Shown here piece by piece: positions 1 through 61,154 of a DNA stretch of 61,154 bases. This DNA is from Campylobacteraceae bacterium (GTDB lineage: Bacteria; Campylobacterota; Campylobacteria; Campylobacterales; Sulfurovaceae), in assembly GCA_027068975.1 (NCBI GenBank), contig JALXFN010000059.1, positions 1 through 61,154 of the forward strand. The letters run 5' to 3'. Each line of letters opens with the position of its first letter. Positions within the stretch are counted from its first letter, which is position 1. Made by a program: the position numbers and the translations under genes. The notes beneath the pieces are model-generated. The model was not told where the DNA came from. It did not search any database and saw only the letters and a program-made list of their open reading frames with translations.

Positions 1-1
1 T

Positions 2-110
2 CGTGGCTTTCTTGTTAAGCTAAAATTATTCATTTTAGCTTACTCTATTGATAAGTTTTTGAAGCTTTCTTCAACACATCAAAAATTGGCTTTTAACTAG
101 CAGTTTGGGT
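2..110. repeat. Left copy of 109-bp terminal inverted repeat
   Basis: This stretch is the exact reverse complement of 61046-61154; identity stops at base 111 on this side and at base 61045 on the other. Read outward from the window body, both ends enter the same sequence starting ACCCAAACTGCTAGTT. This copy contains the last five codons and the stop of kdsB. It could be one end of an insertion sequence present in two copies, or an assembly fold-back. No transposase is visible because the sequence ends. Confidence 0.95.
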
Positions 111-827
111 TAAACTATATATTTTTAAAGCATTTTCTAAATCATCAGGGGTATCTATACCAAAACTTTTTGAGTTGACTTTGACCATAGATATCTCATA
201 ACCATGATATAAAGCACGAAGTTGCTCTAGTTTCTCTATATCTTCTAAAGGAGCAGGAGTAAGTTTGCAGAAGGTCTCTAAAGATTTTTTAGTAAACCCA
301 TAAATACCTAAATGACCTTTGTACTCATTAAAATGGTGGTCGCGAGGGTAAGGGATTTTAGCTCGTGAAAAATAGAGGGCTAAGTTATCATCTGTAGTAA
401 CAAGTTTTACAATATTTGGGTCATCTGCTTCAGGATTATTTATTATCTTATAACAAGAGTTCATCATTATCTTTTTATTATTTCTATTTTTAGTAGTTAA
501 GTCAAAAACTGCTTTAACCACTTCTTTTTCTATAAAAGGTTCATCTCCTTGTACATTAATAATCACCTCATCATCATTTAGATTTAATTTTTCAGCTGCT
601 TCATAAATTCGGTCAGTACCTGAGTTATGCTTGTCAGATGTCATAATAGCAATTATATTATGCTCTTTTGCAATAGCTATAACCTCTTCTGAATCGGTTG
701 CAATAGCAACTTTATCTATACTCTCAACGGCTTTGGCTGTTCGTATAACCATAGGTAGACCAGCTATGTTAGCTAAAACTTTATTGGGAAAACGAGAAGA
801 ACCTATACGTGCAGGGATAATAATCAT
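93..827 (-). CDS. kdsB: 3-deoxy-manno-octulosonate cytidylyltransferase (CMP-KDO synthetase)
   Basis: The 244-residue cytosolic enzyme activates KDO with CTP for lipopolysaccharide inner-core synthesis. The N-terminal nucleotide-binding motif IIIPARIGSSRFPNK is the family signature. NVQGDEPFI near residue 92 and the C-terminal GIDTPDDLENA also match KdsB. Length is normal for the family (about 240-250). The ATG at 827 gives the motif at the very N terminus, as expected. The final residues TQTAS and the stop codon lie inside the terminal inverted repeat, so the native C terminus may have been replaced by repeat sequence; the catalytic part is complete. It is transcribed toward the window edge. 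Confidence 0.95.
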   Translation of the reverse strand: MIIIPARIGSSRFPNKVLANIAGLPMVIRTAKAVESIDKVAIATDSEEVIAIAKEHNIIAIMTSDKHNSGTDRIYEAAEKLNLNDDEVIINVQGDEPFIEKEVVKAVFDLTTKNRNNKKIMMNSCYKIINNPEADDPNIVKLVTTDDNLALYFSRAKIPYPRDHHFNEYKGHLGIYGFTKKSLETFCKLTPAPLEDIEKLEQLRALYHGYEISMVKVNSKSFGIDTPDDLENALKIYSLTQTAS

Positions 828-971
828 ATAACCTCTTTTACTATATTAGATAAAGGGATTTTATCATAATTTTTTAAAAAAACTACAAGTTAAAATCATT
901 TATATTAGATAAATATTAAGTAATTTATCAATAAAATTTATGATTAAGTTGACTTATTAATAAAACTTATG

Positions 972-977
972 TATAAT
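972..977 (+). promoter_or_regulatory. Probable -10 element of the FadL-type porin gene
   Basis: TATAAT is preceded by TG one base upstream (tgtataat) and lies 33 nt before the ATG. The 828-971 region is very AT-rich, as epsilonproteobacterial sigma-70 promoters usually are. No other feature is seen between kdsB and this site. Confidence 0.5.
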
Positions 978-1009
978 AATTATATAACAAAATTTCAAAG
1001 GACTTATTT

Positions 1010-2212
1010 ATGAAAAAAATTATTTTACTCTCTGCAATGACATCGTCAATGCTTTTAGCAACAAATGGTGATAATCTTATCTCTTTAGGAGCAGAATCAA
1101 GAGCAATGGGTGGAATAGGTGTTGCAATGCCTATGGGAACTGACTCCGTATTTAAAAACCCATCTTGGTTAGCAGATGTTAAAGGTGCTGAAGCGATGTT
1201 TGGTGCAACCTTGTTTATGCCAGATGTTAAAGCAAAAAATGGAAATGCCAATGGGAAAGAAGCAACAAGTAAAGCTGATATCTCACTGATACCAGCTGTT
1301 GCACATGCTGATAGATTTGATGAAAACTGGGCTTATGGTGTAGGTATGTTTGGTGTCTCTGGTATGGGTACTGACTATAGAAATGAAAATGGAGCAACAC
1401 CTGCAGATAACAAAGGTCTCTCAGATATGAGAACAAACTTTCAATATATGCGTTTTGTTCCATCTATCGCATATAAACAAGACAACTTAAGAGTTGGTGC
1501 TGGTTTAACATTGGCATATGGTGCATTAGATATGTCAGCTGTAATGCCAACTGACCCTCTAAACCCTGCTACTTATGCACAACGTGGTGGTGGAATGAGT
1601 GATGACTTTGGATTTGGTTTTCAGTTAGGAGCAGGATATACAGTAACTCCAGAAATTAACTTAGGTGCTTTCTATCAGAGTGAAGTAGCTACTGAGTATG
1701 AAAATGTTTTTGACTTTAATATGGATGGACGTTATGACAATCTAAAACTTTCTCAACCTGCAGAATATGGTGTGGGAATAGGTTATAACAATGGTACTTA
1801 TAGAGCAAGTTTAGATGTAAAACAGATTCAGTGGTCAGATGCAGATGGTTATGATGCATTTGGTTGGGATGACCAAACAGTTATCTCTTTAGGTGCTGGT
1901 TATAAAGTAAATCCTAACTTAGAGTTACGTGCAGGTTATTCTCAATCTGATTCTCCTATAGATGATAGTTTTTCTGCTGCAACTGTAGGTGGTACACCAA
2001 TGCCAGCTGGAAATGTTGGTTACTTTAATATGATGGGATTCCCTGCTATTTCTGAAACACATATTACAGCTGGTTTAGGATACACCATTACAAAAAAAGT
2101 TGGTGTAGACTTGGCATTTGTTCACTCTCCTAAAGAGACACTTAAAGCTATGAATATGCAAGTAACTAACGAACAAAATTCAATTTCAGGTGCATTAAAA
2201 TATAATTTTTAA
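1010..2212 (+). CDS. FadL/OMPP1/TodX-family outer membrane transport protein
   Basis: A 400-residue beta-barrel precursor with a short signal peptide (residues 1-17, ending near LLATNG). The conserved family opening follows: SLGAESRAMGGIGVAM, then NPSWLAD, where the hatch domain of FadL-type transporters begins. The C terminus ends SGALKYNF, with the terminal aromatic residue typical of BAM-inserted barrels. The family moves hydrophobic compounds such as long-chain fatty acids or aromatics across the outer membrane; the substrate cannot be told from sequence. SD aaagga precedes the ATG. It appears to be a single-gene unit. Confidence 0.88.
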   Translation: MKKIILLSAMTSSMLLATNGDNLISLGAESRAMGGIGVAMPMGTDSVFKNPSWLADVKGAEAMFGATLFMPDVKAKNGNANGKEATSKADISLIPAVAHADRFDENWAYGVGMFGVSGMGTDYRNENGATPADNKGLSDMRTNFQYMRFVPSIAYKQDNLRVGAGLTLAYGALDMSAVMPTDPLNPATYAQRGGGMSDDFGFGFQLGAGYTVTPEINLGAFYQSEVATEYENVFDFNMDGRYDNLKLSQPAEYGVGIGYNNGTYRASLDVKQIQWSDADGYDAFGWDDQTVISLGAGYKVNPNLELRAGYSQSDSPIDDSFSAATVGGTPMPAGNVGYFNMMGFPAISETHITAGLGYTITKKVGVDLAFVHSPKETLKAMNMQVTNEQNSISGALKYNF

Positions 2213-2230
2213 TCTCTAAACCTTGATAGA

Positions 2231-2255
2231 GTCGGGGTAAGATACCTCGACCTAC
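2231..2255. repeat. REP-like palindrome after the porin gene
   Basis: A hairpin with a 7-bp stem (GTCGGGG/CCTCGAC, one G-T pair) is followed by CTAC. Read on the minus strand it is a GTAG head plus a hairpin, the layout of bacterial REP sequences. No T-run follows, so it is not a classical terminator, though it may stabilise the upstream mRNA 3' end. Confidence 0.5.
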
Positions 2256-2286
2256 AAAATCTCTCTCAACTCTTACTTTATCATGT

Positions 2287-2292
2287 TATAAT
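2287..2292 (+). promoter_or_regulatory. -10 element of the TauE/SafE permease gene
   Basis: TATAAT within atgttataatcc lies 28 nt before the ATG at 2320. An SD (aggag) sits between them. Called by motif and position only. Confidence 0.5.
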
Positions 2293-2319
2293 CCCCCCTT
2301 TACTTTTTAGGAGATTTAT

Positions 2320-3060
2320 ATGGAGATATTACTGGTAGCTGTTGGTGTCTTGGTTGGTACCCTTTCAGGATTTTTTGGTATAGGTGGAGGGATGATACTG
2401 GTTCCTATTCTTATGCTTTTAGGTATTGATATTAAAACAGCTATTGGAATCTCAATTGTTCAAATGGTGTTCTCTTCATTTTATGGCTCATACCTTAACC
2501 ATAAAAAAGGTTCATTGATTGTAGGTGAGGGTATATGGGTTGGTATTGGTGGTTTTGTTGGTGGAGCCATAGGAGCTTATGTCTCAGACATGGTACCTGA
2601 AGAGATACTACAGTTTCTATTTTTAGGACTACTTATTTTTGCACTCTACCGTCTTTTCTCAGCTAAAGGTTCAGAGAGTGGTGAAGTTAAAACCCTTGAC
2701 CCCAAAGTTCTTTTTATTGTAGGTTTTGTTATAGGTATTTTTGCTATCTCACTTGGTGTTGGTGGCTCTATACTTCTTACACCTATTTTAGCTGGTTTTC
2801 TTCACTACCCTATTAAAAAAGCTGTTAGTGCAGGGCTTTTCTTTGTTGCTTTCTCTTCTGTTGCTGGTCTATTTATGAAACTATCAACGGGGACGATAGA
2901 CTTAGAAAAAGGTATCTATGTAGCTGTAGCTTCACTTGTTGGGGTCTATATAGGTATATGGCTAAAAGACCATGTTACAGCATCTAAGCATAAATTTTAC
3001 CTAATGATTATGTACTCAGTGGCACTCTTAATTTTAATCAAAAAAATGTTTTTAGGATAA
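2320..3060 (+). CDS. TauE/SafE-family sulfite/organosulfonate exporter-like permease
   Basis: A 246-residue inner-membrane protein with about eight hydrophobic segments and the twin family repeats: GTLSGFFGIGGGMILVP near the N terminus and IGIFAISLGVGGSILLTP around residue 145. The Gly-rich GFFGIGGG motif is diagnostic. Known relatives export sulfite, sulfoacetate or taurine-derived ions, but many members have unknown cargo. The gene starts after SD AGGAG and ends 6 nt before uvrA, so the two are probably cotranscribed, although no functional link is evident. Confidence 0.9.
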   Translation: MEILLVAVGVLVGTLSGFFGIGGGMILVPILMLLGIDIKTAIGISIVQMVFSSFYGSYLNHKKGSLIVGEGIWVGIGGFVGGAIGAYVSDMVPEEILQFLFLGLLIFALYRLFSAKGSESGEVKTLDPKVLFIVGFVIGIFAISLGVGGSILLTPILAGFLHYPIKKAVSAGLFFVAFSSVAGLFMKLSTGTIDLEKGIYVAVASLVGVYIGIWLKDHVTASKHKFYLMIMYSVALLILIKKMFLG

Positions 3061-3066
3061 TAGAAT

Positions 3067-5901
3067 ATGAAAAATCAAAAAATAGAAGTCTATGGAGCTA
3101 GAGAAAATAACTTAAAAGATATAGATATAAAAATTCCCAAAAATCAGTTGGTGGTTATAACGGGTATCTCAGGAAGTGGAAAATCGACTTTGGCTTTCTC
3201 TACACTCTATGCAGAGGGGCAGCGACGCTATATAGAGTCTCTCTCCTCTTATGCTCGTCAGTTTTTAGGTCGTGTAGGTAAACCAGATGTTGACAAGATA
3301 GAGGGGTTAACACCAGCTATTGCCATAGACCAAAAGACTACATCTAAAAACCCACGCTCTACAGTTGGGACTATTACAGAGATTTATGATTACCTACGTC
3401 TACTTTTTGCAAGAGTAGGTAAACAGCATTGTCATGAGTGTGGTAAGCCCATCTCCTCTATGGCTGCATCAGACATTATTGAAGAGGTTTTAAAACTTCC
3501 AAATGGTGCAAAACTAGTCATCATGGCTCCTTTAGTCAAAGAGAAAAAGGGTACATTTGCCGACATGCTAGAGTCTCTTAGACATAAAGGTTATGTTCGT
3601 GCCATGATAGATGGTGTAATGGTTCGTCTCGATGAGGAGATAGAGCTAAGTAAAACTAAAAAACACACCATTAAAGTGGTCATTGACCGTGTGGTTATAA
3701 AAGAGGAGAGCCGAGATAGAATAGGTCAAGATGTTGAAAAAGCTCTAAAAGAGGCGTATGGTGAAGTGGAGCTTGAAGTTTTAAATTATGAAGAGTTTGG
3801 ACTAGACAGACAGTATATTCATTTTTCTGAACACTTGGCTTGTTTTGACTGTAAGCTTAGTTTTGAGCCTCTTGAACCTGTGAGTTTTTCCTTTAACTCA
3901 CCCAAAGGGGCTTGTCCCACTTGTGATGGTTTGGGGATTCGTTATGTTATTGACCTTAAAAAAGTTATAGACACTGCATTGAGCATCGACAAAGGTGCAG
4001 TAAGAATCATGTATGGATTTAATAAAAGTTACTACACCAAGTTTTTAACAGCTTTTTGTGAGCAAAATGATATTCCTACCGATGTTGAGTATGAGTCGCT
4101 TGAAGAGTATCAGAAAAAGTCCATACTCTATGGAGGAGCAACCCCTGTAAAATTTACATGGAAACGCCATAAACTTACTCGTGATTGGCCAGGAGTGGTT
4201 AAGTATGCACATGAGATGTTTTCAGATGAGAAAGATATGTCAGAGTATATGACAGAAAAGGTCTGTGACAGATGTAATGGTCACAGGTTACGTCCACGCT
4301 CACTAGCTGTTAAGATAGAGGGTAAAAATATTGCAGATATTATAGATATGCCTATAGAGAAGAGTTACCACTATTTTAAAGATAAAGAGAACTTCAAACA
4401 CCTTACAGAACAACAACATCTTATAGCCGAATCGGTACTTAAAGAGATAGAGGCACGGCTATTTTTCCTTTATGATGTTGGACTTACCTACTTAACACTT
4501 AGCCGTGATGCACGAACCATTTCAGGTGGTGAGGCACAGCGTATTCGTATCGCTTCACAAATTGGTTCTGGACTTACAGGTGTTATGTATGTACTTGATG
4601 AACCAAGTATTGGACTGCATGAGCGTGATACCATGAAGCTCATAAGAACGCTTCGTTCACTACAAGAGAAAGGGAACTCGGTCATAGTAGTAGAGCATGA
4701 TAAAGAGACCATTATGTCGGCTGATTATGTTATAGATATTGGTCCAGGGGCTGGTAAGTATGGTGGAGAGGTTGTCTTTGCAGGTACAGGAAAGAAGATG
4801 ATGAAAGCCAAAACCTTAACAGCTCAGTACCTTTTTGGTGCTAAACACATTAAGTACCCTCATGACAAGCCTCAAGAGGATTGGATAGAGATAAAAAATG
4901 TTACGTTAAATAACTTAACAAAAGTCTCTGCAAAAATTCCTCTAAGAAACTTTGTCTGTATCTCTGGTGTTAGTGGTTCAGGGAAAAGTTCACTTATTCT
5001 GCAAACACTTTTACCTGTGGCAAGAGAGCTTCTAAACCATGCAAAAAAGGTAAATAAAGTAGATGGTGTAGAGATTCTAGGTTTAGAGCATTTAGATAAA
5101 GTAATCTCACTTGACCAAAGCCCAATAGGTCGAACACCAAGGTCGAACCCTGCTACCTACACAGGGGTTATGGATGAGATAAGAAAGCTTTTTGCACAGA
5201 CCAAAGAGGCTGAACTTCGTGGTTATAAAATAGGTCGTTTTTCATTTAATGTTAAAGGTGGACGTTGTGAAACGTGTACAGGTGATGGACAGATAAAAAT
5301 AGAGATGCACTTCTTACCAGATGTTTTAGTCGAGTGTGACACTTGTAAGGGAACTCGTTATAATGCCCAAACTTTAGAGGTTATGTACCGTGGAAAATCT
5401 ATAGCTGATGTTTTAGCCATGTCAGTTACAGAAGCGATGGAGTTTTTTAAAGCAGTACCATCTATAGCTATTAAACTTAAAACCCTTATGGATGTAGGGC
5501 TTGACTATATCACTTTGGGGCAAAATGCAACCACACTTTCGGGTGGAGAAGCACAACGAATTAAACTAAGTAAAGAGTTAAGTAGAAAAGATACAGGAAA
5601 AACTCTCTATATTTTAGATGAACCAACCACAGGACTACACTTTGCCGATGTAGACAGGTTAACAGGGGTACTGCATCATTTAGTAGAGTTGGGTAACTCA
5701 GTAGTTGTTATAGAACATAACCTAGATATGATAAAAAATGCAGACTACATCATAGACATGGGACCAGAGGGTGGTAATAAAGGTGGGTTTGTTATAGCAA
5801 CAGGAAGCCCTGAAGAGGTGGCTGCTACACATGAAGAGACAGGTTCATATACAGGTAAGTATTTGGTAGAAGAGCTAAAGTTACTAGAGGGTGTAGAGTA
5901 G
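3067..5901 (+). CDS. uvrA: Excinuclease ABC subunit A
   Basis: The 944-residue DNA damage sensor of nucleotide excision repair. It is a cytosolic dimeric ABC ATPase that recognises lesions and loads UvrB. Visible features: first Walker A GISGSGKST (about residue 33), CHECGKPI and CFDC/CPTC zinc-binding cysteines, ABC signature SGGEAQRIRIASQIGSGL, second Walker A GVSGSGKSS (about residue 638), CETCTGDG zinc module, and a second signature SGGEAQRIKLSKEL with DEPTTGLH. Length is standard (940-950). It follows the TauE-like gene by 6 nt. No internal damage is seen. Confidence 0.98.
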   Translation: MKNQKIEVYGARENNLKDIDIKIPKNQLVVITGISGSGKSTLAFSTLYAEGQRRYIESLSSYARQFLGRVGKPDVDKIEGLTPAIAIDQKTTSKNPRSTVGTITEIYDYLRLLFARVGKQHCHECGKPISSMAASDIIEEVLKLPNGAKLVIMAPLVKEKKGTFADMLESLRHKGYVRAMIDGVMVRLDEEIELSKTKKHTIKVVIDRVVIKEESRDRIGQDVEKALKEAYGEVELEVLNYEEFGLDRQYIHFSEHLACFDCKLSFEPLEPVSFSFNSPKGACPTCDGLGIRYVIDLKKVIDTALSIDKGAVRIMYGFNKSYYTKFLTAFCEQNDIPTDVEYESLEEYQKKSILYGGATPVKFTWKRHKLTRDWPGVVKYAHEMFSDEKDMSEYMTEKVCDRCNGHRLRPRSLAVKIEGKNIADIIDMPIEKSYHYFKDKENFKHLTEQQHLIAESVLKEIEARLFFLYDVGLTYLTLSRDARTISGGEAQRIRIASQIGSGLTGVMYVLDEPSIGLHERDTMKLIRTLRSLQEKGNSVIVVEHDKETIMSADYVIDIGPGAGKYGGEVVFAGTGKKMMKAKTLTAQYLFGAKHIKYPHDKPQEDWIEIKNVTLNNLTKVSAKIPLRNFVCISGVSGSGKSSLILQTLLPVARELLNHAKKVNKVDGVEILGLEHLDKVISLDQSPIGRTPRSNPATYTGVMDEIRKLFAQTKEAELRGYKIGRFSFNVKGGRCETCTGDGQIKIEMHFLPDVLVECDTCKGTRYNAQTLEVMYRGKSIADVLAMSVTEAMEFFKAVPSIAIKLKTLMDVGLDYITLGQNATTLSGGEAQRIKLSKELSRKDTGKTLYILDEPTTGLHFADVDRLTGVLHHLVELGNSVVVIEHNLDMIKNADYIIDMGPEGGNKGGFVIATGSPEEVAATHEETGSYTGKYLVEELKLLEGVE

Positions 5902-5917
5902 GTGTGACCATGTGAAT

Positions 5918-5981
5918 GTTTTAGGGGCATGGACTTTAGTCCATGAAATAGATAATAGCGACTAAAGTCACTGCCCCAAAA
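5918..5981. repeat. REPIN-like double palindrome, family A copy 1
   Basis: Two inverted units are joined by a short spacer: TTAGGGGCATGGACTTTAGT then ACTAAAGTCACTGCCCC. Each carries a GACTTTAGTC core palindrome. A copy differing at only about three positions lies at 44829-44893, and a single-palindrome relative is at 34706-34735. The near-identity of distant intergenic copies indicates a mobile or recently spread repeat. Confidence 0.8.
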
Positions 5982-6007
5982 GTTTAATATAAGTAAAAAG
6001 GGAAAAA

Positions 6008-6916
6008 ATGAAAAACATTATAGCCATAGACTTAGGTTCAAATAGCCTAAGATTTTTAAAAATGAACTGCGAAACAAAAGAAGCCATAGCTGATTTTCAT
6101 AAAACAGTAAAAACAGCAGATGGTTTAGCAACAAGTGGCATCATAAGTAGTGAAGCCAAAACAAGAATAGTCAATGCCATAAATGAAGCCAAAGAGCATA
6201 TAGACTTTTCCGATGCAAAAGTAAAAGCAGTTACTACAGAAGCCATAAGACAAGCACAAAATGGTCAAGAGATTTTAGATGATATAGAGGCTCAAACAGC
6301 TATAAAATTTGAAGTAATAGATGGTGATGCAGAGGCAAACTATGCACTAATAGCCACTAAAAATCGTTTAGAACTCTTAGGTCAAAAGCCTAAAAGTTTT
6401 ATGTTGGCAGACATTGGTGGAGCTTCTACAGAGATAGTATTTCACCATGCTAACAAAACGATTTCAAAAAGTTTTAACATAGGTATAGTAACTGTTACTC
6501 AATCATTTAAAGATATAAGAGAGATAGCCAATGCCATCCCTGCACTGATGAATCCTATTAAACTCTTTTGTGATGAGGTCTACGTAGAGCATGGAAAAGT
6601 AGAGATGTTCGTAGCAACAGCAGGAACACCAACAACTTTAGCAGCCATGAAACTAGGTATGGAGTACGAAACTTACGATGCCCATAAAATTCATGGAACC
6701 ATTTTAACCCAAAAAGATTTAGTAGAACAGCTAAGTAAACTTTTAACCATGAGTTTAGAAGAGAGAACCAAAACAGTAGGTGTAGGACGCGAAGACCTCA
6801 TAGCCTCTGGAGTTTTAATTTATGAAGAGCTTTACACTATAGGTGGCTTTTTAGAGTCTGTGGTTATAGACGATGGTGTTCGTGAGGGTGTGGCTTATAG
6901 TGGGTGTGAGGGGTAG
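6008..6916 (+). CDS. Ppx/GppA phosphatase family protein
   Basis: A 302-residue protein of the ASKHA (actin/Hsp70-like) fold. The N-terminal phosphate-1 motif AIDLGSNSLRFLK and the later phosphate-2 motif MLADIGGASTEIVF (about residue 136) are clear. Members hydrolyse polyphosphate (exopolyphosphatase) or pppGpp (GppA) in the cytoplasm. The length fits the short single-domain type common in Campylobacterota, without the C-terminal HD domain of E. coli Ppx. SD aaaaggga precedes the ATG. It stands alone between a REPIN-like repeat and a toxin-antitoxin pair. Which substrate is used cannot be decided. Confidence 0.88.
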   Translation: MKNIIAIDLGSNSLRFLKMNCETKEAIADFHKTVKTADGLATSGIISSEAKTRIVNAINEAKEHIDFSDAKVKAVTTEAIRQAQNGQEILDDIEAQTAIKFEVIDGDAEANYALIATKNRLELLGQKPKSFMLADIGGASTEIVFHHANKTISKSFNIGIVTVTQSFKDIREIANAIPALMNPIKLFCDEVYVEHGKVEMFVATAGTPTTLAAMKLGMEYETYDAHKIHGTILTQKDLVEQLSKLLTMSLEERTKTVGVGREDLIASGVLIYEELYTIGGFLESVVIDDGVREGVAYSGCEG

Positions 6917-6970
6917 TATTTAGTTTCATATATATAATCTCCTCACCAATAAAATTATAAATAATTGTGT

Positions 6971-6976
6971 TATAAT
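6971..6976 (+). promoter_or_regulatory. -10 element of the MNT-HEPN toxin-antitoxin operon
   Basis: TATAAT in gtgttataataa lies 23 nt before the ATG, with SD aaaaggag in between. Position and motif only. Confidence 0.5.
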
Positions 6977-6999
6977 AAATTAAAAAAGGAGCTATCTAT

Positions 7000-7308
7000 A
7001 TGAAAAGAGATGAAATATTGAGTTATTTAAAAGAGTTTAAAGATAGCTCTCAAAATAGGCTTTTTACCGAAATTGGTCTTTTTGGTTCTTATGCTAAAAA
7101 TCAAGCAGATGATTTTAGTGATATTGATGTGGCAGTTAAAGTAGATAAGAACTATCTAAAACAACATGATATTTGGGACTATTTTGATGCTATAAATGAG
7201 ATGAAGATAGTTCTACTTAAACGATTTAATCTACGAAGTGATATTTTTGATGTAGAGAGTAGTACAGCTCTTGTTAGAAAAATAAAAAAGGATATTATTT
7301 ATGTCTAA
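7000..7308 (+). CDS. mntA: MNT-type nucleotidyltransferase antitoxin
   Basis: A 102-residue minimal nucleotidyltransferase. The active-site motif GLFGSYAKNQADDFSDIDVA carries the GS...DxD pattern (about residues 27-46). In the type VII HepT-MntA system, the antitoxin AMPylates a tyrosine of its HEPN partner to block RNase activity. The stop overlaps the start of the next gene by 8 nt, the usual coupling for this pair. SD is aaaggag. The gene symbol follows the family; this pair is untested. Confidence 0.88.
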   Translation: MKRDEILSYLKEFKDSSQNRLFTEIGLFGSYAKNQADDFSDIDVAVKVDKNYLKQHDIWDYFDAINEMKIVLLKRFNLRSDIFDVESSTALVRKIKKDIIYV

Positions 7309-7648
7309 GGCTTATGGTAGATTGGAAGTTATTTTAAAAAAGATTAATTTTATTGAAGAGATTATTGTTGATAGTGGTAACATAACCAAAGCACTTGAAG
7401 ATGAAAAAAGTGCAAGAGCAGCAATGATGATGCACTTTACTTCTATAGCAGAGCAGTTTAACAAATTGGCAAAAGAGGGAGAGTTTGAGATACTTCAAGA
7501 GTTTGATAAAAGAGATTTAAAAGGTGCATATGATATGAGAAATTATATTGTTCATGATTATGAAGGGCTTAATTTATCTGTTTTAGATATGGTAATACGC
7601 CAAAAATTACCCATTATGAAAGAGACGATAGAGCAAATATTGTCGTAA
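7301..7648 (+). CDS. hepT: HEPN-domain RNase toxin (DUF86 family)
   Basis: A 115-residue alpha-helical protein. The catalytic HEPN motif R-x4-H-x-Y is intact in MRNYIVHDY (about residues 87-95), and its tyrosine is the known AMPylation target in HepT. Overlap with the upstream nucleotidyltransferase and the small size fit a complete, probably active, type VII toxin-antitoxin module. The module could stabilise this region or act in phage defence. The next gene, a SLOG-like protein, runs in the opposite direction and converges on it. Confidence 0.88.
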   Translation: MSKAYGRLEVILKKINFIEEIIVDSGNITKALEDEKSARAAMMMHFTSIAEQFNKLAKEGEFEILQEFDKRDLKGAYDMRNYIVHDYEGLNLSVLDMVIRQKLPIMKETIEQILS

Positions 7649-7675
7649 TATTTACTCAAGAAAAAGTGAAGCCCA

Positions 7676-8179
7676 TCACATCCCCCTTTCACAAACAAAA
7701 TGAACAATTTCTTTATTATTCTCTCGTGCATATTTTACTACATCGCCTGTTCCTCCTGATTTGTGGTTGAATGTTCCGTCCCATAGGGCTAAGAGTATGT
7801 TGGAGTTGTCAGCTACATAGATGCCTAAACTTTTGTAGTTGTCGTTGAGATGGTCTTCTACTTCAAATATATCTTTAGCAATTTTAATATAGTTTAAGAA
7901 ATCTCTTTTTGACTCTTCATCAAAATCTTCCATATATCGTTCTTGACTAAATGGCATAGGAACGATGAGTTCCCACGCTTTATGTTGCTTTTGAAAGTCT
8001 AAAAATATATCTGCCACAAATCGGTCTGCTCCATCTGCTAATGGAGATAGAAGTTTGATTTTTGCTTTTGAATACTCTGTAGCAAGTGCAGAAAAAAACT
8101 GAATAACTTCTTGCTTTAGCTGTTTGGTTTCTACTATGTCTCTGTGTCCTGTGACTCCGATGGTTAATGTTTGTTGCAT
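7676..8179 (-). CDS. SLOG-like Rossmann-fold protein, possible ligand sensor
   Basis: A 167-residue protein opening with IGVTGHRDI, followed by LSPLADGADRFVADIF (residues 43-59) and VPMPFSQERYMEDF. This G-x-T-GHR plus GADR pattern is typical of SLOG-superfamily domains, proposed to bind nucleotide-derived ligands in defence systems. No effector domain (nuclease, TM helix, TIR) is fused to it. It sits between an MNT-HEPN pair and a WYL regulator, so a role in defence is possible but inferred only from neighbours. SD is weak (aggaaaagg upstream of the ATG). Confidence 0.6.
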   Translation of the reverse strand: MQQTLTIGVTGHRDIVETKQLKQEVIQFFSALATEYSKAKIKLLSPLADGADRFVADIFLDFQKQHKAWELIVPMPFSQERYMEDFDEESKRDFLNYIKIAKDIFEVEDHLNDNYKSLGIYVADNSNILLALWDGTFNHKSGGTGDVVKYARENNKEIVHFVCERGM

Positions 8180-8355
8180 GGTTTTAGCCTTTTCCTATTT
8201 GTAGTATTTATGGTGGGAGTATGTATGAAAAATTAAGATGAAATAAAAAATAAAAACTCTAATATCTATTCCTGCTCAGGATAAGCTACAAATGAATAAA
8301 AGTATAATATAAAATTGTTACAAAAGCGTTGCAAAATCTGAAAAGTTGGTTATGT

Positions 8356-8394
8356 TATAATTTTGTCAGACACATCTTGACTTAGAACCTAAGT
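8356..8394 (+). promoter_or_regulatory. Promoter and candidate operator of the WYL regulator
   Basis: A -10 element TATAAT (8356-8361) is followed by a perfect inverted repeat ACTTAGAACCTAAGT (8380-8394; 6-bp arms). The operator lies between the likely start of transcription and the ATG at 8425, where an autorepressor would bind. Autoregulation is inferred. The rest of 8180-8424 shows only AT-rich sequence. Confidence 0.45.
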
Positions 8395-8424
8395 ACAATA
8401 GGGTAAAAACTAGGAGAAAAGAGC

Positions 8425-9359
8425 ATGAGTACAACTATAGATAAAAAAGTAAGAAACATCTTTAAAGTTATGGAGTTGTTGGTAGAGAGAAAAGAGATAC
8501 GCTCAAACGATGAGGGGATAGCAGAGCAGTTAGAGTGTTCTACTAAAACACTTGGGCGTTACTTAGAAGATATTACCATGCTTTATGACAATATTATTAG
8601 AGTAAAAAGAGGAAAAGGTAATGTTTACGAGTTGGTCGATGTCTCTTATCTGTTTGGAAAAATACTAAAGGGTTCAGATGATTTAGCATGGCTTTTGGAG
8701 TTGGTGCATAAGTGGGATAGTAATATATTGGGTGATTTATATAAAAAATCAGCAGAAAATAAAATGAGTATTGTCTTCTATAAAAATTCACCTTTTGAAG
8801 AGTTACAAAATGAAAAACAAAAAGAGATATTTCGTAAGATACAATCAGCCGTTATAGATAAAAAGTATAAGAGAATCATTTATAATAAACGAGGCGTATT
8901 AACCAGTCGAGATGTCGTTTGTGTTAAGTTGATTTTTATGGACCAAAATTGGTAGTAGACAGAGAGAAAGGGTTTCGTATATTACGAAATTTTTTCATAG
9001 AAGAGGTAAGTGAATCGACTATTAATACCATACCTGAAATAGATTTAGAAAAGTATGACGCTTTTATTGAAACCATGCAAAATCCTATGACAGCCTATGG
9101 TGTACCAAAAATGAAAGCTCATCTTTTGGTCTCATCAAAGAAAGCAAAGTATTTTAAAGGAGGCATAAAAAAGTTCCTTGATTCTCAAACTTTTGTAGAA
9201 GAGCGAGAAGATGGAAGCGTAGAGTTTACCTTGGAGTACACGCACTCTTTAGAGATACTACCTTTCATACAAAAATGGATACCCTACATAAAAATACTCT
9301 CTCCACAATCTTTAGCCGATGAATTAAAAGAGGATTTGGAGCGTTATTTGAAGTGGTAA
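8425..9359 (+). pseudogene. HTH/WYL-domain transcriptional regulator, split by a frameshift
   Basis: The first part (8425-8955) has an N-terminal HTH (ECSTKTLGRYLEDITMLY) and the beginning of a WYL domain. It stops right after FMDQNW, where the WYL motif should be. The second part (frame -1, codons from 8949 to 9359) carries on with VVDREKGFRILRNFFIEEV and a WCX-like C-terminal domain ending DELKEDLERYLKW. One missing base near 8951 (TGGG read as TGG) would rejoin the frames into about 310 residues, normal for the family. WYL regulators often control defence genes. It is either a real lesion or a homopolymer sequencing error. Confidence 0.85.
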
Positions 9360-9383
9360 GTTTTAGGAATTTATTACAGTCCC

Positions 9384-9461
9384 ATAATGGTCGATAAATC
9401 GACCCTACGGATGTGTTAATATGTTTGAAAACGCGTAGGGTTGGTTCACCGACCACTATAA
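9384..9461. repeat. REPIN-like double palindrome, family B
   Basis: Two inverted units of about 26 bp each: ATAATGGTCG...TCGACCCTACG on the left, and its imperfect reverse complement GCGTAGGGTTGG...CCGACCACTAT on the right. Each unit read inward starts with a GTAGGG head followed by a hairpin (GGTCGATAAATCGACC), the layout of REP sequences. The remaining bases up to 9740 show only a weak inverted repeat (TTGATGG/CCATCAA near 9545-9591) and a run of eight C at 9660-9668. Confidence 0.7.
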
Positions 9462-9740
9462 AAATATGACAATATGCCACATTTTCAACAATAATTATTT
9501 TTTTGTGTTAAAATTAAAAATAGCAAAGTATAAACGAATATTTCTTGATGGTTATAGTTATTATTTGACAGTTGTTATCCATCAACGAAACCCAATTTTA
9601 GTAGAAAACTATTATGAACACACCATTAGAATCGACCATTGATATAAAAACTTCTTTAACCCCCCCCACATAAAAAACAACAATCCTAAACTTTTTCTAA
9701 TTTCTTTTTTGAGAGACACGTTTTGTCCAATCGTCTGATA

Positions 9741-9746
9741 TATAAT
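9741..9746 (+). promoter_or_regulatory. -10 element of the small outer-membrane protein gene
   Basis: TATAAT in tgatatataatac lies 29 nt before the ATG at 9776, with SD aaaaggag between them. Confidence 0.5.
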
Positions 9747-9775
9747 ACAAAATCTAACAAAAAAGGAGATTAGAA

Positions 9776-10243
9776 ATGAAAAACGTATTAAAAAAATCAC
9801 TAGTAGTCTTAGCACTACTTTCAACAACAGCAAGTGCAGATAAGGGTGATGTCTATTTGGGTGTGCAGTCCAACGGACTAAGTGCAAAGTATGACTTAAG
9901 TGAGAAGATGACAGCTCAAGCTATTTTAGGTTTTTGGGGTGATGTTAGCTCGTATACTGCTAAGCTTAATTATAAGTTTAAAAAAGGTGACCACTATGAC
10001 CTCTATGGTTATGGAGATGCTGGAATGTTGGTTTGGGATGGTAGTCGATACTATGATGGTGAATCTGTAGTGACTTTTGGAGCAGGTGCAGGAGGTGAGT
10101 TAGACTTACGAAAGTTTGACCCTGAGTTTATACCACTCTTTGTTAATTTAGAGCTAGGTCTATCGATAGCAAGTTTTGAGAACTATAACTCTTATTCAGC
10201 ATTTGGATGGGGGCTAGGTATTCACTATAAGGTTGATTTTTAA
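9776..10243 (+). CDS. Small outer-membrane beta-barrel-like protein
   Basis: A 155-residue precursor with a clear Sec signal peptide (residues 1-21, cleavage after ASA). The mature part alternates polar and hydrophobic residues, is rich in Gly/Tyr, and ends GLGIHYKVDF with a C-terminal Phe. This fits a small eight-stranded outer-membrane barrel, but no named family is recognised. It has its own promoter and strong SD (aaaggag). The following lipoprotein gene is 54 nt downstream and may be cotranscribed. Confidence 0.6.
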   Translation: MKNVLKKSLVVLALLSTTASADKGDVYLGVQSNGLSAKYDLSEKMTAQAILGFWGDVSSYTAKLNYKFKKGDHYDLYGYGDAGMLVWDGSRYYDGESVVTFGAGAGGELDLRKFDPEFIPLFVNLELGLSIASFENYNSYSAFGWGLGIHYKVDF

Positions 10244-10297
10244 TCTAGTAAATAGAAGATAGACTTTTTTAAGTTTATCTTTAAAAAAGGAGAAGTT

Positions 10298-10726
10298 ATG
10301 AAGAGAGAAAAAAAAGGTATAAAGTTTATGAGTTTAGTGGCTGTTTTTGCATTGACAGCTTGTGGGGGAGGCTCAAAAGGTGAGTCTCCAAGAGAGATTA
10401 TGTCTAAAAAAGATGGAGTATTTATTTTTTATAATATTCCACATAAGATGTGTGAATCAAAAGATTTTCAAAGAGGTATGCGTCAAAAATATCCAAATAA
10501 CAACTTAATCTTTCAAGTAGAGAGCAATGATGTCACTTGTAGCACCTATGGTAAAAGCTATCCTACATGTAGAACCAATAGTGACCTTGATTATGGAGAC
10601 CAAAGTTGTGTTATCGGGCTAGACATAAGTGGAAACTATAAACAAAATAAACTCTCTATAGCTCATGAAGATATTTTGACTGAGTCTATTATGCTGTTAG
10701 ATGAAGTTCAAGAGGCTGTTGAATAA
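10298..10726 (+). CDS. Putative lipoprotein with a Cys-containing mature domain
   Basis: A 142-residue protein. The lipobox LTAC at about residues 19-22 is followed by GGGS, so it should be lipid-anchored. The mature part has further cysteines (MCESKD, VTCSTYG, PTCRTN, QSCVIG) that could form periplasmic disulfides. The N-terminal Met may be either of two (residue 1 or the later KFMSL); the upstream one has SD aaaggag. No family recognised. Together with the next three genes it forms a run of secreted or membrane proteins. Confidence 0.6.
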   Translation: MKREKKGIKFMSLVAVFALTACGGGSKGESPREIMSKKDGVFIFYNIPHKMCESKDFQRGMRQKYPNNNLIFQVESNDVTCSTYGKSYPTCRTNSDLDYGDQSCVIGLDISGNYKQNKLSIAHEDILTESIMLLDEVQEAVE

Positions 10727-10904
10727 TATTTTTTAATATTACAAAAATATCTGTTTGAAATGAAATGCTCTAAAAAGCTTTGAACATACCAGCAATATGG
10801 TATTTGTTTTAAGCTTATAGAGATTAGACTTGAATAATGTGTTTTATTATTACTAATTATTATTTTTAGTTTAAAAACATATTTAATTTATAAAGGAAAG
10901 AGTT

Positions 10905-12443
10905 ATGAAATTCATAAAAATATCCATGCTAACCCTCACAAGCCTACTAATTATAGGCTGTGGTGAGACAAACAATGAAGCCAATAGAGCAGAGCTTTCA
11001 AATAGGGTAGCACCTATTATAAAAAACTCTACCTATTTAACAGATGATACACAATATGTAAATGAAGAGTACCTTAATGAAAAAGGGCAAGTAGATATAA
11101 CCGACAGATTAATAGAAGAAGGTTATCTTGATGCAGAGAAAAAAGAGCGATTTGCTTTCTCTTTTTTAAAAGATGGAAATGGTAGTAACCTTACTCATAT
11201 GAAAGTAAGTTACTGGATAGACAGTAATAGTAAAATGTTTAATCTTCGAATGACTGATACAGAGGGGAAGGTAGACACACTCTATATGAGAGAGTCTGTT
11301 GAGAACATTATGAAACATGCCAATAGTCCTATAAAGGTTGAAAAAGGAGAGGTCTCTTTTCTTTGGTGGTTACGGTTATTTAGTATTGGTCTTCGTGTTT
11401 GTAGTTATACTAACTGTTTGGACAACAGTGATGGTTCACTTAAGCTTAACAATCTCTACATTAACTACAACAATAAAAAGAGAAAAGAGATTTACAAAGG
11501 GACAATAGCAGACTTTTATGCAAAGTCAAACCTCTATGCAAAGTTGCCTTTAATTTTAAATGGAGGAGTAAAAGAGACAAATAGTCTTTTAACAGCCACA
11601 GGAGCAATACGCTTAGAAAAAGAGAGTATACAGAAGCAGTTGAAGGATTATCTAAAAAAGACATCAGAGAACATTTGGATTAGTGAGCAAACTGAGATTC
11701 GTGTAGAAGCTATTGAACTAGATGGTAATGATGAGTTGTTGGTTCTAAATGTTGTTGAAAGAGCAGATGAAAAGCTTTATGACATAAAGCTAAATGTAGT
11801 AGGAGATATGGCTCATCACTTTGATGGAACACTATTTTCTGTTGCACCTGAACTTCATGCCAAGCTTAATATAAATGGAACAACTATTGATATGCTCTCT
11901 GGAGAAACAGGCTTTACAAGTTCAGATGTGTTTAAAAATGTACCTCTTAAAGAGGGTGACAAGATAGAAGTAGTCATTTATGATGACGATGCTTTTTATT
12001 GGGACAAACTTCATACCTTTAACTTTACCTTTGATGGAAAAAAAGTAATTAACGAAAGTAAACTTTTAACCACTACTTTAGAATTTTTAGAAGAGGGAAA
12101 AGAGGTAGCAAACAATGCCCCTAAATATGATGTAACCGTAACCATAGAGGGAGACCCAAATGAAAACTCCGATGAGGGTGGAACACTTCCTGACTTTACA
12201 GGTAGCATTATGGTAGATGGAAAAGCATACAGCATTGCAAAGAAAAACAACAGTTTGGTTAATAGACAAGTTATAAAAGATGTGCCTATTAATCTTGGTG
12301 ACAAAATTAGCGTAACCATTGTAGAAGACAATGTACTATGGTCATTAGTAACTATTATGAAGCATAGTTTCGAGTTTGATGCCAATGATGAAATAGAAGA
12401 GAACAAAAGAGTAAAGGTTACTGTGGAGTTTTTAGAGTTGTAA
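10905..12443 (+). CDS. Large lipoprotein with two repeated C-terminal beta domains
   Basis: 512 residues with a lipoprotein signal (LLIIGCGET, Cys near residue 19). Around residues 280-400 and 410-512 lie two copies of a domain. Both contain a substituent IxxxGD(K)IxVxIxxDD/EDN...W...F(N/E)F and close with the pattern VxxTxEFLE, which suggests duplicated beta-sandwich modules. A DDD acidic stretch (YDDDAFYW) may bind metal in the first copy. No enzyme motif is seen. SD aaaggaaag. It is followed by a small membrane protein gene after 33 nt. Confidence 0.6.
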   Translation: MKFIKISMLTLTSLLIIGCGETNNEANRAELSNRVAPIIKNSTYLTDDTQYVNEEYLNEKGQVDITDRLIEEGYLDAEKKERFAFSFLKDGNGSNLTHMKVSYWIDSNSKMFNLRMTDTEGKVDTLYMRESVENIMKHANSPIKVEKGEVSFLWWLRLFSIGLRVCSYTNCLDNSDGSLKLNNLYINYNNKKRKEIYKGTIADFYAKSNLYAKLPLILNGGVKETNSLLTATGAIRLEKESIQKQLKDYLKKTSENIWISEQTEIRVEAIELDGNDELLVLNVVERADEKLYDIKLNVVGDMAHHFDGTLFSVAPELHAKLNINGTTIDMLSGETGFTSSDVFKNVPLKEGDKIEVVIYDDDAFYWDKLHTFNFTFDGKKVINESKLLTTTLEFLEEGKEVANNAPKYDVTVTIEGDPNENSDEGGTLPDFTGSIMVDGKAYSIAKKNNSLVNRQVIKDVPINLGDKISVTIVEDNVLWSLVTIMKHSFEFDANDEIEENKRVKVTVEFLEL

Positions 12444-12476
12444 CTCTATATATTTAACTAAAAAGGGAAAAAGAAG

Positions 12477-12908
12477 ATGAACAATTTTTTAAAAAATGAT
12501 TTAAATTTTACTCTTGCTACTGTTGGATTTTTTAGTTTAGGAGTTCTTTACTACTGGTTGGTTCGTGAACCTACAGTAGTTTCAGAATATTTAGGAATTG
12601 TTCACTTCAAAACAGAGTTGAATTTATGGCGTATAGATTGGTTTCCAAGTTTTGTACATCAGTTTTCATTTGTTGTTTTTACTTGGTTGGCTTTAGGTAG
12701 AACTCATTTATGGTTCTCTTTAATCTTTTGGTTTGTACTTAACGCTCTTTTTGAGTTAGGTCAAGCAATGCCTAGTGAGTACAGTGATGCTTTTCCCAAT
12801 TTGATAGCAAACTATTTTAAGCATGGCACATACAGTCATGCAGATATGTTTGCCCTCGTGGTGGCTAGTTTTCTAGCTTATATAGTAATAAACAAAAAAA
12901 GGATTTAG
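12477..12908 (+). CDS. Small integral membrane protein, VanZ-like layout
   Basis: 143 residues with about four hydrophobic segments (roughly 13-30, 62-80, 82-102, 122-140). The middle pair, FPSFVHQFSFVVFTW...LIFWFVLNALFELGQ, resembles the FP-hairpin-ELxQ layout of VanZ-like proteins, but the match is loose. It ends 1 nt before the next ATG, so it is translated with the lipase-like gene downstream. It may help place or anchor that secreted protein; this is inference from spacing only. Confidence 0.5.
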   Translation: MNNFLKNDLNFTLATVGFFSLGVLYYWLVREPTVVSEYLGIVHFKTELNLWRIDWFPSFVHQFSFVVFTWLALGRTHLWFSLIFWFVLNALFELGQAMPSEYSDAFPNLIANYFKHGTYSHADMFALVVASFLAYIVINKKRI

Positions 12909-12909
12909 T

Positions 12910-15900
12910 ATGCGTGTTTATTTTAAGTTTTTAAGGCTGTTTATGGTCTTAGTGATAGGTATTTTCTTTTTGGTTGGAAGTGGTGGGGGAAGTTCTACTA
13001 GTAGTAACCTAGATAGTAATGGTTCAGATATAAAACAAGACAATATTGTCCCTACTCCATCTGTAACAATCTCAGGAAAAGTAGATAGTTACATAGATAA
13101 CAACAATAGTATCTACATTAGAGATATACAGGGTAAAGAGTTGGCACAAGGAGAGATAAAAGATGATGGATATTCCATTACATTATCTAAATTTAAAAAG
13201 CAAGATATTTTACTTGAAGTTGGTAAATATAAAAAGTTGGTTTTAAAAGATGATGATTTAAAAAATCAAAACATTACTCTTTTGACTACCTTAGTTAGTA
13301 GCATGATGAAAAAAGATGCTAGTGACTTAAAAAAAGAGAGAAGAGTACAGATAGATAGACTCTCTAACATAGGGCTATTGGATGCTAAAGATTGGGATAA
13401 AACCGATGTAAAAGAGTTAAACAGTACATTGGTAACCATATTAGAAAAAGATAGCAATAGTAGTGAATGGTTAGATGTTATTATTAGCGATTTAAATGAT
13501 GATGATTTGTCACCTCAAAATATGGCTCTGTTTCCTTTGGTTCATGGTGGAGTGGTTTCAACAACTTTAGGAGATAATAAGCATCTTTTAAAAGTGATGA
13601 GTGAGAGTCAGACAGATGTCTCATTAGAGAGTATAACCTTAGATAAAAAAGAGAAATATGATGTAGAAGTAATTACAGGAGCTAATGAACTTAATGTTGA
13701 TACTTCTAGTTCAAATTGGACAGTAACTATAGATACCAAATCTATCTTGGAAGCCAAAACCATACCTTATAAACTGCGTATCTTCAATAAAGATACACAA
13801 AAAGGGCGTTTTTACGAAGGTAAGATAAGAGTACTAAAAAGTAAAATATTGGCAGAAGGAACAATCTCCGAAAAAGGTGGAAGAGTTCTAACCGATGATG
13901 GAGAGTATGGCATAGAGATACCAGCAGGAGAACTAAGTGAAGCTGTTAATATAAAGATTATTTCAGCAAAAGATTCTAATGGTGAAGAGATTGTCTCTTT
14001 TAAGTTTGAGGGGAAAATGCCAAAAAATGTTAAAGTTAAGTGGATTGTTCCTTTGAAAGAAGAGAAGCAAAATAACGATTCAATACAAGAGAAAACTCAT
14101 GAAGCTATATTTCAAAAAGGTGATTATTTAAACGAAAAAATAGCTAATGGTTATGGTTTATATACAGCTATTTTTATAGATAAATTAACAGGTGGATATG
14201 GTGATATTAATGTCAGGCTTTATGCTGATGTTAATGGATTTGTAAATGCAGAATGTTTTGAAGATAAAAATGATACGGGTTATTGTAGTATTAATTTTTT
14301 AAAACGTGAACAGTGGAAGGTAATGTCAAATACAAAAAATATTGAAAGTGTTGATTGGAATACTCATCAACCCGTTCTTTTTGTTCATGGTTATACACCA
14401 GGAGACAATAGTTTTGGTGGAGGAGATGGTACATGGGGAAGATTTCCAGAACTTATAAAACAGACGACCAATATAAAAGATGACAAAGGAGAGATAGTAA
14501 ACTTTGTTCCTTTTGAATTTCGATGGAAAACTAATACAAAGTTTGAGTTGGCAGGAGATGATTTAGCTAAAGCTATTCAAAAAATTTATGAGTTAACGGG
14601 TAAAAAGGTATTGATTATTGCTCACTCTTTTGGTGGTGTACTAACAAGAACTATGATTCAAAATCCTGATACGAAGACTATTAATAGCCTAGTGGTAGGT
14701 GTTGTTTCATTGGGAAGTCCTTATTCTGGAATTTCAAACAAAAAGGATATATATATTAAAAGTGGATTACTTCTTCCTCATGGTTACGATTCTGATTTTG
14801 CAGGTTATTTAGGAGCAGGTGGATGTATGCAAATCAGTTGTTATCAGATGGGAGATAAGATGTTGTTTAACCTATATGATAAAAATGAGTTTGGAAGAAT
14901 TATTTCTTTAATTCAAAAGGAGACAAGTTGGTCTGAAAAAATTCCATTGACTGTAGGTATTGGTTTAAAATTTAAACTAAAATTCCTAAAATTTGATGAA
15001 TATCTGCCCTCAACAGGTGATGGACTTATTTCAGCTGAAGGACAACGTTTTAACATCAACAATGCTTTATTTGAAAGTAAATTATTTAAATCAAAAAATA
15101 TAGAAGAAAAAGTTATAGGTGTAGATACAATTTTAGAAGATATTCCAAAAGACAATAATGATGATTTTTATTATAAATTTGGATATGCGCATAATTACCC
15201 TAGTGGATTTACACATCTTTATCAGAGTTATGAAGCAAATATAAAAAAAGATGAATGTAGCTTAGTTAATGCAAATCTTTGCCAACACGGCTCATATAAA
15301 CTTGTACATGAAGCTTTTAGCAAATACTTAGCGACAGATGATGTGAACTTTGTAGAACTTGTTAAGCCACAAGGTTTAAAAAACAGTGTTTTGAAAAATA
15401 TTGTTAATATAGATTGGAGTGATGTTGGTGGAGCTGTAAAGTATAAAATATATTTTTCTTATAAAAATAATTTTTCTATAGATGAAGCTTTTGGAAGTGC
15501 TGAATTATTTTCAAGCAAAGCAAGATATACATTAAATGATAACTGTAAGTATGTTTATTATAGAGTAGAAGCTGTTGATAAAAATGGAAAATCTGCTTTA
15601 AGTGATGTAGATGTTATTGTCCCACCATGTATAGTATTGAGTGGGTATGTTCATGACAGTCAAAATAATGCAATAGAAAATGCAACCATTAAACTACAAG
15701 TAGATACCAATGAAACACATAACAAAATAGTTACTACAGATAGTAATGGCTCTTATGCTATTGATATTGCTTCAAGTGCAAAATATATAATTTTAAATGT
15801 TCAAGCAGAAGGATATGAAAACTCAATTATACAGATAGAAAAAGATACAATTGAACGTTATGGTTTTACTAAAAAAGATATTACACTTTTAAAAGCAGGT

Positions 15901-16395
15901 ACATCAATTGTTAAGTTTAATGATGGAGATATTCTATATCATCTAGGTGATGACCATTATGGAGGAAGTGTAAATAGCCAACTTCAACTACCTACTATGG
16001 GACAATCTAAAGAGTTAACCTTTAATATAACTCAAGAACAGTTAGATAATTACACTCATGCTCGTCTTAAGTTCTATGTTCGAGGAGCTCAAATACGTAA
16101 CTATTTATATATTAATAACACACAGTTAGGGTACATATCATCTTCACCTTATAATGGTAGCTTTGGTAGGTATTATTGGAATATTAATATAAATTTACTT
16201 CATCTTGGGATTAATCATTTTAAGATAACAAGTAATTTATATAGTTCAACAGATTATGATGATTTTGAATTTACTAATGTAATGATAAAATTTTATGACC
16301 ATAAACCTACACGTATGGAAAAGATGGGTAATGAGACAACGGAAAAAGCAGATGATAATGAAGTTGAAAAAAGTTATGAATCAGACTTCATTTAA
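12910..16395 (+). CDS. Large secreted lipase-like alpha/beta hydrolase with Ig/FnIII-like and CarbD-like domains
   Basis: 1161 residues. An N-terminal signal segment (residues 5-24) ends FLVGSGGGSS, a lipobox-like site in which the expected Cys is Ser24. A central alpha/beta hydrolase shows the oxyanion-type FVHGYTPG (about residue 490) and the nucleophile elbow AHSFGG with Ser573, the AHSxG form found in some lipases. After it come a fibronectin-III-like stretch (about 830-905), a carboxypeptidase-regulatory-like domain (LSGYVHDSQNNAIENATI, about 910-1000) and a beta-rich C terminus. Substrate is unknown; lipid or ester hydrolysis at the cell surface is likely. The final residues are acidic. 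Confidence 0.75.
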   Translation: MRVYFKFLRLFMVLVIGIFFLVGSGGGSSTSSNLDSNGSDIKQDNIVPTPSVTISGKVDSYIDNNNSIYIRDIQGKELAQGEIKDDGYSITLSKFKKQDILLEVGKYKKLVLKDDDLKNQNITLLTTLVSSMMKKDASDLKKERRVQIDRLSNIGLLDAKDWDKTDVKELNSTLVTILEKDSNSSEWLDVIISDLNDDDLSPQNMALFPLVHGGVVSTTLGDNKHLLKVMSESQTDVSLESITLDKKEKYDVEVITGANELNVDTSSSNWTVTIDTKSILEAKTIPYKLRIFNKDTQKGRFYEGKIRVLKSKILAEGTISEKGGRVLTDDGEYGIEIPAGELSEAVNIKIISAKDSNGEEIVSFKFEGKMPKNVKVKWIVPLKEEKQNNDSIQEKTHEAIFQKGDYLNEKIANGYGLYTAIFIDKLTGGYGDINVRLYADVNGFVNAECFEDKNDTGYCSINFLKREQWKVMSNTKNIESVDWNTHQPVLFVHGYTPGDNSFGGGDGTWGRFPELIKQTTNIKDDKGEIVNFVPFEFRWKTNTKFELAGDDLAKAIQKIYELTGKKVLIIAHSFGGVLTRTMIQNPDTKTINSLVVGVVSLGSPYSGISNKKDIYIKSGLLLPHGYDSDFAGYLGAGGCMQISCYQMGDKMLFNLYDKNEFGRIISLIQKETSWSEKIPLTVGIGLKFKLKFLKFDEYLPSTGDGLISAEGQRFNINNALFESKLFKSKNIEEKVIGVDTILEDIPKDNNDDFYYKFGYAHNYPSGFTHLYQSYEANIKKDECSLVNANLCQHGSYKLVHEAFSKYLATDDVNFVELVKPQGLKNSVLKNIVNIDWSDVGGAVKYKIYFSYKNNFSIDEAFGSAELFSSKARYTLNDNCKYVYYRVEAVDKNGKSALSDVDVIVPPCIVLSGYVHDSQNNAIENATIKLQVDTNETHNKIVTTDSNGSYAIDIASSAKYIILNVQAEGYENSIIQIEKDTIERYGFTKKDITLLKAGTSIVKFNDGDILYHLGDDHYGGSVNSQLQLPTMGQSKELTFNITQEQLDNYTHARLKFYVRGAQIRNYLYINNTQLGYISSSPYNGSFGRYYWNININLLHLGINHFKITSNLYSSTDYDDFEFTNVMIKFYDHKPTRMEKMGNETTEKADDNEVEKSYESDFI

Positions 16396-16407
16396 AAGGA
16401 AAAAAAG

Positions 16408-16763
16408 ATGCTAAAAAAACTAATACTACTACTAACCCTAACAACTCTACTCTTCAGTGATAGCAATATCACTGAAGAGACCATCTCTTCCTATGTAAAA
16501 AAGGAGTTTCTTATAGTTAAGTCAAGCACGAGTTATAAAGAGGCAAAAAAATACTCTGAAAAAATCTCTAAAAAATTAAATATCAAAATTTAGAGTACAT
16601 TAGTATAGAACATACGAACTATTATGAAGAGTTTACAAATGGCTACTACATCGTGGTAGTAGCTACAGGAGAAGATGTCTCCAAAAGTTTAAAAAAAGTA
16701 AAAAAAGAGATTTCAGATGCTTATGTAAAAAGTGCTAAAGTCTATATGGGGTGTATGCATTAG
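16408..16763 (+). pseudogene. Small secreted protein, possibly SPOR-like, split by a frameshift
   Basis: The first frame (16408-16593) gives a signal peptide (MLKKLILLLTLTTLLFS) and FLIVKSSTSYKEAKKYSEKI, then a premature stop after KLNIKI. The -1 frame continues from 16593 with EYISIEHTNYYEEFTNGYYI and ends at 16763. Restoring one T in ATTTA near 16590 would fuse them into about 118 residues. The fused pattern (xIVxxSTSYKEAxxYSxKI ... GYYIVVVA) is reminiscent of SPOR peptidoglycan-binding domains, but this is tentative. Start 12 nt after the lipase-like gene with SD aaaggaaa. Confidence 0.75.
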
Positions 16764-16845
16764 ACTTCACCCTACTTAATAAAATCTAATTATTTTACAT
16801 AAATATACTCAAGAATAGCTATATTATAATAAGTTATAAGTATAA

Positions 16846-17009
16846 TAGACTTCTTGTGTACCCCTATAAATGAGTCTATTCTTTATTGCACATCATATTT
16901 CATTGAATATCCTCTTGACTTAGCTAAGGCTAGGACTTCGAGTCTGTTCAGTAAAATCTAATGCATACTAAAAAATATCTTTAACATATAGGGGTACATA
17001 AGAAGTCTA
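16846..17009. mobile_element. MITE-like element with 23-bp terminal inverted repeats
   Basis: The left arm 16846-16868 and right arm 16987-17009 are inverted repeats with a single mismatch. They start TAGACTTCTTGTGTACCCC and end with the complementary GAAGTCTA. The 118-bp core has no ORF. The TA at each end would fit a TA-target element such as IS630/Tc1, but that is inference. A second, shorter perfect inverted repeat, GTATGCATTAGA (16753-16764 against 16957-16968), overlaps it. The element lies directly upstream of a YceI gene and brings or overlaps its promoter region. Confidence 0.6.
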
Positions 17010-17027
17010 GTTCATAAAAAAGGATAA

Positions 17028-17654
17028 ATGATGAAAAAAATACTTTTAGCGTTTTTAGCGTTTGGTACATTGAGTTATGCAGGGGGGTGCATTCTAGTTC
17101 AGTCTAATGAGATGAATGTAACATGGAAAGCATACAAAACACTAGCAAAGCTTGGTGTGGCTGGGGAGTTTACTTCTGTAGAGTATAAAGCCAATAAAAA
17201 AGAGGGTAAGAACTTTAAAGAGTTGTTGGTAGGCTCTACTGTCTCTATAGATATATCTAAAATAGATACAAAAAATGAAGGGCGAGATAAAACTTTAGTT
17301 GAGAGTTTTTTTGGAAAACTTAATGGGAAAACTATAGAGGGTAAAATAGTTGGAATAAAAGCAAAAAAACGTGAAAAAGGAGAACCTTATACTGGTACAC
17401 TTGATGTTAATATAAGCATGAATGAGAAGAGTTTAGTTATTCCTATGAGTTATCATTATGAGAAAGAGAATTTCAAAGCTATAGGGACTATAGATATATT
17501 TGACTTTCAAGCTCAGTCTGCATTGAGCAGTATCAATAAAAGTTGTTACGATTTACATAAGGGAAAGACATGGAATGATGTAACAATATCATTTGCAACT
17601 ACGATAAAAGCAACCCTTTGTGATGGTAAAATAGAAGAGAAAAAAGCTAAATAA
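17028..17654 (+). CDS. YceI-family periplasmic protein (first of two in the window)
   Basis: 208 residues with signal peptide (residues 1-18, cleavage near SYAGG). The lipocalin-like YceI pattern is visible: VTWKAYKTLAKLGVAGEFTS, STVSIDISKIDTKNEGRD and a C-terminal IDIFDFQAQSALSSIN. The family binds polyprenyl or other amphiphilic molecules in the periplasm. The conserved Cys residues (GGCILV, KSCYDL, ATLCDG) could be disulfide-linked. It shares the family with the gene at 23943 but is longer and has an extended C-terminal tail. SD aaaagga. Confidence 0.85.
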   Translation: MMKKILLAFLAFGTLSYAGGCILVQSNEMNVTWKAYKTLAKLGVAGEFTSVEYKANKKEGKNFKELLVGSTVSIDISKIDTKNEGRDKTLVESFFGKLNGKTIEGKIVGIKAKKREKGEPYTGTLDVNISMNEKSLVIPMSYHYEKENFKAIGTIDIFDFQAQSALSSINKSCYDLHKGKTWNDVTISFATTIKATLCDGKIEEKKAK

Positions 17655-17689
17655 TAGTATACTCCCAAAGTTAAAAAAGGATTAGATAG

Positions 17690-18622
17690 ATGAAAGAGAG
17701 TAACAAGATACTTTTATATGGTTTAGTAGCTTCTATTTTACTTATTTTACTTTGTTTGTATGCTCATCAAGATGAATTTATAAATGAAAAAAAAGATGTA
17801 ATATCAGAGTCTGAAAAGAGAGATGAACCTGTATATGATTTAGAAAGTGTACAAAAAGAGATAGCAAAAAATGAGATTCCATTAAAGGCTGAAGTTAAAG
17901 CAAAAGAGCCTGAGAAAAAAGCAGTCCCTGTTAATAAAGCAACAGTTGAAGAGAGTACTGAGGAAAATGAAAACAAAACTTTTACTAAAAATAGTACGGT
18001 AGAAGAAGAGAATGTTTCACATAAAACTGTCATGAGAACTGTTTTTAAAAACAAAGAAGAGATAACACTAAGAGAGCATCCAAAAGTTAAACATGTTGAG
18101 AAGGTAGAGGAAGTAGATAAAAATCTTCCTATAGAAGACAATAAGCCTCTTGTAGATAATGAAAAGTCTAAAAAGAAACAAGAGAAAAAGAGTACAGAAA
18201 AAGTACATAGTAAAAAAGTACATAGTAACAAAGTGGCTAATAAAAAAGTAAACAGTAAAAGCATTGCGTCTGTTCAAAAAAGTATCTCGAAAATTACAAA
18301 TCGTAATATCTCTTTTTATAAAAACAAAGCAGAGCTTACAAGTAAAAGTAAAGCTACATTGAATAAGGTAGTAAAACTTCTAAAAACTGTACCAAATTCT
18401 AAAATAGTAGTTAAAGGTTATACCGATGCAAGTGGTAAAGCAAAAACCAACCTTTGGATAAGTGAAGAACGTGCTAAAAGTGTAAAAAAATACTTGGGAC
18501 AACATGGAATTCCACTTAAAAATATAGTAGCAAAAGGTTTTGGTGAAAGTGAACTGCTTTATGGAGACAAGCCATACAGCGAACTTAATAGACGTGTAGA
18601 AATAGAGATAAAAAGGAAATAG
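17690..18622 (+). CDS. OmpA-family protein with a long charged linker
   Basis: 310 residues. A single N-terminal TM segment (about residues 8-24) is followed by roughly 170 residues of Lys/Glu-rich low-complexity linker with VHSKKVHSNK-type repeats. The C-terminal OmpA-like peptidoglycan-binding domain starts at about residue 203 (ISFYKNKAELTSKSK, KGYTDASGKAK, LNRRVEIEI). The TM anchor and long spacer suggest it bridges inner membrane and peptidoglycan. It begins an apparent three-gene unit with the next two genes (gaps of 1 and 9 nt). Confidence 0.85.
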   Translation: MKESNKILLYGLVASILLILLCLYAHQDEFINEKKDVISESEKRDEPVYDLESVQKEIAKNEIPLKAEVKAKEPEKKAVPVNKATVEESTEENENKTFTKNSTVEEENVSHKTVMRTVFKNKEEITLREHPKVKHVEKVEEVDKNLPIEDNKPLVDNEKSKKKQEKKSTEKVHSKKVHSNKVANKKVNSKSIASVQKSISKITNRNISFYKNKAELTSKSKATLNKVVKLLKTVPNSKIVVKGYTDASGKAKTNLWISEERAKSVKKYLGQHGIPLKNIVAKGFGESELLYGDKPYSELNRRVEIEIKRK

Positions 18623-18623
18623 G

Positions 18624-19094
18624 ATGATAGAAATAATAGGGAAAATAGTATTGTGTTTAGTAATAGCATTGTTGTTGGGGTTTTTGATTGGATGGTTGTT
18701 TGCAAAAGCCCTCGGGAGTCAAGAAAATTATAGAGATAATGAACTATGGGATGAGTTAGATAGTAAGCAAGATAGTAAGTTAAGTATTGAACTTGCAGAG
18801 TTAGAGGTAAAGTATGAAAAAGAGAAGGCTCTAGTTGCTGAATATTCTATGAAAAATAGAGAATTAAAAGGTGAACTAATGAAGAAAATTTCTCTTCTTG
18901 AGAGTACATCAAATACATTAAAAAGCCTTCAAACAGATGCAATGACTAATCAAGATAAAGGCAGTACTTTTGGTGAGAATCAAATTAGAGAACTTAAAAA
19001 TCTTTTAGATAAGAAAAACAGAGAACTGTTAGAGTTTGAGTCTGTATTGGTTAAAGCAGAAGAGACTATCAATGAGTTAAAGAATAAGAAGTAG
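18624..19094 (+). CDS. Membrane-anchored coiled-coil protein
   Basis: 156 residues. One N-terminal TM helix (about residues 4-30, GKIVLCLVIALLLGFLIGW) precedes an acidic/basic heptad-rich coiled coil (about residues 45-156) rich in Leu, Glu and Lys. No enzymatic motif. It sits 1 nt after the OmpA-family gene and 9 nt before a J-domain gene, so it is likely a partner in the same envelope process. Unrecognised family. Confidence 0.6.
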   Translation: MIEIIGKIVLCLVIALLLGFLIGWLFAKALGSQENYRDNELWDELDSKQDSKLSIELAELEVKYEKEKALVAEYSMKNRELKGELMKKISLLESTSNTLKSLQTDAMTNQDKGSTFGENQIRELKNLLDKKNRELLEFESVLVKAEETINELKNKK

Positions 19095-19103
19095 ACTGTT
19101 TCT

Positions 19104-19388
19104 GTGCATCAAGTAAGTTTAGAGGAGTTTAAAGAGGCAGTAGAGAGTTTAGAGCTTCTCTCTTTAACCAGTAGAGAGTATGTACGCAAAAAGTACTTGA
19201 AGCTCTCACGACAATACCACCCAGATATGGAGGGTGGCTCCACAGAAAAATTTCAGGAGATTCAAGAAGCCTACGAAATTTTGGTAGAGTATATGGACAA
19301 TTTTCGTTTTGTTTTTGATGAAAATGAGTTTAAACAACAAAATCCAATTTTGGTCAATGTTGAGCAAAATTGGTTAGAGGGGCGTTAA
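19104..19388 (+). CDS. J-domain (DnaJ-like) co-chaperone protein
   Basis: 94 residues starting at GTG. The J-domain has the diagnostic HPD in SRQYHPDMEGGSTEKF, with flanking helices II (SREYVRKKYLKLSRQ) and III (FQEIQEAYEILV). J-domains stimulate the ATPase of Hsp70/DnaK. No Gly/Phe region or zinc finger is present, so this is a specialised, J-only type that may direct DnaK to the products of the two upstream genes. The next gene is convergent and overlaps its end by 4 nt. Confidence 0.88.
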   Translation: MHQVSLEEFKEAVESLELLSLTSREYVRKKYLKLSRQYHPDMEGGSTEKFQEIQEAYEILVEYMDNFRFVFDENEFKQQNPILVNVEQNWLEGR

Positions 19389-20059
19389 TCTTGAGGATTC
19401 TCTTTTAGCCACTCACTTATGCTTTGCATCTCTTCGATGCTTTTAGGTTTTACATGAAGCACTTCGGCGATACTTCTTACCCCCATAGAGAGTAGATATT
19501 GTAAATTGTCATCAAAGGTTGCATTTTCGATAATAAAGATATTGTCTTTATGCACCTCAAACATATATCCACCATTTGGGATGGGGGTCATAGAGAGCGT
19601 TACGGTATAGTGGTCTTTTATGATGCTCTCTTTTTGTGAATACATAAGCCCTATGTTGTACCCCTCAGTGGCAAAACCTCTTATGGCAACTACCAAAACT
19701 TTGTTGGCTCCCTCTTTTGAAGAGTTGAAAATTCCTATAATGTCTTTGAGTGTTGAGAACCCAGGAATGTCATGAAAGAGAGACTCTACATAGTGGGCTA
19801 TTTGAGTCTTAATAAGGTAACCAATGATGTACAAAATAAGAATAAAAACAAAAACTACACCAACTATCCATAAAAATTCATTGTTTTGAGGGTTAACTCC
19901 GATGAGGTTTAAAAATGAATTGACTATAAGGTCTATCTTCTCATAAAGCCAAAAGATTATCATAAGAATTGCTGCGATGGGTAGAATCCAAAATAGCCCT
20001 TGAATGGTTCTGTTTTTGAATTTTTCGGTGAATGTTTTTTGGGTTTCTTGGTTTTCCAT
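19385..20059 (-). CDS. DUF502 family membrane protein
   Basis: 224 residues with two TM helices (about residues 19-41 and 62-86) and a soluble C-terminal beta domain. The segment GIFNSSKEGANKVLVVAIRGFATEGYNIG and the following TVTLSMTPIPNGGYMFEV, MGVRSIAEVL are characteristic of DUF502. Function of the family is unknown. It lies 69 nt downstream of the DUF819 gene on the same strand and may share its transcript. A start ATG at 20059 follows SD aaaggaaa. Confidence 0.85.
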   Translation of the reverse strand: MENQETQKTFTEKFKNRTIQGLFWILPIAAILMIIFWLYEKIDLIVNSFLNLIGVNPQNNEFLWIVGVVFVFILILYIIGYLIKTQIAHYVESLFHDIPGFSTLKDIIGIFNSSKEGANKVLVVAIRGFATEGYNIGLMYSQKESIIKDHYTVTLSMTPIPNGGYMFEVHKDNIFIIENATFDDNLQYLLSMGVRSIAEVLHVKPKSIEEMQSISEWLKENPQD

Positions 20060-20128
20060 AAATTTCCTTTGTAATAAAATATTATAATGTTTTAAACTTT
20101 AAATAATAGATGTTAGGTGTTACCGAAC

Positions 20129-21289
20129 CTACATTGCAATAAGCTTTAACACTTGTGAAACACCCAAGCCCATAAATGTTCCTACTATGTAGCCCATCAT
20201 TGCCATAAGCACCCCAATAGGAATAAGAGCCTTATGGTAAGCACCAGCTAAAATAGGGGCTGAGGCAACGCCACCAATATTGGCTAAAGAGGCAACCCCT
20301 AAAGAGAATAAGTCCAGTTTAAAGATTTTGGCAAAAATAACCATAACCATAGCATGAATAAGAATAATCATAAAACCAGCCATAATATAAAGAGGAGCTT
20401 GTGCAAGTTCTGCAAAATTGGCACGTGAAGCGATGAGGGCAACGATGAGATAGAGCATGATATTTGCTAAGGGTTCGGCAGAGGCTTCTTTACTAAGGGG
20501 AGTCATTCCTGAAGCTATACCAGCTAGAGTAGCAAAAATGACTATCCAAGTGGTATTGGTTAAAAAACTTGTAGTAGGAAGTAGGGGTGCTACCTGTTGA
20601 GCTACTACAGAGACCATAAGGGCTAGACCGAGCATCATAAAAAGAGAAGGAAAGTTTATATGCTCTTTCTCTTTTTGGGTATCTAGGGTAGAGCTTAATT
20701 TCTCTAAGATGTCACCATCGGCTTTTGTCCATTTATTAAAACTTTTTGCAAAAGGGACAAGAGCTAAAAGAATCATAACCCAAATAGCATAGTCGATAGA
20801 ATCAATAAGTAATACATAACCCATTTTAGAGTCAGGCAGTTCCAGTGCTGATTGAATAGCAACCATGTTACCCGTACCACCCATCCATGAACCACTCAAT
20901 GCACCAAAGGCTCTCCATGCCCCCTCTTCAAAGAAGCCATTCATAATGGTAAACATGATGATAAATCCTAAGGAGATACTAATCGATGCTAGAAAGAAAG
21001 TAAGTAGAATTTTTTTTCCAAGTTGAAATATTTTTCGTATATCACTTTGAAGTAGCATTAAAAATATCATGGCAGGAAGAAGATTTGACTTAAAGGCTTT
21101 ATAGGCAGAGTTTATCTCATCGGTTTTCTCCCATAGACCTAAAGTAGAAAGGGTCATTACCAAAAAGTATAAAATAACGATGGCAGGTAAATATTCAAAA
21201 AAGTTGGCTTTTGTTTTAGTTTGTATATACACAAGCATTGAAGCTATAAAAATTAAAATGCTTAAGTAGGGAAAGGCTGTTGTAATCAT
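20129..21289 (-). CDS. DUF819 family multi-spanning membrane protein
   Basis: 386 residues with about ten TM helices. It shows the DUF819 (YjcL-like) signature GALSGSWMGGTGNMVAIQ, near residue 130, and IDSIDYAIWVMIL. Members are proposed transporters with no established substrate. The SWMGGTGN segment resembles the substrate-binding loops of secondary carriers. The gene is divergent from the hypothetical at 21379, with 89 nt between them. Confidence 0.88.
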   Translation of the reverse strand: MITTAFPYLSILIFIASMLVYIQTKTKANFFEYLPAIVILYFLVMTLSTLGLWEKTDEINSAYKAFKSNLLPAMIFLMLLQSDIRKIFQLGKKILLTFFLASISISLGFIIMFTIMNGFFEEGAWRAFGALSGSWMGGTGNMVAIQSALELPDSKMGYVLLIDSIDYAIWVMILLALVPFAKSFNKWTKADGDILEKLSSTLDTQKEKEHINFPSLFMMLGLALMVSVVAQQVAPLLPTTSFLTNTTWIVIFATLAGIASGMTPLSKEASAEPLANIMLYLIVALIASRANFAELAQAPLYIMAGFMIILIHAMVMVIFAKIFKLDLFSLGVASLANIGGVASAPILAGAYHKALIPIGVLMAMMGYIVGTFMGLGVSQVLKLIAM

Positions 21290-21378
21290 TTGTATTCCAG
21301 TTTTTAATATATGTAATTATATCAAAAACTATTTTCTTAAAGTTTTTTGATTATAATAAAGTTATCAAAGGAGTTTAA

Positions 21379-21990
21379 ATGTCATCAAGTATAAATATTG
21401 ATAATCTTTTAAATAGCAATGAAGAGGTATTTGAAAATATATTAAAAAAGCTGTTTATGGAAAATTTATCAAAGAGTAAAAAAGAGTTAGCATCAAGATA
21501 TAAATTTAATAAAAAACTTTATGAAGCCATAGAATACACACTTTTAAAACTCAAAAAAGAGGAGGGAATTGTTAGTAGGTTTCTCTATAGCTCTTTTGGA
21601 GTAGGTAAAAAGAAAAATAAGCGTAGAAAACACCTTATTCTACTAGGTACAAAACTTATAAAAGAGATAGAAAAAGTTGAAAAAAATATTCAAAGAGTTG
21701 ATTTTTACTATAAAAATTCTGTTAGTAGTTCAATAGCTTTAACTAAGCTTAGTGAGAGTTTTGGTAAAAAAGTTTATATGATAGAAGATGATGCTTTAGC
21801 AGATAAGTGTAATAGATATTTAAGAAGAACATATATCTATACAGATGAGGTAAATAGGTCTAAAAAAGATTTGGATTTAAAGAGTATTTTTTTAGAAAGT
21901 TCATTGGATAAATATAGAACTTTGCTGAAAAAAATACCACGCTATCAAGAGCTACAAAATGAAAAACATCTCTTGGAAAATAAAAAATAG
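21379..21990 (+). CDS. Hypothetical helical protein
   Basis: 203 residues, strongly basic, predicted mostly helical, with no TM segment or signal peptide. Contains a basic patch KKKNKRRKH near residue 75 and a regular spacing of Leu/Ile in the second half. No family is recognised. SD aaaggag is good, and a TATAAT at 21352-21357 (gattataataaag) could be its -10. Its end lies 2 nt from the stop of the convergent ABC-F gene, suggesting a shared terminator region. Confidence 0.55.
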   Translation: MSSSINIDNLLNSNEEVFENILKKLFMENLSKSKKELASRYKFNKKLYEAIEYTLLKLKKEEGIVSRFLYSSFGVGKKKNKRRKHLILLGTKLIKEIEKVEKNIQRVDFYYKNSVSSSIALTKLSESFGKKVYMIEDDALADKCNRYLRRTYIYTDEVNRSKKDLDLKSIFLESSLDKYRTLLKKIPRYQELQNEKHLLENKK

Positions 21991-21992
21991 TT

Positions 21993-23837
21993 CTACTCTA
22001 GTTCAGCCAATTTAGGTGCATATTTTTCTTCAATTGCATCCAATTCGTTGGACGCTACTTCTAAACGTTCAAAGAGTTCATCAATTTCAGCTTGAAATTT
22101 TCCTATATTTTGAGAAGCTTCTATTATGCTAGAGTTATTACCCGTGTTTGAAGCTTCTGTTAGTTTTTCATTTTCGCTCTCTAGTTCCTCTTCAAGCTCC
22201 ATGATTTTCTCTTCACAAAACTCTAGCTCTTTTTTATGTGGAGCATTCTCTTTACTTCTAGCCATTGTTAGCTCTTTTTTAAGGCGTTTTTTCTCTCTGT
22301 TGTCAATTTTTGGTTTGTTTGGTTTTATTGATTTTTGGTTGACCCCTACGGTCTCTTCTTCCCAGCCTATTTTTTCTAGGAACTCATCATAGCTTCCATC
22401 GAAATATTCTGCTCCATCTTTATGAAAAATAATCAAAGCATCAGCCAAACGACGTAAAAGCATCTCACTGTGAGTAACCATAATGGTTGAGCCTTTAAAC
22501 TTCTCTATGGCTGAACAGAGTGAGTCTATGGAGTACATATCTAAGTGGTTGGTAGGCTCATCTAGTAGCAGTAGGTTAGCCTCTGTAGCGATGATTTTAC
22601 CAAGCATAACACGGCTTCTCTCTCCACCTGAAAGAACAGAGATTTTTTTGTCAGCTAACTCTCCTGAAAACATCATGGTTCCACAGATGCTTCTAGTCTC
22701 TGCAATGCCAAGTTTTAAACTAACAGAGGAGATTTCATCAATAATGGTATTAGAGGTGTTGAGCCGTTCAATGTTGGTCTGTCCAAAGTGTGCCATGCTT
22801 GTAGAGGGGTGAAACTTTAGCTCTCCATCTTGTTGTGGAAGTTCTCCAGCTATATAGTTTAGAAGTGTTGACTTACCTTTACCATTTTTACCTATAATGG
22901 CTAAAGTTTTTCCATTTTCTAAAACAAAAGAGAGGTTTTCAAAAAGCTTTTCATCTTCTTTATACCCAAAGGCTAGATTTTCAGCTCGTAGGTTTATCTT
23001 GGCTGGAGTCTCTTTGTAGTTAAAGCTAAAGTTTAGGTTACTCTCACTCTCTAAGCTCTCCATTTCGTCCATTTTGTCTAGGATTTTCTGTTTAGATTGA
23101 GCAAGAGCAGCAGTTGAAGCTCTTGCTTTGTTTTTGGCTACGAACTCCTCTAGCTCTTTACGCTTTTTCTCTTGATTTTGTCTAGTCTTTTCGTAAGTCT
23201 CATCACTAAGAGCAAGTGTCTCATCATATTTTTTAGTGTCACCTTGAATGATATGTAGTGATTTCCTTTGAATTCCCATAGTATGAGTAGTAACAGCATC
23301 CATAAATTCACGGTCATGGGTAATCAAAATAACTTCACCATCAAAATTACGAATAAACTGTTTAAGCCAACGCAGAGAGAGTAGGTCAAGGTAGTTGGTA
23401 GGCTCATCGAGTAGTAGCATGTTGGGTTCAGTTGCTAGAAGTTTGGCAAGGTTTATACGTATCTGGTAACCACCTGAAAAGCTCAAAGGGTTTTTTTCTA
23501 AATCTTCACTTGTAAAACCCAAACCAAAAAGTATTTTTTCTATTTTATAAAAGTTATACTGCTCCTCTTCACTTAAAACCAATGAACACTCTTCTCTTAC
23601 AGTTGGCTCAGTAAATACCAAATGCTGTTTTAGTGTTCCTATTTTATAGTTTTTAGGAATAGATACATCGCCACTATCATGGCTCTCTTCATCTAAAATA
23701 ATTTTAAATAGTGTAGATTTACCCGAACCATTACGCCCTATAAGTCCTATTTTTTGGTTAGAGTTCATTTTAAGGTTAAGATTTTTAAAGAGTGTCTGTC
23801 CACCGAAGCTTTTGCTTAGATTTGTTAGTTGTATCAT
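21993..23837 (-). CDS. ABC-F family ATP-binding protein
   Basis: 614 residues, two ABC domains and no TM region. Walker A motifs are GRNGSGKST (about residue 35) and GKNGKGKST (about 320). Signature sequences are FSGGYQIRINLA and LSGGERSRVML, and the DEPTN motifs are DEPTNYLD and DEPTNHLD. A charged coiled-coil C-terminal tail (about residues 520-614) resembles the Uup-type extension. ABC-F proteins act on the ribosome (translation factors or antibiotic protection); which subtype is not clear. Upstream, AATTATATAATT (23877-23888) is a palindromic -10-like site shared with the divergent YceI gene. Confidence 0.92.
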   Translation of the reverse strand: MIQLTNLSKSFGGQTLFKNLNLKMNSNQKIGLIGRNGSGKSTLFKIILDEESHDSGDVSIPKNYKIGTLKQHLVFTEPTVREECSLVLSEEEQYNFYKIEKILFGLGFTSEDLEKNPLSFSGGYQIRINLAKLLATEPNMLLLDEPTNYLDLLSLRWLKQFIRNFDGEVILITHDREFMDAVTTHTMGIQRKSLHIIQGDTKKYDETLALSDETYEKTRQNQEKKRKELEEFVAKNKARASTAALAQSKQKILDKMDEMESLESESNLNFSFNYKETPAKINLRAENLAFGYKEDEKLFENLSFVLENGKTLAIIGKNGKGKSTLLNYIAGELPQQDGELKFHPSTSMAHFGQTNIERLNTSNTIIDEISSVSLKLGIAETRSICGTMMFSGELADKKISVLSGGERSRVMLGKIIATEANLLLLDEPTNHLDMYSIDSLCSAIEKFKGSTIMVTHSEMLLRRLADALIIFHKDGAEYFDGSYDEFLEKIGWEEETVGVNQKSIKPNKPKIDNREKKRLKKELTMARSKENAPHKKELEFCEEKIMELEEELESENEKLTEASNTGNNSSIIEASQNIGKFQAEIDELFERLEVASNELDAIEEKYAPKLAELE

Positions 23838-23942
23838 TGAGTTCCATTATATGAAAAAGTTAACAATATTATATCAAATTATATAATTATTTTTTAGTTA
23901 CATTATAGTAAAATCAATTTATTATAAATATAAGGATAAATA

Positions 23943-24479
23943 ATGAAACTTTTTAAATATGTAATATTACTTAGTATAGTAGGTTTAACTTCACTTGTTG
24001 CTACAGAGTATACGGTAGATACAAAAGCTTCTATGGTGACTTTTAAAATACGTCATGCTGTTGTGGCAAAGGTAGAGGGAAAATTCAATGAGTTCTCAGG
24101 AAGTTATAATTATGATGAAAATAGCAGTACCTTTAGCTCATTTGTAGGTGAAGTGAAAACTGCTTCAATTGATACGGATGATGAGCATCGAGACAAGCAT
24201 CTTAAAGAGAAAGTTTTTGAGGTTGAAAAGTACCCAACAATGAAGTTAAAGTTGGTAAAGCAAGATGGAAATAGTTTTGAGACTGATTTAACCATTAAAG
24301 ATACAACCAAACGAGTTAGTATGACTATCTCACTGGTGGCTGATGTTAAAAATATGTTTATACTCTCAGGAAAAATAAATCGTAAAGATTTTGGCTTAAC
24401 TTTTTCCGATACCTCAAAAATAGGTGATATGACTGTTGGAAATGAAGTAAAGATAAATATTTTGTTTGGTGCAGAATAG
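23943..24479 (+). CDS. YceI-family periplasmic protein (second copy)
   Basis: 178 residues with signal peptide (cleavage near LVATEY). A full YceI domain follows: VDTKASMVTFKIRHAVVAKV, GEVKTASIDTDDEHRDKHLK and FEVEKYPTMKLK, ending IDKEV-like DMTVGNEVKIN. This is the compact canonical form, unlike the longer copy at 17028. Lipocalin-like periplasmic binding of isoprenoid or similar molecules is the known family role. Divergent from the ABC-F gene; the next gene (nspC) converges, 9 nt away. Confidence 0.9.
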   Translation: MKLFKYVILLSIVGLTSLVATEYTVDTKASMVTFKIRHAVVAKVEGKFNEFSGSYNYDENSSTFSSFVGEVKTASIDTDDEHRDKHLKEKVFEVEKYPTMKLKLVKQDGNSFETDLTIKDTTKRVSMTISLVADVKNMFILSGKINRKDFGLTFSDTSKIGDMTVGNEVKINILFGAE

Positions 24480-24488
24480 GAGTAGAGA

Positions 24489-25619
24489 TTACGACAATCT
24501 ATCCCTAAAATCCTCATACCCAAACTCTTTAACTATTTCCACCGAACCATCTAGTCTCTTAATGGCTATGGATGGTAGAGGCACTCCATTAAAAGTAGTA
24601 GCCTTTACCATGGTGTAGTGCATTTGGTCTTCAAATATTACGTTGTCTCCTATTTTTAGAGGTTTATCAAAAGAGTAGTCTCCCATAACATCTCCTGCTA
24701 GGCATGTGTTTCCTGCTAACCTATAAGTATGTTTTTTCTCTCCTGCTTTAGCACTGTTTCGTATATCTGCTCTGTAGGGCATAATGATAGTATCAGGCAT
24801 GTGGGCTTCTGCAGATGTGTCCAGTATGGCTATATCTATACCATTATGAACAATGTCTAAAACAGAAGTTACTAGAGTTCCTGTCTCCCAACCTACTGCC
24901 TCTCCCGGTTCTAGGTAGATTTGCAAATGTGGGTATCTACTTTGAAAGCTTTTTATAATGCTTATGAGCTTTTCAATGTCATAACCTTTACGGGTAATAT
25001 GATGACCCCCACCAAAGTTGACCCATTTCATAGCGTTTAGATGTTTTCCAAACTTCTCTTCAAAGGCTTTTAAAACATTTTCTAGTGCAGTACTATCTTG
25101 TTCACAAAGAGCATGAAAATGGAGACCATCAAGCTTATCTAGCATTTCACTTTTAAGTAATATTCCAAAATTCTCTACAGTCGTTCCCAAACGCGAATAG
25201 ACTCCACAAGGGTTGTAGAGTTCTACAGGAGATTCTGAATATTCAGGGTTGACTCGAATACCAATAGAGATACTGGGGTTATACGACTTGGCTAAGTCAC
25301 TAAAACGTTCTAGTTGAGAAGGAGAGTTAAAGACTAAGTGATGAGATATTTTAGCTATCTCCTCTATATCTTCTTCTTTGAAGGCAGGGCTATAAGTATG
25401 TAGCTCTTTTTGAAATTTTTCATCTGAAAGTTTGGCTTCATGTAAGCCCGAAGCACAACAACCGTCTAGGTATTTGGAAACCATAGGAAAGCTTTGCCAT
25501 AGAGCGTAGCCTTTTAGAGCTAAGAGTATTTTAACTCCTGTTTGCTCTTTTATGTGGGCTAGGGTTTTTAGGTTTTGTTCTAGGAGATGTTCTTCTAGGA
25601 GCCAGTAGGGGGTTTTCAT
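24489..25619 (-). CDS. nspC: Carboxynorspermidine/carboxyspermidine decarboxylase
   Basis: 376 residues, PLP-dependent, fold type III (alanine-racemase-like). The N-terminal Schiff-base region ILLALKGYALW has the conserved Lys (about residue 34). HFHALCEQDS and the FGGGHHITRKGYD motif match NspC, and the C-terminal GNTCLAGDVMGDYSF contains the active-site Cys. It makes the last step of norspermidine/spermidine synthesis in the carboxy pathway common in Campylobacterota. Its ATG overlaps the stop of the upstream gene by 4 nt, so they are cotranslated. Confidence 0.94.
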   Translation of the reverse strand: MKTPYWLLEEHLLEQNLKTLAHIKEQTGVKILLALKGYALWQSFPMVSKYLDGCCASGLHEAKLSDEKFQKELHTYSPAFKEEDIEEIAKISHHLVFNSPSQLERFSDLAKSYNPSISIGIRVNPEYSESPVELYNPCGVYSRLGTTVENFGILLKSEMLDKLDGLHFHALCEQDSTALENVLKAFEEKFGKHLNAMKWVNFGGGHHITRKGYDIEKLISIIKSFQSRYPHLQIYLEPGEAVGWETGTLVTSVLDIVHNGIDIAILDTSAEAHMPDTIIMPYRADIRNSAKAGEKKHTYRLAGNTCLAGDVMGDYSFDKPLKIGDNVIFEDQMHYTMVKATTFNGVPLPSIAIKRLDGSVEIVKEFGYEDFRDRLS

Positions 25620-26209
25620 GAAACCGTAATAACCTCATCAATACTATTAAATATAGCCTCAACACGATTTTGCCAAAGCTCACCAAACTCTTTTTTCTCT
25701 TCAGGAGTGGCTATACCTTGCATCAGTTTCCCCATAAGCTCTTGCATTTTTGGGTTTCCTGCAATTGTGCTATGGTCATAGCTAACCGTTATACTTTGAT
25801 TATTGTCTAAACGTTTAAACTCTACAGCACCATTTATATCTGCATTAAAGTTCATAAGGTTGTTTCTTGCAAATTTTCCATTGAGACCTTTAAAACCACT
25901 AAGTTCTGTAGCACCAGTTATTTGGGTAATAACATTACTTATAACTCCCGTTACTCCCTCTTGCATATCATTTTTAATAGATACTGCAATATTTCCTCTG
26001 ATTGGTGTTTCATCACCATATAAAGCCTCTAATCCTTTAAGTGTTGTAATATAAGCACCAGCAACTGTAGGGCAAGAGTGTCCAGCTGATTTGACTACGT
26101 CTAAGTAAGAAAATTCTACTTCTCCATTTTCAAAAGTTCCTAAAAAATCAGAGAGTGGGTCTTGTAGCGTTATGGTTTCTATATTGTTAAAAAAGGCTGG
26201 GTAGTTCAT
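25616..26209 (-). CDS. FmdE-like conserved protein upstream of nspC
   Basis: 197 residues, soluble. The segment VKSAGHSCPTVAGAYITTLKGLEALYG (about residues 37-64) recalls the GHxCP...G motif of the FmdE-type domain, found in metal- or thiol-handling proteins; the match is partial. A C-terminal helical part carries KKEFGELWQNRVEAIF. It overlaps nspC by 4 nt and forms a two-gene unit with it, which hints at a linked role, but none can be named. SD is weak. Confidence 0.5.
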   Translation of the reverse strand: MNYPAFFNNIETITLQDPLSDFLGTFENGEVEFSYLDVVKSAGHSCPTVAGAYITTLKGLEALYGDETPIRGNIAVSIKNDMQEGVTGVISNVITQITGATELSGFKGLNGKFARNNLMNFNADINGAVEFKRLDNNQSITVSYDHSTIAGNPKMQELMGKLMQGIATPEEKKEFGELWQNRVEAIFNSIDEVITVS

Positions 26210-26365
26210 CTGTTTAATCCATATGTTTGATTTTTTGCATTTTATTTAAAAACTATTAAGAAAAGCTTGATTTGACTCAATATCTATAGATTGTAATATT
26301 ATTTATTTATAATTATTTTTTTATGTTAAATAGTAAAGTTTGATACAAAAATAATCATTTATTAC

Positions 26366-26379
26366 TTGATATGTATCAA
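26366..26379. promoter_or_regulatory. FNR/CRP-type binding site upstream of nap
   Basis: TTGATATGTATCAA is a perfect match to the FNR-type consensus TTGAT-N4-ATCAA. It lies 147 nt before the napA ATG. If it occupied a class-II position, the start would be near 26414 with -10 TAGTAT at 26403-26408. This implies oxygen- or nitrogen-oxide-responsive control by a CRP/FNR regulator. The rest of 26210-26526 is AT-rich with only a further short palindrome GTTAGTATTAAC (26401-26412). Confidence 0.65.
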
Positions 26380-26526
26380 TTATTCATTAGTAGAATATAT
26401 GTTAGTATTAACATCAAGTTATGATAAATATTTTTTAATTTAATAAAACTATTAATTTATAATTAGTTTTTATTTTCAATAAATATTTAATAATAACGAA
26501 TCGTATAAAATTTAGGAGGAAATAGT

Positions 26527-29340
26527 ATGGCTTTGAATAGAAGAGATTTTCTAAAGAGTGCAGCAGCAGCGACAGCAGCATCTGCAGTAGGAATCGCTGT
26601 TCCGTCAAATCTTGAAGCATCAGCAAATGAGGCTCAAAAAGATTGGAGATGGGATAAGGCAGCGTGTCGATTTTGTGGTACTGGTTGTGGTATTATGTTA
26701 GCAACAAAAGAGGGGCGTATTGTTGCAGTAAAAGGTGACCCAGCAGCACCTGTTAACCGTGGACTTAACTGTATTAAGGGGTACTTTAATGCAAAAATTA
26801 TGTATGGTGCAGATAGACTTAAAACTCCTCTTCTTCGTATGAATGACAAAGGTGAATTTGACAAAAAAGGTAAATTTAAACCTGTCTCTTGGCAGAGAGC
26901 ATTTGATGAGATGGAGAAACATGCTAAAAAGGCACTCAAAGCAAGTGGACCTGAAGGTGTAGCTGTATTTGCTTCTGGTCAATACACAGTTATGGAAGGG
27001 TATGCTGCTCAAAAAATGATGAAGGGTGGATTCCGTTCAAACGCTATTGACCCTAATGCTCGTCACTGTATGGCAAGTGCTGTTGTTGGTTTCTATCAAA
27101 CATTTGGTATCGATGAGCCAAGTGGTTGTTATGATGATATTGAGATTACAGATACTATTGTAACTTGGGGTTCAAATATGGCAGAGATGCACCCTATTTT
27201 ATGGTCTCGTGTAACAGACAGAAAGCTCTCTAACCCTGACAAAGTAAAAGTTGTTAATATTCAAACCTATACACATAGAACTTGTGACCTTGGTGACTTT
27301 AACATTATCTTCTCTCCAAGTACTGACCTTGCAATCTGGAACTATATTGCTCATGAGATTGTATTTAACCACCCAGAGGCTATCGATTGGGACTTTGTAA
27401 AAGAGAATATTGTATTTACAGCTGGACCTACAAATATCGGTTATGGTATGAGAAGAGCAGGTGAGAAATCACTTAAAGATGGTAAATACACTGCAAAAGA
27501 GATGGAGACAATCTCTAAAGAGATGGAGAAAAAGGTATCAGCAAAAGAGGCACCTGCTCTTGCACCTTATGGGTATAAAGAGGGTGATACTATGAAGCAC
27601 ACTGCTGGTACACTTAAGCACTGGCATATTAGTTTTGAAGAGTATAAAAAATCTTTAGAGCCATTTACACTTGACTATGTTGCAAAAATTGCAAAAGGTG
27701 ACCCAAATGAGTCTATTGAGAGCTTTAAGAAAAAACTAAAAGACCTTGCAGCATTCTATATTGAAAAAGATAGAAAAGTTGTCTCTTTCTGGACAATGGG
27801 TATGAACCAACATACACGTGGTACTTGGGTCAATACACTCTCTTATAACGTTCACTTCTTACTAAACAAACAAGCTCTTCCAGGTAATGGTGCATTCTCT
27901 CTAACAGGTCAACCTAGTGCTTGTGGTACAGCTAGAGAGGTTGGTACATTCTGTCACAGACTTCCTGCTGATATGATGGTTAAAAACCCTAAACATAGAG
28001 CAAAAGCAGAAAAAACTTGGGGACTTCCAGCAGGTACACTTAACCCTGTAGGTAACCAACATATTATGAAGATTCACAGAGACATCGAAGATGGTGTTGT
28101 TAAGTTTGCATGGGTAAATGTATGTAATGCTTACCAAGATAGTGCAAGTGCTTCTCACTGGATTAAAGCAGCACGTGAGATGGACAACTTTATTGTTACT
28201 TCCGATGGTTACCCTGGAATCTCAGCTATGGTTTCTGACCTTGTACTTCCAAGTGCTATGATTTATGAGAAATGGGGTGCTTATGGAAATGCTGAGAGAC
28301 GTACACAGCATTGGAGACAACAAGTCTTACCTGTAGGTGATGCAATGAGTGATACTTGGCAGTGGATGGAGTTCTCTAAACGCTTTACTGTTCAAGACCT
28401 TTGGGGTGAGTATACACTTAGAAATGGTAAAAAACTTCCAAATGTAATTGAAGATGCTAAAAAGTTAGGATATAAAGAAGATACTACTATGTATGAGATT
28501 CTTTATAAAAACAAAGGTAAAGAGTATAAACTTGATACATCTAAATTCCCTCAAAAAGGTTATGATAACTCTGACTGTGCTGGAGATAGTCGTAAAGTAC
28601 TTGGTGGAGACGGTAAAGAGGCTAAAGGTTGTGGATTTATGGTTCACGAGTACCTCTTTGAAGAGTATGCATCATTTGGTAGAGGACATGGACACGACTT
28701 GGCTCCATTTGAAGTTTACCATAAAGTAAGAGGACTTAAGTGGCCAGTTGTTGATGGTAAAGAGACACAGTGGAGATTTAACGTTAAGTATGACCCTTAT
28801 GCAGCAAAAGCTGTTAAAGAGAGTGGAAGTAAATCGACTCACGCATTCTATGGACCACTAGCTAAAAACCTTCTTCAAGGAACACTGACTGGTCCAGATA
28901 AATCTAAAGGTAAAAAAGCTCTTAAAAACAAAGCTAAAATCTTTGCTAGACCATATATGGATCCACCAGAGATGCCAGATGAAAACTACGACACTTGGTT
29001 ATGTACAGGTCGTGTACTAGAACATTGGCACTCAGGAACAATGACCATGAGAGTACCTGAACTCTTCCGTGCTGTTCCAGAAGCGTTATGTTACATGAAC
29101 CCTAAAGATGCAAAAGCTAAAGGTGTTAAACGTGGTGAGCTTGTATGGGTAGAGTCTCGTCGTGGTAAGGTAAAAGCAAGAGTTGAGACACGTGGACGTA
29201 ACAGACCACCTCAAGGATTGGTATTTGTACCTTGGTTTGATGAGAAAGTATTTATTAACAAAGTGTGTCTTGATGCTACTTGTCCAATGTCTAAACAGAC
29301 AGATTACAAGAAGTGTGCAGTTAAAATTACAAAGGCGTAA
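26527..29340 (+). CDS. napA: Periplasmic nitrate reductase catalytic subunit
   Basis: 937 residues, reduces nitrate to nitrite in the periplasm using bis-MGD molybdenum and one [4Fe-4S] cluster. The Tat signal is [16 protein letters not shown] at the N terminus. Cluster cysteines lie in [11 protein letters not shown] and NCIKGYF, and the molybdenum-ligating Cys in ARHCMASA (about residue 181). Length fits the long epsilonproteobacterial NapA. It opens the operon with SD AGGAGG, the strongest in the window, and napG follows after 4 nt. The FNR-type site lies upstream. Confidence 0.98.
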
Positions 29341-29344
29341 GTAG

Positions 29345-30175
29345 ATGGCTAACTCCGACAACAATAGACGAAAGTTTATGGCAACGACTCTTCAAAGCGT
29401 AGGTCTTACAGCTCTTGGTGGATTGTTGTGGAGTGGCTATTGTGATGAGGCAAAAGCTTCACCTTTAGTACTTCGCCCACCTGGAGCATTACCTGAAGAG
29501 CAGTTTTTAGATGTATGTATCAAGTGTGGACTTTGTGCTGAAGCTTGTGCCAATCGTGAAAGTAATAAAAATAGAGATGGCACTCAAAGAGAGGGAACTC
29601 TTAAAATGGCAAAAGGTGGTGACCATAAGTTAATTGGTACACCATACTTTATTCCAAGAGATGTTCCTTGCTATATGTGTGATGATATTCCTTGTGTCCC
29701 TGTTTGCCCTTCTGAAGCTTTAGATATGAAAAGTCTTCTTAATGAAAAAGAGGAGCTTGACATTAATAAAGCCCAGATGGGTCTAGCAGTCGTACACAAA
29801 GAGTCATGTGTAGCCTTTTGGGGACTACAGTGTGATGCTTGTTATAGAGCTTGTCCTCTACTTGATGAGGCGATTACATTAGAGTATCAGAAAAATGAGC
29901 GTACAGGGAAACATGCATTTTTGCTTCCTGTAGTACACTCAGATGTCTGTACAGGTTGTGGGCTTTGTGAAAAGGCATGTATTACTGAAAAACCTGCCAT
30001 TTTTGTGCTTCCTAGAGAACACTCTATGGGAAAAGCAGGAGACCACTATGTAAAGGGTTGGGATACAAAAGACCAACAAAGAGCAGGAGAGAGAAAGCTT
30101 GATGAGATAGAAACTCATAACGAAAGAAGCCAACAAGCCCCATCTGATTACTTAAATAGGGAGATAGAGTACTAA
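29345..30175 (+). CDS. napG: Nap quinol dehydrogenase ferredoxin-type subunit
   Basis: 276 residues. A twin-arginine signal (NNRRKFMATTLQS) exports it folded. Four [4Fe-4S] sites are seen as CIKCGLCAEAC, CYMCDDIPCVPVCP, CDACYRACP and CTGCGLCEKAC. With NapH it passes electrons from menaquinol toward NapB, replacing NapC in this lineage. Its stop codon overlaps the napH start, so the two are translationally coupled. Confidence 0.97.
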   Translation: MANSDNNRRKFMATTLQSVGLTALGGLLWSGYCDEAKASPLVLRPPGALPEEQFLDVCIKCGLCAEACANRESNKNRDGTQREGTLKMAKGGDHKLIGTPYFIPRDVPCYMCDDIPCVPVCPSEALDMKSLLNEKEELDINKAQMGLAVVHKESCVAFWGLQCDACYRACPLLDEAITLEYQKNERTGKHAFLLPVVHSDVCTGCGLCEKACITEKPAIFVLPREHSMGKAGDHYVKGWDTKDQQRAGERKLDEIETHNERSQQAPSDYLNREIEY

Positions 30176-30981
30176 TGAAAAATTTAAAATATCTACTTCT
30201 TAGACGAGTAACACAGATTGGATTAATGTTTCTCTACTTTGCTGCCAATGCTTATGGTTGGCACATTTTAGAGGGAACATTTGGCTCTTCTAAACTTTTT
30301 GGTCTTATTCCATTGGCTGACCCCTATACTACCTTGCAAGTTCTTAGTGCAGGTTTTCTACTTGGAGCAGATGTACTTGTGGGTGCGTTACTTATTACGC
30401 TTTTCTACATGATAGTAGGTGGAAGAGCTTTTTGTTCTTGGGTCTGTCCTATCAATATGGTGACCGACTTAGCAAATTGGCTTAGACGCAAACTAAAGCT
30501 AGACAAAGAGGAGGTCAACTACCGTTTCTTAAAGCGTAGAACACGCTACTGGATTATGGTTTTGGGTCTTATTGTCTCTGCTGTTGTAGGTATTGCTGCT
30601 TTTGAAGCAATTAGTCCTATAACTATTATGCAACGAGGCATTATCTTTGGTTTTGGTGCAGGAGTTTCTATAATCGTAGCTATTTTCCTTTTTGACCTCT
30701 TTGGGGTTAGAAATGGTTGGTGTGGTCACCTCTGCCCTTTAGGTGCAGCTTATTCACTTATTGGTCAAAAGAGCTTAATTAGAGTTAAACATGACCATGA
30801 GGCGTGTACCAATTGTATGGAGTGTAAAATCGTCTGTCCAGAAAATCAGGTGCTACACATGATTAACAAAGAGAGCATCTCAGTAACAGATGGCGAGTGT
30901 ACCAACTGTGGTCGCTGTATAGATGTCTGTAATGATGATGCTTTAGGTTTTAGTATTAGAAAATTAAATAAAGATAGTTAA
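30175..30981 (+). CDS. napH: Nap quinol dehydrogenase membrane subunit
   Basis: 268 residues, inner-membrane, about four TM helices. It carries the conserved FCSWVCPINMVTD and WCGHLCPLGAAYS cysteine motifs and two C-terminal [4Fe-4S] motifs, CTNCMECKIVCP and CTNCGRCIDVC. It oxidises menaquinol and delivers electrons through NapG to periplasmic NapB. Start overlaps the napG stop by one base. The gap to napB is 10 nt with SD AAAGGAG. Confidence 0.97.
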   Translation: MKNLKYLLLRRVTQIGLMFLYFAANAYGWHILEGTFGSSKLFGLIPLADPYTTLQVLSAGFLLGADVLVGALLITLFYMIVGGRAFCSWVCPINMVTDLANWLRRKLKLDKEEVNYRFLKRRTRYWIMVLGLIVSAVVGIAAFEAISPITIMQRGIIFGFGAGVSIIVAIFLFDLFGVRNGWCGHLCPLGAAYSLIGQKSLIRVKHDHEACTNCMECKIVCPENQVLHMINKESISVTDGECTNCGRCIDVCNDDALGFSIRKLNKDS

Positions 30982-30991
30982 AGGAGAAAAA

Positions 30992-31969
30992 ATGACAAAA
31001 GTTATTAAGGTAATGGCTCTAGGTTCATTGTTGGCTGCATCAGCACTCTATGGTGCGAGTACAGCTGCTTGTGCTGGGTGTCACGGAGCAAATTTTGAAA
31101 AAAAGGCATTGGGTAAATCTAAAGTTGTAAAAGATATGTCTAAAGAGGAGATTGTAAAAGCACTTAAAGGGTACAAAGATGGCTCTTATGGTGGTGCTAT
31201 GAAAGGCATGATGAAAGGTCAAGTAGCTTCACTTAGTGATGCAGATATTGAGGCTATTGCTACTTCAATTAAAGGTGGTGGTGATGCTAAAGCTTCTGAA
31301 AAAGCTGAAGCCAAAACAGAAACTCCTGAAAAAGCTGAAGCTAAAGCCACTCCTAAAGTAGTTGATATTAATGCAAAAGTTGCTGATAAAGCAAGACTAG
31401 ACAAAGAGGATTTAGGGAACAAAAAAGAGGTTGATGAGACTGTTTTAGGGTTAAGAAAAACTTCACTTTTCAATGAAGATGTAAAACCAAATGATGGTAA
31501 GTTTGATAGACCTGCTCCAGGTGCTTCGGCTAGATTTGAGAGAGCCTATGTAAATGCTCCACCAATGATTCCTCACTCAACTGATGGACTACTTCCTATT
31601 ACAAAAGATAACAATCAGTGTCTTGGATGTCATATGCCAGAAGCTGCTAAAGGTGTAGGTGCAACCCCAATCCCACCATCTCACTTTACTAACTATAGAC
31701 CAACAACTGTATATAAAGATGGTGAGTTAGTTAAAGAGGGTAAAAAAGTTGGACTCAAAGGTGATATTGGAAATGTTGGTGATATTAAAATAGCAAAAGC
31801 AAAGAAATCAGATAAACTCTACCAAGGTAGATTTAACTGTTCACAGTGTCATGCTCCACAAGCCAATGTTGATACAGCTGTAGGAAATACTTTTAAATCT
31901 GATGGTCTAACAGATGAATTTAAAACACGTTCAAATCTTGTTGATATGATGAATGATGGTGTAAAATAG
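30992..31969 (+). CDS. napB: NapB fused to an N-terminal monohaem cytochrome c553-like domain
   Basis: 325 residues, roughly twice the usual NapB. After a Sec signal (residues 1-23), residues 24-95 form a cytochrome c553-like domain with haem motif CAGCH (27-31) and a Met-rich stretch (GAMKGMMKG) that may supply the distal ligand. An Ala/Lys/Glu-rich linker follows (about 97-125). The NapB domain then has CLGCH (210-214) and CSQCH (283-287). The protein therefore has three haems and may take electrons from a second donor as well as NapGH. The coding frame runs unbroken through the linker, so it is not an assembly join. Confidence 0.9.
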   Translation: MTKVIKVMALGSLLAASALYGASTAACAGCHGANFEKKALGKSKVVKDMSKEEIVKALKGYKDGSYGGAMKGMMKGQVASLSDADIEAIATSIKGGGDAKASEKAEAKTETPEKAEAKATPKVVDINAKVADKARLDKEDLGNKKEVDETVLGLRKTSLFNEDVKPNDGKFDRPAPGASARFERAYVNAPPMIPHSTDGLLPITKDNNQCLGCHMPEAAKGVGATPIPPSHFTNYRPTTVYKDGELVKEGKKVGLKGDIGNVGDIKIAKAKKSDKLYQGRFNCSQCHAPQANVDTAVGNTFKSDGLTDEFKTRSNLVDMMNDGVK

Positions 31970-32496
31970 TGGTAAGCAGAAGAGGTTTTTTTAAGTCTAT
32001 TGTAAAACCTTTACGCCAATTAGAAGAGGAGGTAACCCCTCTTCTAATACGCCCCCCTTATGGAAAAAGTGAATCTCTTTTTCAGAACGAGTGTCCAAGT
32101 TGCCAAAGTTTAGCTTGTGTTACTTCTTGTGATGAGAAGATTATATTTATTGATAAAGAGACAAAAACCCCCACACTTAGCTTCGCTAAAAATGGGTGTA
32201 CTTTTTGTGATGAGTGTGCTATTGCCTGTGATAAAGAGGTGCTTTCATTAGAAAATTTTGAGGGTGAAGCCTATCTATATGCCATCTTTAAAATATCACT
32301 TCAAGCCTGTGTGGCTCATCAAGGTGTTATCTGTAATGCTTGTAAAGAGCCTTGTATAGATGATGCCATTTTATTTAATGGTATGTTTAACCCAGTCATT
32401 GACAACGAGAAGTGTACAGCCTGTGGATTTTGTATCTCACGTTGTCCTACCCAAGCAATTAGTTACAGTGTCATAAAACAAGAGGAGAATAAATAA
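31969..32496 (+). CDS. napF: Nap ferredoxin-type maturation protein
   Basis: 175 residues, cytoplasmic iron-sulfur protein. Four cluster motifs: CPSCQSLACVTSC, CTFCDECAIAC, CNACKEPC and CTACGFCISRCP. NapF is thought to help mature NapA before export. It starts with GTG overlapping the napB stop by 1 nt, and its own stop overlaps the next ATG by 1 nt, so translation is coupled on both sides. An arginine pair (SRRGFF) at residues 3-4 is present, but no Tat hydrophobic region follows. Confidence 0.93.
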   Translation: MVSRRGFFKSIVKPLRQLEEEVTPLLIRPPYGKSESLFQNECPSCQSLACVTSCDEKIIFIDKETKTPTLSFAKNGCTFCDECAIACDKEVLSLENFEGEAYLYAIFKISLQACVAHQGVICNACKEPCIDDAILFNGMFNPVIDNEKCTACGFCISRCPTQAISYSVIKQEENK

Positions 32497-32837
32497 TGAA
32501 ATTACACGAAAAATATCCAAAACTATTTGATAGATTAGAAGATAAAGAGCTAGAGTTAAGACACCTTTTAAATGTCGATGAGAACTATGAAGATTATGAC
32601 TCAGAGGAGTTTGAATTTAACTTTGAGGAGTATAACTTTATTGTCTATATTTCAGAGCTTATGCAAGAGGCGTTAGGCAACGAAAAGATGGAAGAGCTTG
32701 TAGTAAAGTTAAATGAAAATAGTGCTTTTGAAAACTTTTTAGCCAGTGAGATTGACCTCTATGCTTTAAAAAGTAACCTCTCTACGCAAGAGGTAGAGGA
32801 GTTACTACTCAATCAAGTAGAGACTGTTTTATCATGA
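32496..32837 (+). CDS. Small acidic protein inside the nap operon, unknown
   Basis: 113 residues, highly acidic (runs such as ENYEDYDSEEFEFNFEEYN), helical, no signal peptide or TM. It overlaps napF by one base and napL by 4 nt, so it is embedded in the operon rather than inserted by chance. The canonical epsilon order goes from napF straight to napL. A cytoplasmic chaperone or assembly role is plausible, but no family is recognised. Confidence 0.65.
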   Translation: MKLHEKYPKLFDRLEDKELELRHLLNVDENYEDYDSEEFEFNFEEYNFIVYISELMQEALGNEKMEELVVKLNENSAFENFLASEIDLYALKSNLSTQEVEELLLNQVETVLS

Positions 32838-33793
32838 AAATTACTTTTTTCCTCTTTTTAGCCAATGTTTTTTTATGGGCAACACCTACGTTAAAACCGA
32901 TAGATAGTATTGAGATAAACGGTACAGTTAAAGATATGGTCTTAAGAGAGAATCTACTTGTTGTTGCTACCGATATGGGACATATTGAGGTAAAAGATAT
33001 TGATAACAATAATAGTAGTATTCAAAATATCGCAATACCAAATGTAAAAGATTTTATGGGCGATGAGATACCTGCAAGAGTAATGAGTACCGATAAAATA
33101 GCCAATAGATATCTGCTCCTTAGCGACAGTGGTAAAAATGGTTACTCAAATCTGTTTATTTATGACAATAATCTGACACAGATACTCTCTGCTAAAGACA
33201 AAGAGGCTATTATTAAAGCCCGATTTATAGACAAAGAGCATATTTTGTTAGGCTACTTAAGTAACGAAGTGGCTCTTTTAGATTTAAAGAGTAAAAAAGA
33301 GAGCTACAGAGTACAACTTAGCGAGTCTAAATTTTCAGATTTTGCACTTAACGTTGATAAAAGCCAAGCAGTTTTTGCTTGTGAGAGTGGCGTTTTAAGT
33401 GTTGTTGATGTAAAAACAGGCAAAATTTTAAAAGAGCTTAAAGGGCAAAACCTTGACAATGTCTATAAGGTAGACTTTAAAAAAGGTATGGTAAGTGGTG
33501 CAGGGCAAGATAGAAGAGGTTCTCTTTATGATGTAAACACAGGAAAAGGAAGCTATATCGCAGGAGCTTTTCTCATCTATGCTACAGCCCTTAGTCCAAG
33601 TAGCTCAAAAGTGGCTTTTGCTATGGATGAGAAAAATAATATCTCGATATATAATAGCTCTAGTAAAACAAAAATAGCTCTACTTAAAGGGCAAAAGAGT
33701 ACACTTAATGTTATTATTTTTAAAGATGAAAACAAAATCATTTCAGCAAGTGATGACAGTACCATTCTTGTATGGGATTTGAAACAAAAATAG
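32834..33793 (+). CDS. napL: Nap accessory WD40-like protein NapL
   Basis: 319 residues with Sec signal (residues 1-15, LFLANVFLWA). A beta-propeller follows with repeated patterns ending in V...D (VKDMV, VLSVVDVKTG, ILVWDLKQK). NapL is found in epsilonproteobacterial nap clusters and is not essential for activity in studied species, so its role is unclear. Its ATG overlaps the previous gene by 4 nt; napD follows after 9 nt. Confidence 0.9.
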   Translation: MKITFFLFLANVFLWATPTLKPIDSIEINGTVKDMVLRENLLVVATDMGHIEVKDIDNNNSSIQNIAIPNVKDFMGDEIPARVMSTDKIANRYLLLSDSGKNGYSNLFIYDNNLTQILSAKDKEAIIKARFIDKEHILLGYLSNEVALLDLKSKKESYRVQLSESKFSDFALNVDKSQAVFACESGVLSVVDVKTGKILKELKGQNLDNVYKVDFKKGMVSGAGQDRRGSLYDVNTGKGSYIAGAFLIYATALSPSSSKVAFAMDEKNNISIYNSSSKTKIALLKGQKSTLNVIIFKDENKIISASDDSTILVWDLKQK

Positions 33794-33802
33794 GAGTTTA
33801 AA

Positions 33803-34165
33803 ATGAATATTTCAAGCATTGTAGTCCAAGCACTACCTAAACATATTGATGAGTTAGTAGAGTATTTTAAAAATGAGGATTATGTAGATTATCATCTATC
33901 TGATAAAGCAACAGGAAAGATTATTGTCACCATTGAGGGGGAAGGAGTTGAAGAGGAGATTAAAAAACTCGTTAAGATTCAACAAGTTCCAAATGTTATT
34001 ACAGCCGATATGATGATGACCTACCAAGAGGAGTTAGATGATGCTATTAAAGAGCTAAATGAAGCTGACCCTGTTCCAGAGATTTTAACAAAAGAGAATG
34101 TTAATGTAAAAGATGTTGTCTATAATGGAGACCTTAAGAAAAAAGATTTCCATGGGGGCGTTTAA
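33803..34165 (+). CDS. napD: NapA signal-peptide-binding chaperone
   Basis: 120 residues, cytoplasmic. The start NISSIVVQALPKHIDELVE and GKIIVTIEGE match NapD, a ferredoxin-fold protein that binds the NapA Tat signal peptide and prevents early export. The C-terminal 35 residues extend beyond the E. coli form. It ends the nap operon; the next gene has its own -10 site. Confidence 0.92.
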   Translation: MNISSIVVQALPKHIDELVEYFKNEDYVDYHLSDKATGKIIVTIEGEGVEEEIKKLVKIQQVPNVITADMMMTYQEELDDAIKELNEADPVPEILTKENVNVKDVVYNGDLKKKDFHGGV

Positions 34166-34177
34166 CCTTTTTTTGGT

Positions 34178-34183
34178 TATACT
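34178..34183 (+). promoter_or_regulatory. -10 element of the YidB-like gene
   Basis: TATACT in ggttatactaaat lies 34 nt before the ATG. The preceding TTTTTTTGG run immediately after napD may act as terminator of the nap operon, though no stem is obvious. Confidence 0.4.
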
Positions 34184-34216
34184 AAATTTGAATTAAAAAA
34201 AACAAGGACAAACAAC

Positions 34217-34669
34217 ATGGATTTTAACGATTTACTAAAAATGGGTGCAAGTGCAATACAAGGTAATAGTGATGATGCTACAACAGGTTTAGATACAAAT
34301 GCTATCTCTGATGCGTTAGGAAAACTACTTGGTGGTGGAGAAGATGGTCAAGGGCTTGATTTAAGTTCTTTAGTCTCTGGATTATCTGAAAATGGTTTAG
34401 GTGGAATTGTAAGTTCATGGTTGGGTTCAGGTGAAAATGAGCCTATCTCTATGGATTCTATTACAGATTTACTTGGTGCAGATAAAGTTTCTGAATTTGC
34501 ATCAAATTTAGGACTTTCTGAAGAGTCTGCAAAAGGTGCTTTAGCTGATGCATTACCATCCGTAGTTGACAAAGCTACAGAGGGTGAAGGTTCTATTGTA
34601 GAAGATATGTTATCTCAAATTGGTGGTGCTGATGGTGCGATGGATATGTTAGGAAAAATGTTTAAATAG
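34217..34669 (+). CDS. YidB/DUF937-family protein
   Basis: 150 residues, acidic and Gly/Ser-rich, no signal peptide. The run GLGGIVSSWLGSGENEPIS (about residues 60-78) and the following LGADKVSEFASNLGLSEESAKGALADALPSVVDKAT match the YidB family. The function is unknown. Alone in its transcription unit, between napD and a REP-like palindrome. Confidence 0.85.
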   Translation: MDFNDLLKMGASAIQGNSDDATTGLDTNAISDALGKLLGGGEDGQGLDLSSLVSGLSENGLGGIVSSWLGSGENEPISMDSITDLLGADKVSEFASNLGLSEESAKGALADALPSVVDKATEGEGSIVEDMLSQIGGADGAMDMLGKMFK

Positions 34670-34705
34670 ATTTTTTCTTTCTAAACTCTAATGATTTCGA
34701 AAAAC

Positions 34706-34735
34706 TAGGGGAATGGACTTTAGTCCATACCCCTA
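34706..34735. repeat. REP-like single palindrome, family A relative
   Basis: A near-perfect palindrome, TAGGGG-A-ATGGACTTTAGTCCAT-A-CCCCTA, using the same core as the REPINs at 5918 and 44829 but as a single unit. It is followed by TATAAT at 34748-34753, a possible -10 for the nuclease gene. Confidence 0.75.
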
Positions 34736-34775
34736 AAATAAGTTTTTTATAATTGGAATACCCATAGGAGCCGCT

Positions 34776-36302
34776 ATGCGTTTTCTTTTTCTTCTGTTTC
34801 TTCCCCTCTTTCTCAATTCAACTCAACTTAAAATAGCCTCATATAATGTAGAAAACCTTTTTGATATGGTAAACAATGGCAGTGAGTACAGTGAATACAA
34901 ACCCAACCAACATAATTGGACACGCTTAAGCCTCAATAAAAAAATTAAAAATATTTCAGAAATTATTTGTGATGTTAATGCTGATATTATAGGACTTCAA
35001 GAGGTAGAAAATATAAATGCTCTGAAACTTCTTCAAAAATCATTACGTTCTGTAGGCTGCTACTATAAGTACTTAGCCATAACGCATAAAAAGAACTCTG
35101 CCATACAGGTAGCAGTTCTCTCAAAACTACCTATTGTGAGTGCTAAAGAGATAGTGGTCAATAGAAAGTTAAAGTATAGAAATATTTTAGAATTGAAATA
35201 TATGGTCAATAATAAACCTCTTTTTGTTTTTGTAAACCATTGGACATCTAAACATTCAGCCGAGAGCAGACGGATAGTCTCTGCAAAGGTGCTAAAAAGT
35301 AGAATAGAGCGTTTGCCTAAAGGTACAGACTATATTTTAATTGGTGATTTTAATTCAAACTATAATGAATACAAAAATATGGAGCCACAACTTAACGATA
35401 GCCATGGAAAAACAGGCATAAACCATATTTTAAAAACCATAGTTGACAATAAGTTAGTAGAGAAAAAAGATATAGGTAAAAATTTACACTATAACTTGTG
35501 GCTAGAGTTACCAAATTTTCAGCGTTGGAGTCATAATTTTTATGGTTCAAAACAAGCATTAGATTCTATAATTTTACCTCATAGTATGTTTGATGGAGAG
35601 GGTGTAGATTATGTCAATGAGAGTTTTAAAGTCATAAAGCCTCCATATCTGTTTACTAAAAAGGGTTATATTAACAGATGGCAATATAAAAACAATCGAC
35701 ATCTAGGTAAAGGTTACTCTGACCATTTGCCCATAGTGGCTACTTTTTCCACTTCTGCTTATAAGTCTAGTAAACCTTCTTTCCAAGAAGAAGGGAAGAT
35801 AGAAGATTTGTATAAAAAAGAGCTAAGAGCTTCACTCAAATTACAAAATGTAAAAGTGATATTTAAATCCAAACATCATGCCATTATAAAACAGTCAAAA
35901 GATGGACGAGCTATTTTTGTATATGGAGCCGATGGCTTAGAGCAGGGTAGAGCCTATGATATAGTGGTTAAAAAAACTAAAAAGTATCATGGACTTCATG
36001 AGATTGTTAATTTTTCTATAGTTTATGATTATGGTAAAAGTCATATAGATGGCTTATTTTATAAAGGTAAGTTAGATTTTTCTAAGCGAGAGTTAGAAAA
36101 TGAAGTTTTAAAAGATATAACAGGGATATATAGAAATAATAGAATTTTTATAGAGAAAAAAGCCTATAAAATATATTTTAAAAATAAAAACTTAAGACCA
36201 AAAAATGGAAGCAAACTAAAGTTACATAGAGTGCAAATAGGATATTATGACGAGATGCAACTGGTCGTTTGGTTTGCAGAAGATTTTAAAAAAGTGGAGT
36301 AA
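34776..36302 (+). CDS. Exported endonuclease/exonuclease/phosphatase-family protein
   Basis: 508 residues with a signal peptide (residues 1-16). The EEP fold is shown by LKIASYNVENLFD, ADIIGLQEVEN (metal-binding Glu), NHWTSKHS, ILIGDFNSNYNE and the catalytic GYSDHLPIVA (about residue 312). A C-terminal part (about 350-508) of unclear type may be an OB-like nucleic-acid-binding domain. It is probably an extracellular or periplasmic DNase, as known for similar secreted EEP nucleases. The HemJ-like gene follows after 2 nt. Confidence 0.85.
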   Translation: MRFLFLLFLPLFLNSTQLKIASYNVENLFDMVNNGSEYSEYKPNQHNWTRLSLNKKIKNISEIICDVNADIIGLQEVENINALKLLQKSLRSVGCYYKYLAITHKKNSAIQVAVLSKLPIVSAKEIVVNRKLKYRNILELKYMVNNKPLFVFVNHWTSKHSAESRRIVSAKVLKSRIERLPKGTDYILIGDFNSNYNEYKNMEPQLNDSHGKTGINHILKTIVDNKLVEKKDIGKNLHYNLWLELPNFQRWSHNFYGSKQALDSIILPHSMFDGEGVDYVNESFKVIKPPYLFTKKGYINRWQYKNNRHLGKGYSDHLPIVATFSTSAYKSSKPSFQEEGKIEDLYKKELRASLKLQNVKVIFKSKHHAIIKQSKDGRAIFVYGADGLEQGRAYDIVVKKTKKYHGLHEIVNFSIVYDYGKSHIDGLFYKGKLDFSKRELENEVLKDITGIYRNNRIFIEKKAYKIYFKNKNLRPKNGSKLKLHRVQIGYYDEMQLVVWFAEDFKKVE

Positions 36303-36304
36303 AA

Positions 36305-36811
36305 ATGGAAGAATATTACTTAGGAATAAAGGCATTTCATGTCATCGCAGTTATGTCATGGATGGCAATGCTTTTCTACATGCCTAGACTCTTTGTGTAT
36401 CATCAAGAGCATCACGAGAAAAAAGATTTCACAGATGTCATAAAAATACAAGAAGATAAAATATACAGAGTCATAGGTGCTCCAGCCATGTGGGCAACCA
36501 TCGTTTCAGGTGCTACACTCATTTACATTAACCCAGCACTACTAGAGGAAAAATGGATGATAGCCAAACTCTTAGTTTTAGCATTAATGATTGCTTACTC
36601 GTTTAGTTTGGAGTATTTTAGAAAGATTTTAGAAAAAGATGAGTGTGTTAAAAATGGACAATTTTTTAGAGCCTACAATGAAGTTCCTACACTATTGGCT
36701 ATTTTGATAGTCACCTTTGTCATTACCAAGTCAGTTCCACTCTATTTTTCCATAGGTATTACACTCTTTTTTGGATTTATTATTTATAAGATTTTGACTA
36801 AAAAGGTGTAG
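36305..36811 (+). CDS. hemJ: HemJ-like protoporphyrinogen oxidase
   Basis: 168 residues, membrane protein with about four TM helices. The motif KAFHVIAVMSWMAMLFYMPR has the conserved His and the family-specific Arg, and AKLLVLALMIAYS has the conserved Lys. HemJ oxidises protoporphyrinogen IX to protoporphyrin IX in haem synthesis in bacteria without HemG/HemY, including this group. It starts 2 nt after the nuclease gene. Confidence 0.88.
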   Translation: MEEYYLGIKAFHVIAVMSWMAMLFYMPRLFVYHQEHHEKKDFTDVIKIQEDKIYRVIGAPAMWATIVSGATLIYINPALLEEKWMIAKLLVLALMIAYSFSLEYFRKILEKDECVKNGQFFRAYNEVPTLLAILIVTFVITKSVPLYFSIGITLFFGFIIYKILTKKV

Positions 36812-36818
36812 CTTTTTT

Positions 36819-36845
36819 GTTCCTCAACCTCTGAGCTTGAGGAAC
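36819..36845. repeat. Palindrome after hemJ, terminator or REP-like
   Basis: GTTCCTCAA and TTGAGGAAC form a 9-bp perfect stem with a 9-base loop. It is preceded by a T-run and followed by AAATAAA. The trailing AAATAAA-like sequence is shared with the palindromes at 44682 and 47022, suggesting a REP-like family. It lies between two convergent genes, where it could terminate both. Confidence 0.55.
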
Positions 36846-36861
36846 AAATAAAATTCACACG

Positions 36862-37560
36862 CTATCGAATTATAAACAACTTTTTAACAGCCCACCAGAG
36901 TCCATGTCCTACATAACCAATAGGTCCATAGATGGTTTTCTCGTTGAGGCTAACATCAATAGGTGACATATCAACGGAACCTTGCATGTTTTTAAGTTGT
37001 CGCTCTATCATGTCTATCTCCGTTTGGACACGATTTATCTCTCTTTCTATTTGTAAAATCTCTTTTATGTTAGAGGTTCTATTTAGAAGAGCTTTCATTT
37101 TGTCTCTAAAAAGTTTTAAGTTTTTAAGTCGCTCTTCACTGTTAACAAAACCATTGGTGATGTCTCTTTTGTTAATAGATTGAGAAGTTTTATCGCCCAG
37201 TTTTGCAATGGCATCTAAAGTAGGTATCAATTTATCAGAGGGAACTTTTATGTTTGCATAGTAGTGACCACCCTCTGAAAAACGAGCATTTTCAACACGA
37301 CCTGCAAAGCTTTGCACCAAACTGTTTAGCTTTTCTTTGGCATCATCTATTTTGTCTACATCTACGTCAATACTTGCCGACATGGCAATTTTCCTTGGTG
37401 CCATGATGGTTTGAGGTGTTATAGGTGCAGATTCTTGGTAAACATCAGCGTTTTGGTAAGTTACAGGTTGAGATAAACTAGCAGTATGCGATATGCTTTT
37501 AGAATTACAAGCCGAAAATAATAGAATTGTTGATAGGATAAGTAGATGTTTCGTTTTCAT
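36862..37560 (-). CDS. DUF4349-family lipoprotein
   Basis: 232 residues. Lipobox FSAC at about residues 15-18. The mature protein has the DUF4349 layout: IDVDVDKIDDAKEKLNSLVQSFAGRVENAR, a central coiled coil (about 135-180, NIKEILQIEREINRVQTEI) and a C-terminal hydrophobic segment (GPIGYVGHGLWWAVKKLF) that could be a second membrane contact. Function unknown. SD aaggaaa. Confidence 0.85.
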   Translation of the reverse strand: MKTKHLLILSTILLFSACNSKSISHTASLSQPVTYQNADVYQESAPITPQTIMAPRKIAMSASIDVDVDKIDDAKEKLNSLVQSFAGRVENARFSEGGHYYANIKVPSDKLIPTLDAIAKLGDKTSQSINKRDITNGFVNSEERLKNLKLFRDKMKALLNRTSNIKEILQIEREINRVQTEIDMIERQLKNMQGSVDMSPIDVSLNEKTIYGPIGYVGHGLWWAVKKLFIIR

Positions 37561-37671
37561 AATTTTCCTTTGTTTGTTATTGAAAATTTTATAATAAAAA
37601 TGTGAGTTAGTTGTTTTTAAGATTTATACCCATGTACTTAGTAGTACATGAGCTTAGTAGAAGTTTGATGA

Positions 37672-38691
37672 CTAATAAATTATCTCTCGACCATTTCTCA
37701 TAAACTCAGAAAAGTCCAACACCTTGTCTTTGTTTCTGTCCATTCGTTTAAACTGGCGTAACATACTCACAATAGCCATATCTTTTTGAGAGAAATATCC
37801 ATCTTTGTTATGGTCATTTGCTATCAAATCTTCTTTGCTAAATCCACAGCTCTCCGTGGTTATTTCAGCTTCACTTAGTTTGCCATCTTTGTTTGTGTCA
37901 CACTTATACATAGACATCATTAACTGTACCTCTTTAGGAGCTGAAGGGGGTATTTTAATAGGTGGAACATGATGGATTATCTGCTCTTCACTAACTCTTT
38001 TCTTGGCAATATCTAAAACCTCTTGAAGTGTCAAAAAGTTATTATTATTGCTGTCTGCTTCAAGAAACTCATCAGAAGGAATACGACATATTTTAGAGGT
38101 GGCTTCCATTAATGTCAGTTTTCCATCACTGTTTTTGTCACAACGACTATATTTCTCTGTAATATACCTCTCCATCTCTTTTATTCTATCTTCAGGAACA
38201 GGAATAGGAACAGGTGTTACTGTTGGGTAAGGCATCATGGGTACATCTTTTTTAGTTGCCATCTCATCAAAAGTAATGATATTGTCATGATTGGTATCGA
38301 AATGAGTAAATCCATCTCTGTTCATGTAACATGCTTCCTTGTAAGATTCATATGCCATTACATCTATGGGTATAGGTCTCGTTGGGTCTTTTTGTGGAAT
38401 CTCATCTAAGCTTATCTGCTTGTCTCCGTTTTTATCACAACTCTCTATCATTCTTTCAATCTGCCGTCTCTCTTGAAGCTCACTCTTCTCTTTTTGATAG
38501 GCTACAAACTCCTCTTCTGAAATCTTTGTACTTCTATCACTGTCAACATGATTAAAAAGTATTTTTGACATTTTCTCCTTGACCTCGGCTAAATCGCTTT
38601 GGTTTCCTACTTTTGGATTGGCTTTTTGAGAACTACACCCCACCATAAGTAAAATAGCTACGATACTAGAAACTGTTTTTATGCTTTTCAT
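37672..38691 (-). CDS. Lipoprotein with eight EF-hand-like calcium loops
   Basis: 339 residues. Lipobox LMVGC (Cys19). Eight loops match the EF-hand DxDxDG...E pattern at about residues 50, 86, 132, 185, 212, 267, 294 and 320. Examples are DKNGDKQISLDE, DKNSDGKLTLME and DHNKDGYFSQKD. They are arranged in pairs, as in calmodulin-type domains, with Pro-rich linkers between pairs. It is likely a calcium-binding periplasmic or surface lipoprotein; partners are unknown. Single gene with SD aaagg. Confidence 0.85.
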   Translation of the reverse strand: MKSIKTVSSIVAILLMVGCSSQKANPKVGNQSDLAEVKEKMSKILFNHVDSDRSTKISEEEFVAYQKEKSELQERRQIERMIESCDKNGDKQISLDEIPQKDPTRPIPIDVMAYESYKEACYMNRDGFTHFDTNHDNIITFDEMATKKDVPMMPYPTVTPVPIPVPEDRIKEMERYITEKYSRCDKNSDGKLTLMEATSKICRIPSDEFLEADSNNNNFLTLQEVLDIAKKRVSEEQIIHHVPPIKIPPSAPKEVQLMMSMYKCDTNKDGKLSEAEITTESCGFSKEDLIANDHNKDGYFSQKDMAIVSMLRQFKRMDRNKDKVLDFSEFMRNGREIIY

Positions 38692-38762
38692 TTTTTTTCC
38701 TTTATATTAACCATTATAGTATATTTATATAAAAAGATGAAAAAGCGAATTACAAATAGATT

Positions 38763-39548
38763 TTAAGAAACCCATACCTCCGTAGTATCTATCACAATCC
38801 ATTTTCCATCTATAAGTTCCAAGGTCGATTTTGATTCAGATGCACCTAACATATTGGCATAGTCTCCCCAAGTAACAACTACTTTTGTATCTGAAATTTT
38901 ATTGATACAAGAGATATAATAGATAACACCTTTTCCTCCATTCTCTTTATGGTGAACCAATGTCCCACTTGTCATTAATTCAAAACTATCATCTGCTTCT
39001 CCTGTAAGTTCTTGCATCTCTTTTTTATTATAAATTTTTGACATAGACTTAGGTAATACTTTTGGAGTTATGTTTTGTAGTCTTTCGATTACTTTTTTAT
39101 CTTCATCACCTTTTTTAGAAGCTAAAAAATAGTAGCTAAGGTTACTCTCTTTACCCTTAAGTAGATGACGATACATTGCCTCTTTTATGTTATTGATTTT
39201 AGCAATATTCGTCTCTTCATTGTAACAACCACCTAAAACTATATAATGAGTACCTTTATTTATAAGAGTCATACTTTCAGTTCCTAAAATAGCATTTAAA
39301 AGAGGTATAAGCTCATCTTTTTTAACTCCTTCTTTAGGAGATACAAAATTTGTTTTTCCTTTTACCTTGTGTTCAAATATTATCTCTTTTCCTATTATCT
39401 TTGAGACTTTTTCAGCAAATTCTGAAATAGTAAGATTCTTAAAATCCATTTTTACATATTGAGATTTTGTTTCAATGTTTTTGTTATGTGTACAAGCAGT
39501 TATCATAGTGAGTAGTATGCCAATAATAATTTTAGATGTTAGTTTCAT
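38763..39548 (-). CDS. Lipoprotein with secretin N0/N1-like domain
   Basis: 262 residues from ATG 39548. Lipobox LTMITAC. Residues about 35-105 resemble the N0/N1 (STN-like) domains of secretins: MDFKNLTISEFAEKVSKIIG then DELIPLLNAILGTESMTLI. No secretin channel domain follows. The C-terminal half ends VVTWGDYANMLG...LIDGKWIVIDTTE, typical of SnoaL/NTF2-like lumazine folds but too weak to name. An upstream in-frame GTG was rejected because it overlaps the SD GGGAAAA. Divergent from the gene at 39617 over a palindromic -10. Confidence 0.6.
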   Translation of the reverse strand: MKLTSKIIIGILLTMITACTHNKNIETKSQYVKMDFKNLTISEFAEKVSKIIGKEIIFEHKVKGKTNFVSPKEGVKKDELIPLLNAILGTESMTLINKGTHYIVLGGCYNEETNIAKINNIKEAMYRHLLKGKESNLSYYFLASKKGDEDKKVIERLQNITPKVLPKSMSKIYNKKEMQELTGEADDSFELMTSGTLVHHKENGGKGVIYYISCINKISDTKVVVTWGDYANMLGASESKSTLELIDGKWIVIDTTEVWVS

Positions 39549-39577
39549 TTTTCCCACTGTTAAATATTAAGAGCAAT

Positions 39578-39589
39578 CATTATATAATG
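39578..39589. promoter_or_regulatory. Bidirectional palindromic -10 promoter, copy 1
   Basis: CATTATATAATG is its own reverse complement, so it offers a -10 hexamer on both strands. It lies almost midway between the divergent start codons (27 nt to the plus ATG and 29 nt to the minus ATG). It is flanked by a block TTAAATATTAAGAGCAATC shared with copies at 42317 and 45882. Confidence 0.7.
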
Positions 39590-39616
39590 TTTCTAATTAA
39601 AAACTAGGGATAACAT

Positions 39617-40204
39617 ATGTACTCATTCAAGACTCTTAAATTAAGCCTACTTATCGCTACTCTTTTTACCTCATGTACGACAACAAAACATATACTAGAA
39701 CGGACAACCGATAAAGTAAAAATTTATAAAAAATCAGAAGTTCTATCAACATATAATTTAAAAGATTATCAAATAGAAGAACTTGACTCAGCTGTGCTTA
39801 TGGGGTTTTCTTTTACAGAAAAGCCTAAAAAGAGTCAAAAACATTATCCACAAGTTCCTATTGCTCCTGGGGGAAGACCTCTTTATGCTAGAGATATTGG
39901 TGTCAATATTGACCTTTGTAAACATCGGAAACAGACTTCATTTAGAGAAACCCCTTTAGAAGAGAGAGCTTATGGTAAAAACTACTCCTCTTTTAATCCT
40001 ACACAATATAAACTTTTTATGTCATTGAAAAAGTTGAAGAGGAAAAAGCTTATACCTCAAAATCCTAGTGAGCAAGAAGATATTTGTATCTATATGGATA
40101 GTGAATTTTCAGGGCATTCTGGACGCTTCAAAGATAAGAGTAACAAGATACGTTATAAAGCTAGTGAGATTAATGCTGTGCGTTTAGAGTTGGAGAAAAT
40201 ATAA
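39617..40204 (+). CDS. Putative lipoprotein, unknown
   Basis: 195 residues. Lipobox LFTSC near residue 20. The mature part is basic, with a Pro-rich centre (YPQVPIAPGGRPLYARDIG) and KLKRKKLIPQNP. No domain recognised. It is transcribed from a palindromic promoter shared with the secretin-N-like lipoprotein gene. An SD-like GGGATAA precedes the ATG. In the same island as the other lipoproteins, suggesting a common envelope role. Confidence 0.55.
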   Translation: MYSFKTLKLSLLIATLFTSCTTTKHILERTTDKVKIYKKSEVLSTYNLKDYQIEELDSAVLMGFSFTEKPKKSQKHYPQVPIAPGGRPLYARDIGVNIDLCKHRKQTSFRETPLEERAYGKNYSSFNPTQYKLFMSLKKLKRKKLIPQNPSEQEDICIYMDSEFSGHSGRFKDKSNKIRYKASEINAVRLELEKI

Positions 40205-40240
40205 AATAGAATAAAAATTAAACTTTATCTCTCATATACA

Positions 40241-40263
40241 CTCCCACGCAGAAGCGATGGGAG
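40241..40263. repeat. Short palindrome, REP-like
   Basis: CTCCCACGCAGAAGCGATGGGAG has 6-bp arms (CTCCCA/TGGGAG). It lies between convergent genes. Its sequence differs from the other repeat families in the window; it may be a terminator or a single REP unit. Confidence 0.4.
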
Positions 40264-40276
40264 CAAGAAAATAATT

Positions 40277-41065
40277 TTACTTCTCCTTACTAAGCCCCCA
40301 ATTACGGATAAAATTTCGCCATCGAGAGATAATATATTTTTTATCACTTAAATTAGTTCCTACTATATGACGGCTTAATTGAGTATCCATTAATTTAGTT
40401 AAGACAACAGCGAGTACATCGGTCACATAGGTAACCTCTATTTTTTTATTGTTATCAATGCTCATATTTTTAACGGGTAACTCTCTAAAATCATCCATCT
40501 GTAGCACAATGTAAGGCACACTCTCTTTTCCTAGTGTTTCTAATTTAGCATAGGCATTTTTAGCTTTGTTTGGGTCTAACATTTCAGTGATTAGCGTTTG
40601 AACACGATTTATTAATCTGCTATCATTAAATCTTTCCAGTTTAAATTCACTTACAAGGTAGGGTGAATCACAAGGTAAAGATTTTCCTTTTTTTAGTATG
40701 AAAGTTCTATGACTTTCAAATTTATCACTGCTCTTATCTGATGTAACAATCGTCTTGTACCCCTCTTTTTCAACACACCAACCCCAAGTAAAAAACTGAC
40801 TTCCATGTATGGTGAGTATCTCTTTACGCCACTCTCTTTTTGAGTCAAAGTGGACAATGCCTTCGTCATTGCTAAGGGCTATCTGTTCACTCTTTTCACA
40901 AGGCATACATTCCGTTGTTTGCAAATGAACTTTTGCATTTTTAATAGCCATCTTGTTTTCATCTAAAACAACAACCATTGATTTGGGTTGTAATGTTTTG
41001 TAGATGGGGTAGGTACAAGCAGTCATGAGAAGCAGGACTGCAGATGAAACTAAATACTTTTTCAT
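40277..41065 (-). CDS. Lipoprotein with QMDDFRELPV-type C-terminal domain (paralogue 1)
   Basis: 262 residues. Lipobox LLLMTAC. The N-terminal half resembles a small carboxypeptidase-regulatory-like Ig fold (VVLDENKMAIKNAKVHLQT, with CMPC that may bind metal). From about residue 155 it has a helical domain (VQTLITEMLDPNKAKNAYAKLETLG...PYIVLQMDDFRELPV) shared with the gene at 44954. The overlap with the upstream 7TMR gene is 4 nt, so they form one unit. Confidence 0.6.
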   Translation of the reverse strand: MKKYLVSSAVLLLMTACTYPIYKTLQPKSMVVVLDENKMAIKNAKVHLQTTECMPCEKSEQIALSNDEGIVHFDSKREWRKEILTIHGSQFFTWGWCVEKEGYKTIVTSDKSSDKFESHRTFILKKGKSLPCDSPYLVSEFKLERFNDSRLINRVQTLITEMLDPNKAKNAYAKLETLGKESVPYIVLQMDDFRELPVKNMSIDNNKKIEVTYVTDVLAVVLTKLMDTQLSRHIVGTNLSDKKYIISRWRNFIRNWGLSKEK

Positions 41066-42276
41066 GACAACTCTCTTATACTACTCTTCGCTCCAAACCC
41101 ACTAACATAAACCAAGCCCCAAGCCAACATAACAGCCTCAATAAAGACCCCAACAAACATAGTAAAACTAGAAAAATGATAAAAGTCCATTAAAAAGAGG
41201 CAGAGCAGTAGTCCTAGCCAACCCAAGAGGTAGAACCATGCAGGTTTAAAGCCATTTTTGATTCTAATAATGGCACTCAAAAGAAAGAGTAGACCAAAGA
41301 ACTCATAGAGTTTAAATTTCAATAAAATAGGGTCAAATATCCATATAGCATCAGCGACAATCAGCAGAAGATAGAGCTTTAAAAGTAGGTCTATTTTGGG
41401 TAGATGTTTTTTGGTATCTAAAAATGACTGTGTAAATAGGGTTGCAAAAAATGCTACAATAAGTGTGAGTTGTTGCATAGATATAAAATCTAATGAAAAA
41501 ACACCTCTAAAAAACATAGGTGCAGTAAAGAGAAAAATTGACATTGAAATCTGCATTAGCGTGTAGTAGAGAAACTCTTTTTTCCGACGATAAACATAAA
41601 TAACAGCCGTATAGAGTGCTGACATGAGTATCATTCCTATGACCAAAGAGGAGAGAATGGTCTCTATGAAATTTGTTTTATAAAAACAGTATGTTCTCTC
41701 TCTATCTGAAGCTTCAACATATGGTTGTATGGGTTCTATTTTGAAGAGGTTATTTTGGAATGGAGGAGGAATAGAGAATGATTTTAATCTAAAATAGTAG
41801 CGTCTCTCATCTACCCCTGCTTGGTAGTTAAATTTGATGCTATATTTATCATTTGGTAAATATCTGACCATATTACTAATATTTATATCTAACTGTTTTG
41901 GACTAAAAGAGTTTTTATCAAAAATAAAAGGGCGAGTATACCCTCCATAAATTCCTGACTTCATAGTTTTGTCAAGCTCAATCTCTATCCAATAGGTCAT
42001 CTCTTTCTCTGAAAACTTCTCATCTTTATCTATGTTTTTAAACTCTTGGAAGTGCTTTTTTATCTCCTCCACATTTAGTGAAGATTTAGCTGTCTTATAC
42101 ATCTTTACCTGCTTAATAAAAGGAGTCTGATAGAGGATAGGATAGATGTTGGCTTGATGTTTGTTAGGAATCTTATCTATTTTTGTAGATACTTGAGATG
42201 ATGTCTTTTCAAATTGGAAACCTATGAAGATTCCAAGTAGAATAACTAGAGGTATTAGAAGGGCTTTGTTTTTCAC
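41062..42276 (-). CDS. 7TMR-DISM-like membrane sensor without an output domain
   Basis: 404 residues. An N-terminal signal anchor (residues 5-22) is followed by an extracytoplasmic beta domain like 7TMR-DISMED2 (about 30-200: DKDEKFSEKEMTYWIEIELD, YYFRLKS). Seven TM helices follow (about 205-390) ending AWGLVYVSGFGAKSS. Typical members continue into a kinase, GGDEF or phosphatase; here the protein stops right after the last helix. It could signal through a partner or act as a binding protein. Overlaps the next lipoprotein gene by 4 nt; promoter shared with the gene at 42352. Confidence 0.75.
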   Translation of the reverse strand: MKNKALLIPLVILLGIFIGFQFEKTSSQVSTKIDKIPNKHQANIYPILYQTPFIKQVKMYKTAKSSLNVEEIKKHFQEFKNIDKDEKFSEKEMTYWIEIELDKTMKSGIYGGYTRPFIFDKNSFSPKQLDINISNMVRYLPNDKYSIKFNYQAGVDERRYYFRLKSFSIPPPFQNNLFKIEPIQPYVEASDRERTYCFYKTNFIETILSSLVIGMILMSALYTAVIYVYRRKKEFLYYTLMQISMSIFLFTAPMFFRGVFSLDFISMQQLTLIVAFFATLFTQSFLDTKKHLPKIDLLLKLYLLLIVADAIWIFDPILLKFKLYEFFGLLFLLSAIIRIKNGFKPAWFYLLGWLGLLLCLFLMDFYHFSSFTMFVGVFIEAVMLAWGLVYVSGFGAKSSIRELS

Positions 42277-42316
42277 TTTTTTTCCTTTTTTAATTCTGTT
42301 AGATATTAAGAGTAGT

Positions 42317-42328
42317 CATTATATAATG
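42317..42328. promoter_or_regulatory. Bidirectional palindromic -10 promoter, copy 2
   Basis: CATTATATAATG, between the divergent 7TMR gene (ATG at 42276) and the DUF2007-like gene (ATG at 42352). The flanking block TTAGATATTAAGAGTAGT differs at few positions from copies at 39578 and 45882. Confidence 0.7.
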
Positions 42329-42351
42329 TTTAGATAAAAAAAGGAAGATAG

Positions 42352-42684
42352 ATGAGCAATAGAGATATTTGCATAGCAGAACTTGGAAGCATGGAGGAAG
42401 CACATATTTTAAGAGGTTTACTCCAAAGTGAGAATATTGTAGTTTTTCTTTCTGATATCAATCCACATGAGGGAGATATACCGATACCTATTCATGTTCC
42501 ATTAGACCAAAAAGAGAAAGCTCAAAAGGTTGTTGATTTATTTTATGAGAACATGAAACCTCGTTGTCTAAAGTGCAAGTCTTCAAATTTAAAAACAGAC
42601 TATAGAGGTTTTTTTAAAGATTTTTTTAGAACGAATTGTGATAAGGAGTATAAGTATTGTGGTAGTTGTGGTTATTATTGGTGA
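42352..42684 (+). CDS. DUF2007-like protein with C-terminal zinc ribbon
   Basis: 110 residues, cytosolic. The N-terminal DUF2007-like fold is seen in IAELGSMEEAHILRGLLQSENIVVFLSD. A zinc-ribbon-like region (residues about 75-108) has CLKCKSSN and CGSCGYYW. The family is annotated as putative signal-transducing, but this is not proven. Divergent partner of the 7TMR-DISM-like gene, sharing its palindromic promoter, which hints at a joint role. Confidence 0.75.
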   Translation: MSNRDICIAELGSMEEAHILRGLLQSENIVVFLSDINPHEGDIPIPIHVPLDQKEKAQKVVDLFYENMKPRCLKCKSSNLKTDYRGFFKDFFRTNCDKEYKYCGSCGYYW

Positions 42685-42762
42685 TGCTTTAGTGTTTGTA
42701 AATAAGAAGTTTAACCTAAATTAAGTTATAATATTCCTACAAAACGTAGTAAAAGGTAAAAT

Positions 42763-43086
42763 ATGCAAACGGTATCTATACGAGATTTAAAAAACAATCC
42801 ATCGTCTATGACAAAATATCTTGATGAGGGGAGTTCCATTTTTGTTACACGTCATGGAAAGCCCATAGGTATTACTCTTCCTATTAATGATGATATATTC
42901 TCTATAGGTCTGAAAAAAACAGTGGCTATAGAACTCTATAAAATGGGTATTATCTCTCTTGGTAAAATGGCTGAGATGTTAGAGATACCAAAACAAGAAG
43001 CGATGAGCCTGTTAAATACACTAAATGTTACATGGATAGAAGATGATATTGAGAGTATAAAAGCAGAGGCTAGTAAATGGCTTTAA
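42763..43086 (+). CDS. Antitoxin: Phd/YefM-like N terminus fused to UPF0175-like helix-turn-helix
   Basis: 107 residues. The N-terminal 50 residues follow the Phd pattern (TVSIRDLKNNPSSMTKYLDEGSSIFVTRHGKPIGI). Residues about 55-90 follow the UPF0175 pattern (LYKMGIISLGKMAEMLEIPKQEAMSLL). The pairing with the next gene (10-nt overlap) identifies it as the antitoxin of a DUF3368-type system. A -10 TATAAT at 42727-42732 precedes it, with SD aaaaggtaa. Confidence 0.8.
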   Translation: MQTVSIRDLKNNPSSMTKYLDEGSSIFVTRHGKPIGITLPINDDIFSIGLKKTVAIELYKMGIISLGKMAEMLEIPKQEAMSLLNTLNVTWIEDDIESIKAEASKWL

Positions 43087-43565
43087 ACTCCATTGTCATT
43101 TCAGACAGTACCACGCTTATCTCTTTGATAAATATTGAGAGGTTTGAGCTTCTTTTTAAATTTTCAGATACCATTATAGTAACCCCCTCTGTCTATAGTG
43201 AAGTCACCGTTCAAAAGTCGGCTAAACGAGTTTTAGATGAATATATTTCTCTTTCCAAAGTAGTGGTCAATGAGGTAAAAAATAGCAAAAAAGTAAAAGA
43301 GTTACTCATTCGCTTAGACATAGGTGAATCAGAATCTATTGTACTAGCAGAAGAGAAAAATCTACCCCTAATTATAGACGAAAAAAAGGGTAAAAAAATA
43401 GCTCTCTCTTTTGGACTAGATGCCATTGGACTGATTGGAATACTCTTGGTTTATAAAAAAAGAGCATATCTTTCCAATGATGAGATAGTGGAGATAGTAG
43501 AAGAGTTACGAGAGGTTAATTTTAGAGTTTCAGATAGCTTGTTGGCGTTGCTTTTGGAGGGGTAG
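43077..43565 (+). CDS. DUF3368/PIN-like toxin
   Basis: 162 residues. The PIN-like fold is shown by the N-terminal VISDSTTLISLINIERFE (first acidic residue), LDIGESESIVLAEEKNLPLIIDE (acidic cluster) and the final helices. DUF3368 is the usual partner of UPF0175 antitoxins. PIN toxins cleave RNA using metal. Start overlaps the antitoxin by 10 nt. A REP-like palindrome follows at 43578. Confidence 0.85.
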   Translation: MALNSIVISDSTTLISLINIERFELLFKFSDTIIVTPSVYSEVTVQKSAKRVLDEYISLSKVVVNEVKNSKKVKELLIRLDIGESESIVLAEEKNLPLIIDEKKGKKIALSFGLDAIGLIGILLVYKKRAYLSNDEIVEIVEELREVNFRVSDSLLALLLEG

Positions 43566-43577
43566 AATGTTTAGCTT

Positions 43578-43600
43578 GTTACGACGGTCTACGTCGTAAC
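43578..43600. repeat. REP-like palindrome after the PIN toxin gene
   Basis: GTTACGACG and CGTCGTAAC are perfect 9-bp arms around a 5-base loop. Both flanking genes end here (convergent), so it could terminate transcription. TAGG follows on the minus strand, again a GTAG-like head. Confidence 0.6.
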
Positions 43601-43615
43601 CTATAAAAGTCAATT

Positions 43616-44050
43616 CTACTTCTTCTCCAACCAACCTGCCAATTTACTATCTGCATAATACTGAATATAGATAAGCTTAATATCTTTTAAGCTCTCAAAA
43701 TTTTTATTTATTATATCATCGCCCCTCACAGGGTTTAATTGAAATGTTTTATTTTGAACTGACACAAAAATTGTACTCGTCTTTTTATCAGATACAAATC
43801 CACCTTCTCCTTCACAATGGTTAGGAAACGATACATTTAACTTGCCATCATGATAGCTTAATGAAGCAGAGATATTTTTATCTTCACCATGAAAAAAGAG
43901 TTCACCTTTCCACTCTCCTTCTAACCATGGATATAAAGTTTTTACAGAACTCTCTTTTTGTGATGAAGTTGCCTCTTTGTTGCTTGTGTTATTACATGCA
44001 GTTAAAAAGAGTATTGAAAAGAGGAGGAGTAGTAATTTATTTTGTAACAT
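43616..44050 (-). CDS. Putative small lipoprotein
   Basis: 144 residues. Lipobox LFLTAC (Cys near residue 19), then a Ser/Lys-rich linker and a compact domain with YPWLEGEWKGELFF and NPVRGDD. The fold resembles small lipocalin-like or lysozyme-inhibitor-type beta domains, but no named family is assigned. Divergent partner of the gene at 44128 over a palindromic -10. Convergent with the PIN toxin gene. Confidence 0.55.
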   Translation of the reverse strand: MLQNKLLLLLFSILFLTACNNTSNKEATSSQKESSVKTLYPWLEGEWKGELFFHGEDKNISASLSYHDGKLNVSFPNHCEGEGGFVSDKKTSTIFVSVQNKTFQLNPVRGDDIINKNFESLKDIKLIYIQYYADSKLAGWLEKK

Positions 44051-44083
44051 TTTTGTCCTTAGATAACATGAATTTACTAAAAA

Positions 44084-44095
44084 GATTATATAATG
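44084..44095. promoter_or_regulatory. Bidirectional palindromic -10 promoter, copy 3
   Basis: GATTATATAATG contains the palindrome ATTATATAAT (44085-44094) between divergent ATGs at 44050 and 44128. Its arms TTTACTAAAA and TTTTTAGTAAA extend the symmetry to about 26 bp (44073-44106). Its flanks differ from those of copies 1, 2 and 4. Confidence 0.65.
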
Positions 44096-44127
44096 TTTTT
44101 AGTAAATATTAACAAAAAAGGAAAAAA

Positions 44128-44667
44128 ATGTTAAAAAAAGGTATGAAAGTATTGTTTTTGTTATCAGGGGCATTGCTTATTAATGCGTGTGATAATAAAG
44201 AGAGTCAACAGCAAACAGAAAATAAGGCTCAATCAAAGAGTAGTGAAAAAAACATTCTAATAGAGTGTAAAGCAACTCAAAAAGAGGGGGCAAAGTTTTT
44301 TAATGCAACTATTGAAATTCTTCCAATGACAGATGAAATTTTAACTAAAGTACATAAACTAGAAACCCAAGAGGAGTTTAGTAAATCAGAGCTACCTATC
44401 TATGCAAGAGTAAAGAATACGGAGTTGATTGATAAAAAGACTTCAATAAAAGATTCTTGTATTAATAGTACGCTTTTTTATGGAGATACACCATTGGATA
44501 AAGTCTCTTCTACACATGAAATCAAGTTGTCATCAATTTCAAAAAATTGTAATTATGGTATTTTTTTAGCAAACAAAGAATTAACTTTACTGCAACCATC
44601 TTCAAATCCTCCTAAAAAAGTTGAAGATGCACCTTTTGTTTCAAGTTGTCAGATTGTTAAAAATTAG
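44128..44667 (+). CDS. Putative lipoprotein, unknown
   Basis: 179 residues. Lipobox LLINAC near residue 21. Linker rich in Gln/Ser/Lys, then a mature domain with cysteines ECKATQKEG, KDSCIN, KNCNYG and SSCQIV. The four conserved-looking Cys could pair. No domain recognised. SD aaaggaaaa. Confidence 0.55.
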   Translation: MLKKGMKVLFLLSGALLINACDNKESQQQTENKAQSKSSEKNILIECKATQKEGAKFFNATIEILPMTDEILTKVHKLETQEEFSKSELPIYARVKNTELIDKKTSIKDSCINSTLFYGDTPLDKVSSTHEIKLSSISKNCNYGIFLANKELTLLQPSSNPPKKVEDAPFVSSCQIVKN

Positions 44668-44681
44668 CACTTTTTCTTCGT

Positions 44682-44702
44682 TTCCCAATCTTAGATTGGG
44701 AA
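44682..44702. repeat. Palindrome, family C copy 1
   Basis: TTCCCAATC-TTA-GATTGGGAA, 9-bp perfect arms, followed by TAAATAAAC. A degenerate copy lies at 47022-47042 (TTCCCAATC...GGGGAA followed by CAATAAA). It follows the stop at 44667 by 15 nt and could act as its terminator. Confidence 0.6.
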
Positions 44703-44788
44703 TAAATAAACAATAGGACACTAATCTGATTAATACCGATACCCACAATCTAAACTTTATCTATTCACAATTTTAAGATAGACTTTCT

Positions 44789-44927
44789 GGCATCCTTCAT
44801 AGGAAGTTTACACTTTTGCATATTGAGTGTTTTAGGGGCATGGACTTTAGTCCATGAAATAGACAACAGCGACTAAAGTCACTGCCCCTAAAATGTCAAC
44901 TACTTTTAGCTAGTTATGAAGGATGCC
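44789..44927. mobile_element. MITE-like element with 8-bp target duplication, carrying a REPIN
   Basis: Perfect 13-bp terminal inverted repeats GGCATCCTTCATA (44789-44801) and TATGAAGGATGCC (44915-44927). Direct repeats GACTTTCT flank both sides (44781-44788 and 44928-44935), as expected for target-site duplication on insertion. The core holds no ORF but contains the family-A REPIN at 44829-44893. An 8-bp duplication is typical of IS1595, ISL3 and similar families; the parent element is not in the window. Confidence 0.85.
44829..44893. repeat. REPIN-like double palindrome, family A copy 2
   Basis: Near-identical to the copy at 5918-5981: about three differences over 64 bp. It lies within the MITE-like element, so the REPIN inserted into the MITE or travels with it. 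Confidence 0.8.
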
Positions 44928-44953
44928 GACTTTCTCATTAAACAAAGGACGAC

Positions 44954-45826
44954 ATGATGATGAAAACAATAACGCTTCTTCTATTCACTCTATTTATAAC
45001 GGCGTGTAGCACAAAAACAGTAACACCAAATCTATTTGCAACAGGTGAAAGTATGGTTGTTACTTATAGTTCACAAGGTTGTTTTAATCATAGTTCAAAC
45101 ATATTGCTTTTTCATGAAAACAACGTTACTGTTTATAAAACCATGAATGAGTGGAATCAAAAAATAGATAAAACAAAAATGGGAACATTGACATTAACCC
45201 AAAAAGACAAAGAGGGACTAAATAAGCTTTTTGCTTACTACCATGAAAATCATGATGGGTGGTGTACTAATGTTGATGATATAGAGATAAAACGTTATAA
45301 AAATAAGAAACTTACCTCTACTAAGAAGATTAGAGATAATAGTTGTGCTTTATATGAAAGAAAAGATGTATTGAGCTTTTCAGAACTTATAGGTCGTGTA
45401 GAAAAAAAGGAGAGAGAGCCAAAGCAAAATATTTCAACCTTTGATTTTTCAACAATCTACACCGATAAGGTTCTAAAAAATAAGGTCTCATCGTTAATCT
45501 CAAAAATGTTAGATAAAACAACAGCAAACAAAGCTTATGCCGATTTAGAAAAACTAGGAGCTAAAGCTACACCATACATCATAATGCAGATGGATGATTT
45601 TCGTGAACTCCCTGTAACTTCAATATCATTGAAAAACAGAAGTATAGATGCTTTTGAAGGAATACGGCACATAGGTGTAGAAAAAGTTACGGATGTGTTA
45701 TCTGAAATTTTGGCTCAACTGGAGGGGATAAGCTTTTCTTATATTCCTAACGATGTGAAGAGCGATGATGATAGAAAAAGAGATATTTATGAGTGGAGAG
45801 CGTGGTTGATGAATAAAAAAAGATGA
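44954..45826 (+). CDS. Lipoprotein with QMDDFRELPV-type C-terminal domain (paralogue 2)
   Basis: 290 residues. Lipobox FITAC. The N-terminal half is beta-rich (ESMVVTYSSQGCFNHSS, QKIDKTKMGTLTLTQ), unlike paralogue 1. The C-terminal helical domain from about residue 180 (VSSLISKMLDKTTANKAYADLEKLG...MQMDDFRELPV...KVTDVLSEIL) aligns with the end of the gene at 40277. It begins after a MITE-like insertion that ends 27 nt before its ATG, so its promoter region has probably been reshaped. Confidence 0.6.
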   Translation: MMMKTITLLLFTLFITACSTKTVTPNLFATGESMVVTYSSQGCFNHSSNILLFHENNVTVYKTMNEWNQKIDKTKMGTLTLTQKDKEGLNKLFAYYHENHDGWCTNVDDIEIKRYKNKKLTSTKKIRDNSCALYERKDVLSFSELIGRVEKKEREPKQNISTFDFSTIYTDKVLKNKVSSLISKMLDKTTANKAYADLEKLGAKATPYIIMQMDDFRELPVTSISLKNRSIDAFEGIRHIGVEKVTDVLSEILAQLEGISFSYIPNDVKSDDDRKRDIYEWRAWLMNKKR

Positions 45827-45881
45827 GGGTTCAACTTCTTGTCAAACTTATTCTATTTAGATAAACTATAGCCATAAGAAA

Positions 45882-45893
45882 CATTATATAATG
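45882..45893. promoter_or_regulatory. Palindromic -10 promoter, copy 4
   Basis: CATTATATAATG followed by ACTACTCTTAATATTTAACAG, the same block as copies 1 and 2 in reverse orientation. The plus ATG is at 45928. On the minus side there is no gene for it to drive, only the convergent end of the lipoprotein gene. Confidence 0.65.
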
Positions 45894-45927
45894 ACTACTC
45901 TTAATATTTAACAGAAAAAGGAAAAAT

Positions 45928-46455
45928 ATGGAACAGCAAACTAAACGCTCATCATTTATAAATGTCTTTGCATGGATTTCTATTATCTTTAGTGGATTTG
46001 GTATCTTAATAGGTATTATGCAAAATGTTATGATGCAAACAGTTATGAAAGATGCCCACTTTGAACAACTCACAAAAGATGAAAACATACCACCTCTTAT
46101 GAAGATTATGTTTGAAAACTTTGATATTTTAGTAATGGGAACTCTACTTATAACTATTGTGGTATTTATAGCCTCTATTGGTTTACTAAAACGGAAAAAT
46201 TGGGCAAGACTCTTTTTTATTGTTTTCTTGATTTTAGGGGTTATTTGGACGGTTGTTGGTGGAGTTATGCAGTTTTCATTTATGGACTCTATGATGATAG
46301 GTCAGAACATGCCACAAGATGCACCTCCTGAGTTTCAAAGTATGCAAAATACAATGAAAATAGTATCAGCTGTTATGATGGTTGCTATGGTAGGACTCTA
46401 TTTATATTTGATTAAACGTTTACGTTCTGATGAGATAAAAAATGAGTTTGTATGA
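45928..46455 (+). CDS. Small integral membrane protein, unknown
   Basis: 175 residues with four TM helices (about 11-30, 62-82, 88-115, 142-165). Met-rich loops (MIGQNMPQDAPPEFQSMQNTMK). No family recognised. Driven by palindromic promoter copy 4. The next lipoprotein gene overlaps it by 4 nt, so they form a two-gene unit. Confidence 0.6.
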   Translation: MEQQTKRSSFINVFAWISIIFSGFGILIGIMQNVMMQTVMKDAHFEQLTKDENIPPLMKIMFENFDILVMGTLLITIVVFIASIGLLKRKNWARLFFIVFLILGVIWTVVGGVMQFSFMDSMMIGQNMPQDAPPEFQSMQNTMKIVSAVMMVAMVGLYLYLIKRLRSDEIKNEFV

Positions 46456-46910
46456 AAAAAATCATAAATTTGGCAGTTATCTCTCTAGTTTTTGCTCTAA
46501 CAGCTTGTAGTGGAAAACCAAAAGTAGCGATGCTAGGTACCGATAATAGTGAACTTAGGATGAAGTATCATTATGTAATATACACCCCCATGAGGTATAT
46601 GGCACATGACCCAATCTCTGCACTTAAAAATGAAAAATATTATACAAAACATAATATTTATACCAATACTTTAGGTACAGTTAGTGGAGACAAGGTATTT
46701 TATATTCATGATAAATTTATTGCATTAGATAAGAAGACAAAAAAACCAATTTTTAAGAAGGTAGTTGAGTCATACAACAAAGAAGCACGTTTTACTTTTG
46801 GTAAACATTATGTAAAAATCAAAGGTGTTCAGATTTGTAATGAGGACAATGAGTGTTGGAGTGCTGGGCTTGAAGGTAGCTTTAAACTTGTCAATAAAAA
46901 GCCTAAATAA
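46452..46910 (+). CDS. Putative lipoprotein, unknown
   Basis: 152 residues. Lipobox LTAC near residue 19. The mature domain is beta-rich with two cysteines near the end (VQICNEDNECWSAG). No domain recognised. ATG overlaps the stop of the membrane protein gene by 4 nt, so the products may work together. Confidence 0.55.
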   Translation: MKKIINLAVISLVFALTACSGKPKVAMLGTDNSELRMKYHYVIYTPMRYMAHDPISALKNEKYYTKHNIYTNTLGTVSGDKVFYIHDKFIALDKKTKKPIFKKVVESYNKEARFTFGKHYVKIKGVQICNEDNECWSAGLEGSFKLVNKKPK

Positions 46911-47021
46911 AAAAGGTTTATTTGACTAAGCTAATTTTATCATAAGAGAGATATAGAGTCTTCTTTATTTTAAAAACAACCATTTTTATCTGCTACTAAT
47001 AAAATCTTTTAACTCCTTCTA

Positions 47022-47042
47022 TTCCCAATCTAAAATGGGGAA
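47022..47042. repeat. Palindrome, family C degenerate copy
   Basis: TTCCCAATCTAAAATGGGGAA has imperfect arms and is followed by CAATAAATG. It is related to 44682-44702. It ends 10 nt from the stop of the small Cys-rich gene. Confidence 0.45.
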
Positions 47043-47052
47043 CAATAAATGT

Positions 47053-47217
47053 TTACTTCTCCTCTTTAGGTAAAAATTTACCACAACCTTTTGAGGCAGT
47101 TCCACCGAAGCATTTTACTTCACGTGCTGTTCCATTTTCATAAATAACAGTTCTTTGACAGTTTGGTGCTTCTACGCACTCTTCATTGCTACATCCTACA
47201 TCTGCTGGTACGGACAT
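47053..47217 (-). CDS. Small Cys-rich protein of 54 residues
   Basis: A short gene on the minus strand with start ATG at 47217 and an SD AAGGAG 7 nt upstream. The product has five cysteines: VGCSNEECVEAPNC, KCFGGTASKGC. No signal peptide. The Cys spacing could bind metal or disulfides. Unrecognised family. Coding is supported by the good SD, full-length frame and Cys pattern, but it is below the length where ORF statistics help. Confidence 0.55.
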   Translation of the reverse strand: MSVPADVGCSNEECVEAPNCQRTVIYENGTAREVKCFGGTASKGCGKFLPKEEK

Positions 47218-47356
47218 TATATCTCCTTGTTAAACTAAGTTTGACCGAATACTATATCAAAGTAACCTAAATTGTTCTTTAATATTTAATATAAAATTTA
47301 AACTTATATAGATATAATTTAACTATATAACAAAGATTTATAGTGTGAATTTATGT

Positions 47357-47362
47357 TATAAT
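47357..47362 (+). promoter_or_regulatory. -10 element of the DUF2231 gene
   Basis: TATAAT in tgttataataat lies 34 nt before the ATG at 47396, with SD AAGGAGG next to it. Confidence 0.5.
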
Positions 47363-47395
47363 AATTTATGATTAAAATTAAAATAAGGAGGTAAT

Positions 47396-48229
47396 ATGTC
47401 ATTACCTATAGATTTACCAGCAATTAGTATCCCAGAGATACCTTTACCCATAGAGATTCCTGAGCTTATTCACCCAGCGATTGTTCACTTTGCTATAGCT
47501 ATTCCCGTTGTTATTTTCTTGTTAGAAATTTATAACTTAGCTGCAAAGCGTCGAACTATTTCTGCATTTTCTCTCTTTTTGTTGATGCTTGTGACAGTTG
47601 CACTGTTTGGTGCGTACTTAACAGGTTCTATAGATGGAAAAGCAGCGTGGGATATGCTCTCAACCGATGGACAAAGTGATTTAAAAGCACATAAGCTTCT
47701 TGGAATGTATTTGGTTTATGCTTCAGCATTTTTAGTCGTTTTAAAACTGCTTATTATGGCGATTAGAAAAACTGTTGGTCGATTACTTTTTATTCTTATT
47801 TTAGGTGGCTTTATAGCAGTGACACTTTACCAAGGTAAAGAGGGTGGTGAGTTGGTTTACAAATATGGAGCAAATATTGAAAGAGTTGCAGATATGAGTA
47901 GCGATGCTGATGATGCAAAAGAAGAGCTAGAAGAAGCAGAAGAGAACCTTAAAGAGCTTCAAGCTAAATATGATGCACTTTCAGCAGAAAACAATAAGGC
48001 TGATACAGCAGATGAAACTCTAAAAGAAGATGAGAATAAAGCAGCAGCAGAAGAAGTTGATTCAAATAAAACTACTCCTTCAGAAGATGAGAATAAAGCA
48101 GAAGAAGCTGATTCAAATGAAACAGCTGCTCCTTCAGAAGATGTGACAAAAGAAGAGAGCGAATCAAATAAAACAGTTACTCCTTCAGAAGATACAAACT
48201 CTTCTACTGATACAAACAGTAGTAACTAA
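47396..48229 (+). CDS. DUF2231-domain membrane protein with a repetitive C-terminal tail
   Basis: 277 residues. Four TM helices (about 27-45, 58-75, 98-118, 125-143) with HPAIVHFAIAIPVVIFLLE, the DUF2231 signature. The last 110 residues are a Glu/Ala-rich coiled coil and then a degenerate repeat of D/E-SNKTxxPSED (residues 215-277) that is likely disordered. Family members are probably electron-transport or stress-related membrane proteins; this is not proven. The tail converges with the zinc-ribbon gene stop with a 4-nt overlap. Confidence 0.8.
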   Translation: MSLPIDLPAISIPEIPLPIEIPELIHPAIVHFAIAIPVVIFLLEIYNLAAKRRTISAFSLFLLMLVTVALFGAYLTGSIDGKAAWDMLSTDGQSDLKAHKLLGMYLVYASAFLVVLKLLIMAIRKTVGRLLFILILGGFIAVTLYQGKEGGELVYKYGANIERVADMSSDADDAKEELEEAEENLKELQAKYDALSAENNKADTADETLKEDENKAAAEEVDSNKTTPSEDENKAEEADSNETAAPSEDVTKEESESNKTVTPSEDTNSSTDTNSSN

Positions 48230-49362
48230 AACCTCTGAACGTTTAGATGAAAGTTTATTTCATCTAAACTGTTTATAACTCTTGGATTCTCTTCCAAATA
48301 TAAAACACCTCCTATAATGGTCATAATGGCTAAAACTAAAAAAGCTATTTTAACGTATGAGTAAGGTCGCTCTCCTGTTACTTTTCCTGTTTGTCCATTT
48401 ATGGCATAGTTGTAGGTTTTGTTGTTCCATTTAAACTCTGCTGTCCAGATGGGAAAAAGAACATTTTTATAAGTAGTATTACTATAACGAGTATTCATGG
48501 CTCTAATTTGTTGTTGGTCACCACCTATGTCGTAGCGAATATCTCTACGAATAATGTTGTTCATTTTTATTTTTGCTAACTCAAAACCATTGTCTAGTCC
48601 TATGGTGTACTCTTCTGAGTCAAAGCCTGAAAGGTACTTGGGATTAAAAGGAACCAAAACATCTGTATGCCATGGTGTAAGCCTATCTAAAATAGTATGT
48701 GAGATGGTTTTAGATGCACCTATGGTAACATCATCAAAAAAGTTTGATACATGACCTGAAACAGGAGTCCAGTTTATACGTGCTTCTCGTACATTTCGTC
48801 GCTCTTGTCGACCATTAACTATAACCGTTCTCTCTACGGTAACATAGTAGATGTCACCACGTAAACCTTGATAGCTAGTATCGGTATGAGAATCATATGT
48901 CCAATGAGGTAGGTAGTAGCCTTTTAACTCTTTGTCTCCATCCATAAAATCTTTTAGCTTTGATGGAGCCAACCATAATGAGCCTAACCATTTTTTAAAA
49001 CGTTTTTGTGCCTCTTTTTGTGAAAGTTGAAAAGGGAGAAGTGATTTTGGTGTTATCTCTTTTACAAACTCTGTTATAGCAGGAGTATCACAATAGGGGC
49101 AGTTAGAGCTTACAGAGTAGGGAGTCATGGTAAAAGTTGCTGCACATTTACTACATTTTACCTCTTTGTTTATCTCATGTTCATCATGATGTTCTAAATG
49201 TTGTAGTGCCTCTTGAAAGTTATACTCTTTTATCTCTTGAGTGGACTTCTTAATGGACTCTTGTGTGGAGCAGAATTCACACTGTAAAGTGTTGTGTGTA
49301 GGGCTAAATCTTAAAGGAGCCCCACAACTTTTACAGGTAAAGTTTATTGACTTAAATTTCAC
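48226..49362 (-). CDS. Zinc-ribbon membrane protein of the SPFH/TelA operon
   Basis: 378 residues with GTG start. Two zinc ribbons (CKSCGAPLRFSPTHNTLQCEFC at residues 10-31 and CSKCAATFT...CPYC at about 60-85), then a large unknown domain and one TM near the C terminus (about 345-362). The zinc ribbons are of the type found next to SPFH proteins. It is last in an operon with SPFH, TelA and XpaC genes, with a 6-nt gap to the SPFH gene. Confidence 0.8.
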   Translation of the reverse strand: MKFKSINFTCKSCGAPLRFSPTHNTLQCEFCSTQESIKKSTQEIKEYNFQEALQHLEHHDEHEINKEVKCSKCAATFTMTPYSVSSNCPYCDTPAITEFVKEITPKSLLPFQLSQKEAQKRFKKWLGSLWLAPSKLKDFMDGDKELKGYYLPHWTYDSHTDTSYQGLRGDIYYVTVERTVIVNGRQERRNVREARINWTPVSGHVSNFFDDVTIGASKTISHTILDRLTPWHTDVLVPFNPKYLSGFDSEEYTIGLDNGFELAKIKMNNIIRRDIRYDIGGDQQQIRAMNTRYSNTTYKNVLFPIWTAEFKWNNKTYNYAINGQTGKVTGERPYSYVKIAFLVLAIMTIIGGVLYLEENPRVINSLDEINFHLNVQRF

Positions 49363-49368
49363 AGAGCG

Positions 49369-50460
49369 TTAGTCTCTTTTTGGTAAAGGTGGTGGGGTAA
49401 CATTAAAGTATTTACCGAGTATAGTTTCTGCTTCTGCCCAGTCTTGTTGTCCTTCTGTCCAGATTAAAGTATTTGGTTTAATGGTTCCTTCTGCAATATA
49501 TTTTTGAATGGTACGAATATCGTAAGGTCCCTCTTGTTTATCTTCCATGGCTACGTGATACATGGTAGAGTTTCTTGTAGGAAGAGGTGGTGCTACATTT
49601 TTATCTACTTTCTCTTTTGAGAGTTTGTTTGCCATATCTTGACCAAGAGCAATACCAGCCCCCATGCCAACCATGTCACCCATGCTTCCACCACCATCTT
49701 TACCTAAAGCCTCACCCGTTTGGTATTGAATATGCTTATCGAGGTCACCTGTAACCTCACGGCTTGTACGTTTGTCAAGTGCTTTTTCAACATCTTCTGG
49801 AAGTGAAATATTCTCAACTAAAATTTTAGTCAGTTCTAATCCATACTCTTCAAAAGCAGGAGCAATTTTCTCAGAGATAAACTCTGAAAATTTCTCATAG
49901 TTAGAAGCCAAGTCTAAAACAGGAACTTTGCTTTCACCTAAAACCGTAGTAAATTTGGTAATAATCAAGTTGGTTAACTGATCATCTATCTCATCTATAG
50001 TAAAGTGATTGTCTGTACCTACAATTTCATTCATGAATGTCTTAGGGTTACTAATACGAATCTCGTACGTTCCAAAAGCTCTTAAACGAACCATAGAAAA
50101 CTCAGGGTCACGAACCATAATAGGGTTTTTAGTTCCCCATTTTAGGTCAGTAAAGCGTTTGGTATTTAAAAAGTAGACTTCTGCTTTAAATGGTGAGTTA
50201 AAGGCATGGTCCCAATGTTGCAAGTTGGTCATTATGGGCAAGTTTTTTGTCTCTAACTCGTAGATGCCAGGTCCTAGTACATCAGCAATAACACCTTCAT
50301 TGACAAATACAGCCATTTGTGATTCACGTACGGTGAGTTTGGCTCCGTATTTTATTTCATTATTATGACGAGGAAACCTATATACCATGGTATCATGTGA
50401 ATCATCTGTCCACTCGATTACATCAATAAATTGCCCAAATACCCAATCAAAAAGTCCCAT
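49369..50460 (-). CDS. SPFH-domain protein with C-terminal GYF_2-like domain
   Basis: 363 residues. SPFH (band-7/virion-core-like) domain in residues about 25-210 (KYGAKLTVRESQMAVFVNEG, DLGPGIYELETKNLPI). A helical region with a Gly/Met-rich stretch follows, then GYF_2/DUF4339-like YHVAMEDKQEGPYDIRTIQK...PNTLIWTEGQQDW (about 308-352). It probably forms membrane-associated oligomers and uses the GYF domain to bind a Pro-rich partner. Same operon as TelA (3-nt gap). Confidence 0.85.
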   Translation of the reverse strand: MGLFDWVFGQFIDVIEWTDDSHDTMVYRFPRHNNEIKYGAKLTVRESQMAVFVNEGVIADVLGPGIYELETKNLPIMTNLQHWDHAFNSPFKAEVYFLNTKRFTDLKWGTKNPIMVRDPEFSMVRLRAFGTYEIRISNPKTFMNEIVGTDNHFTIDEIDDQLTNLIITKFTTVLGESKVPVLDLASNYEKFSEFISEKIAPAFEEYGLELTKILVENISLPEDVEKALDKRTSREVTGDLDKHIQYQTGEALGKDGGGSMGDMVGMGAGIALGQDMANKLSKEKVDKNVAPPLPTRNSTMYHVAMEDKQEGPYDIRTIQKYIAEGTIKPNTLIWTEGQQDWAEAETILGKYFNVTPPPLPKRD

Positions 50461-50463
50461 CTC

Positions 50464-51624
50464 TTATCCTTTTGTTTTATCTTCTACTACATCATTTATT
50501 GTATCAGCAGGTAAAGCTTCTACCTTTGCTTTGGTAGCAAGAAGAGCCTCTTTGAGTTCACGTTCTGTTTTCTCAAGTTCAATAAGTGCTTTTGTTCTTG
50601 CTTCTTTACCTTCTTCAGCAATTTGTAGTGAGTCATTAAGTGTTTCTATAAGTGTAGCATTTGCAATTTTAATACTCTCTATATCAAAGACACCACGTTC
50701 CATCTGTGTTCTAACCTCTTTATTGGCTTCACGTAAGCCCTCTGCATTTTTCTCTAAAAGTTCGTTTGTTAAGTCACTAGCATCTTTAAGTGCTTTTGCC
50801 GACTCATGACTTCTAAATATAGTAACTGTTTGGGCTAGTTGGTTTCTCCATAAAGGGACAGTATTGACTAAAGTAGAAGAGATTTTATTAATCAACGATT
50901 TATCATTCTCTTGAATAAGACGTATGCTCGGAAGTGACTGCATCGCAACTTGTCGTGAGAGTCTAAGGTCATGCACTCTTCTCTCTAAATCATCAGCAAA
51001 AGCTCGTATCTCTTTAAGCTCTTGAATTGCCATCATATCATTGTCTTTAGCTTTCTCTTCATACGTAGGTATAATCTTTTCTGCTAACTCTTTTTTCTTA
51101 ATCTCTCCTGCTTCAATGTAGAGTTCAAGTTTTCTAAAGTACTCTAAGTTTGCCTCATAGAGTTTGTCTAGTGAGACCACATCGGTCATCAGTTTACTTT
51201 TATGCTCTTCTAGGTTATTAGCAATCATATCTATCTGGTCACGTACGTTTTCATAACCTTGAATAAACTTGGTTAAAGGCTTTACTCCACCAAAAAGTTT
51301 AGAGTACCAAGGGAGCTTTTTGTTGGGGTCAAGCTCTTCAATATCAAAACCTTTAATCGCAGCTACCATCTCATTTAAAACAGCTCCTGCTGCTCCTGTA
51401 TCTTTGTTTTTAACACCATCTATCATACGGTTAGAAATTTCATCTAGCTCCTCTTGTGCTGATGCTCCAAAATAGATAATAGAGTTTCTATTGTTAAAAT
51501 CTAATTCACTAAGAGCCTTTTCAAGTTTGCTTTGTTCTTCTGGTTGAATGGCTGGTAGATTTGCATCTACCTCTTTATTCTCTTCTATTGATGTCTCTAT
51601 AATCTCTTTTGTCTTTGTTTCCAT
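50464..51624 (-). CDS. TelA-family toxic anion resistance protein
   Basis: 386 residues, all helical. The TelA family pattern is seen in the central part (IDMIANNLEEHKSKLMTDVVSLDKLYEANLEYFRKLELYI) and in LVNTVPLWRNQLAQTVTIFR. TelA proteins are linked to resistance to tellurite and other stresses, mechanism unknown. It sits between XpaC and SPFH genes in the same direction, with gaps of 21 and 3 nt. Confidence 0.92.
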   Translation of the reverse strand: METKTKEIIETSIEENKEVDANLPAIQPEEQSKLEKALSELDFNNRNSIIYFGASAQEELDEISNRMIDGVKNKDTGAAGAVLNEMVAAIKGFDIEELDPNKKLPWYSKLFGGVKPLTKFIQGYENVRDQIDMIANNLEEHKSKLMTDVVSLDKLYEANLEYFRKLELYIEAGEIKKKELAEKIIPTYEEKAKDNDMMAIQELKEIRAFADDLERRVHDLRLSRQVAMQSLPSIRLIQENDKSLINKISSTLVNTVPLWRNQLAQTVTIFRSHESAKALKDASDLTNELLEKNAEGLREANKEVRTQMERGVFDIESIKIANATLIETLNDSLQIAEEGKEARTKALIELEKTERELKEALLATKAKVEALPADTINDVVEDKTKG

Positions 51625-51645
51625 TTTATTTATTCCTTTTTTAAT

Positions 51646-52479
51646 TTAGTTCTTAATCTGCTCTTGAAGTACATCTATATGCACATCTAGGTCAAATTGG
51701 TTATTCTTTTTTAGTCTTAGTATCTCTTTGTCAAATTTCTTTTCAACATCAGAGAGAAGCATAGCAAATCTCTCTTTAGTTTCAGTGTTAATTTCGTCTT
51801 CTTTCATACCTGTGTATGATTCAGTTACTTTTTTGATGCCATCAATATAGACAATGATAAATTTACGAGCTACACGTAAATCTTTTGGATCAGCTTCAAT
51901 ATTGTTTAAAATCTCATAAGCTTTATCAGTAGCTACACGAAGTTTTCCATGAACTTCTGGCTCTTTTATAAGACGCATGTTCTCTTCAACCGAAGCCAAT
52001 TTCTCTCTAGCTTCTGCCAGTGTCTCTATAACAAAGGCAGCCGAAATATCACCAATGTTTTCAAGCTTGTCTACTCGTGGGTCAAAACCATAATATAAGA
52101 AATATCCTGCTATGGAAATTGCTCCCAAGAAAAAACCTGTTACAAGGGACTCTCCACCTGCTACAGAAGCTGTAAAAAGTGTGGAGATACCAAGCATACC
52201 AGCTGTTATCATTTTGTAGGGTACAGGTGGTGCTTTGGTGAGTGTTTTAGTATGGTATTCATACTCTTTTGTTAATCCTATAGTATTGAGCTTTGCTGTA
52301 GCAAAAAAAAGCCCAAATGCTATGGAATTAAGTATAAAAGCAGGAATATTTCTTGCCATTAAGGCTAAGATAATGGCTAAAAATAGAGGAGCTAAAAAGA
52401 GATAGAGAAAGTTCCCTCTTTTTAGTTTAAAGGGGGTTTTCCCACTTTTGCTTGGGTCATAACGTGTTGCTTTTGACAT
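51646..52479 (-). CDS. XpaC-like membrane protein
   Basis: 277 residues. Two hydrophobic hairpins in the N-terminal half (about 27-62 and 90-128) and a helical C-terminal part with EPEVHGKLRVATDKAYEILNNIEADPKDLRVARKFI, typical of XpaC/YceH-type proteins that accompany TelA. Despite its family name (5-bromo-4-chloroindolyl phosphate hydrolysis), no phosphatase motif is seen. First large gene of the four-gene operon; a 27-residue peptide gene lies 4 nt upstream. Confidence 0.85.
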   Translation of the reverse strand: MSKATRYDPSKSGKTPFKLKRGNFLYLFLAPLFLAIILALMARNIPAFILNSIAFGLFFATAKLNTIGLTKEYEYHTKTLTKAPPVPYKMITAGMLGISTLFTASVAGGESLVTGFFLGAISIAGYFLYYGFDPRVDKLENIGDISAAFVIETLAEAREKLASVEENMRLIKEPEVHGKLRVATDKAYEILNNIEADPKDLRVARKFIIVYIDGIKKVTESYTGMKEDEINTETKERFAMLLSDVEKKFDKEILRLKKNNQFDLDVHIDVLQEQIKN

Positions 52480-52482
52480 TTG

Positions 52483-52566
52483 TTACCCCAAAAGCTTTCC
52501 CAGTGGATACCATACGGTAAGTCCAGCTGACAGTAGTATAAATAGAAAACCAAATATCTTTTGCAT
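52483..52566 (-). CDS. 27-residue membrane peptide at the head of the TelA operon
   Basis: ATG at 52566 lies 6 nt after SD AAGGA and encodes a peptide that is one TM segment (MQKIFGFLFILLSAGLTVWY then PLGKLLG). The stop is 4 nt before the xpaC start, so it is cotranslated. An alternative ATG at 52572 overlaps the SD and is less likely. Expression and function are unproven; coding is supported by SD, spacing and hydrophobic pattern. Confidence 0.5.
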   Translation of the reverse strand: MQKIFGFLFILLSAGLTVWYPLGKLLG

Positions 52567-52705
52567 ATTCATTCCTTTTTCTAATAAAAATTGTTTAATT
52601 TTATCATAATTTTCTTATTTATTGTAATTTTATATGGAAGATTGATGAAAATTTTAAATAATTGAAAAGTGCCAAATATAGACAGGTATTGTCACTCTTT
52701 AGTGC

Positions 52706-52711
52706 TATAAT
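52706..52711 (+). promoter_or_regulatory. Promoter of the CRISPR-Cas operon, leaderless layout
   Basis: TATAAT ends 6 nt before the cas6 ATG, so transcription would begin at or next to the A of the start codon. No SD is present. A short inverted repeat GACAGGTATTGTC lies at 52681-52693 and could bind a regulator. Leaderless start is inferred from spacing. Confidence 0.5.
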
Positions 52712-52717
52712 TGCTAC

Positions 52718-53386
52718 ATGTTAATAATAAAAACGAAATTACCAACAAAAAATTTACCAATAAAAAGAGTGATAGCCAAGCTATTTCAATCTTATATCTA
52801 CACAGCTTTAGACAACAAAGAGCATGATGGCTACAAACATCCAAATGGCAAAGTGTTTAAGGCAATGAATTTTAAAATAGCCTATATAGAGAATGAAATT
52901 CATGCCAAATATGTAGCACTAGACCCCCAAAACGAAAAGCAGTTGGCTCAATATATGCTAATGAATAGTCTAAAATTAGGAGAGATACATCTGACCAATA
53001 CTTCTGTTTCTATTGTTGAGAGGCATAGTAAGATTAAATCTCCCATGCGAGTAGGGGGCTTTGTCTGTGCCAATATCAAAGATGGAAACTCAAACAAAAA
53101 GATATATCTTGAACCTAAAAGTAATAAGTTTCAAGAGATAGTTTATAACAATACAGTTCAAAAGTATGAGGCTCTATTTGGAAAGGCTTATGAGGGTGAA
53201 TTAAAAATCGAGCTTATAGAACAAAAGCCAAGAGAGCGAATTTTTCATTATAGTAAAGGGGTTATGAAAGCATGGTTTGGGATTTATGAGATTGAAGCTA
53301 ATGAAGAGATGCTTAGAATGATTCTTGATACTGGCATGGGGGCTAATTGTATGAAGGGGTTGGGGTTTTTGGAGGTTGTGAAGTAG
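52718..53386 (+). CDS. cas6: CRISPR pre-crRNA endoribonuclease Cas6
   Basis: 222 residues, two ferredoxin-like folds. The C-terminal Gly-rich loop MGANCMKGLGFLEVV is the clearest Cas6 hallmark. A candidate catalytic His is in HSKIKSPMRVGGF or HLTNTS. It cuts the CRISPR transcript at each repeat to make crRNAs. First gene of the type I-B operon; the toxin-antitoxin pair follows after its stop with an operator of its own. Confidence 0.88.
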   Translation: MLIIKTKLPTKNLPIKRVIAKLFQSYIYTALDNKEHDGYKHPNGKVFKAMNFKIAYIENEIHAKYVALDPQNEKQLAQYMLMNSLKLGEIHLTNTSVSIVERHSKIKSPMRVGGFVCANIKDGNSNKKIYLEPKSNKFQEIVYNNTVQKYEALFGKAYEGELKIELIEQKPRERIFHYSKGVMKAWFGIYEIEANEEMLRMILDTGMGANCMKGLGFLEVVK

Positions 53387-53412
53387 TATATCAATATTGT
53401 TATGATATACTA
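53384..53412. promoter_or_regulatory. Palindromic operator of the embedded toxin-antitoxin pair
   Basis: TAGTATATCA (53384-53393) and TGATATACTA (53403-53412) are perfect 10-bp arms around a 9-base spacer. It begins at the cas6 stop codon. It overlaps a -10-like GATATACT and precedes the antitoxin ATG by 32 nt, the classic position for antitoxin autorepression. Confidence 0.7.
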
Positions 53413-53444
53413 TATTAGTAAGAAAGACAATAAAGGATAAAAAG

Positions 53445-53720
53445 ATGATAACAACTATTGGAGTAAGAGATATATCAAGAAATATTAATCTATTACAAAA
53501 TTATGATTATTTGGATATAGAAGATAAAAAGACAAAAGAGTATAAGGGGTTATTGATTTCAGCTAAATATGCAGACGAGATAAAGGTATTTTTGAAAAAA
53601 AAGTTACAAAAAGAGCGACAAAAAGAGCTTGATGAGATTATGCAATTTGCAGGAATTGCTAGTGGAGATACTAAAAATATGACTATTCAAGAAATTAAAG
53701 AAAAAAGAGTTGACCTTTAA
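53445..53720 (+). CDS. Putative antitoxin in the cas operon
   Basis: 91 residues. The N-terminal half (TTIGVRDISRNINLLQNYDYLDI) has the compact Phd-like layout, and the C-terminal half is helical and charged (KKKLQKERQKELDEIMQFAG), typical of a toxin-wrapping tail. It has its own palindromic operator. Paired with a PIN gene 207 nt downstream (counting from its stop to the chosen ATG). Not assigned to a named family. Confidence 0.65.
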   Translation: MITTIGVRDISRNINLLQNYDYLDIEDKKTKEYKGLLISAKYADEIKVFLKKKLQKERQKELDEIMQFAGIASGDTKNMTIQEIKEKRVDL

Positions 53721-53732
53721 AATACAGATAAT

Positions 53733-53865
53733 CCACTATACTTTCTATGTTTCAAATCCCATAGGGACAAATAGTGTTTTATCTATAATTTTCTTAGAAT
53801 AGCATTGTACCCAAAATAATATAAATATCTATTTTTAAAAATTACTATTCCAATATACTTTCTAT
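53733..53865. repeat. Direct repeats and a CRISPR-repeat-like sequence before the PIN toxin
   Basis: CCACTATACTTTCTAT (53733-53748) and CCAATATACTTTCTAT (53850-53865) are 15/16 identical. Immediately after the first comes GTTTCAAATCCCATAGGG (53749-53766), with the GTTTCAA start and short TCCC-GGGA hairpin seen in some type I repeats. Only one copy is present, so a degenerate solo repeat is possible but unproven. Confidence 0.3.
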
Positions 53866-53927
53866 TAACATTTTTAAGAAAATTCAGATATACTTCTTTT
53901 AAGAACTCTATGAACGAAAGGTATTTC

Positions 53928-54347
53928 ATGATTCAAAATATATTTTTAGATACAAATATTATTTTAGATTTTTTAGATGATAAGCGAGAAGACCATAAAA
54001 AAGTACAACAGTTAATTCAATATTTAATTTTGAATAATTATAAAATAACCCTAAGTGAAGATATGTTAAGTACCATTTTTTATATTATTAAAGATAAAAA
54101 GGCTACTTTGCAATTTTTTAAAACTATTATTAGAAAATGGAATATTGTCCCTTATGGTTTAGAACTTATTGAAGAAGCAATTGATATTGCTTTAGAAAAA
54201 GATTTAGATTTAGAAGATTTACTTCAGTGTCTCTGTGCTAAAAAGTATGATTCGAGGATACTAATAACCAAAGATAAAGGTTTTTATAATTGTGGGCTTA
54301 CTCTATATACAACCAATGATTTTTTAGCGAGTCGAAAAGATGGGTGA
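53928..54347 (+). CDS. PIN-domain toxin embedded in the CRISPR-Cas operon
   Basis: 139 residues from ATG 53928, chosen because SD AAAGG lies 7 nt upstream; an upstream in-frame ATG at 53910 has none. PIN signature residues: IFLDTNIILDFLDD (first Asp), EEAIDIALEKDLDLEDLLQCLCA (acidic cluster) and ILITKDKGF (last Asp). PIN toxins are metal-dependent RNases. The gene ends 8 nt inside cas8b, so toxin and cas8b are translationally coupled. It may guard the CRISPR operon, as known for other CRISPR-linked toxin-antitoxin modules. Confidence 0.75.
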   Translation: MIQNIFLDTNIILDFLDDKREDHKKVQQLIQYLILNNYKITLSEDMLSTIFYIIKDKKATLQFFKTIIRKWNIVPYGLELIEEAIDIALEKDLDLEDLLQCLCAKKYDSRILITKDKGFYNCGLTLYTTNDFLASRKDG

Positions 54348-56103
54348 CATCATAAAAACGCTCTCAACCATAGGCACACACTACCTAGAAGATGAGAAGA
54401 GAGTCAAAAACAAAGCGTATGAATACACAAAAATAAAGGTCTATCTTTTTGATATAGAAACTAAAACTATTGAACCTCATTTAAATATAAAAAATGAAGA
54501 TTTGATTATTACTCGTTTTGGAGTAGGGGCAAACAGTGGTAATCTTTTTCCAAATATGTTTTTTGAGCCTAAAAATGTAAAAAAAGAGTTTGACAAGTTT
54601 GTAAGGGGAATATTAAAAGCCAATAAAAACTTACTCTCCTATTTTAGTGAAGAAGAGATAGATGAGAATAAAATTTTAAAGGTTTTAAACTCTATAGATG
54701 AAGAGTTTTTTGCAGATGAGGATAAGATAGAAGAGATTCAAGGCTTGTCAAAATATGAGAAAGCAAAAGGAGAAAAAGGAAAGTTTACTACCTATTTTGC
54801 ACTCTCCTATCAAGATAGACCTATTTCGTACTATTTTAAAGAGATTTATGAAAAACATCTAAATAGTTTTAGTGAAGCTACCATGAGAGGCTATGATATT
54901 GTCTCTAATCAAGAGGGGATTGGAGGAGATGCCAATTTGGCTTTTTGTTCGACCAATGAGCTACCTACAAAGTTAAAACCTATTAAGCTAAAACTTCTTC
55001 CTCTCTCTTTTGACTCGGCTAAAAAGGTCAAGATTGGATTTGATGTGATGGATAAGTTGTTTTCTCATAACTTTTATGGTCTAAAAATGGCGATTATGCC
55101 AACACTTTTGAGTGATGAGGTTGAGTATAAAGATGTTTTAGAGATTTTGGAAAAATCTGCCAAAGGAGAGATGTTTGAGATAAGAGAGAGTGAAACTACC
55201 ATTAATGACTACTTAGAAGATACTGCCTATGGCGAAAAGGGTCTGCCTGTTCTAAATACCATTCTCTTTTATGCCAAAAATAACTCTGCTGTTGATGTTT
55301 TGCTACAGATTGATGATGTTTTACCCTCTTATATCTCTTATGTTTCAGACAAGATGGGTGAGTACAATATCAAAGCATTTAAAAACAAAGATGTAAAAGA
55401 TAGCCAAGAGACGATTTATATTCAGAATATCTTTTCTGATAGATTGGAGATTATGAGCATACTGCTCTCTAGTAGTAAAATAGAGAAAGATATTTTGATT
55501 CATAAATTTTCACAACTTATCTATTGGGGGACGATGAATAAATCTTATGCTCATCCTGTAGAGTGGGGAAAATATTTTAACGGATATTACGCCAATAGAA
55601 GCATAGAGGCGATAAGTAGATATTTGGCTCTGTTTAGAGATACAAAAAAGCTTAAAGAGAATTTTATATTACAAAAGGAGATAGATTTGGAAGAGATAAA
55701 GAGTAGTAAAGAGACGATAACCCAACTTATAGAGGGTAGTGAGTTTCTTGAAAATGAGGTTTTAGAGAGTGCCTACCTTTTAGGAATGCTTTCAAGTGCT
55801 TTGATAAATTGGCAATATGGAGTGAGTGGAGGTAGCTCTTATGAGAAATGGCTTAACAATAGTGGAGCAATTACCAAAGATAGCTTAGATAGAATTTGGA
55901 AAAAGTCTGAAGAGACGATTCGTAAACTCAACTCTACTTCTGGTTCAGGAAATAAAGTAGTCAATGAGATTAAAGAGTTGGTTATTGATAGCTCTCAAAA
56001 GGCATTTGTCTATAGTGGTATTGTCAAAAGCTCTTATGTTTCACTTGCCTTTGCTATGGGTGGAAGTGATTATACAAAATATATTAAAAAAACAAAAAAT
56101 TAG
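54340..56103 (+). CDS. cas8b: Type I-B Cascade large subunit Cas8b (Csh1/TM1802-like)
   Basis: 587 residues. The TM1802-like pattern is in the N-terminal third (KVYLFDIETKTIEPHLNI, TRFGVGANSGNLFPNMFFE) and FALSYQDRPISYYFKEIYEKHL. In the last part, YLLGMLSSALINWQYG matches the C-terminal region. Cas8 recognises PAM and recruits Cas3. Starts by overlapping the PIN gene by 8 nt; cas7 follows after 10 nt. Confidence 0.88.
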   Translation: MGDIIKTLSTIGTHYLEDEKRVKNKAYEYTKIKVYLFDIETKTIEPHLNIKNEDLIITRFGVGANSGNLFPNMFFEPKNVKKEFDKFVRGILKANKNLLSYFSEEEIDENKILKVLNSIDEEFFADEDKIEEIQGLSKYEKAKGEKGKFTTYFALSYQDRPISYYFKEIYEKHLNSFSEATMRGYDIVSNQEGIGGDANLAFCSTNELPTKLKPIKLKLLPLSFDSAKKVKIGFDVMDKLFSHNFYGLKMAIMPTLLSDEVEYKDVLEILEKSAKGEMFEIRESETTINDYLEDTAYGEKGLPVLNTILFYAKNNSAVDVLLQIDDVLPSYISYVSDKMGEYNIKAFKNKDVKDSQETIYIQNIFSDRLEIMSILLSSSKIEKDILIHKFSQLIYWGTMNKSYAHPVEWGKYFNGYYANRSIEAISRYLALFRDTKKLKENFILQKEIDLEEIKSSKETITQLIEGSEFLENEVLESAYLLGMLSSALINWQYGVSGGSSYEKWLNNSGAITKDSLDRIWKKSEETIRKLNSTSGSGNKVVNEIKELVIDSSQKAFVYSGIVKSSYVSLAFAMGGSDYTKYIKKTKN

Positions 56104-56113
56104 GAGAAGTAAA

Positions 56114-57076
56114 ATGTCAGAAAAAATTATATTAAAAAAAGAGATACTATTTTTATGGGATGGAGAGAATTGGAATCCAAATGGAGATATGCTCAACAGC
56201 AATGCACCAAGAGTTGATGAAGAGACAGGAGTTGCAGAGGCTACAGATGTACGGATTAAACGAACGATTAGAGATGAGCTTATTAAAAAAGAGGGGGCAG
56301 ATAAGGTTTTTATCAAAGAGTATAAACGAGACGAAAATGTGCTTGATTGTAAAACAGCCATACGAGAAAATGAGATAGATATTAGACAGAGTAAAGCAGA
56401 CCTTGAAAAAGAGATTTTAGAGCGATTTTTAGATATACGAGCTTTTGGTGGGGTGTTGCCAATCTCTGATAAAGATGAGATGAAAAAAGATAAAGCAATA
56501 ACCACAGCAGGGGTTCAGTTTACAGGGGCAGTACAGTTTAGAGTCTCAAAATCTCTACATAAAGTTTCCATGAATCATATCAAGGGAACAGGAGCATTTG
56601 CTAGTAGCTATCATGAGACAGATGCTAAAAAGCAGAAACAACAAGCTACTTTTAGAGAAGAGGACTTTTTAAGCTATGCACTCTTTGCCACCTATGGGAT
56701 AATGGATAACCACAATGCTAAAAGGACAGGTTTTAATGAAGAGGATGCCAAAAAAGTAATTGATGCTTTATGGTTTGGAACAAAAAATCTAATTACGCGT
56801 TCTAAAATGGGACAGACTCCAAGACTAATGCTTGTTATTACCTATAAAGATGATAGTTTTGCAGGAGATTTAAATAATAGTGTTGATTTTAATGGAACTA
56901 AAGATGATGAAGCAATTAGAAGCATTAATGACTACAAGATAGATTTCACAAGATTAAAGGGCAAACTAGAGAGATATAGTGATGCGATTGAAAAGGTAGA
57001 GTATCTGGTCGATTATGACTTTGAGCAGAACCACAAAGAGCAGTTTGAGAGCAGTTGGATAAAGATAGAGAGATAA
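56114..57076 (+). CDS. cas7: Type I-B Cascade backbone Cas7 (Csh2-like)
   Basis: 320 residues from ATG 56114 with SD TAGGAG. The RRM-like Cas7 opening is EILFLWDGENWNPNGDM; TTAGVQFTGAVQFRVSKSLHKV and the later MLVITYKDDSF follow the family. Cas7 forms the crRNA-binding backbone of Cascade. A longer frame that starts inside cas8b was rejected. cas5 begins 1 nt after its stop. Confidence 0.93.
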   Translation: MSEKIILKKEILFLWDGENWNPNGDMLNSNAPRVDEETGVAEATDVRIKRTIRDELIKKEGADKVFIKEYKRDENVLDCKTAIRENEIDIRQSKADLEKEILERFLDIRAFGGVLPISDKDEMKKDKAITTAGVQFTGAVQFRVSKSLHKVSMNHIKGTGAFASSYHETDAKKQKQQATFREEDFLSYALFATYGIMDNHNAKRTGFNEEDAKKVIDALWFGTKNLITRSKMGQTPRLMLVITYKDDSFAGDLNNSVDFNGTKDDEAIRSINDYKIDFTRLKGKLERYSDAIEKVEYLVDYDFEQNHKEQFESSWIKIER

Positions 57077-57077
57077 G

Positions 57078-57788
57078 ATGTCTATTGTAGCATTTAAACT
57101 AACAGGAGACTATGCACACTTTTCTCACCCTGCTACTATCTATTCGAGTTTGAGCTACCCTGTTCCACCCAAGACTGCTATTATGGGTTTTTTGGGTGCG
57201 TTGATAGGGGAAGAGGAGCATTATAGGCTGAGAGATATTAAATATAGTATCAAAATAGATAAAGAGATTGTCAAAAAATCTTTTGTCTTTAATGGCATTA
57301 AGTTTGCACTCTCTTCAAATATGCACATCAAAGAGGGGTATCAAAATGCTAGTGATAAAAAACAGTTCTATAGAGAGCTTATCTGCTCCCCTGCTTATAC
57401 AGTTTTTGTAGATTTATCACTACTAGCTCAAGCATACCAAGAGAAGATAACCAAATATTTAAAGGAGCATAAAACAGCCTTTACCCCCTATTTGGGGATT
57501 AATTTCTGTTTGGCTGATTTTGAGTGGATAGAGATAGAGAAACTAGAGAAGATAGAAGATGAGTTTTCAGAGATTAATACCTTTACCCTCAAAGAGGATT
57601 TTGAATTCGATATTGAAAACTATGGAGTCAAGCTTACTACTGCTAATATGGCGTGTAGTGTTGAAGAGGGTAGAGTATTTAAAGATTTCAAAGAGTTTAT
57701 TGTCGAAATTGGAGCAGAGAACGCTATTACATCAAAAAATAGAGACAATATCTATCAGATAAATGAGCATAGGGTCTATTTTGTTTGA
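57078..57788 (+). CDS. cas5: Cascade subunit Cas5 (type I-B)
   Basis: 236 residues. The Cas5 signature FKLTGDYAHFSHPATIYSSLSYPVPPKTAIMGFLGALIG covers the N-terminal ferredoxin-like fold. It caps the 5' handle of crRNA in Cascade. Overlaps the start of cas3 by 26 nt. Confidence 0.94.
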   Translation: MSIVAFKLTGDYAHFSHPATIYSSLSYPVPPKTAIMGFLGALIGEEEHYRLRDIKYSIKIDKEIVKKSFVFNGIKFALSSNMHIKEGYQNASDKKQFYRELICSPAYTVFVDLSLLAQAYQEKITKYLKEHKTAFTPYLGINFCLADFEWIEIEKLEKIEDEFSEINTFTLKEDFEFDIENYGVKLTTANMACSVEEGRVFKDFKEFIVEIGAENAITSKNRDNIYQINEHRVYFV

Positions 57789-59943
57789 TACATTTCTTTC
57801 ACACCCTGACAAACTCTATATTGAGCATATCTCCAATATGTTTCATGAAGAGGATAGCTCACTAGAGCGAGAGGTTAAACGATTTCACGATATAGCCAAA
57901 CTCAAAAAGAGTTTTCAAATCTATATTCGTGGAGATAAGGGGGTAGATAAAAATCACTCTCTGCTCTCTGCCTATCTATTCCTATTAAATAGCGATTTTG
58001 AGACTAGAGATTTACTTTTTGGATTTTTGGCGATTGCTTCACACCATGGCAATGTAGAGAACTTTTTTACTCTAAATGAGGACAACAGATATATTGGTAA
58101 ATACTGCACTAACTCAAAAGAGTTACTATTTCTTGATGAGGTTATAGCGTCGGCAAAGAGTCTTGGTTTTTATGAGACTGTAGAGGGTAATTTAGCTCAA
58201 CTAGAAGAGCAGACAAAAAAGTATCAAAAATATATACGAAGTTTTAAATTTAAAAATAGTTTTGACTATGGTGATTTTGTTGACTTTAAAAAACTCTATG
58301 CCTCTTTGATTTATGCTGATAAGTTTGAGGCGATTTTTGGGATTAAAAAAGAGAGAAAAGAGCCTATTCCAAAAGAGATATTGAGTAGGCATATAGATGC
58401 TTTTGCTTATCATAAAAAACGAGATGACTTTAGAAAGTATGTTTTAAATAACTTTGATAGTAGCCATAAACTCTTTACTCTTACAGCTCCAACAGGCTAT
58501 GGAAAAACATTAACTGCTTTGGAGTTTGCTCTGAAATTTAAACAAGAGAAGATTATTTTTGCTTTGCCCTTTACCTCAATTATTGACCAAACTTATGATG
58601 TGGTATGTGATATATTTGAAGATATAGAGATTTTTAAAATTCATCATAAAACAGATATTGATGAGTCTGTACCCAAAGATAGATATTCACAAGTAAAATT
58701 TTTGATGAGTTCTTTTAGTGGAGAGATAAACATAACAACACTATATCAGATTATTTTTGCTCTCTTTGGCAATAAAAACAGAGACAATATAAAGTTTAAT
58801 CAGTTTAGAAACTCTGTAGTTATTATAGATGAAGCACAAGCCATTCCTTATGCGTTTAGACAAGATTTTATTCGACTATGTGAGCTAATTTCAGAGCAGA
58901 TGAATACGGTTTTTATTTTTATGTCGGCGACCATGCCTATAATGAGTGATGGATTTAGAGAGATTTCAAACTTAGACTATTTTCAAGAGCAGAACCGATA
59001 TGTTTTAAAGTGGTTATGCTTAGAAAATGGGCAAGATACTTTGATGAAAAAAGTAAGAGATGAAGCCCAAACCAAACATACTCTATGTGTGGTCAATACA
59101 GTTAAAAAAGCACAAGAGCTTTATCTGAAATTTAGAGATGAGTTTGAATGTTATTGTCTCAATGGTTATATGACCGATAACGATAAACAAAGAGTAGTAG
59201 AAAAAGTTAGTAAACGACTAAAAGAGGATGAAGCGAAAATCTTACTTATCTCAACCCAATCCATAGAAGCAGGAATTGACCTTGATTTTGAAGTAGGTTT
59301 TAGAGAGGTAGCACCTATTAGTTCCATTATCCAAACAGCAGGGCGAGTCAATCGTCACTTTGGAGAGCAACAAGGAACACTCTATATATTTGATGATATT
59401 TGTGAATATTCCAATCTAATCTATGGAGATTTACAGCAGATTAGCCAAGCGATATTTGAAGTTTTACAAGATGGAGATGTAGAAGAGTCCAATATCTTAG
59501 AGATAAGCAGACTCTATTTTGATAAAATTCATAAGCAGTTAGAGAGCTTTTACATTGAAAAAGAGATAGAGAAGTTGGAGTTTTTTGATATTAACAAAAA
59601 GATAGAAGCTATAATGGATGGTGGAGATTTTAAACAGCTCATTATAGTCGAGCCTTATGATGGATTTATAGCAGAGATAGAGATGGAGCTTTTACGAATT
59701 AGAAAAGAGGAAAAAGATACATTTAGACAAAAAGATTTGGCTCAATCACAAGTGAAAAAGATGTTACAACATGGAGTTAATGTCAATAAAAAAGAGGTAG
59801 ATAAGTTTATGACACCAATTAGTAGAGTTAAATATCTGCATGAGATGATTTATCTGTCTGCTGGAGCAGAGGAGTATGATGAGAGGTATGGTATTAAGAA
59901 GTATGTACCTGATGAGTTGGATATGAGTGATATAGGATTTTAG
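57763..59943 (+). CDS. cas3: CRISPR-associated HD nuclease/helicase Cas3
   Basis: 726 residues. The HD nuclease has H42-D43 in RFHDIAKLKKS, NHSLLSAYL and SHHGN. The SF2 helicase has Walker A TAPTGYGKT (about residue 241), DEAQ (about 356), SAT (388) and QTAGRVNR (about 525). It unwinds and degrades the DNA strand after Cascade binding. Full length and all key residues present, so interference should work. Start overlaps cas5 by 26 nt. Confidence 0.96.
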   Translation: MSIGSILFDTFLSHPDKLYIEHISNMFHEEDSSLEREVKRFHDIAKLKKSFQIYIRGDKGVDKNHSLLSAYLFLLNSDFETRDLLFGFLAIASHHGNVENFFTLNEDNRYIGKYCTNSKELLFLDEVIASAKSLGFYETVEGNLAQLEEQTKKYQKYIRSFKFKNSFDYGDFVDFKKLYASLIYADKFEAIFGIKKERKEPIPKEILSRHIDAFAYHKKRDDFRKYVLNNFDSSHKLFTLTAPTGYGKTLTALEFALKFKQEKIIFALPFTSIIDQTYDVVCDIFEDIEIFKIHHKTDIDESVPKDRYSQVKFLMSSFSGEINITTLYQIIFALFGNKNRDNIKFNQFRNSVVIIDEAQAIPYAFRQDFIRLCELISEQMNTVFIFMSATMPIMSDGFREISNLDYFQEQNRYVLKWLCLENGQDTLMKKVRDEAQTKHTLCVVNTVKKAQELYLKFRDEFECYCLNGYMTDNDKQRVVEKVSKRLKEDEAKILLISTQSIEAGIDLDFEVGFREVAPISSIIQTAGRVNRHFGEQQGTLYIFDDICEYSNLIYGDLQQISQAIFEVLQDGDVEESNILEISRLYFDKIHKQLESFYIEKEIEKLEFFDINKKIEAIMDGGDFKQLIIVEPYDGFIAEIEMELLRIRKEEKDTFRQKDLAQSQVKKMLQHGVNVNKKEVDKFMTPISRVKYLHEMIYLSAGAEEYDERYGIKKYVPDELDMSDIGF

Positions 59944-60447
59944 ATGACATTTAACCAAGACCTAATAACAGGAACCCTAATCCACTACTACGTAACCTGC
60001 AAAAGAGAAGCGTGGCTCTATAGCCGTAAAATTTCAGCCGACCAATGGGATGAAAATATCAAAATGGGTAAAGCTCTAGCTGAGATAAAAGAGGAGCAAC
60101 TACACGATTTTCCATTTTCTAACCTCAAATTTGACAAGATAGGAAAAGAGAGAGGTCACTATGTGGTTACAGAGTACAAAAAGAGCATGAGTAACCCTGA
60201 GGGGGCAAAGATGCAACTGCTTTTTTATATGTGGCAACTTAAAACCTCTTTGAAGCTCAAAGTGATAAACGGCAAAGTTGTCTCTGGACGAACAACACAT
60301 TTTTTTATAGAGGGAAATGAAGCCAATATGAAAATGATGGAGGAGCTTATAGATGAGATAAGCCAATTTTTAGAGCAACCAACACCACCACCTTTTAAAG
60401 AGATAAAGTTTTGCAAAGGGTGTGGGTATAGGGATTATTGCCTGTAG
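59944..60447 (+). CDS. cas4: CRISPR adaptation exonuclease Cas4
   Basis: 167 residues. RecB-like nuclease with cluster cysteines CKREAW (Cys19) and FCKGCGYRDYC at the C terminus, and nuclease residues in VVTEYKKSMS and QLLFYMW. Cas4 trims prespacers and checks PAM. It starts immediately after the cas3 stop. The stop TAG lies inside the GTAG head of a REPIN-like element, so the C terminus may have been trimmed by the insertion. Confidence 0.93.
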   Translation: MTFNQDLITGTLIHYYVTCKREAWLYSRKISADQWDENIKMGKALAEIKEEQLHDFPFSNLKFDKIGKERGHYVVTEYKKSMSNPEGAKMQLLFYMWQLKTSLKLKVINGKVVSGRTTHFFIEGNEANMKMMEELIDEISQFLEQPTPPPFKEIKFCKGCGYRDYCL

Positions 60448-60520
60448 GATGCGATTGCTATCGCACCGTCAAAACCAAATTCAATATTAATAACATGGTG
60501 CGATGGCAATCGCACCCTAC
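60444..60520. repeat. REPIN-like double palindrome, family D, inside the cas operon
   Basis: GTAGGATGCGATTGCTATCG (60444-60463) continuing CACC is mirrored by GGTGCGATGGCAATCGCACC and CTAC (60497-60520). Both units read inward from a GTAG head, as in classical REP sequences. It occupies the cas4-cas2 gap and its first bases give the cas4 stop codon. The cas2 SD ACGAGGA follows its right end. Confidence 0.75.
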
Positions 60521-60534
60521 GAGGATTTTTAAAG

Positions 60535-60819
60535 ATGTACATAATATTATTTTACGACATAGCCGACAAAAGCCTAAGAGCCAAAAAAGACAACAGCTAC
60601 AAGATACGAAAAGAGGTAGAGAAGTATCTTACAAGAGTCCAATTTTCAGTGTTTGAGGGGGAGATAAGCCCTAGTGATTTACGAAAGCTAAAGGCTCATT
60701 TGGCAAAAGTAGCCGATACGGAGTTGGATTCGATAATTATCTATGAGTCTACACGGTTGAATTATACGGAACGGATTGTGATAGGGGTGGATAAAAATGA
60801 TGGTATATTTACCTGTTAG
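60535..60819 (+). CDS. cas2: CRISPR adaptation protein Cas2
   Basis: 94 residues. Opens with YIILFYDIADKSLRAKK, the Cas2 beta1 strand with Asp8. YLTRVQFSVFEGEIS and ADTELDSIIIYE are the next family elements. It forms the Cas1-Cas2 integrase. It lies before cas1, the reverse of the usual cas1-cas2 order. Confidence 0.94.
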   Translation: MYIILFYDIADKSLRAKKDNSYKIRKEVEKYLTRVQFSVFEGEISPSDLRKLKAHLAKVADTELDSIIIYESTRLNYTERIVIGVDKNDGIFTC

Positions 60820-60831
60820 GAGAGAAACATA

Positions 60832-61059
60832 ATGCAAAAAAGTGACAGAACCCATTTTTTAATGGTAGCAGGACGAGTTAGACGAGAGGCTAATAACCTA
60901 AAGTTTGACCGATATGATGAAGATTTTAATGTGGTAAGCACCAAGCCTCTACCAATAAAAGGGATAGATGAGATTTATATTTTAGCCAAGGTAGATTTGG
61001 ACTCTTATACTATGGCGTTTATTGCCAACAATAATATATTACTCCACCCAAACTGCTAG
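60832..61059 (+). pseudogene. cas1: CRISPR integrase Cas1, cut off by the terminal repeat
   Basis: Only the N-terminal 71 residues are Cas1-like: RTHFLMVAGRVRREANNLKF, LPIKGIDEIYILAKVDLDS and AFIANNNILL. The frame then enters the repeat at 61046 and ends HPNC within it. A full Cas1 is about 330 residues with the catalytic Glu-His-Asp all beyond this point, so nothing catalytic is present. The gene is either broken by an inserted element or incomplete because the assembled sequence folds here. SD TAGGAGAG. Confidence 0.9.
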
Positions 61060-61154
61060 TTAAAAGCCAATTTTTGATGTGTTGAAGAAAGCTTCAAAAA
61101 CTTATCAATAGAGTAAGCTAAAATGAATAATTTTAGCTTAACAAGAAAGCCACG
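61046..61154. repeat. Right copy of 109-bp terminal inverted repeat
   Basis: Exact reverse complement of 2-110. It starts ACCCAAACTGCTAGTT right after cas1 codon 71. Within it, TAAGCTAAAAT-GAATA-ATTTTAGCTTA (61112-61140) is an internal hairpin with 11-bp perfect arms, the mirror of the one near the left end. No ORF of note. A CRISPR array, if any, would lie beyond this end. Confidence 0.95.

Follow-up and report, generated by a model that had tools for sequence, protein, structure and literature searches.

Bacterial MITEs such as NEMIS, RUP, Nezha and MITEAba12 are short, non-coding elements with inverted ends that duplicate their target and have their ends in common with a transposase-bearing element. 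The element described here is likewise short and non-coding, has inverted ends and duplicates its target, and its long-arm end resembles the ends of transposase-bearing relatives, but its interior is a host REPIN and not a remnant of the parent element, and a REPIN passenger is described for none of these MITEs in the papers that we found. BrickBuilt, a MITE of Porphyromonas gingivalis, carries a minisatellite, another repeat class, as internal cargo (PMC4596501). It is likewise a MITE with repeat cargo, but this cargo is a tandem repeat and, unlike a REPIN, has no putative transposase of its own (PMC4596501). REPINs are inverse pairs of REP hairpins that occur dispersed in many copies, and the associated RAYT gene has matching REPs on either side (PMC3116915). 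The same traits are found here, with the differences that the window copy lies within a MITE with 8-bp duplications and that the REPs begin with TTTTAGGGGC and lack the classical 5' GTAG tag, for which reason we call the unit REPIN-like. The spread of REPINs has been described as unresolved, and movement driven by RAYTs has been proposed (PMC3116915). ISPpu9 is also an insertion element associated with REP sequences, but it uses the REP as its insertion target, whereas here the REPIN is cargo between the ends (PMC8450116). In the full-text literature searched, a body that leaves most subscription journals outside its coverage, we found no earlier account of a MITE that encloses a REPIN, and the minisatellite in a MITE is the nearest precedent (PMC4596501). 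The apparent novelty lies in the combination, which recurs with two REPIN families across the genus; each part is of an already known kind.

The window is a stretch of 61,154 nucleotides from a Campylobacteraceae bacterium (contig JALXFN010000059.1), whose genome of 2.78 Mb in 146 contigs is referred to as G000. It contains a 139-bp element (44789-44927) with perfect 13-bp terminal inverted repeats (TIRs) and a perfect 8-bp duplication, GACTTTCT (Table 1). A preliminary description of the locus had reported a MITE with an 8-bp target duplication, perfect inverted ends and an internal REPIN near-identical to one elsewhere in the window, all of which proved correct, with 8 bp being the duplication length across the family. 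The element is non-coding, being overlapped by no open reading frame (ORF) of 80 or more amino acids, and the Rfam search of the window gave no match. The exact 13-mer GGCATCCTTCATA occurs in the window just twice, at the two ends of the element; allowing up to two mismatches, there are 4 occurrences against 1.4 expected. The one-mismatch occurrence at 46044-46056 was dismissed as a chance match because it sits within an ORF and has no partner. The internal unit consists of two inversely oriented REP hairpins, as is characteristic of REPINs, and is enclosed by a 23-bp inverted repeat (arms 44830-44852 and 44871-44893). Folded as single-stranded DNA, the element reached z = -7.8, and no shuffle folded equally well. 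A lone GACTTTAGTC half-REP lies at 34716-34725 of the window.

Table 1. Features of the MITE, its REPIN-like passenger and related units in the window
Feature	Position	Strand	Basis or remark
Left target-site duplication, GACTTTCT	44781..44788	.	Read from the sequence and from comparison of duplications in the family
Left terminal inverted repeat, GGCATCCTTCATA	44789..44801	+	13 bp, perfect
MITE short arm (TIR and subterminal GGAAGTTTACACTTTTGCATATTGAGTGTTTTA)	44789..44834	+	Comparison of family copies
Type-A REPIN-like unit, two inverse REP hairpins, GGGGC...GCCCC	44835..44888	.	
REP hairpin 1, CATGGACTTTAGTCCATG	44839..44856	+	
REP hairpin 2, CAGCGACTAAAGTCACTG	44867..44884	-	
MITE long arm	44889..44927	-	End resembles 3' end of transposase-bearing relatives, 28-31/36 identical
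Right terminal inverted repeat, inverted GGCATCCTTCATA	44915..44927	-	
Right target-site duplication, GACTTTCT	44928..44935	.	
Second type-A REPIN	5924..5977	.	52/54 identical to the unit at 44835; no TIR or duplication
Neighboring lipoprotein-like ORF, 290 aa	44954..45826	+	Starts 18 bp past the right duplication, outside the element

A query consisting of the short arm only, free of REPIN letters, gave 46 matches, which lay in 10 of the 34 genomes examined from the same genus, and the reversed control gave 0. The further copies that the preliminary description had proposed to look for are thus present in the genome of the window and in nine others. In G000, a second full copy on contig C45 is 95% identical and carries the duplication CAATTTGA/CAATTTGG; this insertion is found at the identical site in G032. 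Contigs C48 and C135 each carry a partial copy at one end, and the genome also has several remnants. Full copies were also present in G032 and G033, the latter having many. At the end of C48 and the start of C135 (L004 and L003), type-A MITE sequence stands between inverted CAATGCCAATGACTTAAG repeats; the MITE has apparently inserted there within another palindromic repeat, and the assembly breaks at that point. One MITE of G033 has its short arm and half of its REPIN in three tandem repeats (L111, contig C15, 543-852).

Both flanks were available for 22 full-size elements. The 8-bp duplication was perfect in 11 of them and had one mismatch in 4 more (15/22 with at most one), while random re-pairing of flanks gave means of 0.49 and 0.68, respectively. 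When duplication lengths from 4 to 12 were tested, the signal appeared at 8 bp alone. The duplicated target is AT-rich, and 7 of the 22 elements had no clear duplication.

Empty sites were found in relatives. For a G033 copy (C184, duplication GTATAATC), G032 has an uninterrupted single site on C94, and the same empty site, with one base changed (CTATAATC), is present on C4 of G000. Two other G033 copies, on C81 and C164, correspond to uninterrupted loci in G030 (C23 and C143, respectively) with some target substitutions. The family therefore has the fixed-length duplication, the many dispersed copies and, for copies of relatives, the empty sites of a MITE. The preliminary description had anticipated empty sites with a single target; this held for three copies in a relative and not for the window copy, for which none was found among the genomes compared because the locus is not syntenic in them (G026:C120 has just the downstream gene in common). 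The window copy, taken alone, would be compatible with ends and duplication that arose by chance or as a hairpin artefact, with no transposition at all. This explanation is refuted at the level of the family by the duplication statistics, with their signal at length 8 alone, and by the empty sites of other copies in a multi-copy family, and we give it practically no weight.

The cargo of the element is constant. A REPIN of type A or type B, or REPIN-derived sequence, was present in all 22 full-size elements; among short-arm matches that have both ends, the REPIN is missing from just one, an extreme deletion derivative of 43 bp with almost no interior (L132, G017:C82, 64707). Type A occurs in G000, G032 and G033. 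In G028 and G003, type B (GGAACCGATGGCTTTAGCCTCG...CGGGACTAAAGTCTCCGATTCC) lies within MITEs whose arms are homologous, and decayed copies of this kind are present in G029, G023 and G026. The two types have the core GACTTTAGTC in common and lie at the same position between the MITE arms. They may represent separate captures or may have diverged inside an ancestral MITE, and the data fit either history. In G003, near-identical 271-bp copies, most of them with perfect duplications, occur at many sites, pointing to a recent burst. The palindrome CAATGCCAATGAATTAA was observed in loops of type-B REPINs, whether these are free or carried by a MITE (L106, L191 and L232 in G003, L125 in G031). In the type-B REPIN loop of G003, the palindrome itself surrounds a GTAG-type REP pair (CTGTAGGTTCGATTTCATCGAAC), so that repeats are nested at three levels.

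The occupation of one position by both REPIN families, and the opposite orientation of the type-B REPIN in G003 and G028, would be expected if a RAYT had inserted REPINs separately into existing MITEs, the two moving independently and being associated by target preference. However, a search that set no requirement for a REPIN gave no full-size element devoid of REPIN-derived sequence, and the flip in G003 can be accounted for by recombination between the inverted arms. Moreover, type-A REPINs borne by MITEs are on average 95% identical to each other, whereas free ones average 84% and comparisons of MITE-borne with free ones 86%, which argues that the REPIN is inherited and travels with the MITE. 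We therefore consider repeated separate insertion unlikely; the REPIN may originally have been captured in a single RAYT insertion.

A type-A RAYT gene was identified on contig C101 of G000 (Y1_Tnp, 2.6e-12) with type-A REPs on both sides, and a near-identical gene on C205 of G033. Many copies and a RAYT flanked by matching REPs are thus found for type A, as for described REPINs. A cognate RAYT was also sought for type B, and none of the RAYT loci examined has type-B REPs alongside. The type-A RAYT and REP arrays of G000 lie beside a cluster resembling a diversity-generating retroelement (L104, C101, 2288-10393), which comprises a reverse transcriptase (RVT_1, 6e-31), a bAvd protein (9e-21), a caspase-like protein and two FGE-sulfatase proteins whose C-termini are similar; its genes are separated by REP arrays.

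Judged from match coordinates and flanks, by our own reading and with C48/C135 counted as one locus, MITE arm sequence is kept at 7 of the 19 dispersed type-A loci in G000 (the window, C45, C48/C135, C102, C49, C11:65793 and C143), so the element has contributed to the dispersal of REPINs. C115 and the unit at 5924 of the window are possible further cases. From its sequence, the latter is probably a MITE remnant, since its 54-bp length, its spacer and the upstream TGAATGTTTTA resemble a MITE sublineage. These loci could also be taken to mean that the hairpin is simply the MITE's own interior and that all free REPINs are decayed MITEs, with no separate REPIN system. This is very improbable, because the RAYT gene is flanked by type-A REP arrays without MITE arms, and because free type-B REPINs occur in about 20 genomes, the majority of them without any match to the short arm.

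Transposase sequences adjoin ends that match the MITE long arm. In G028, an element on C44 bounded by GGTATCCTTCATA and GGCATCCTTCATA encloses a transposase remnant, and the right end of this element agrees with the long arm at 30 of 36 positions; among 100,000 shuffles of this end, none agreed at more than 22. In G046 (C99), the C-terminus of a transposase is closely followed by an end that matches at 31/36, and a further transposase remnant in G028 (C149) adjoins an end that matches at 28/36. For the autonomous parent that the preliminary description had proposed to look for, the search thus gave transposase remnants at matching ends in two other genomes, and no intact element having precisely the ends of the MITE was found in the genomes searched. 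Two protein queries detected no transposase homologue in G000. The longest transposase ORF, 410 aa on C367 of G003, is cut by the contig end and is followed by a variant end, GGCATGTCTCCTA. A MITE on C181 of the same genome ends in the near-identical GGCATATCTCCTA and is flanked by a perfect duplication, GTTTTATA.

Elements of the ISL3 family make 8-bp duplications and have ends that start with GG. The present elements resemble ISL3 in both traits and give weak profile matches to ISL3 and IS256/Mutator, but the scores of the 410-aa transposase are below the curated cut-offs (ISL3, 17.2 bits, cut-off 180; Transposase_mut, 16.2 bits, cut-off 21). We therefore regard the parent as a Mutator/ISL3-like DDE transposase that falls in no curated family. 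The AlphaFold model of the 410-aa protein had a mean pLDDT of 48 and was set aside, and neither the transposase nor the RAYT matched anything when searched by sequence against the PDB. Other origins were also considered. An IS1595 parent was rejected, as PF12762 is absent from G000 and no such ends were recognized around the G030 copy. Carriage by a phage was dismissed, since the 16-bp end pattern matched only unrelated sequence in viral contigs and no transposase relative was found there. Carriage by a plasmid was dismissed as well, the plasmid search giving distant Acaryochloris homologues only.

The preliminary description had suggested a transposable carrier of REPINs, and the further copies, the empty sites in relatives and the transposase remnants at matching ends support this proposal. 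With a probability of roughly 85%, we conclude that the element is a non-autonomous MITE with a fixed REPIN-like passenger that is moved in trans by a DDE transposase. Its 13-bp ends and the approximately 36-bp long arm would correspond to the 3' end of a transposase-encoding, Mutator/ISL3-related element, whose DDE-type enzyme would mobilize the MITE and in doing so duplicate an AT-rich target of 8 bp. The interior would be a pair of REP hairpins drawn from a host population linked to the RAYT, a Y1 tyrosine transposase. As the REPIN is a fixed passenger, each transposition of the MITE would place it at a new intergenic site with no need for the RAYT. Some copies may later have shed their arms to become ordinary-looking REPINs, which is how bare units such as that at 5924 could have arisen. 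A REPIN within the MITE may still be recognized by the RAYT. Since every full-size copy found in the genus contains a REPIN, a repeat that ordinarily relies on another enzyme, one selfish element appears to spread another.

More speculatively, the REPINs of this genus may be passengers of two systems. The MITEs would have recruited REPINs from two or more families of the host and spread these through DDE transposition. At their new sites, the REPINs would still serve as RAYT substrates or keep a cellular role, so that the transposon would continually replenish a population of domesticated repeats. We put this forward as a tentative idea that is more likely wrong than right.

A well-understood kind of transposition has left clear marks around these REPINs, in the form of fixed inverted ends, 8-bp duplications and empty sites. 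As these are marks of a separate system, a RAYT need not be required in every case for REPINs to disperse, and such hitchhiking can inflate estimates of REPIN duplication rates. The MITE and its REPIN together offer a testable system in which a single repeat may move by two routes.
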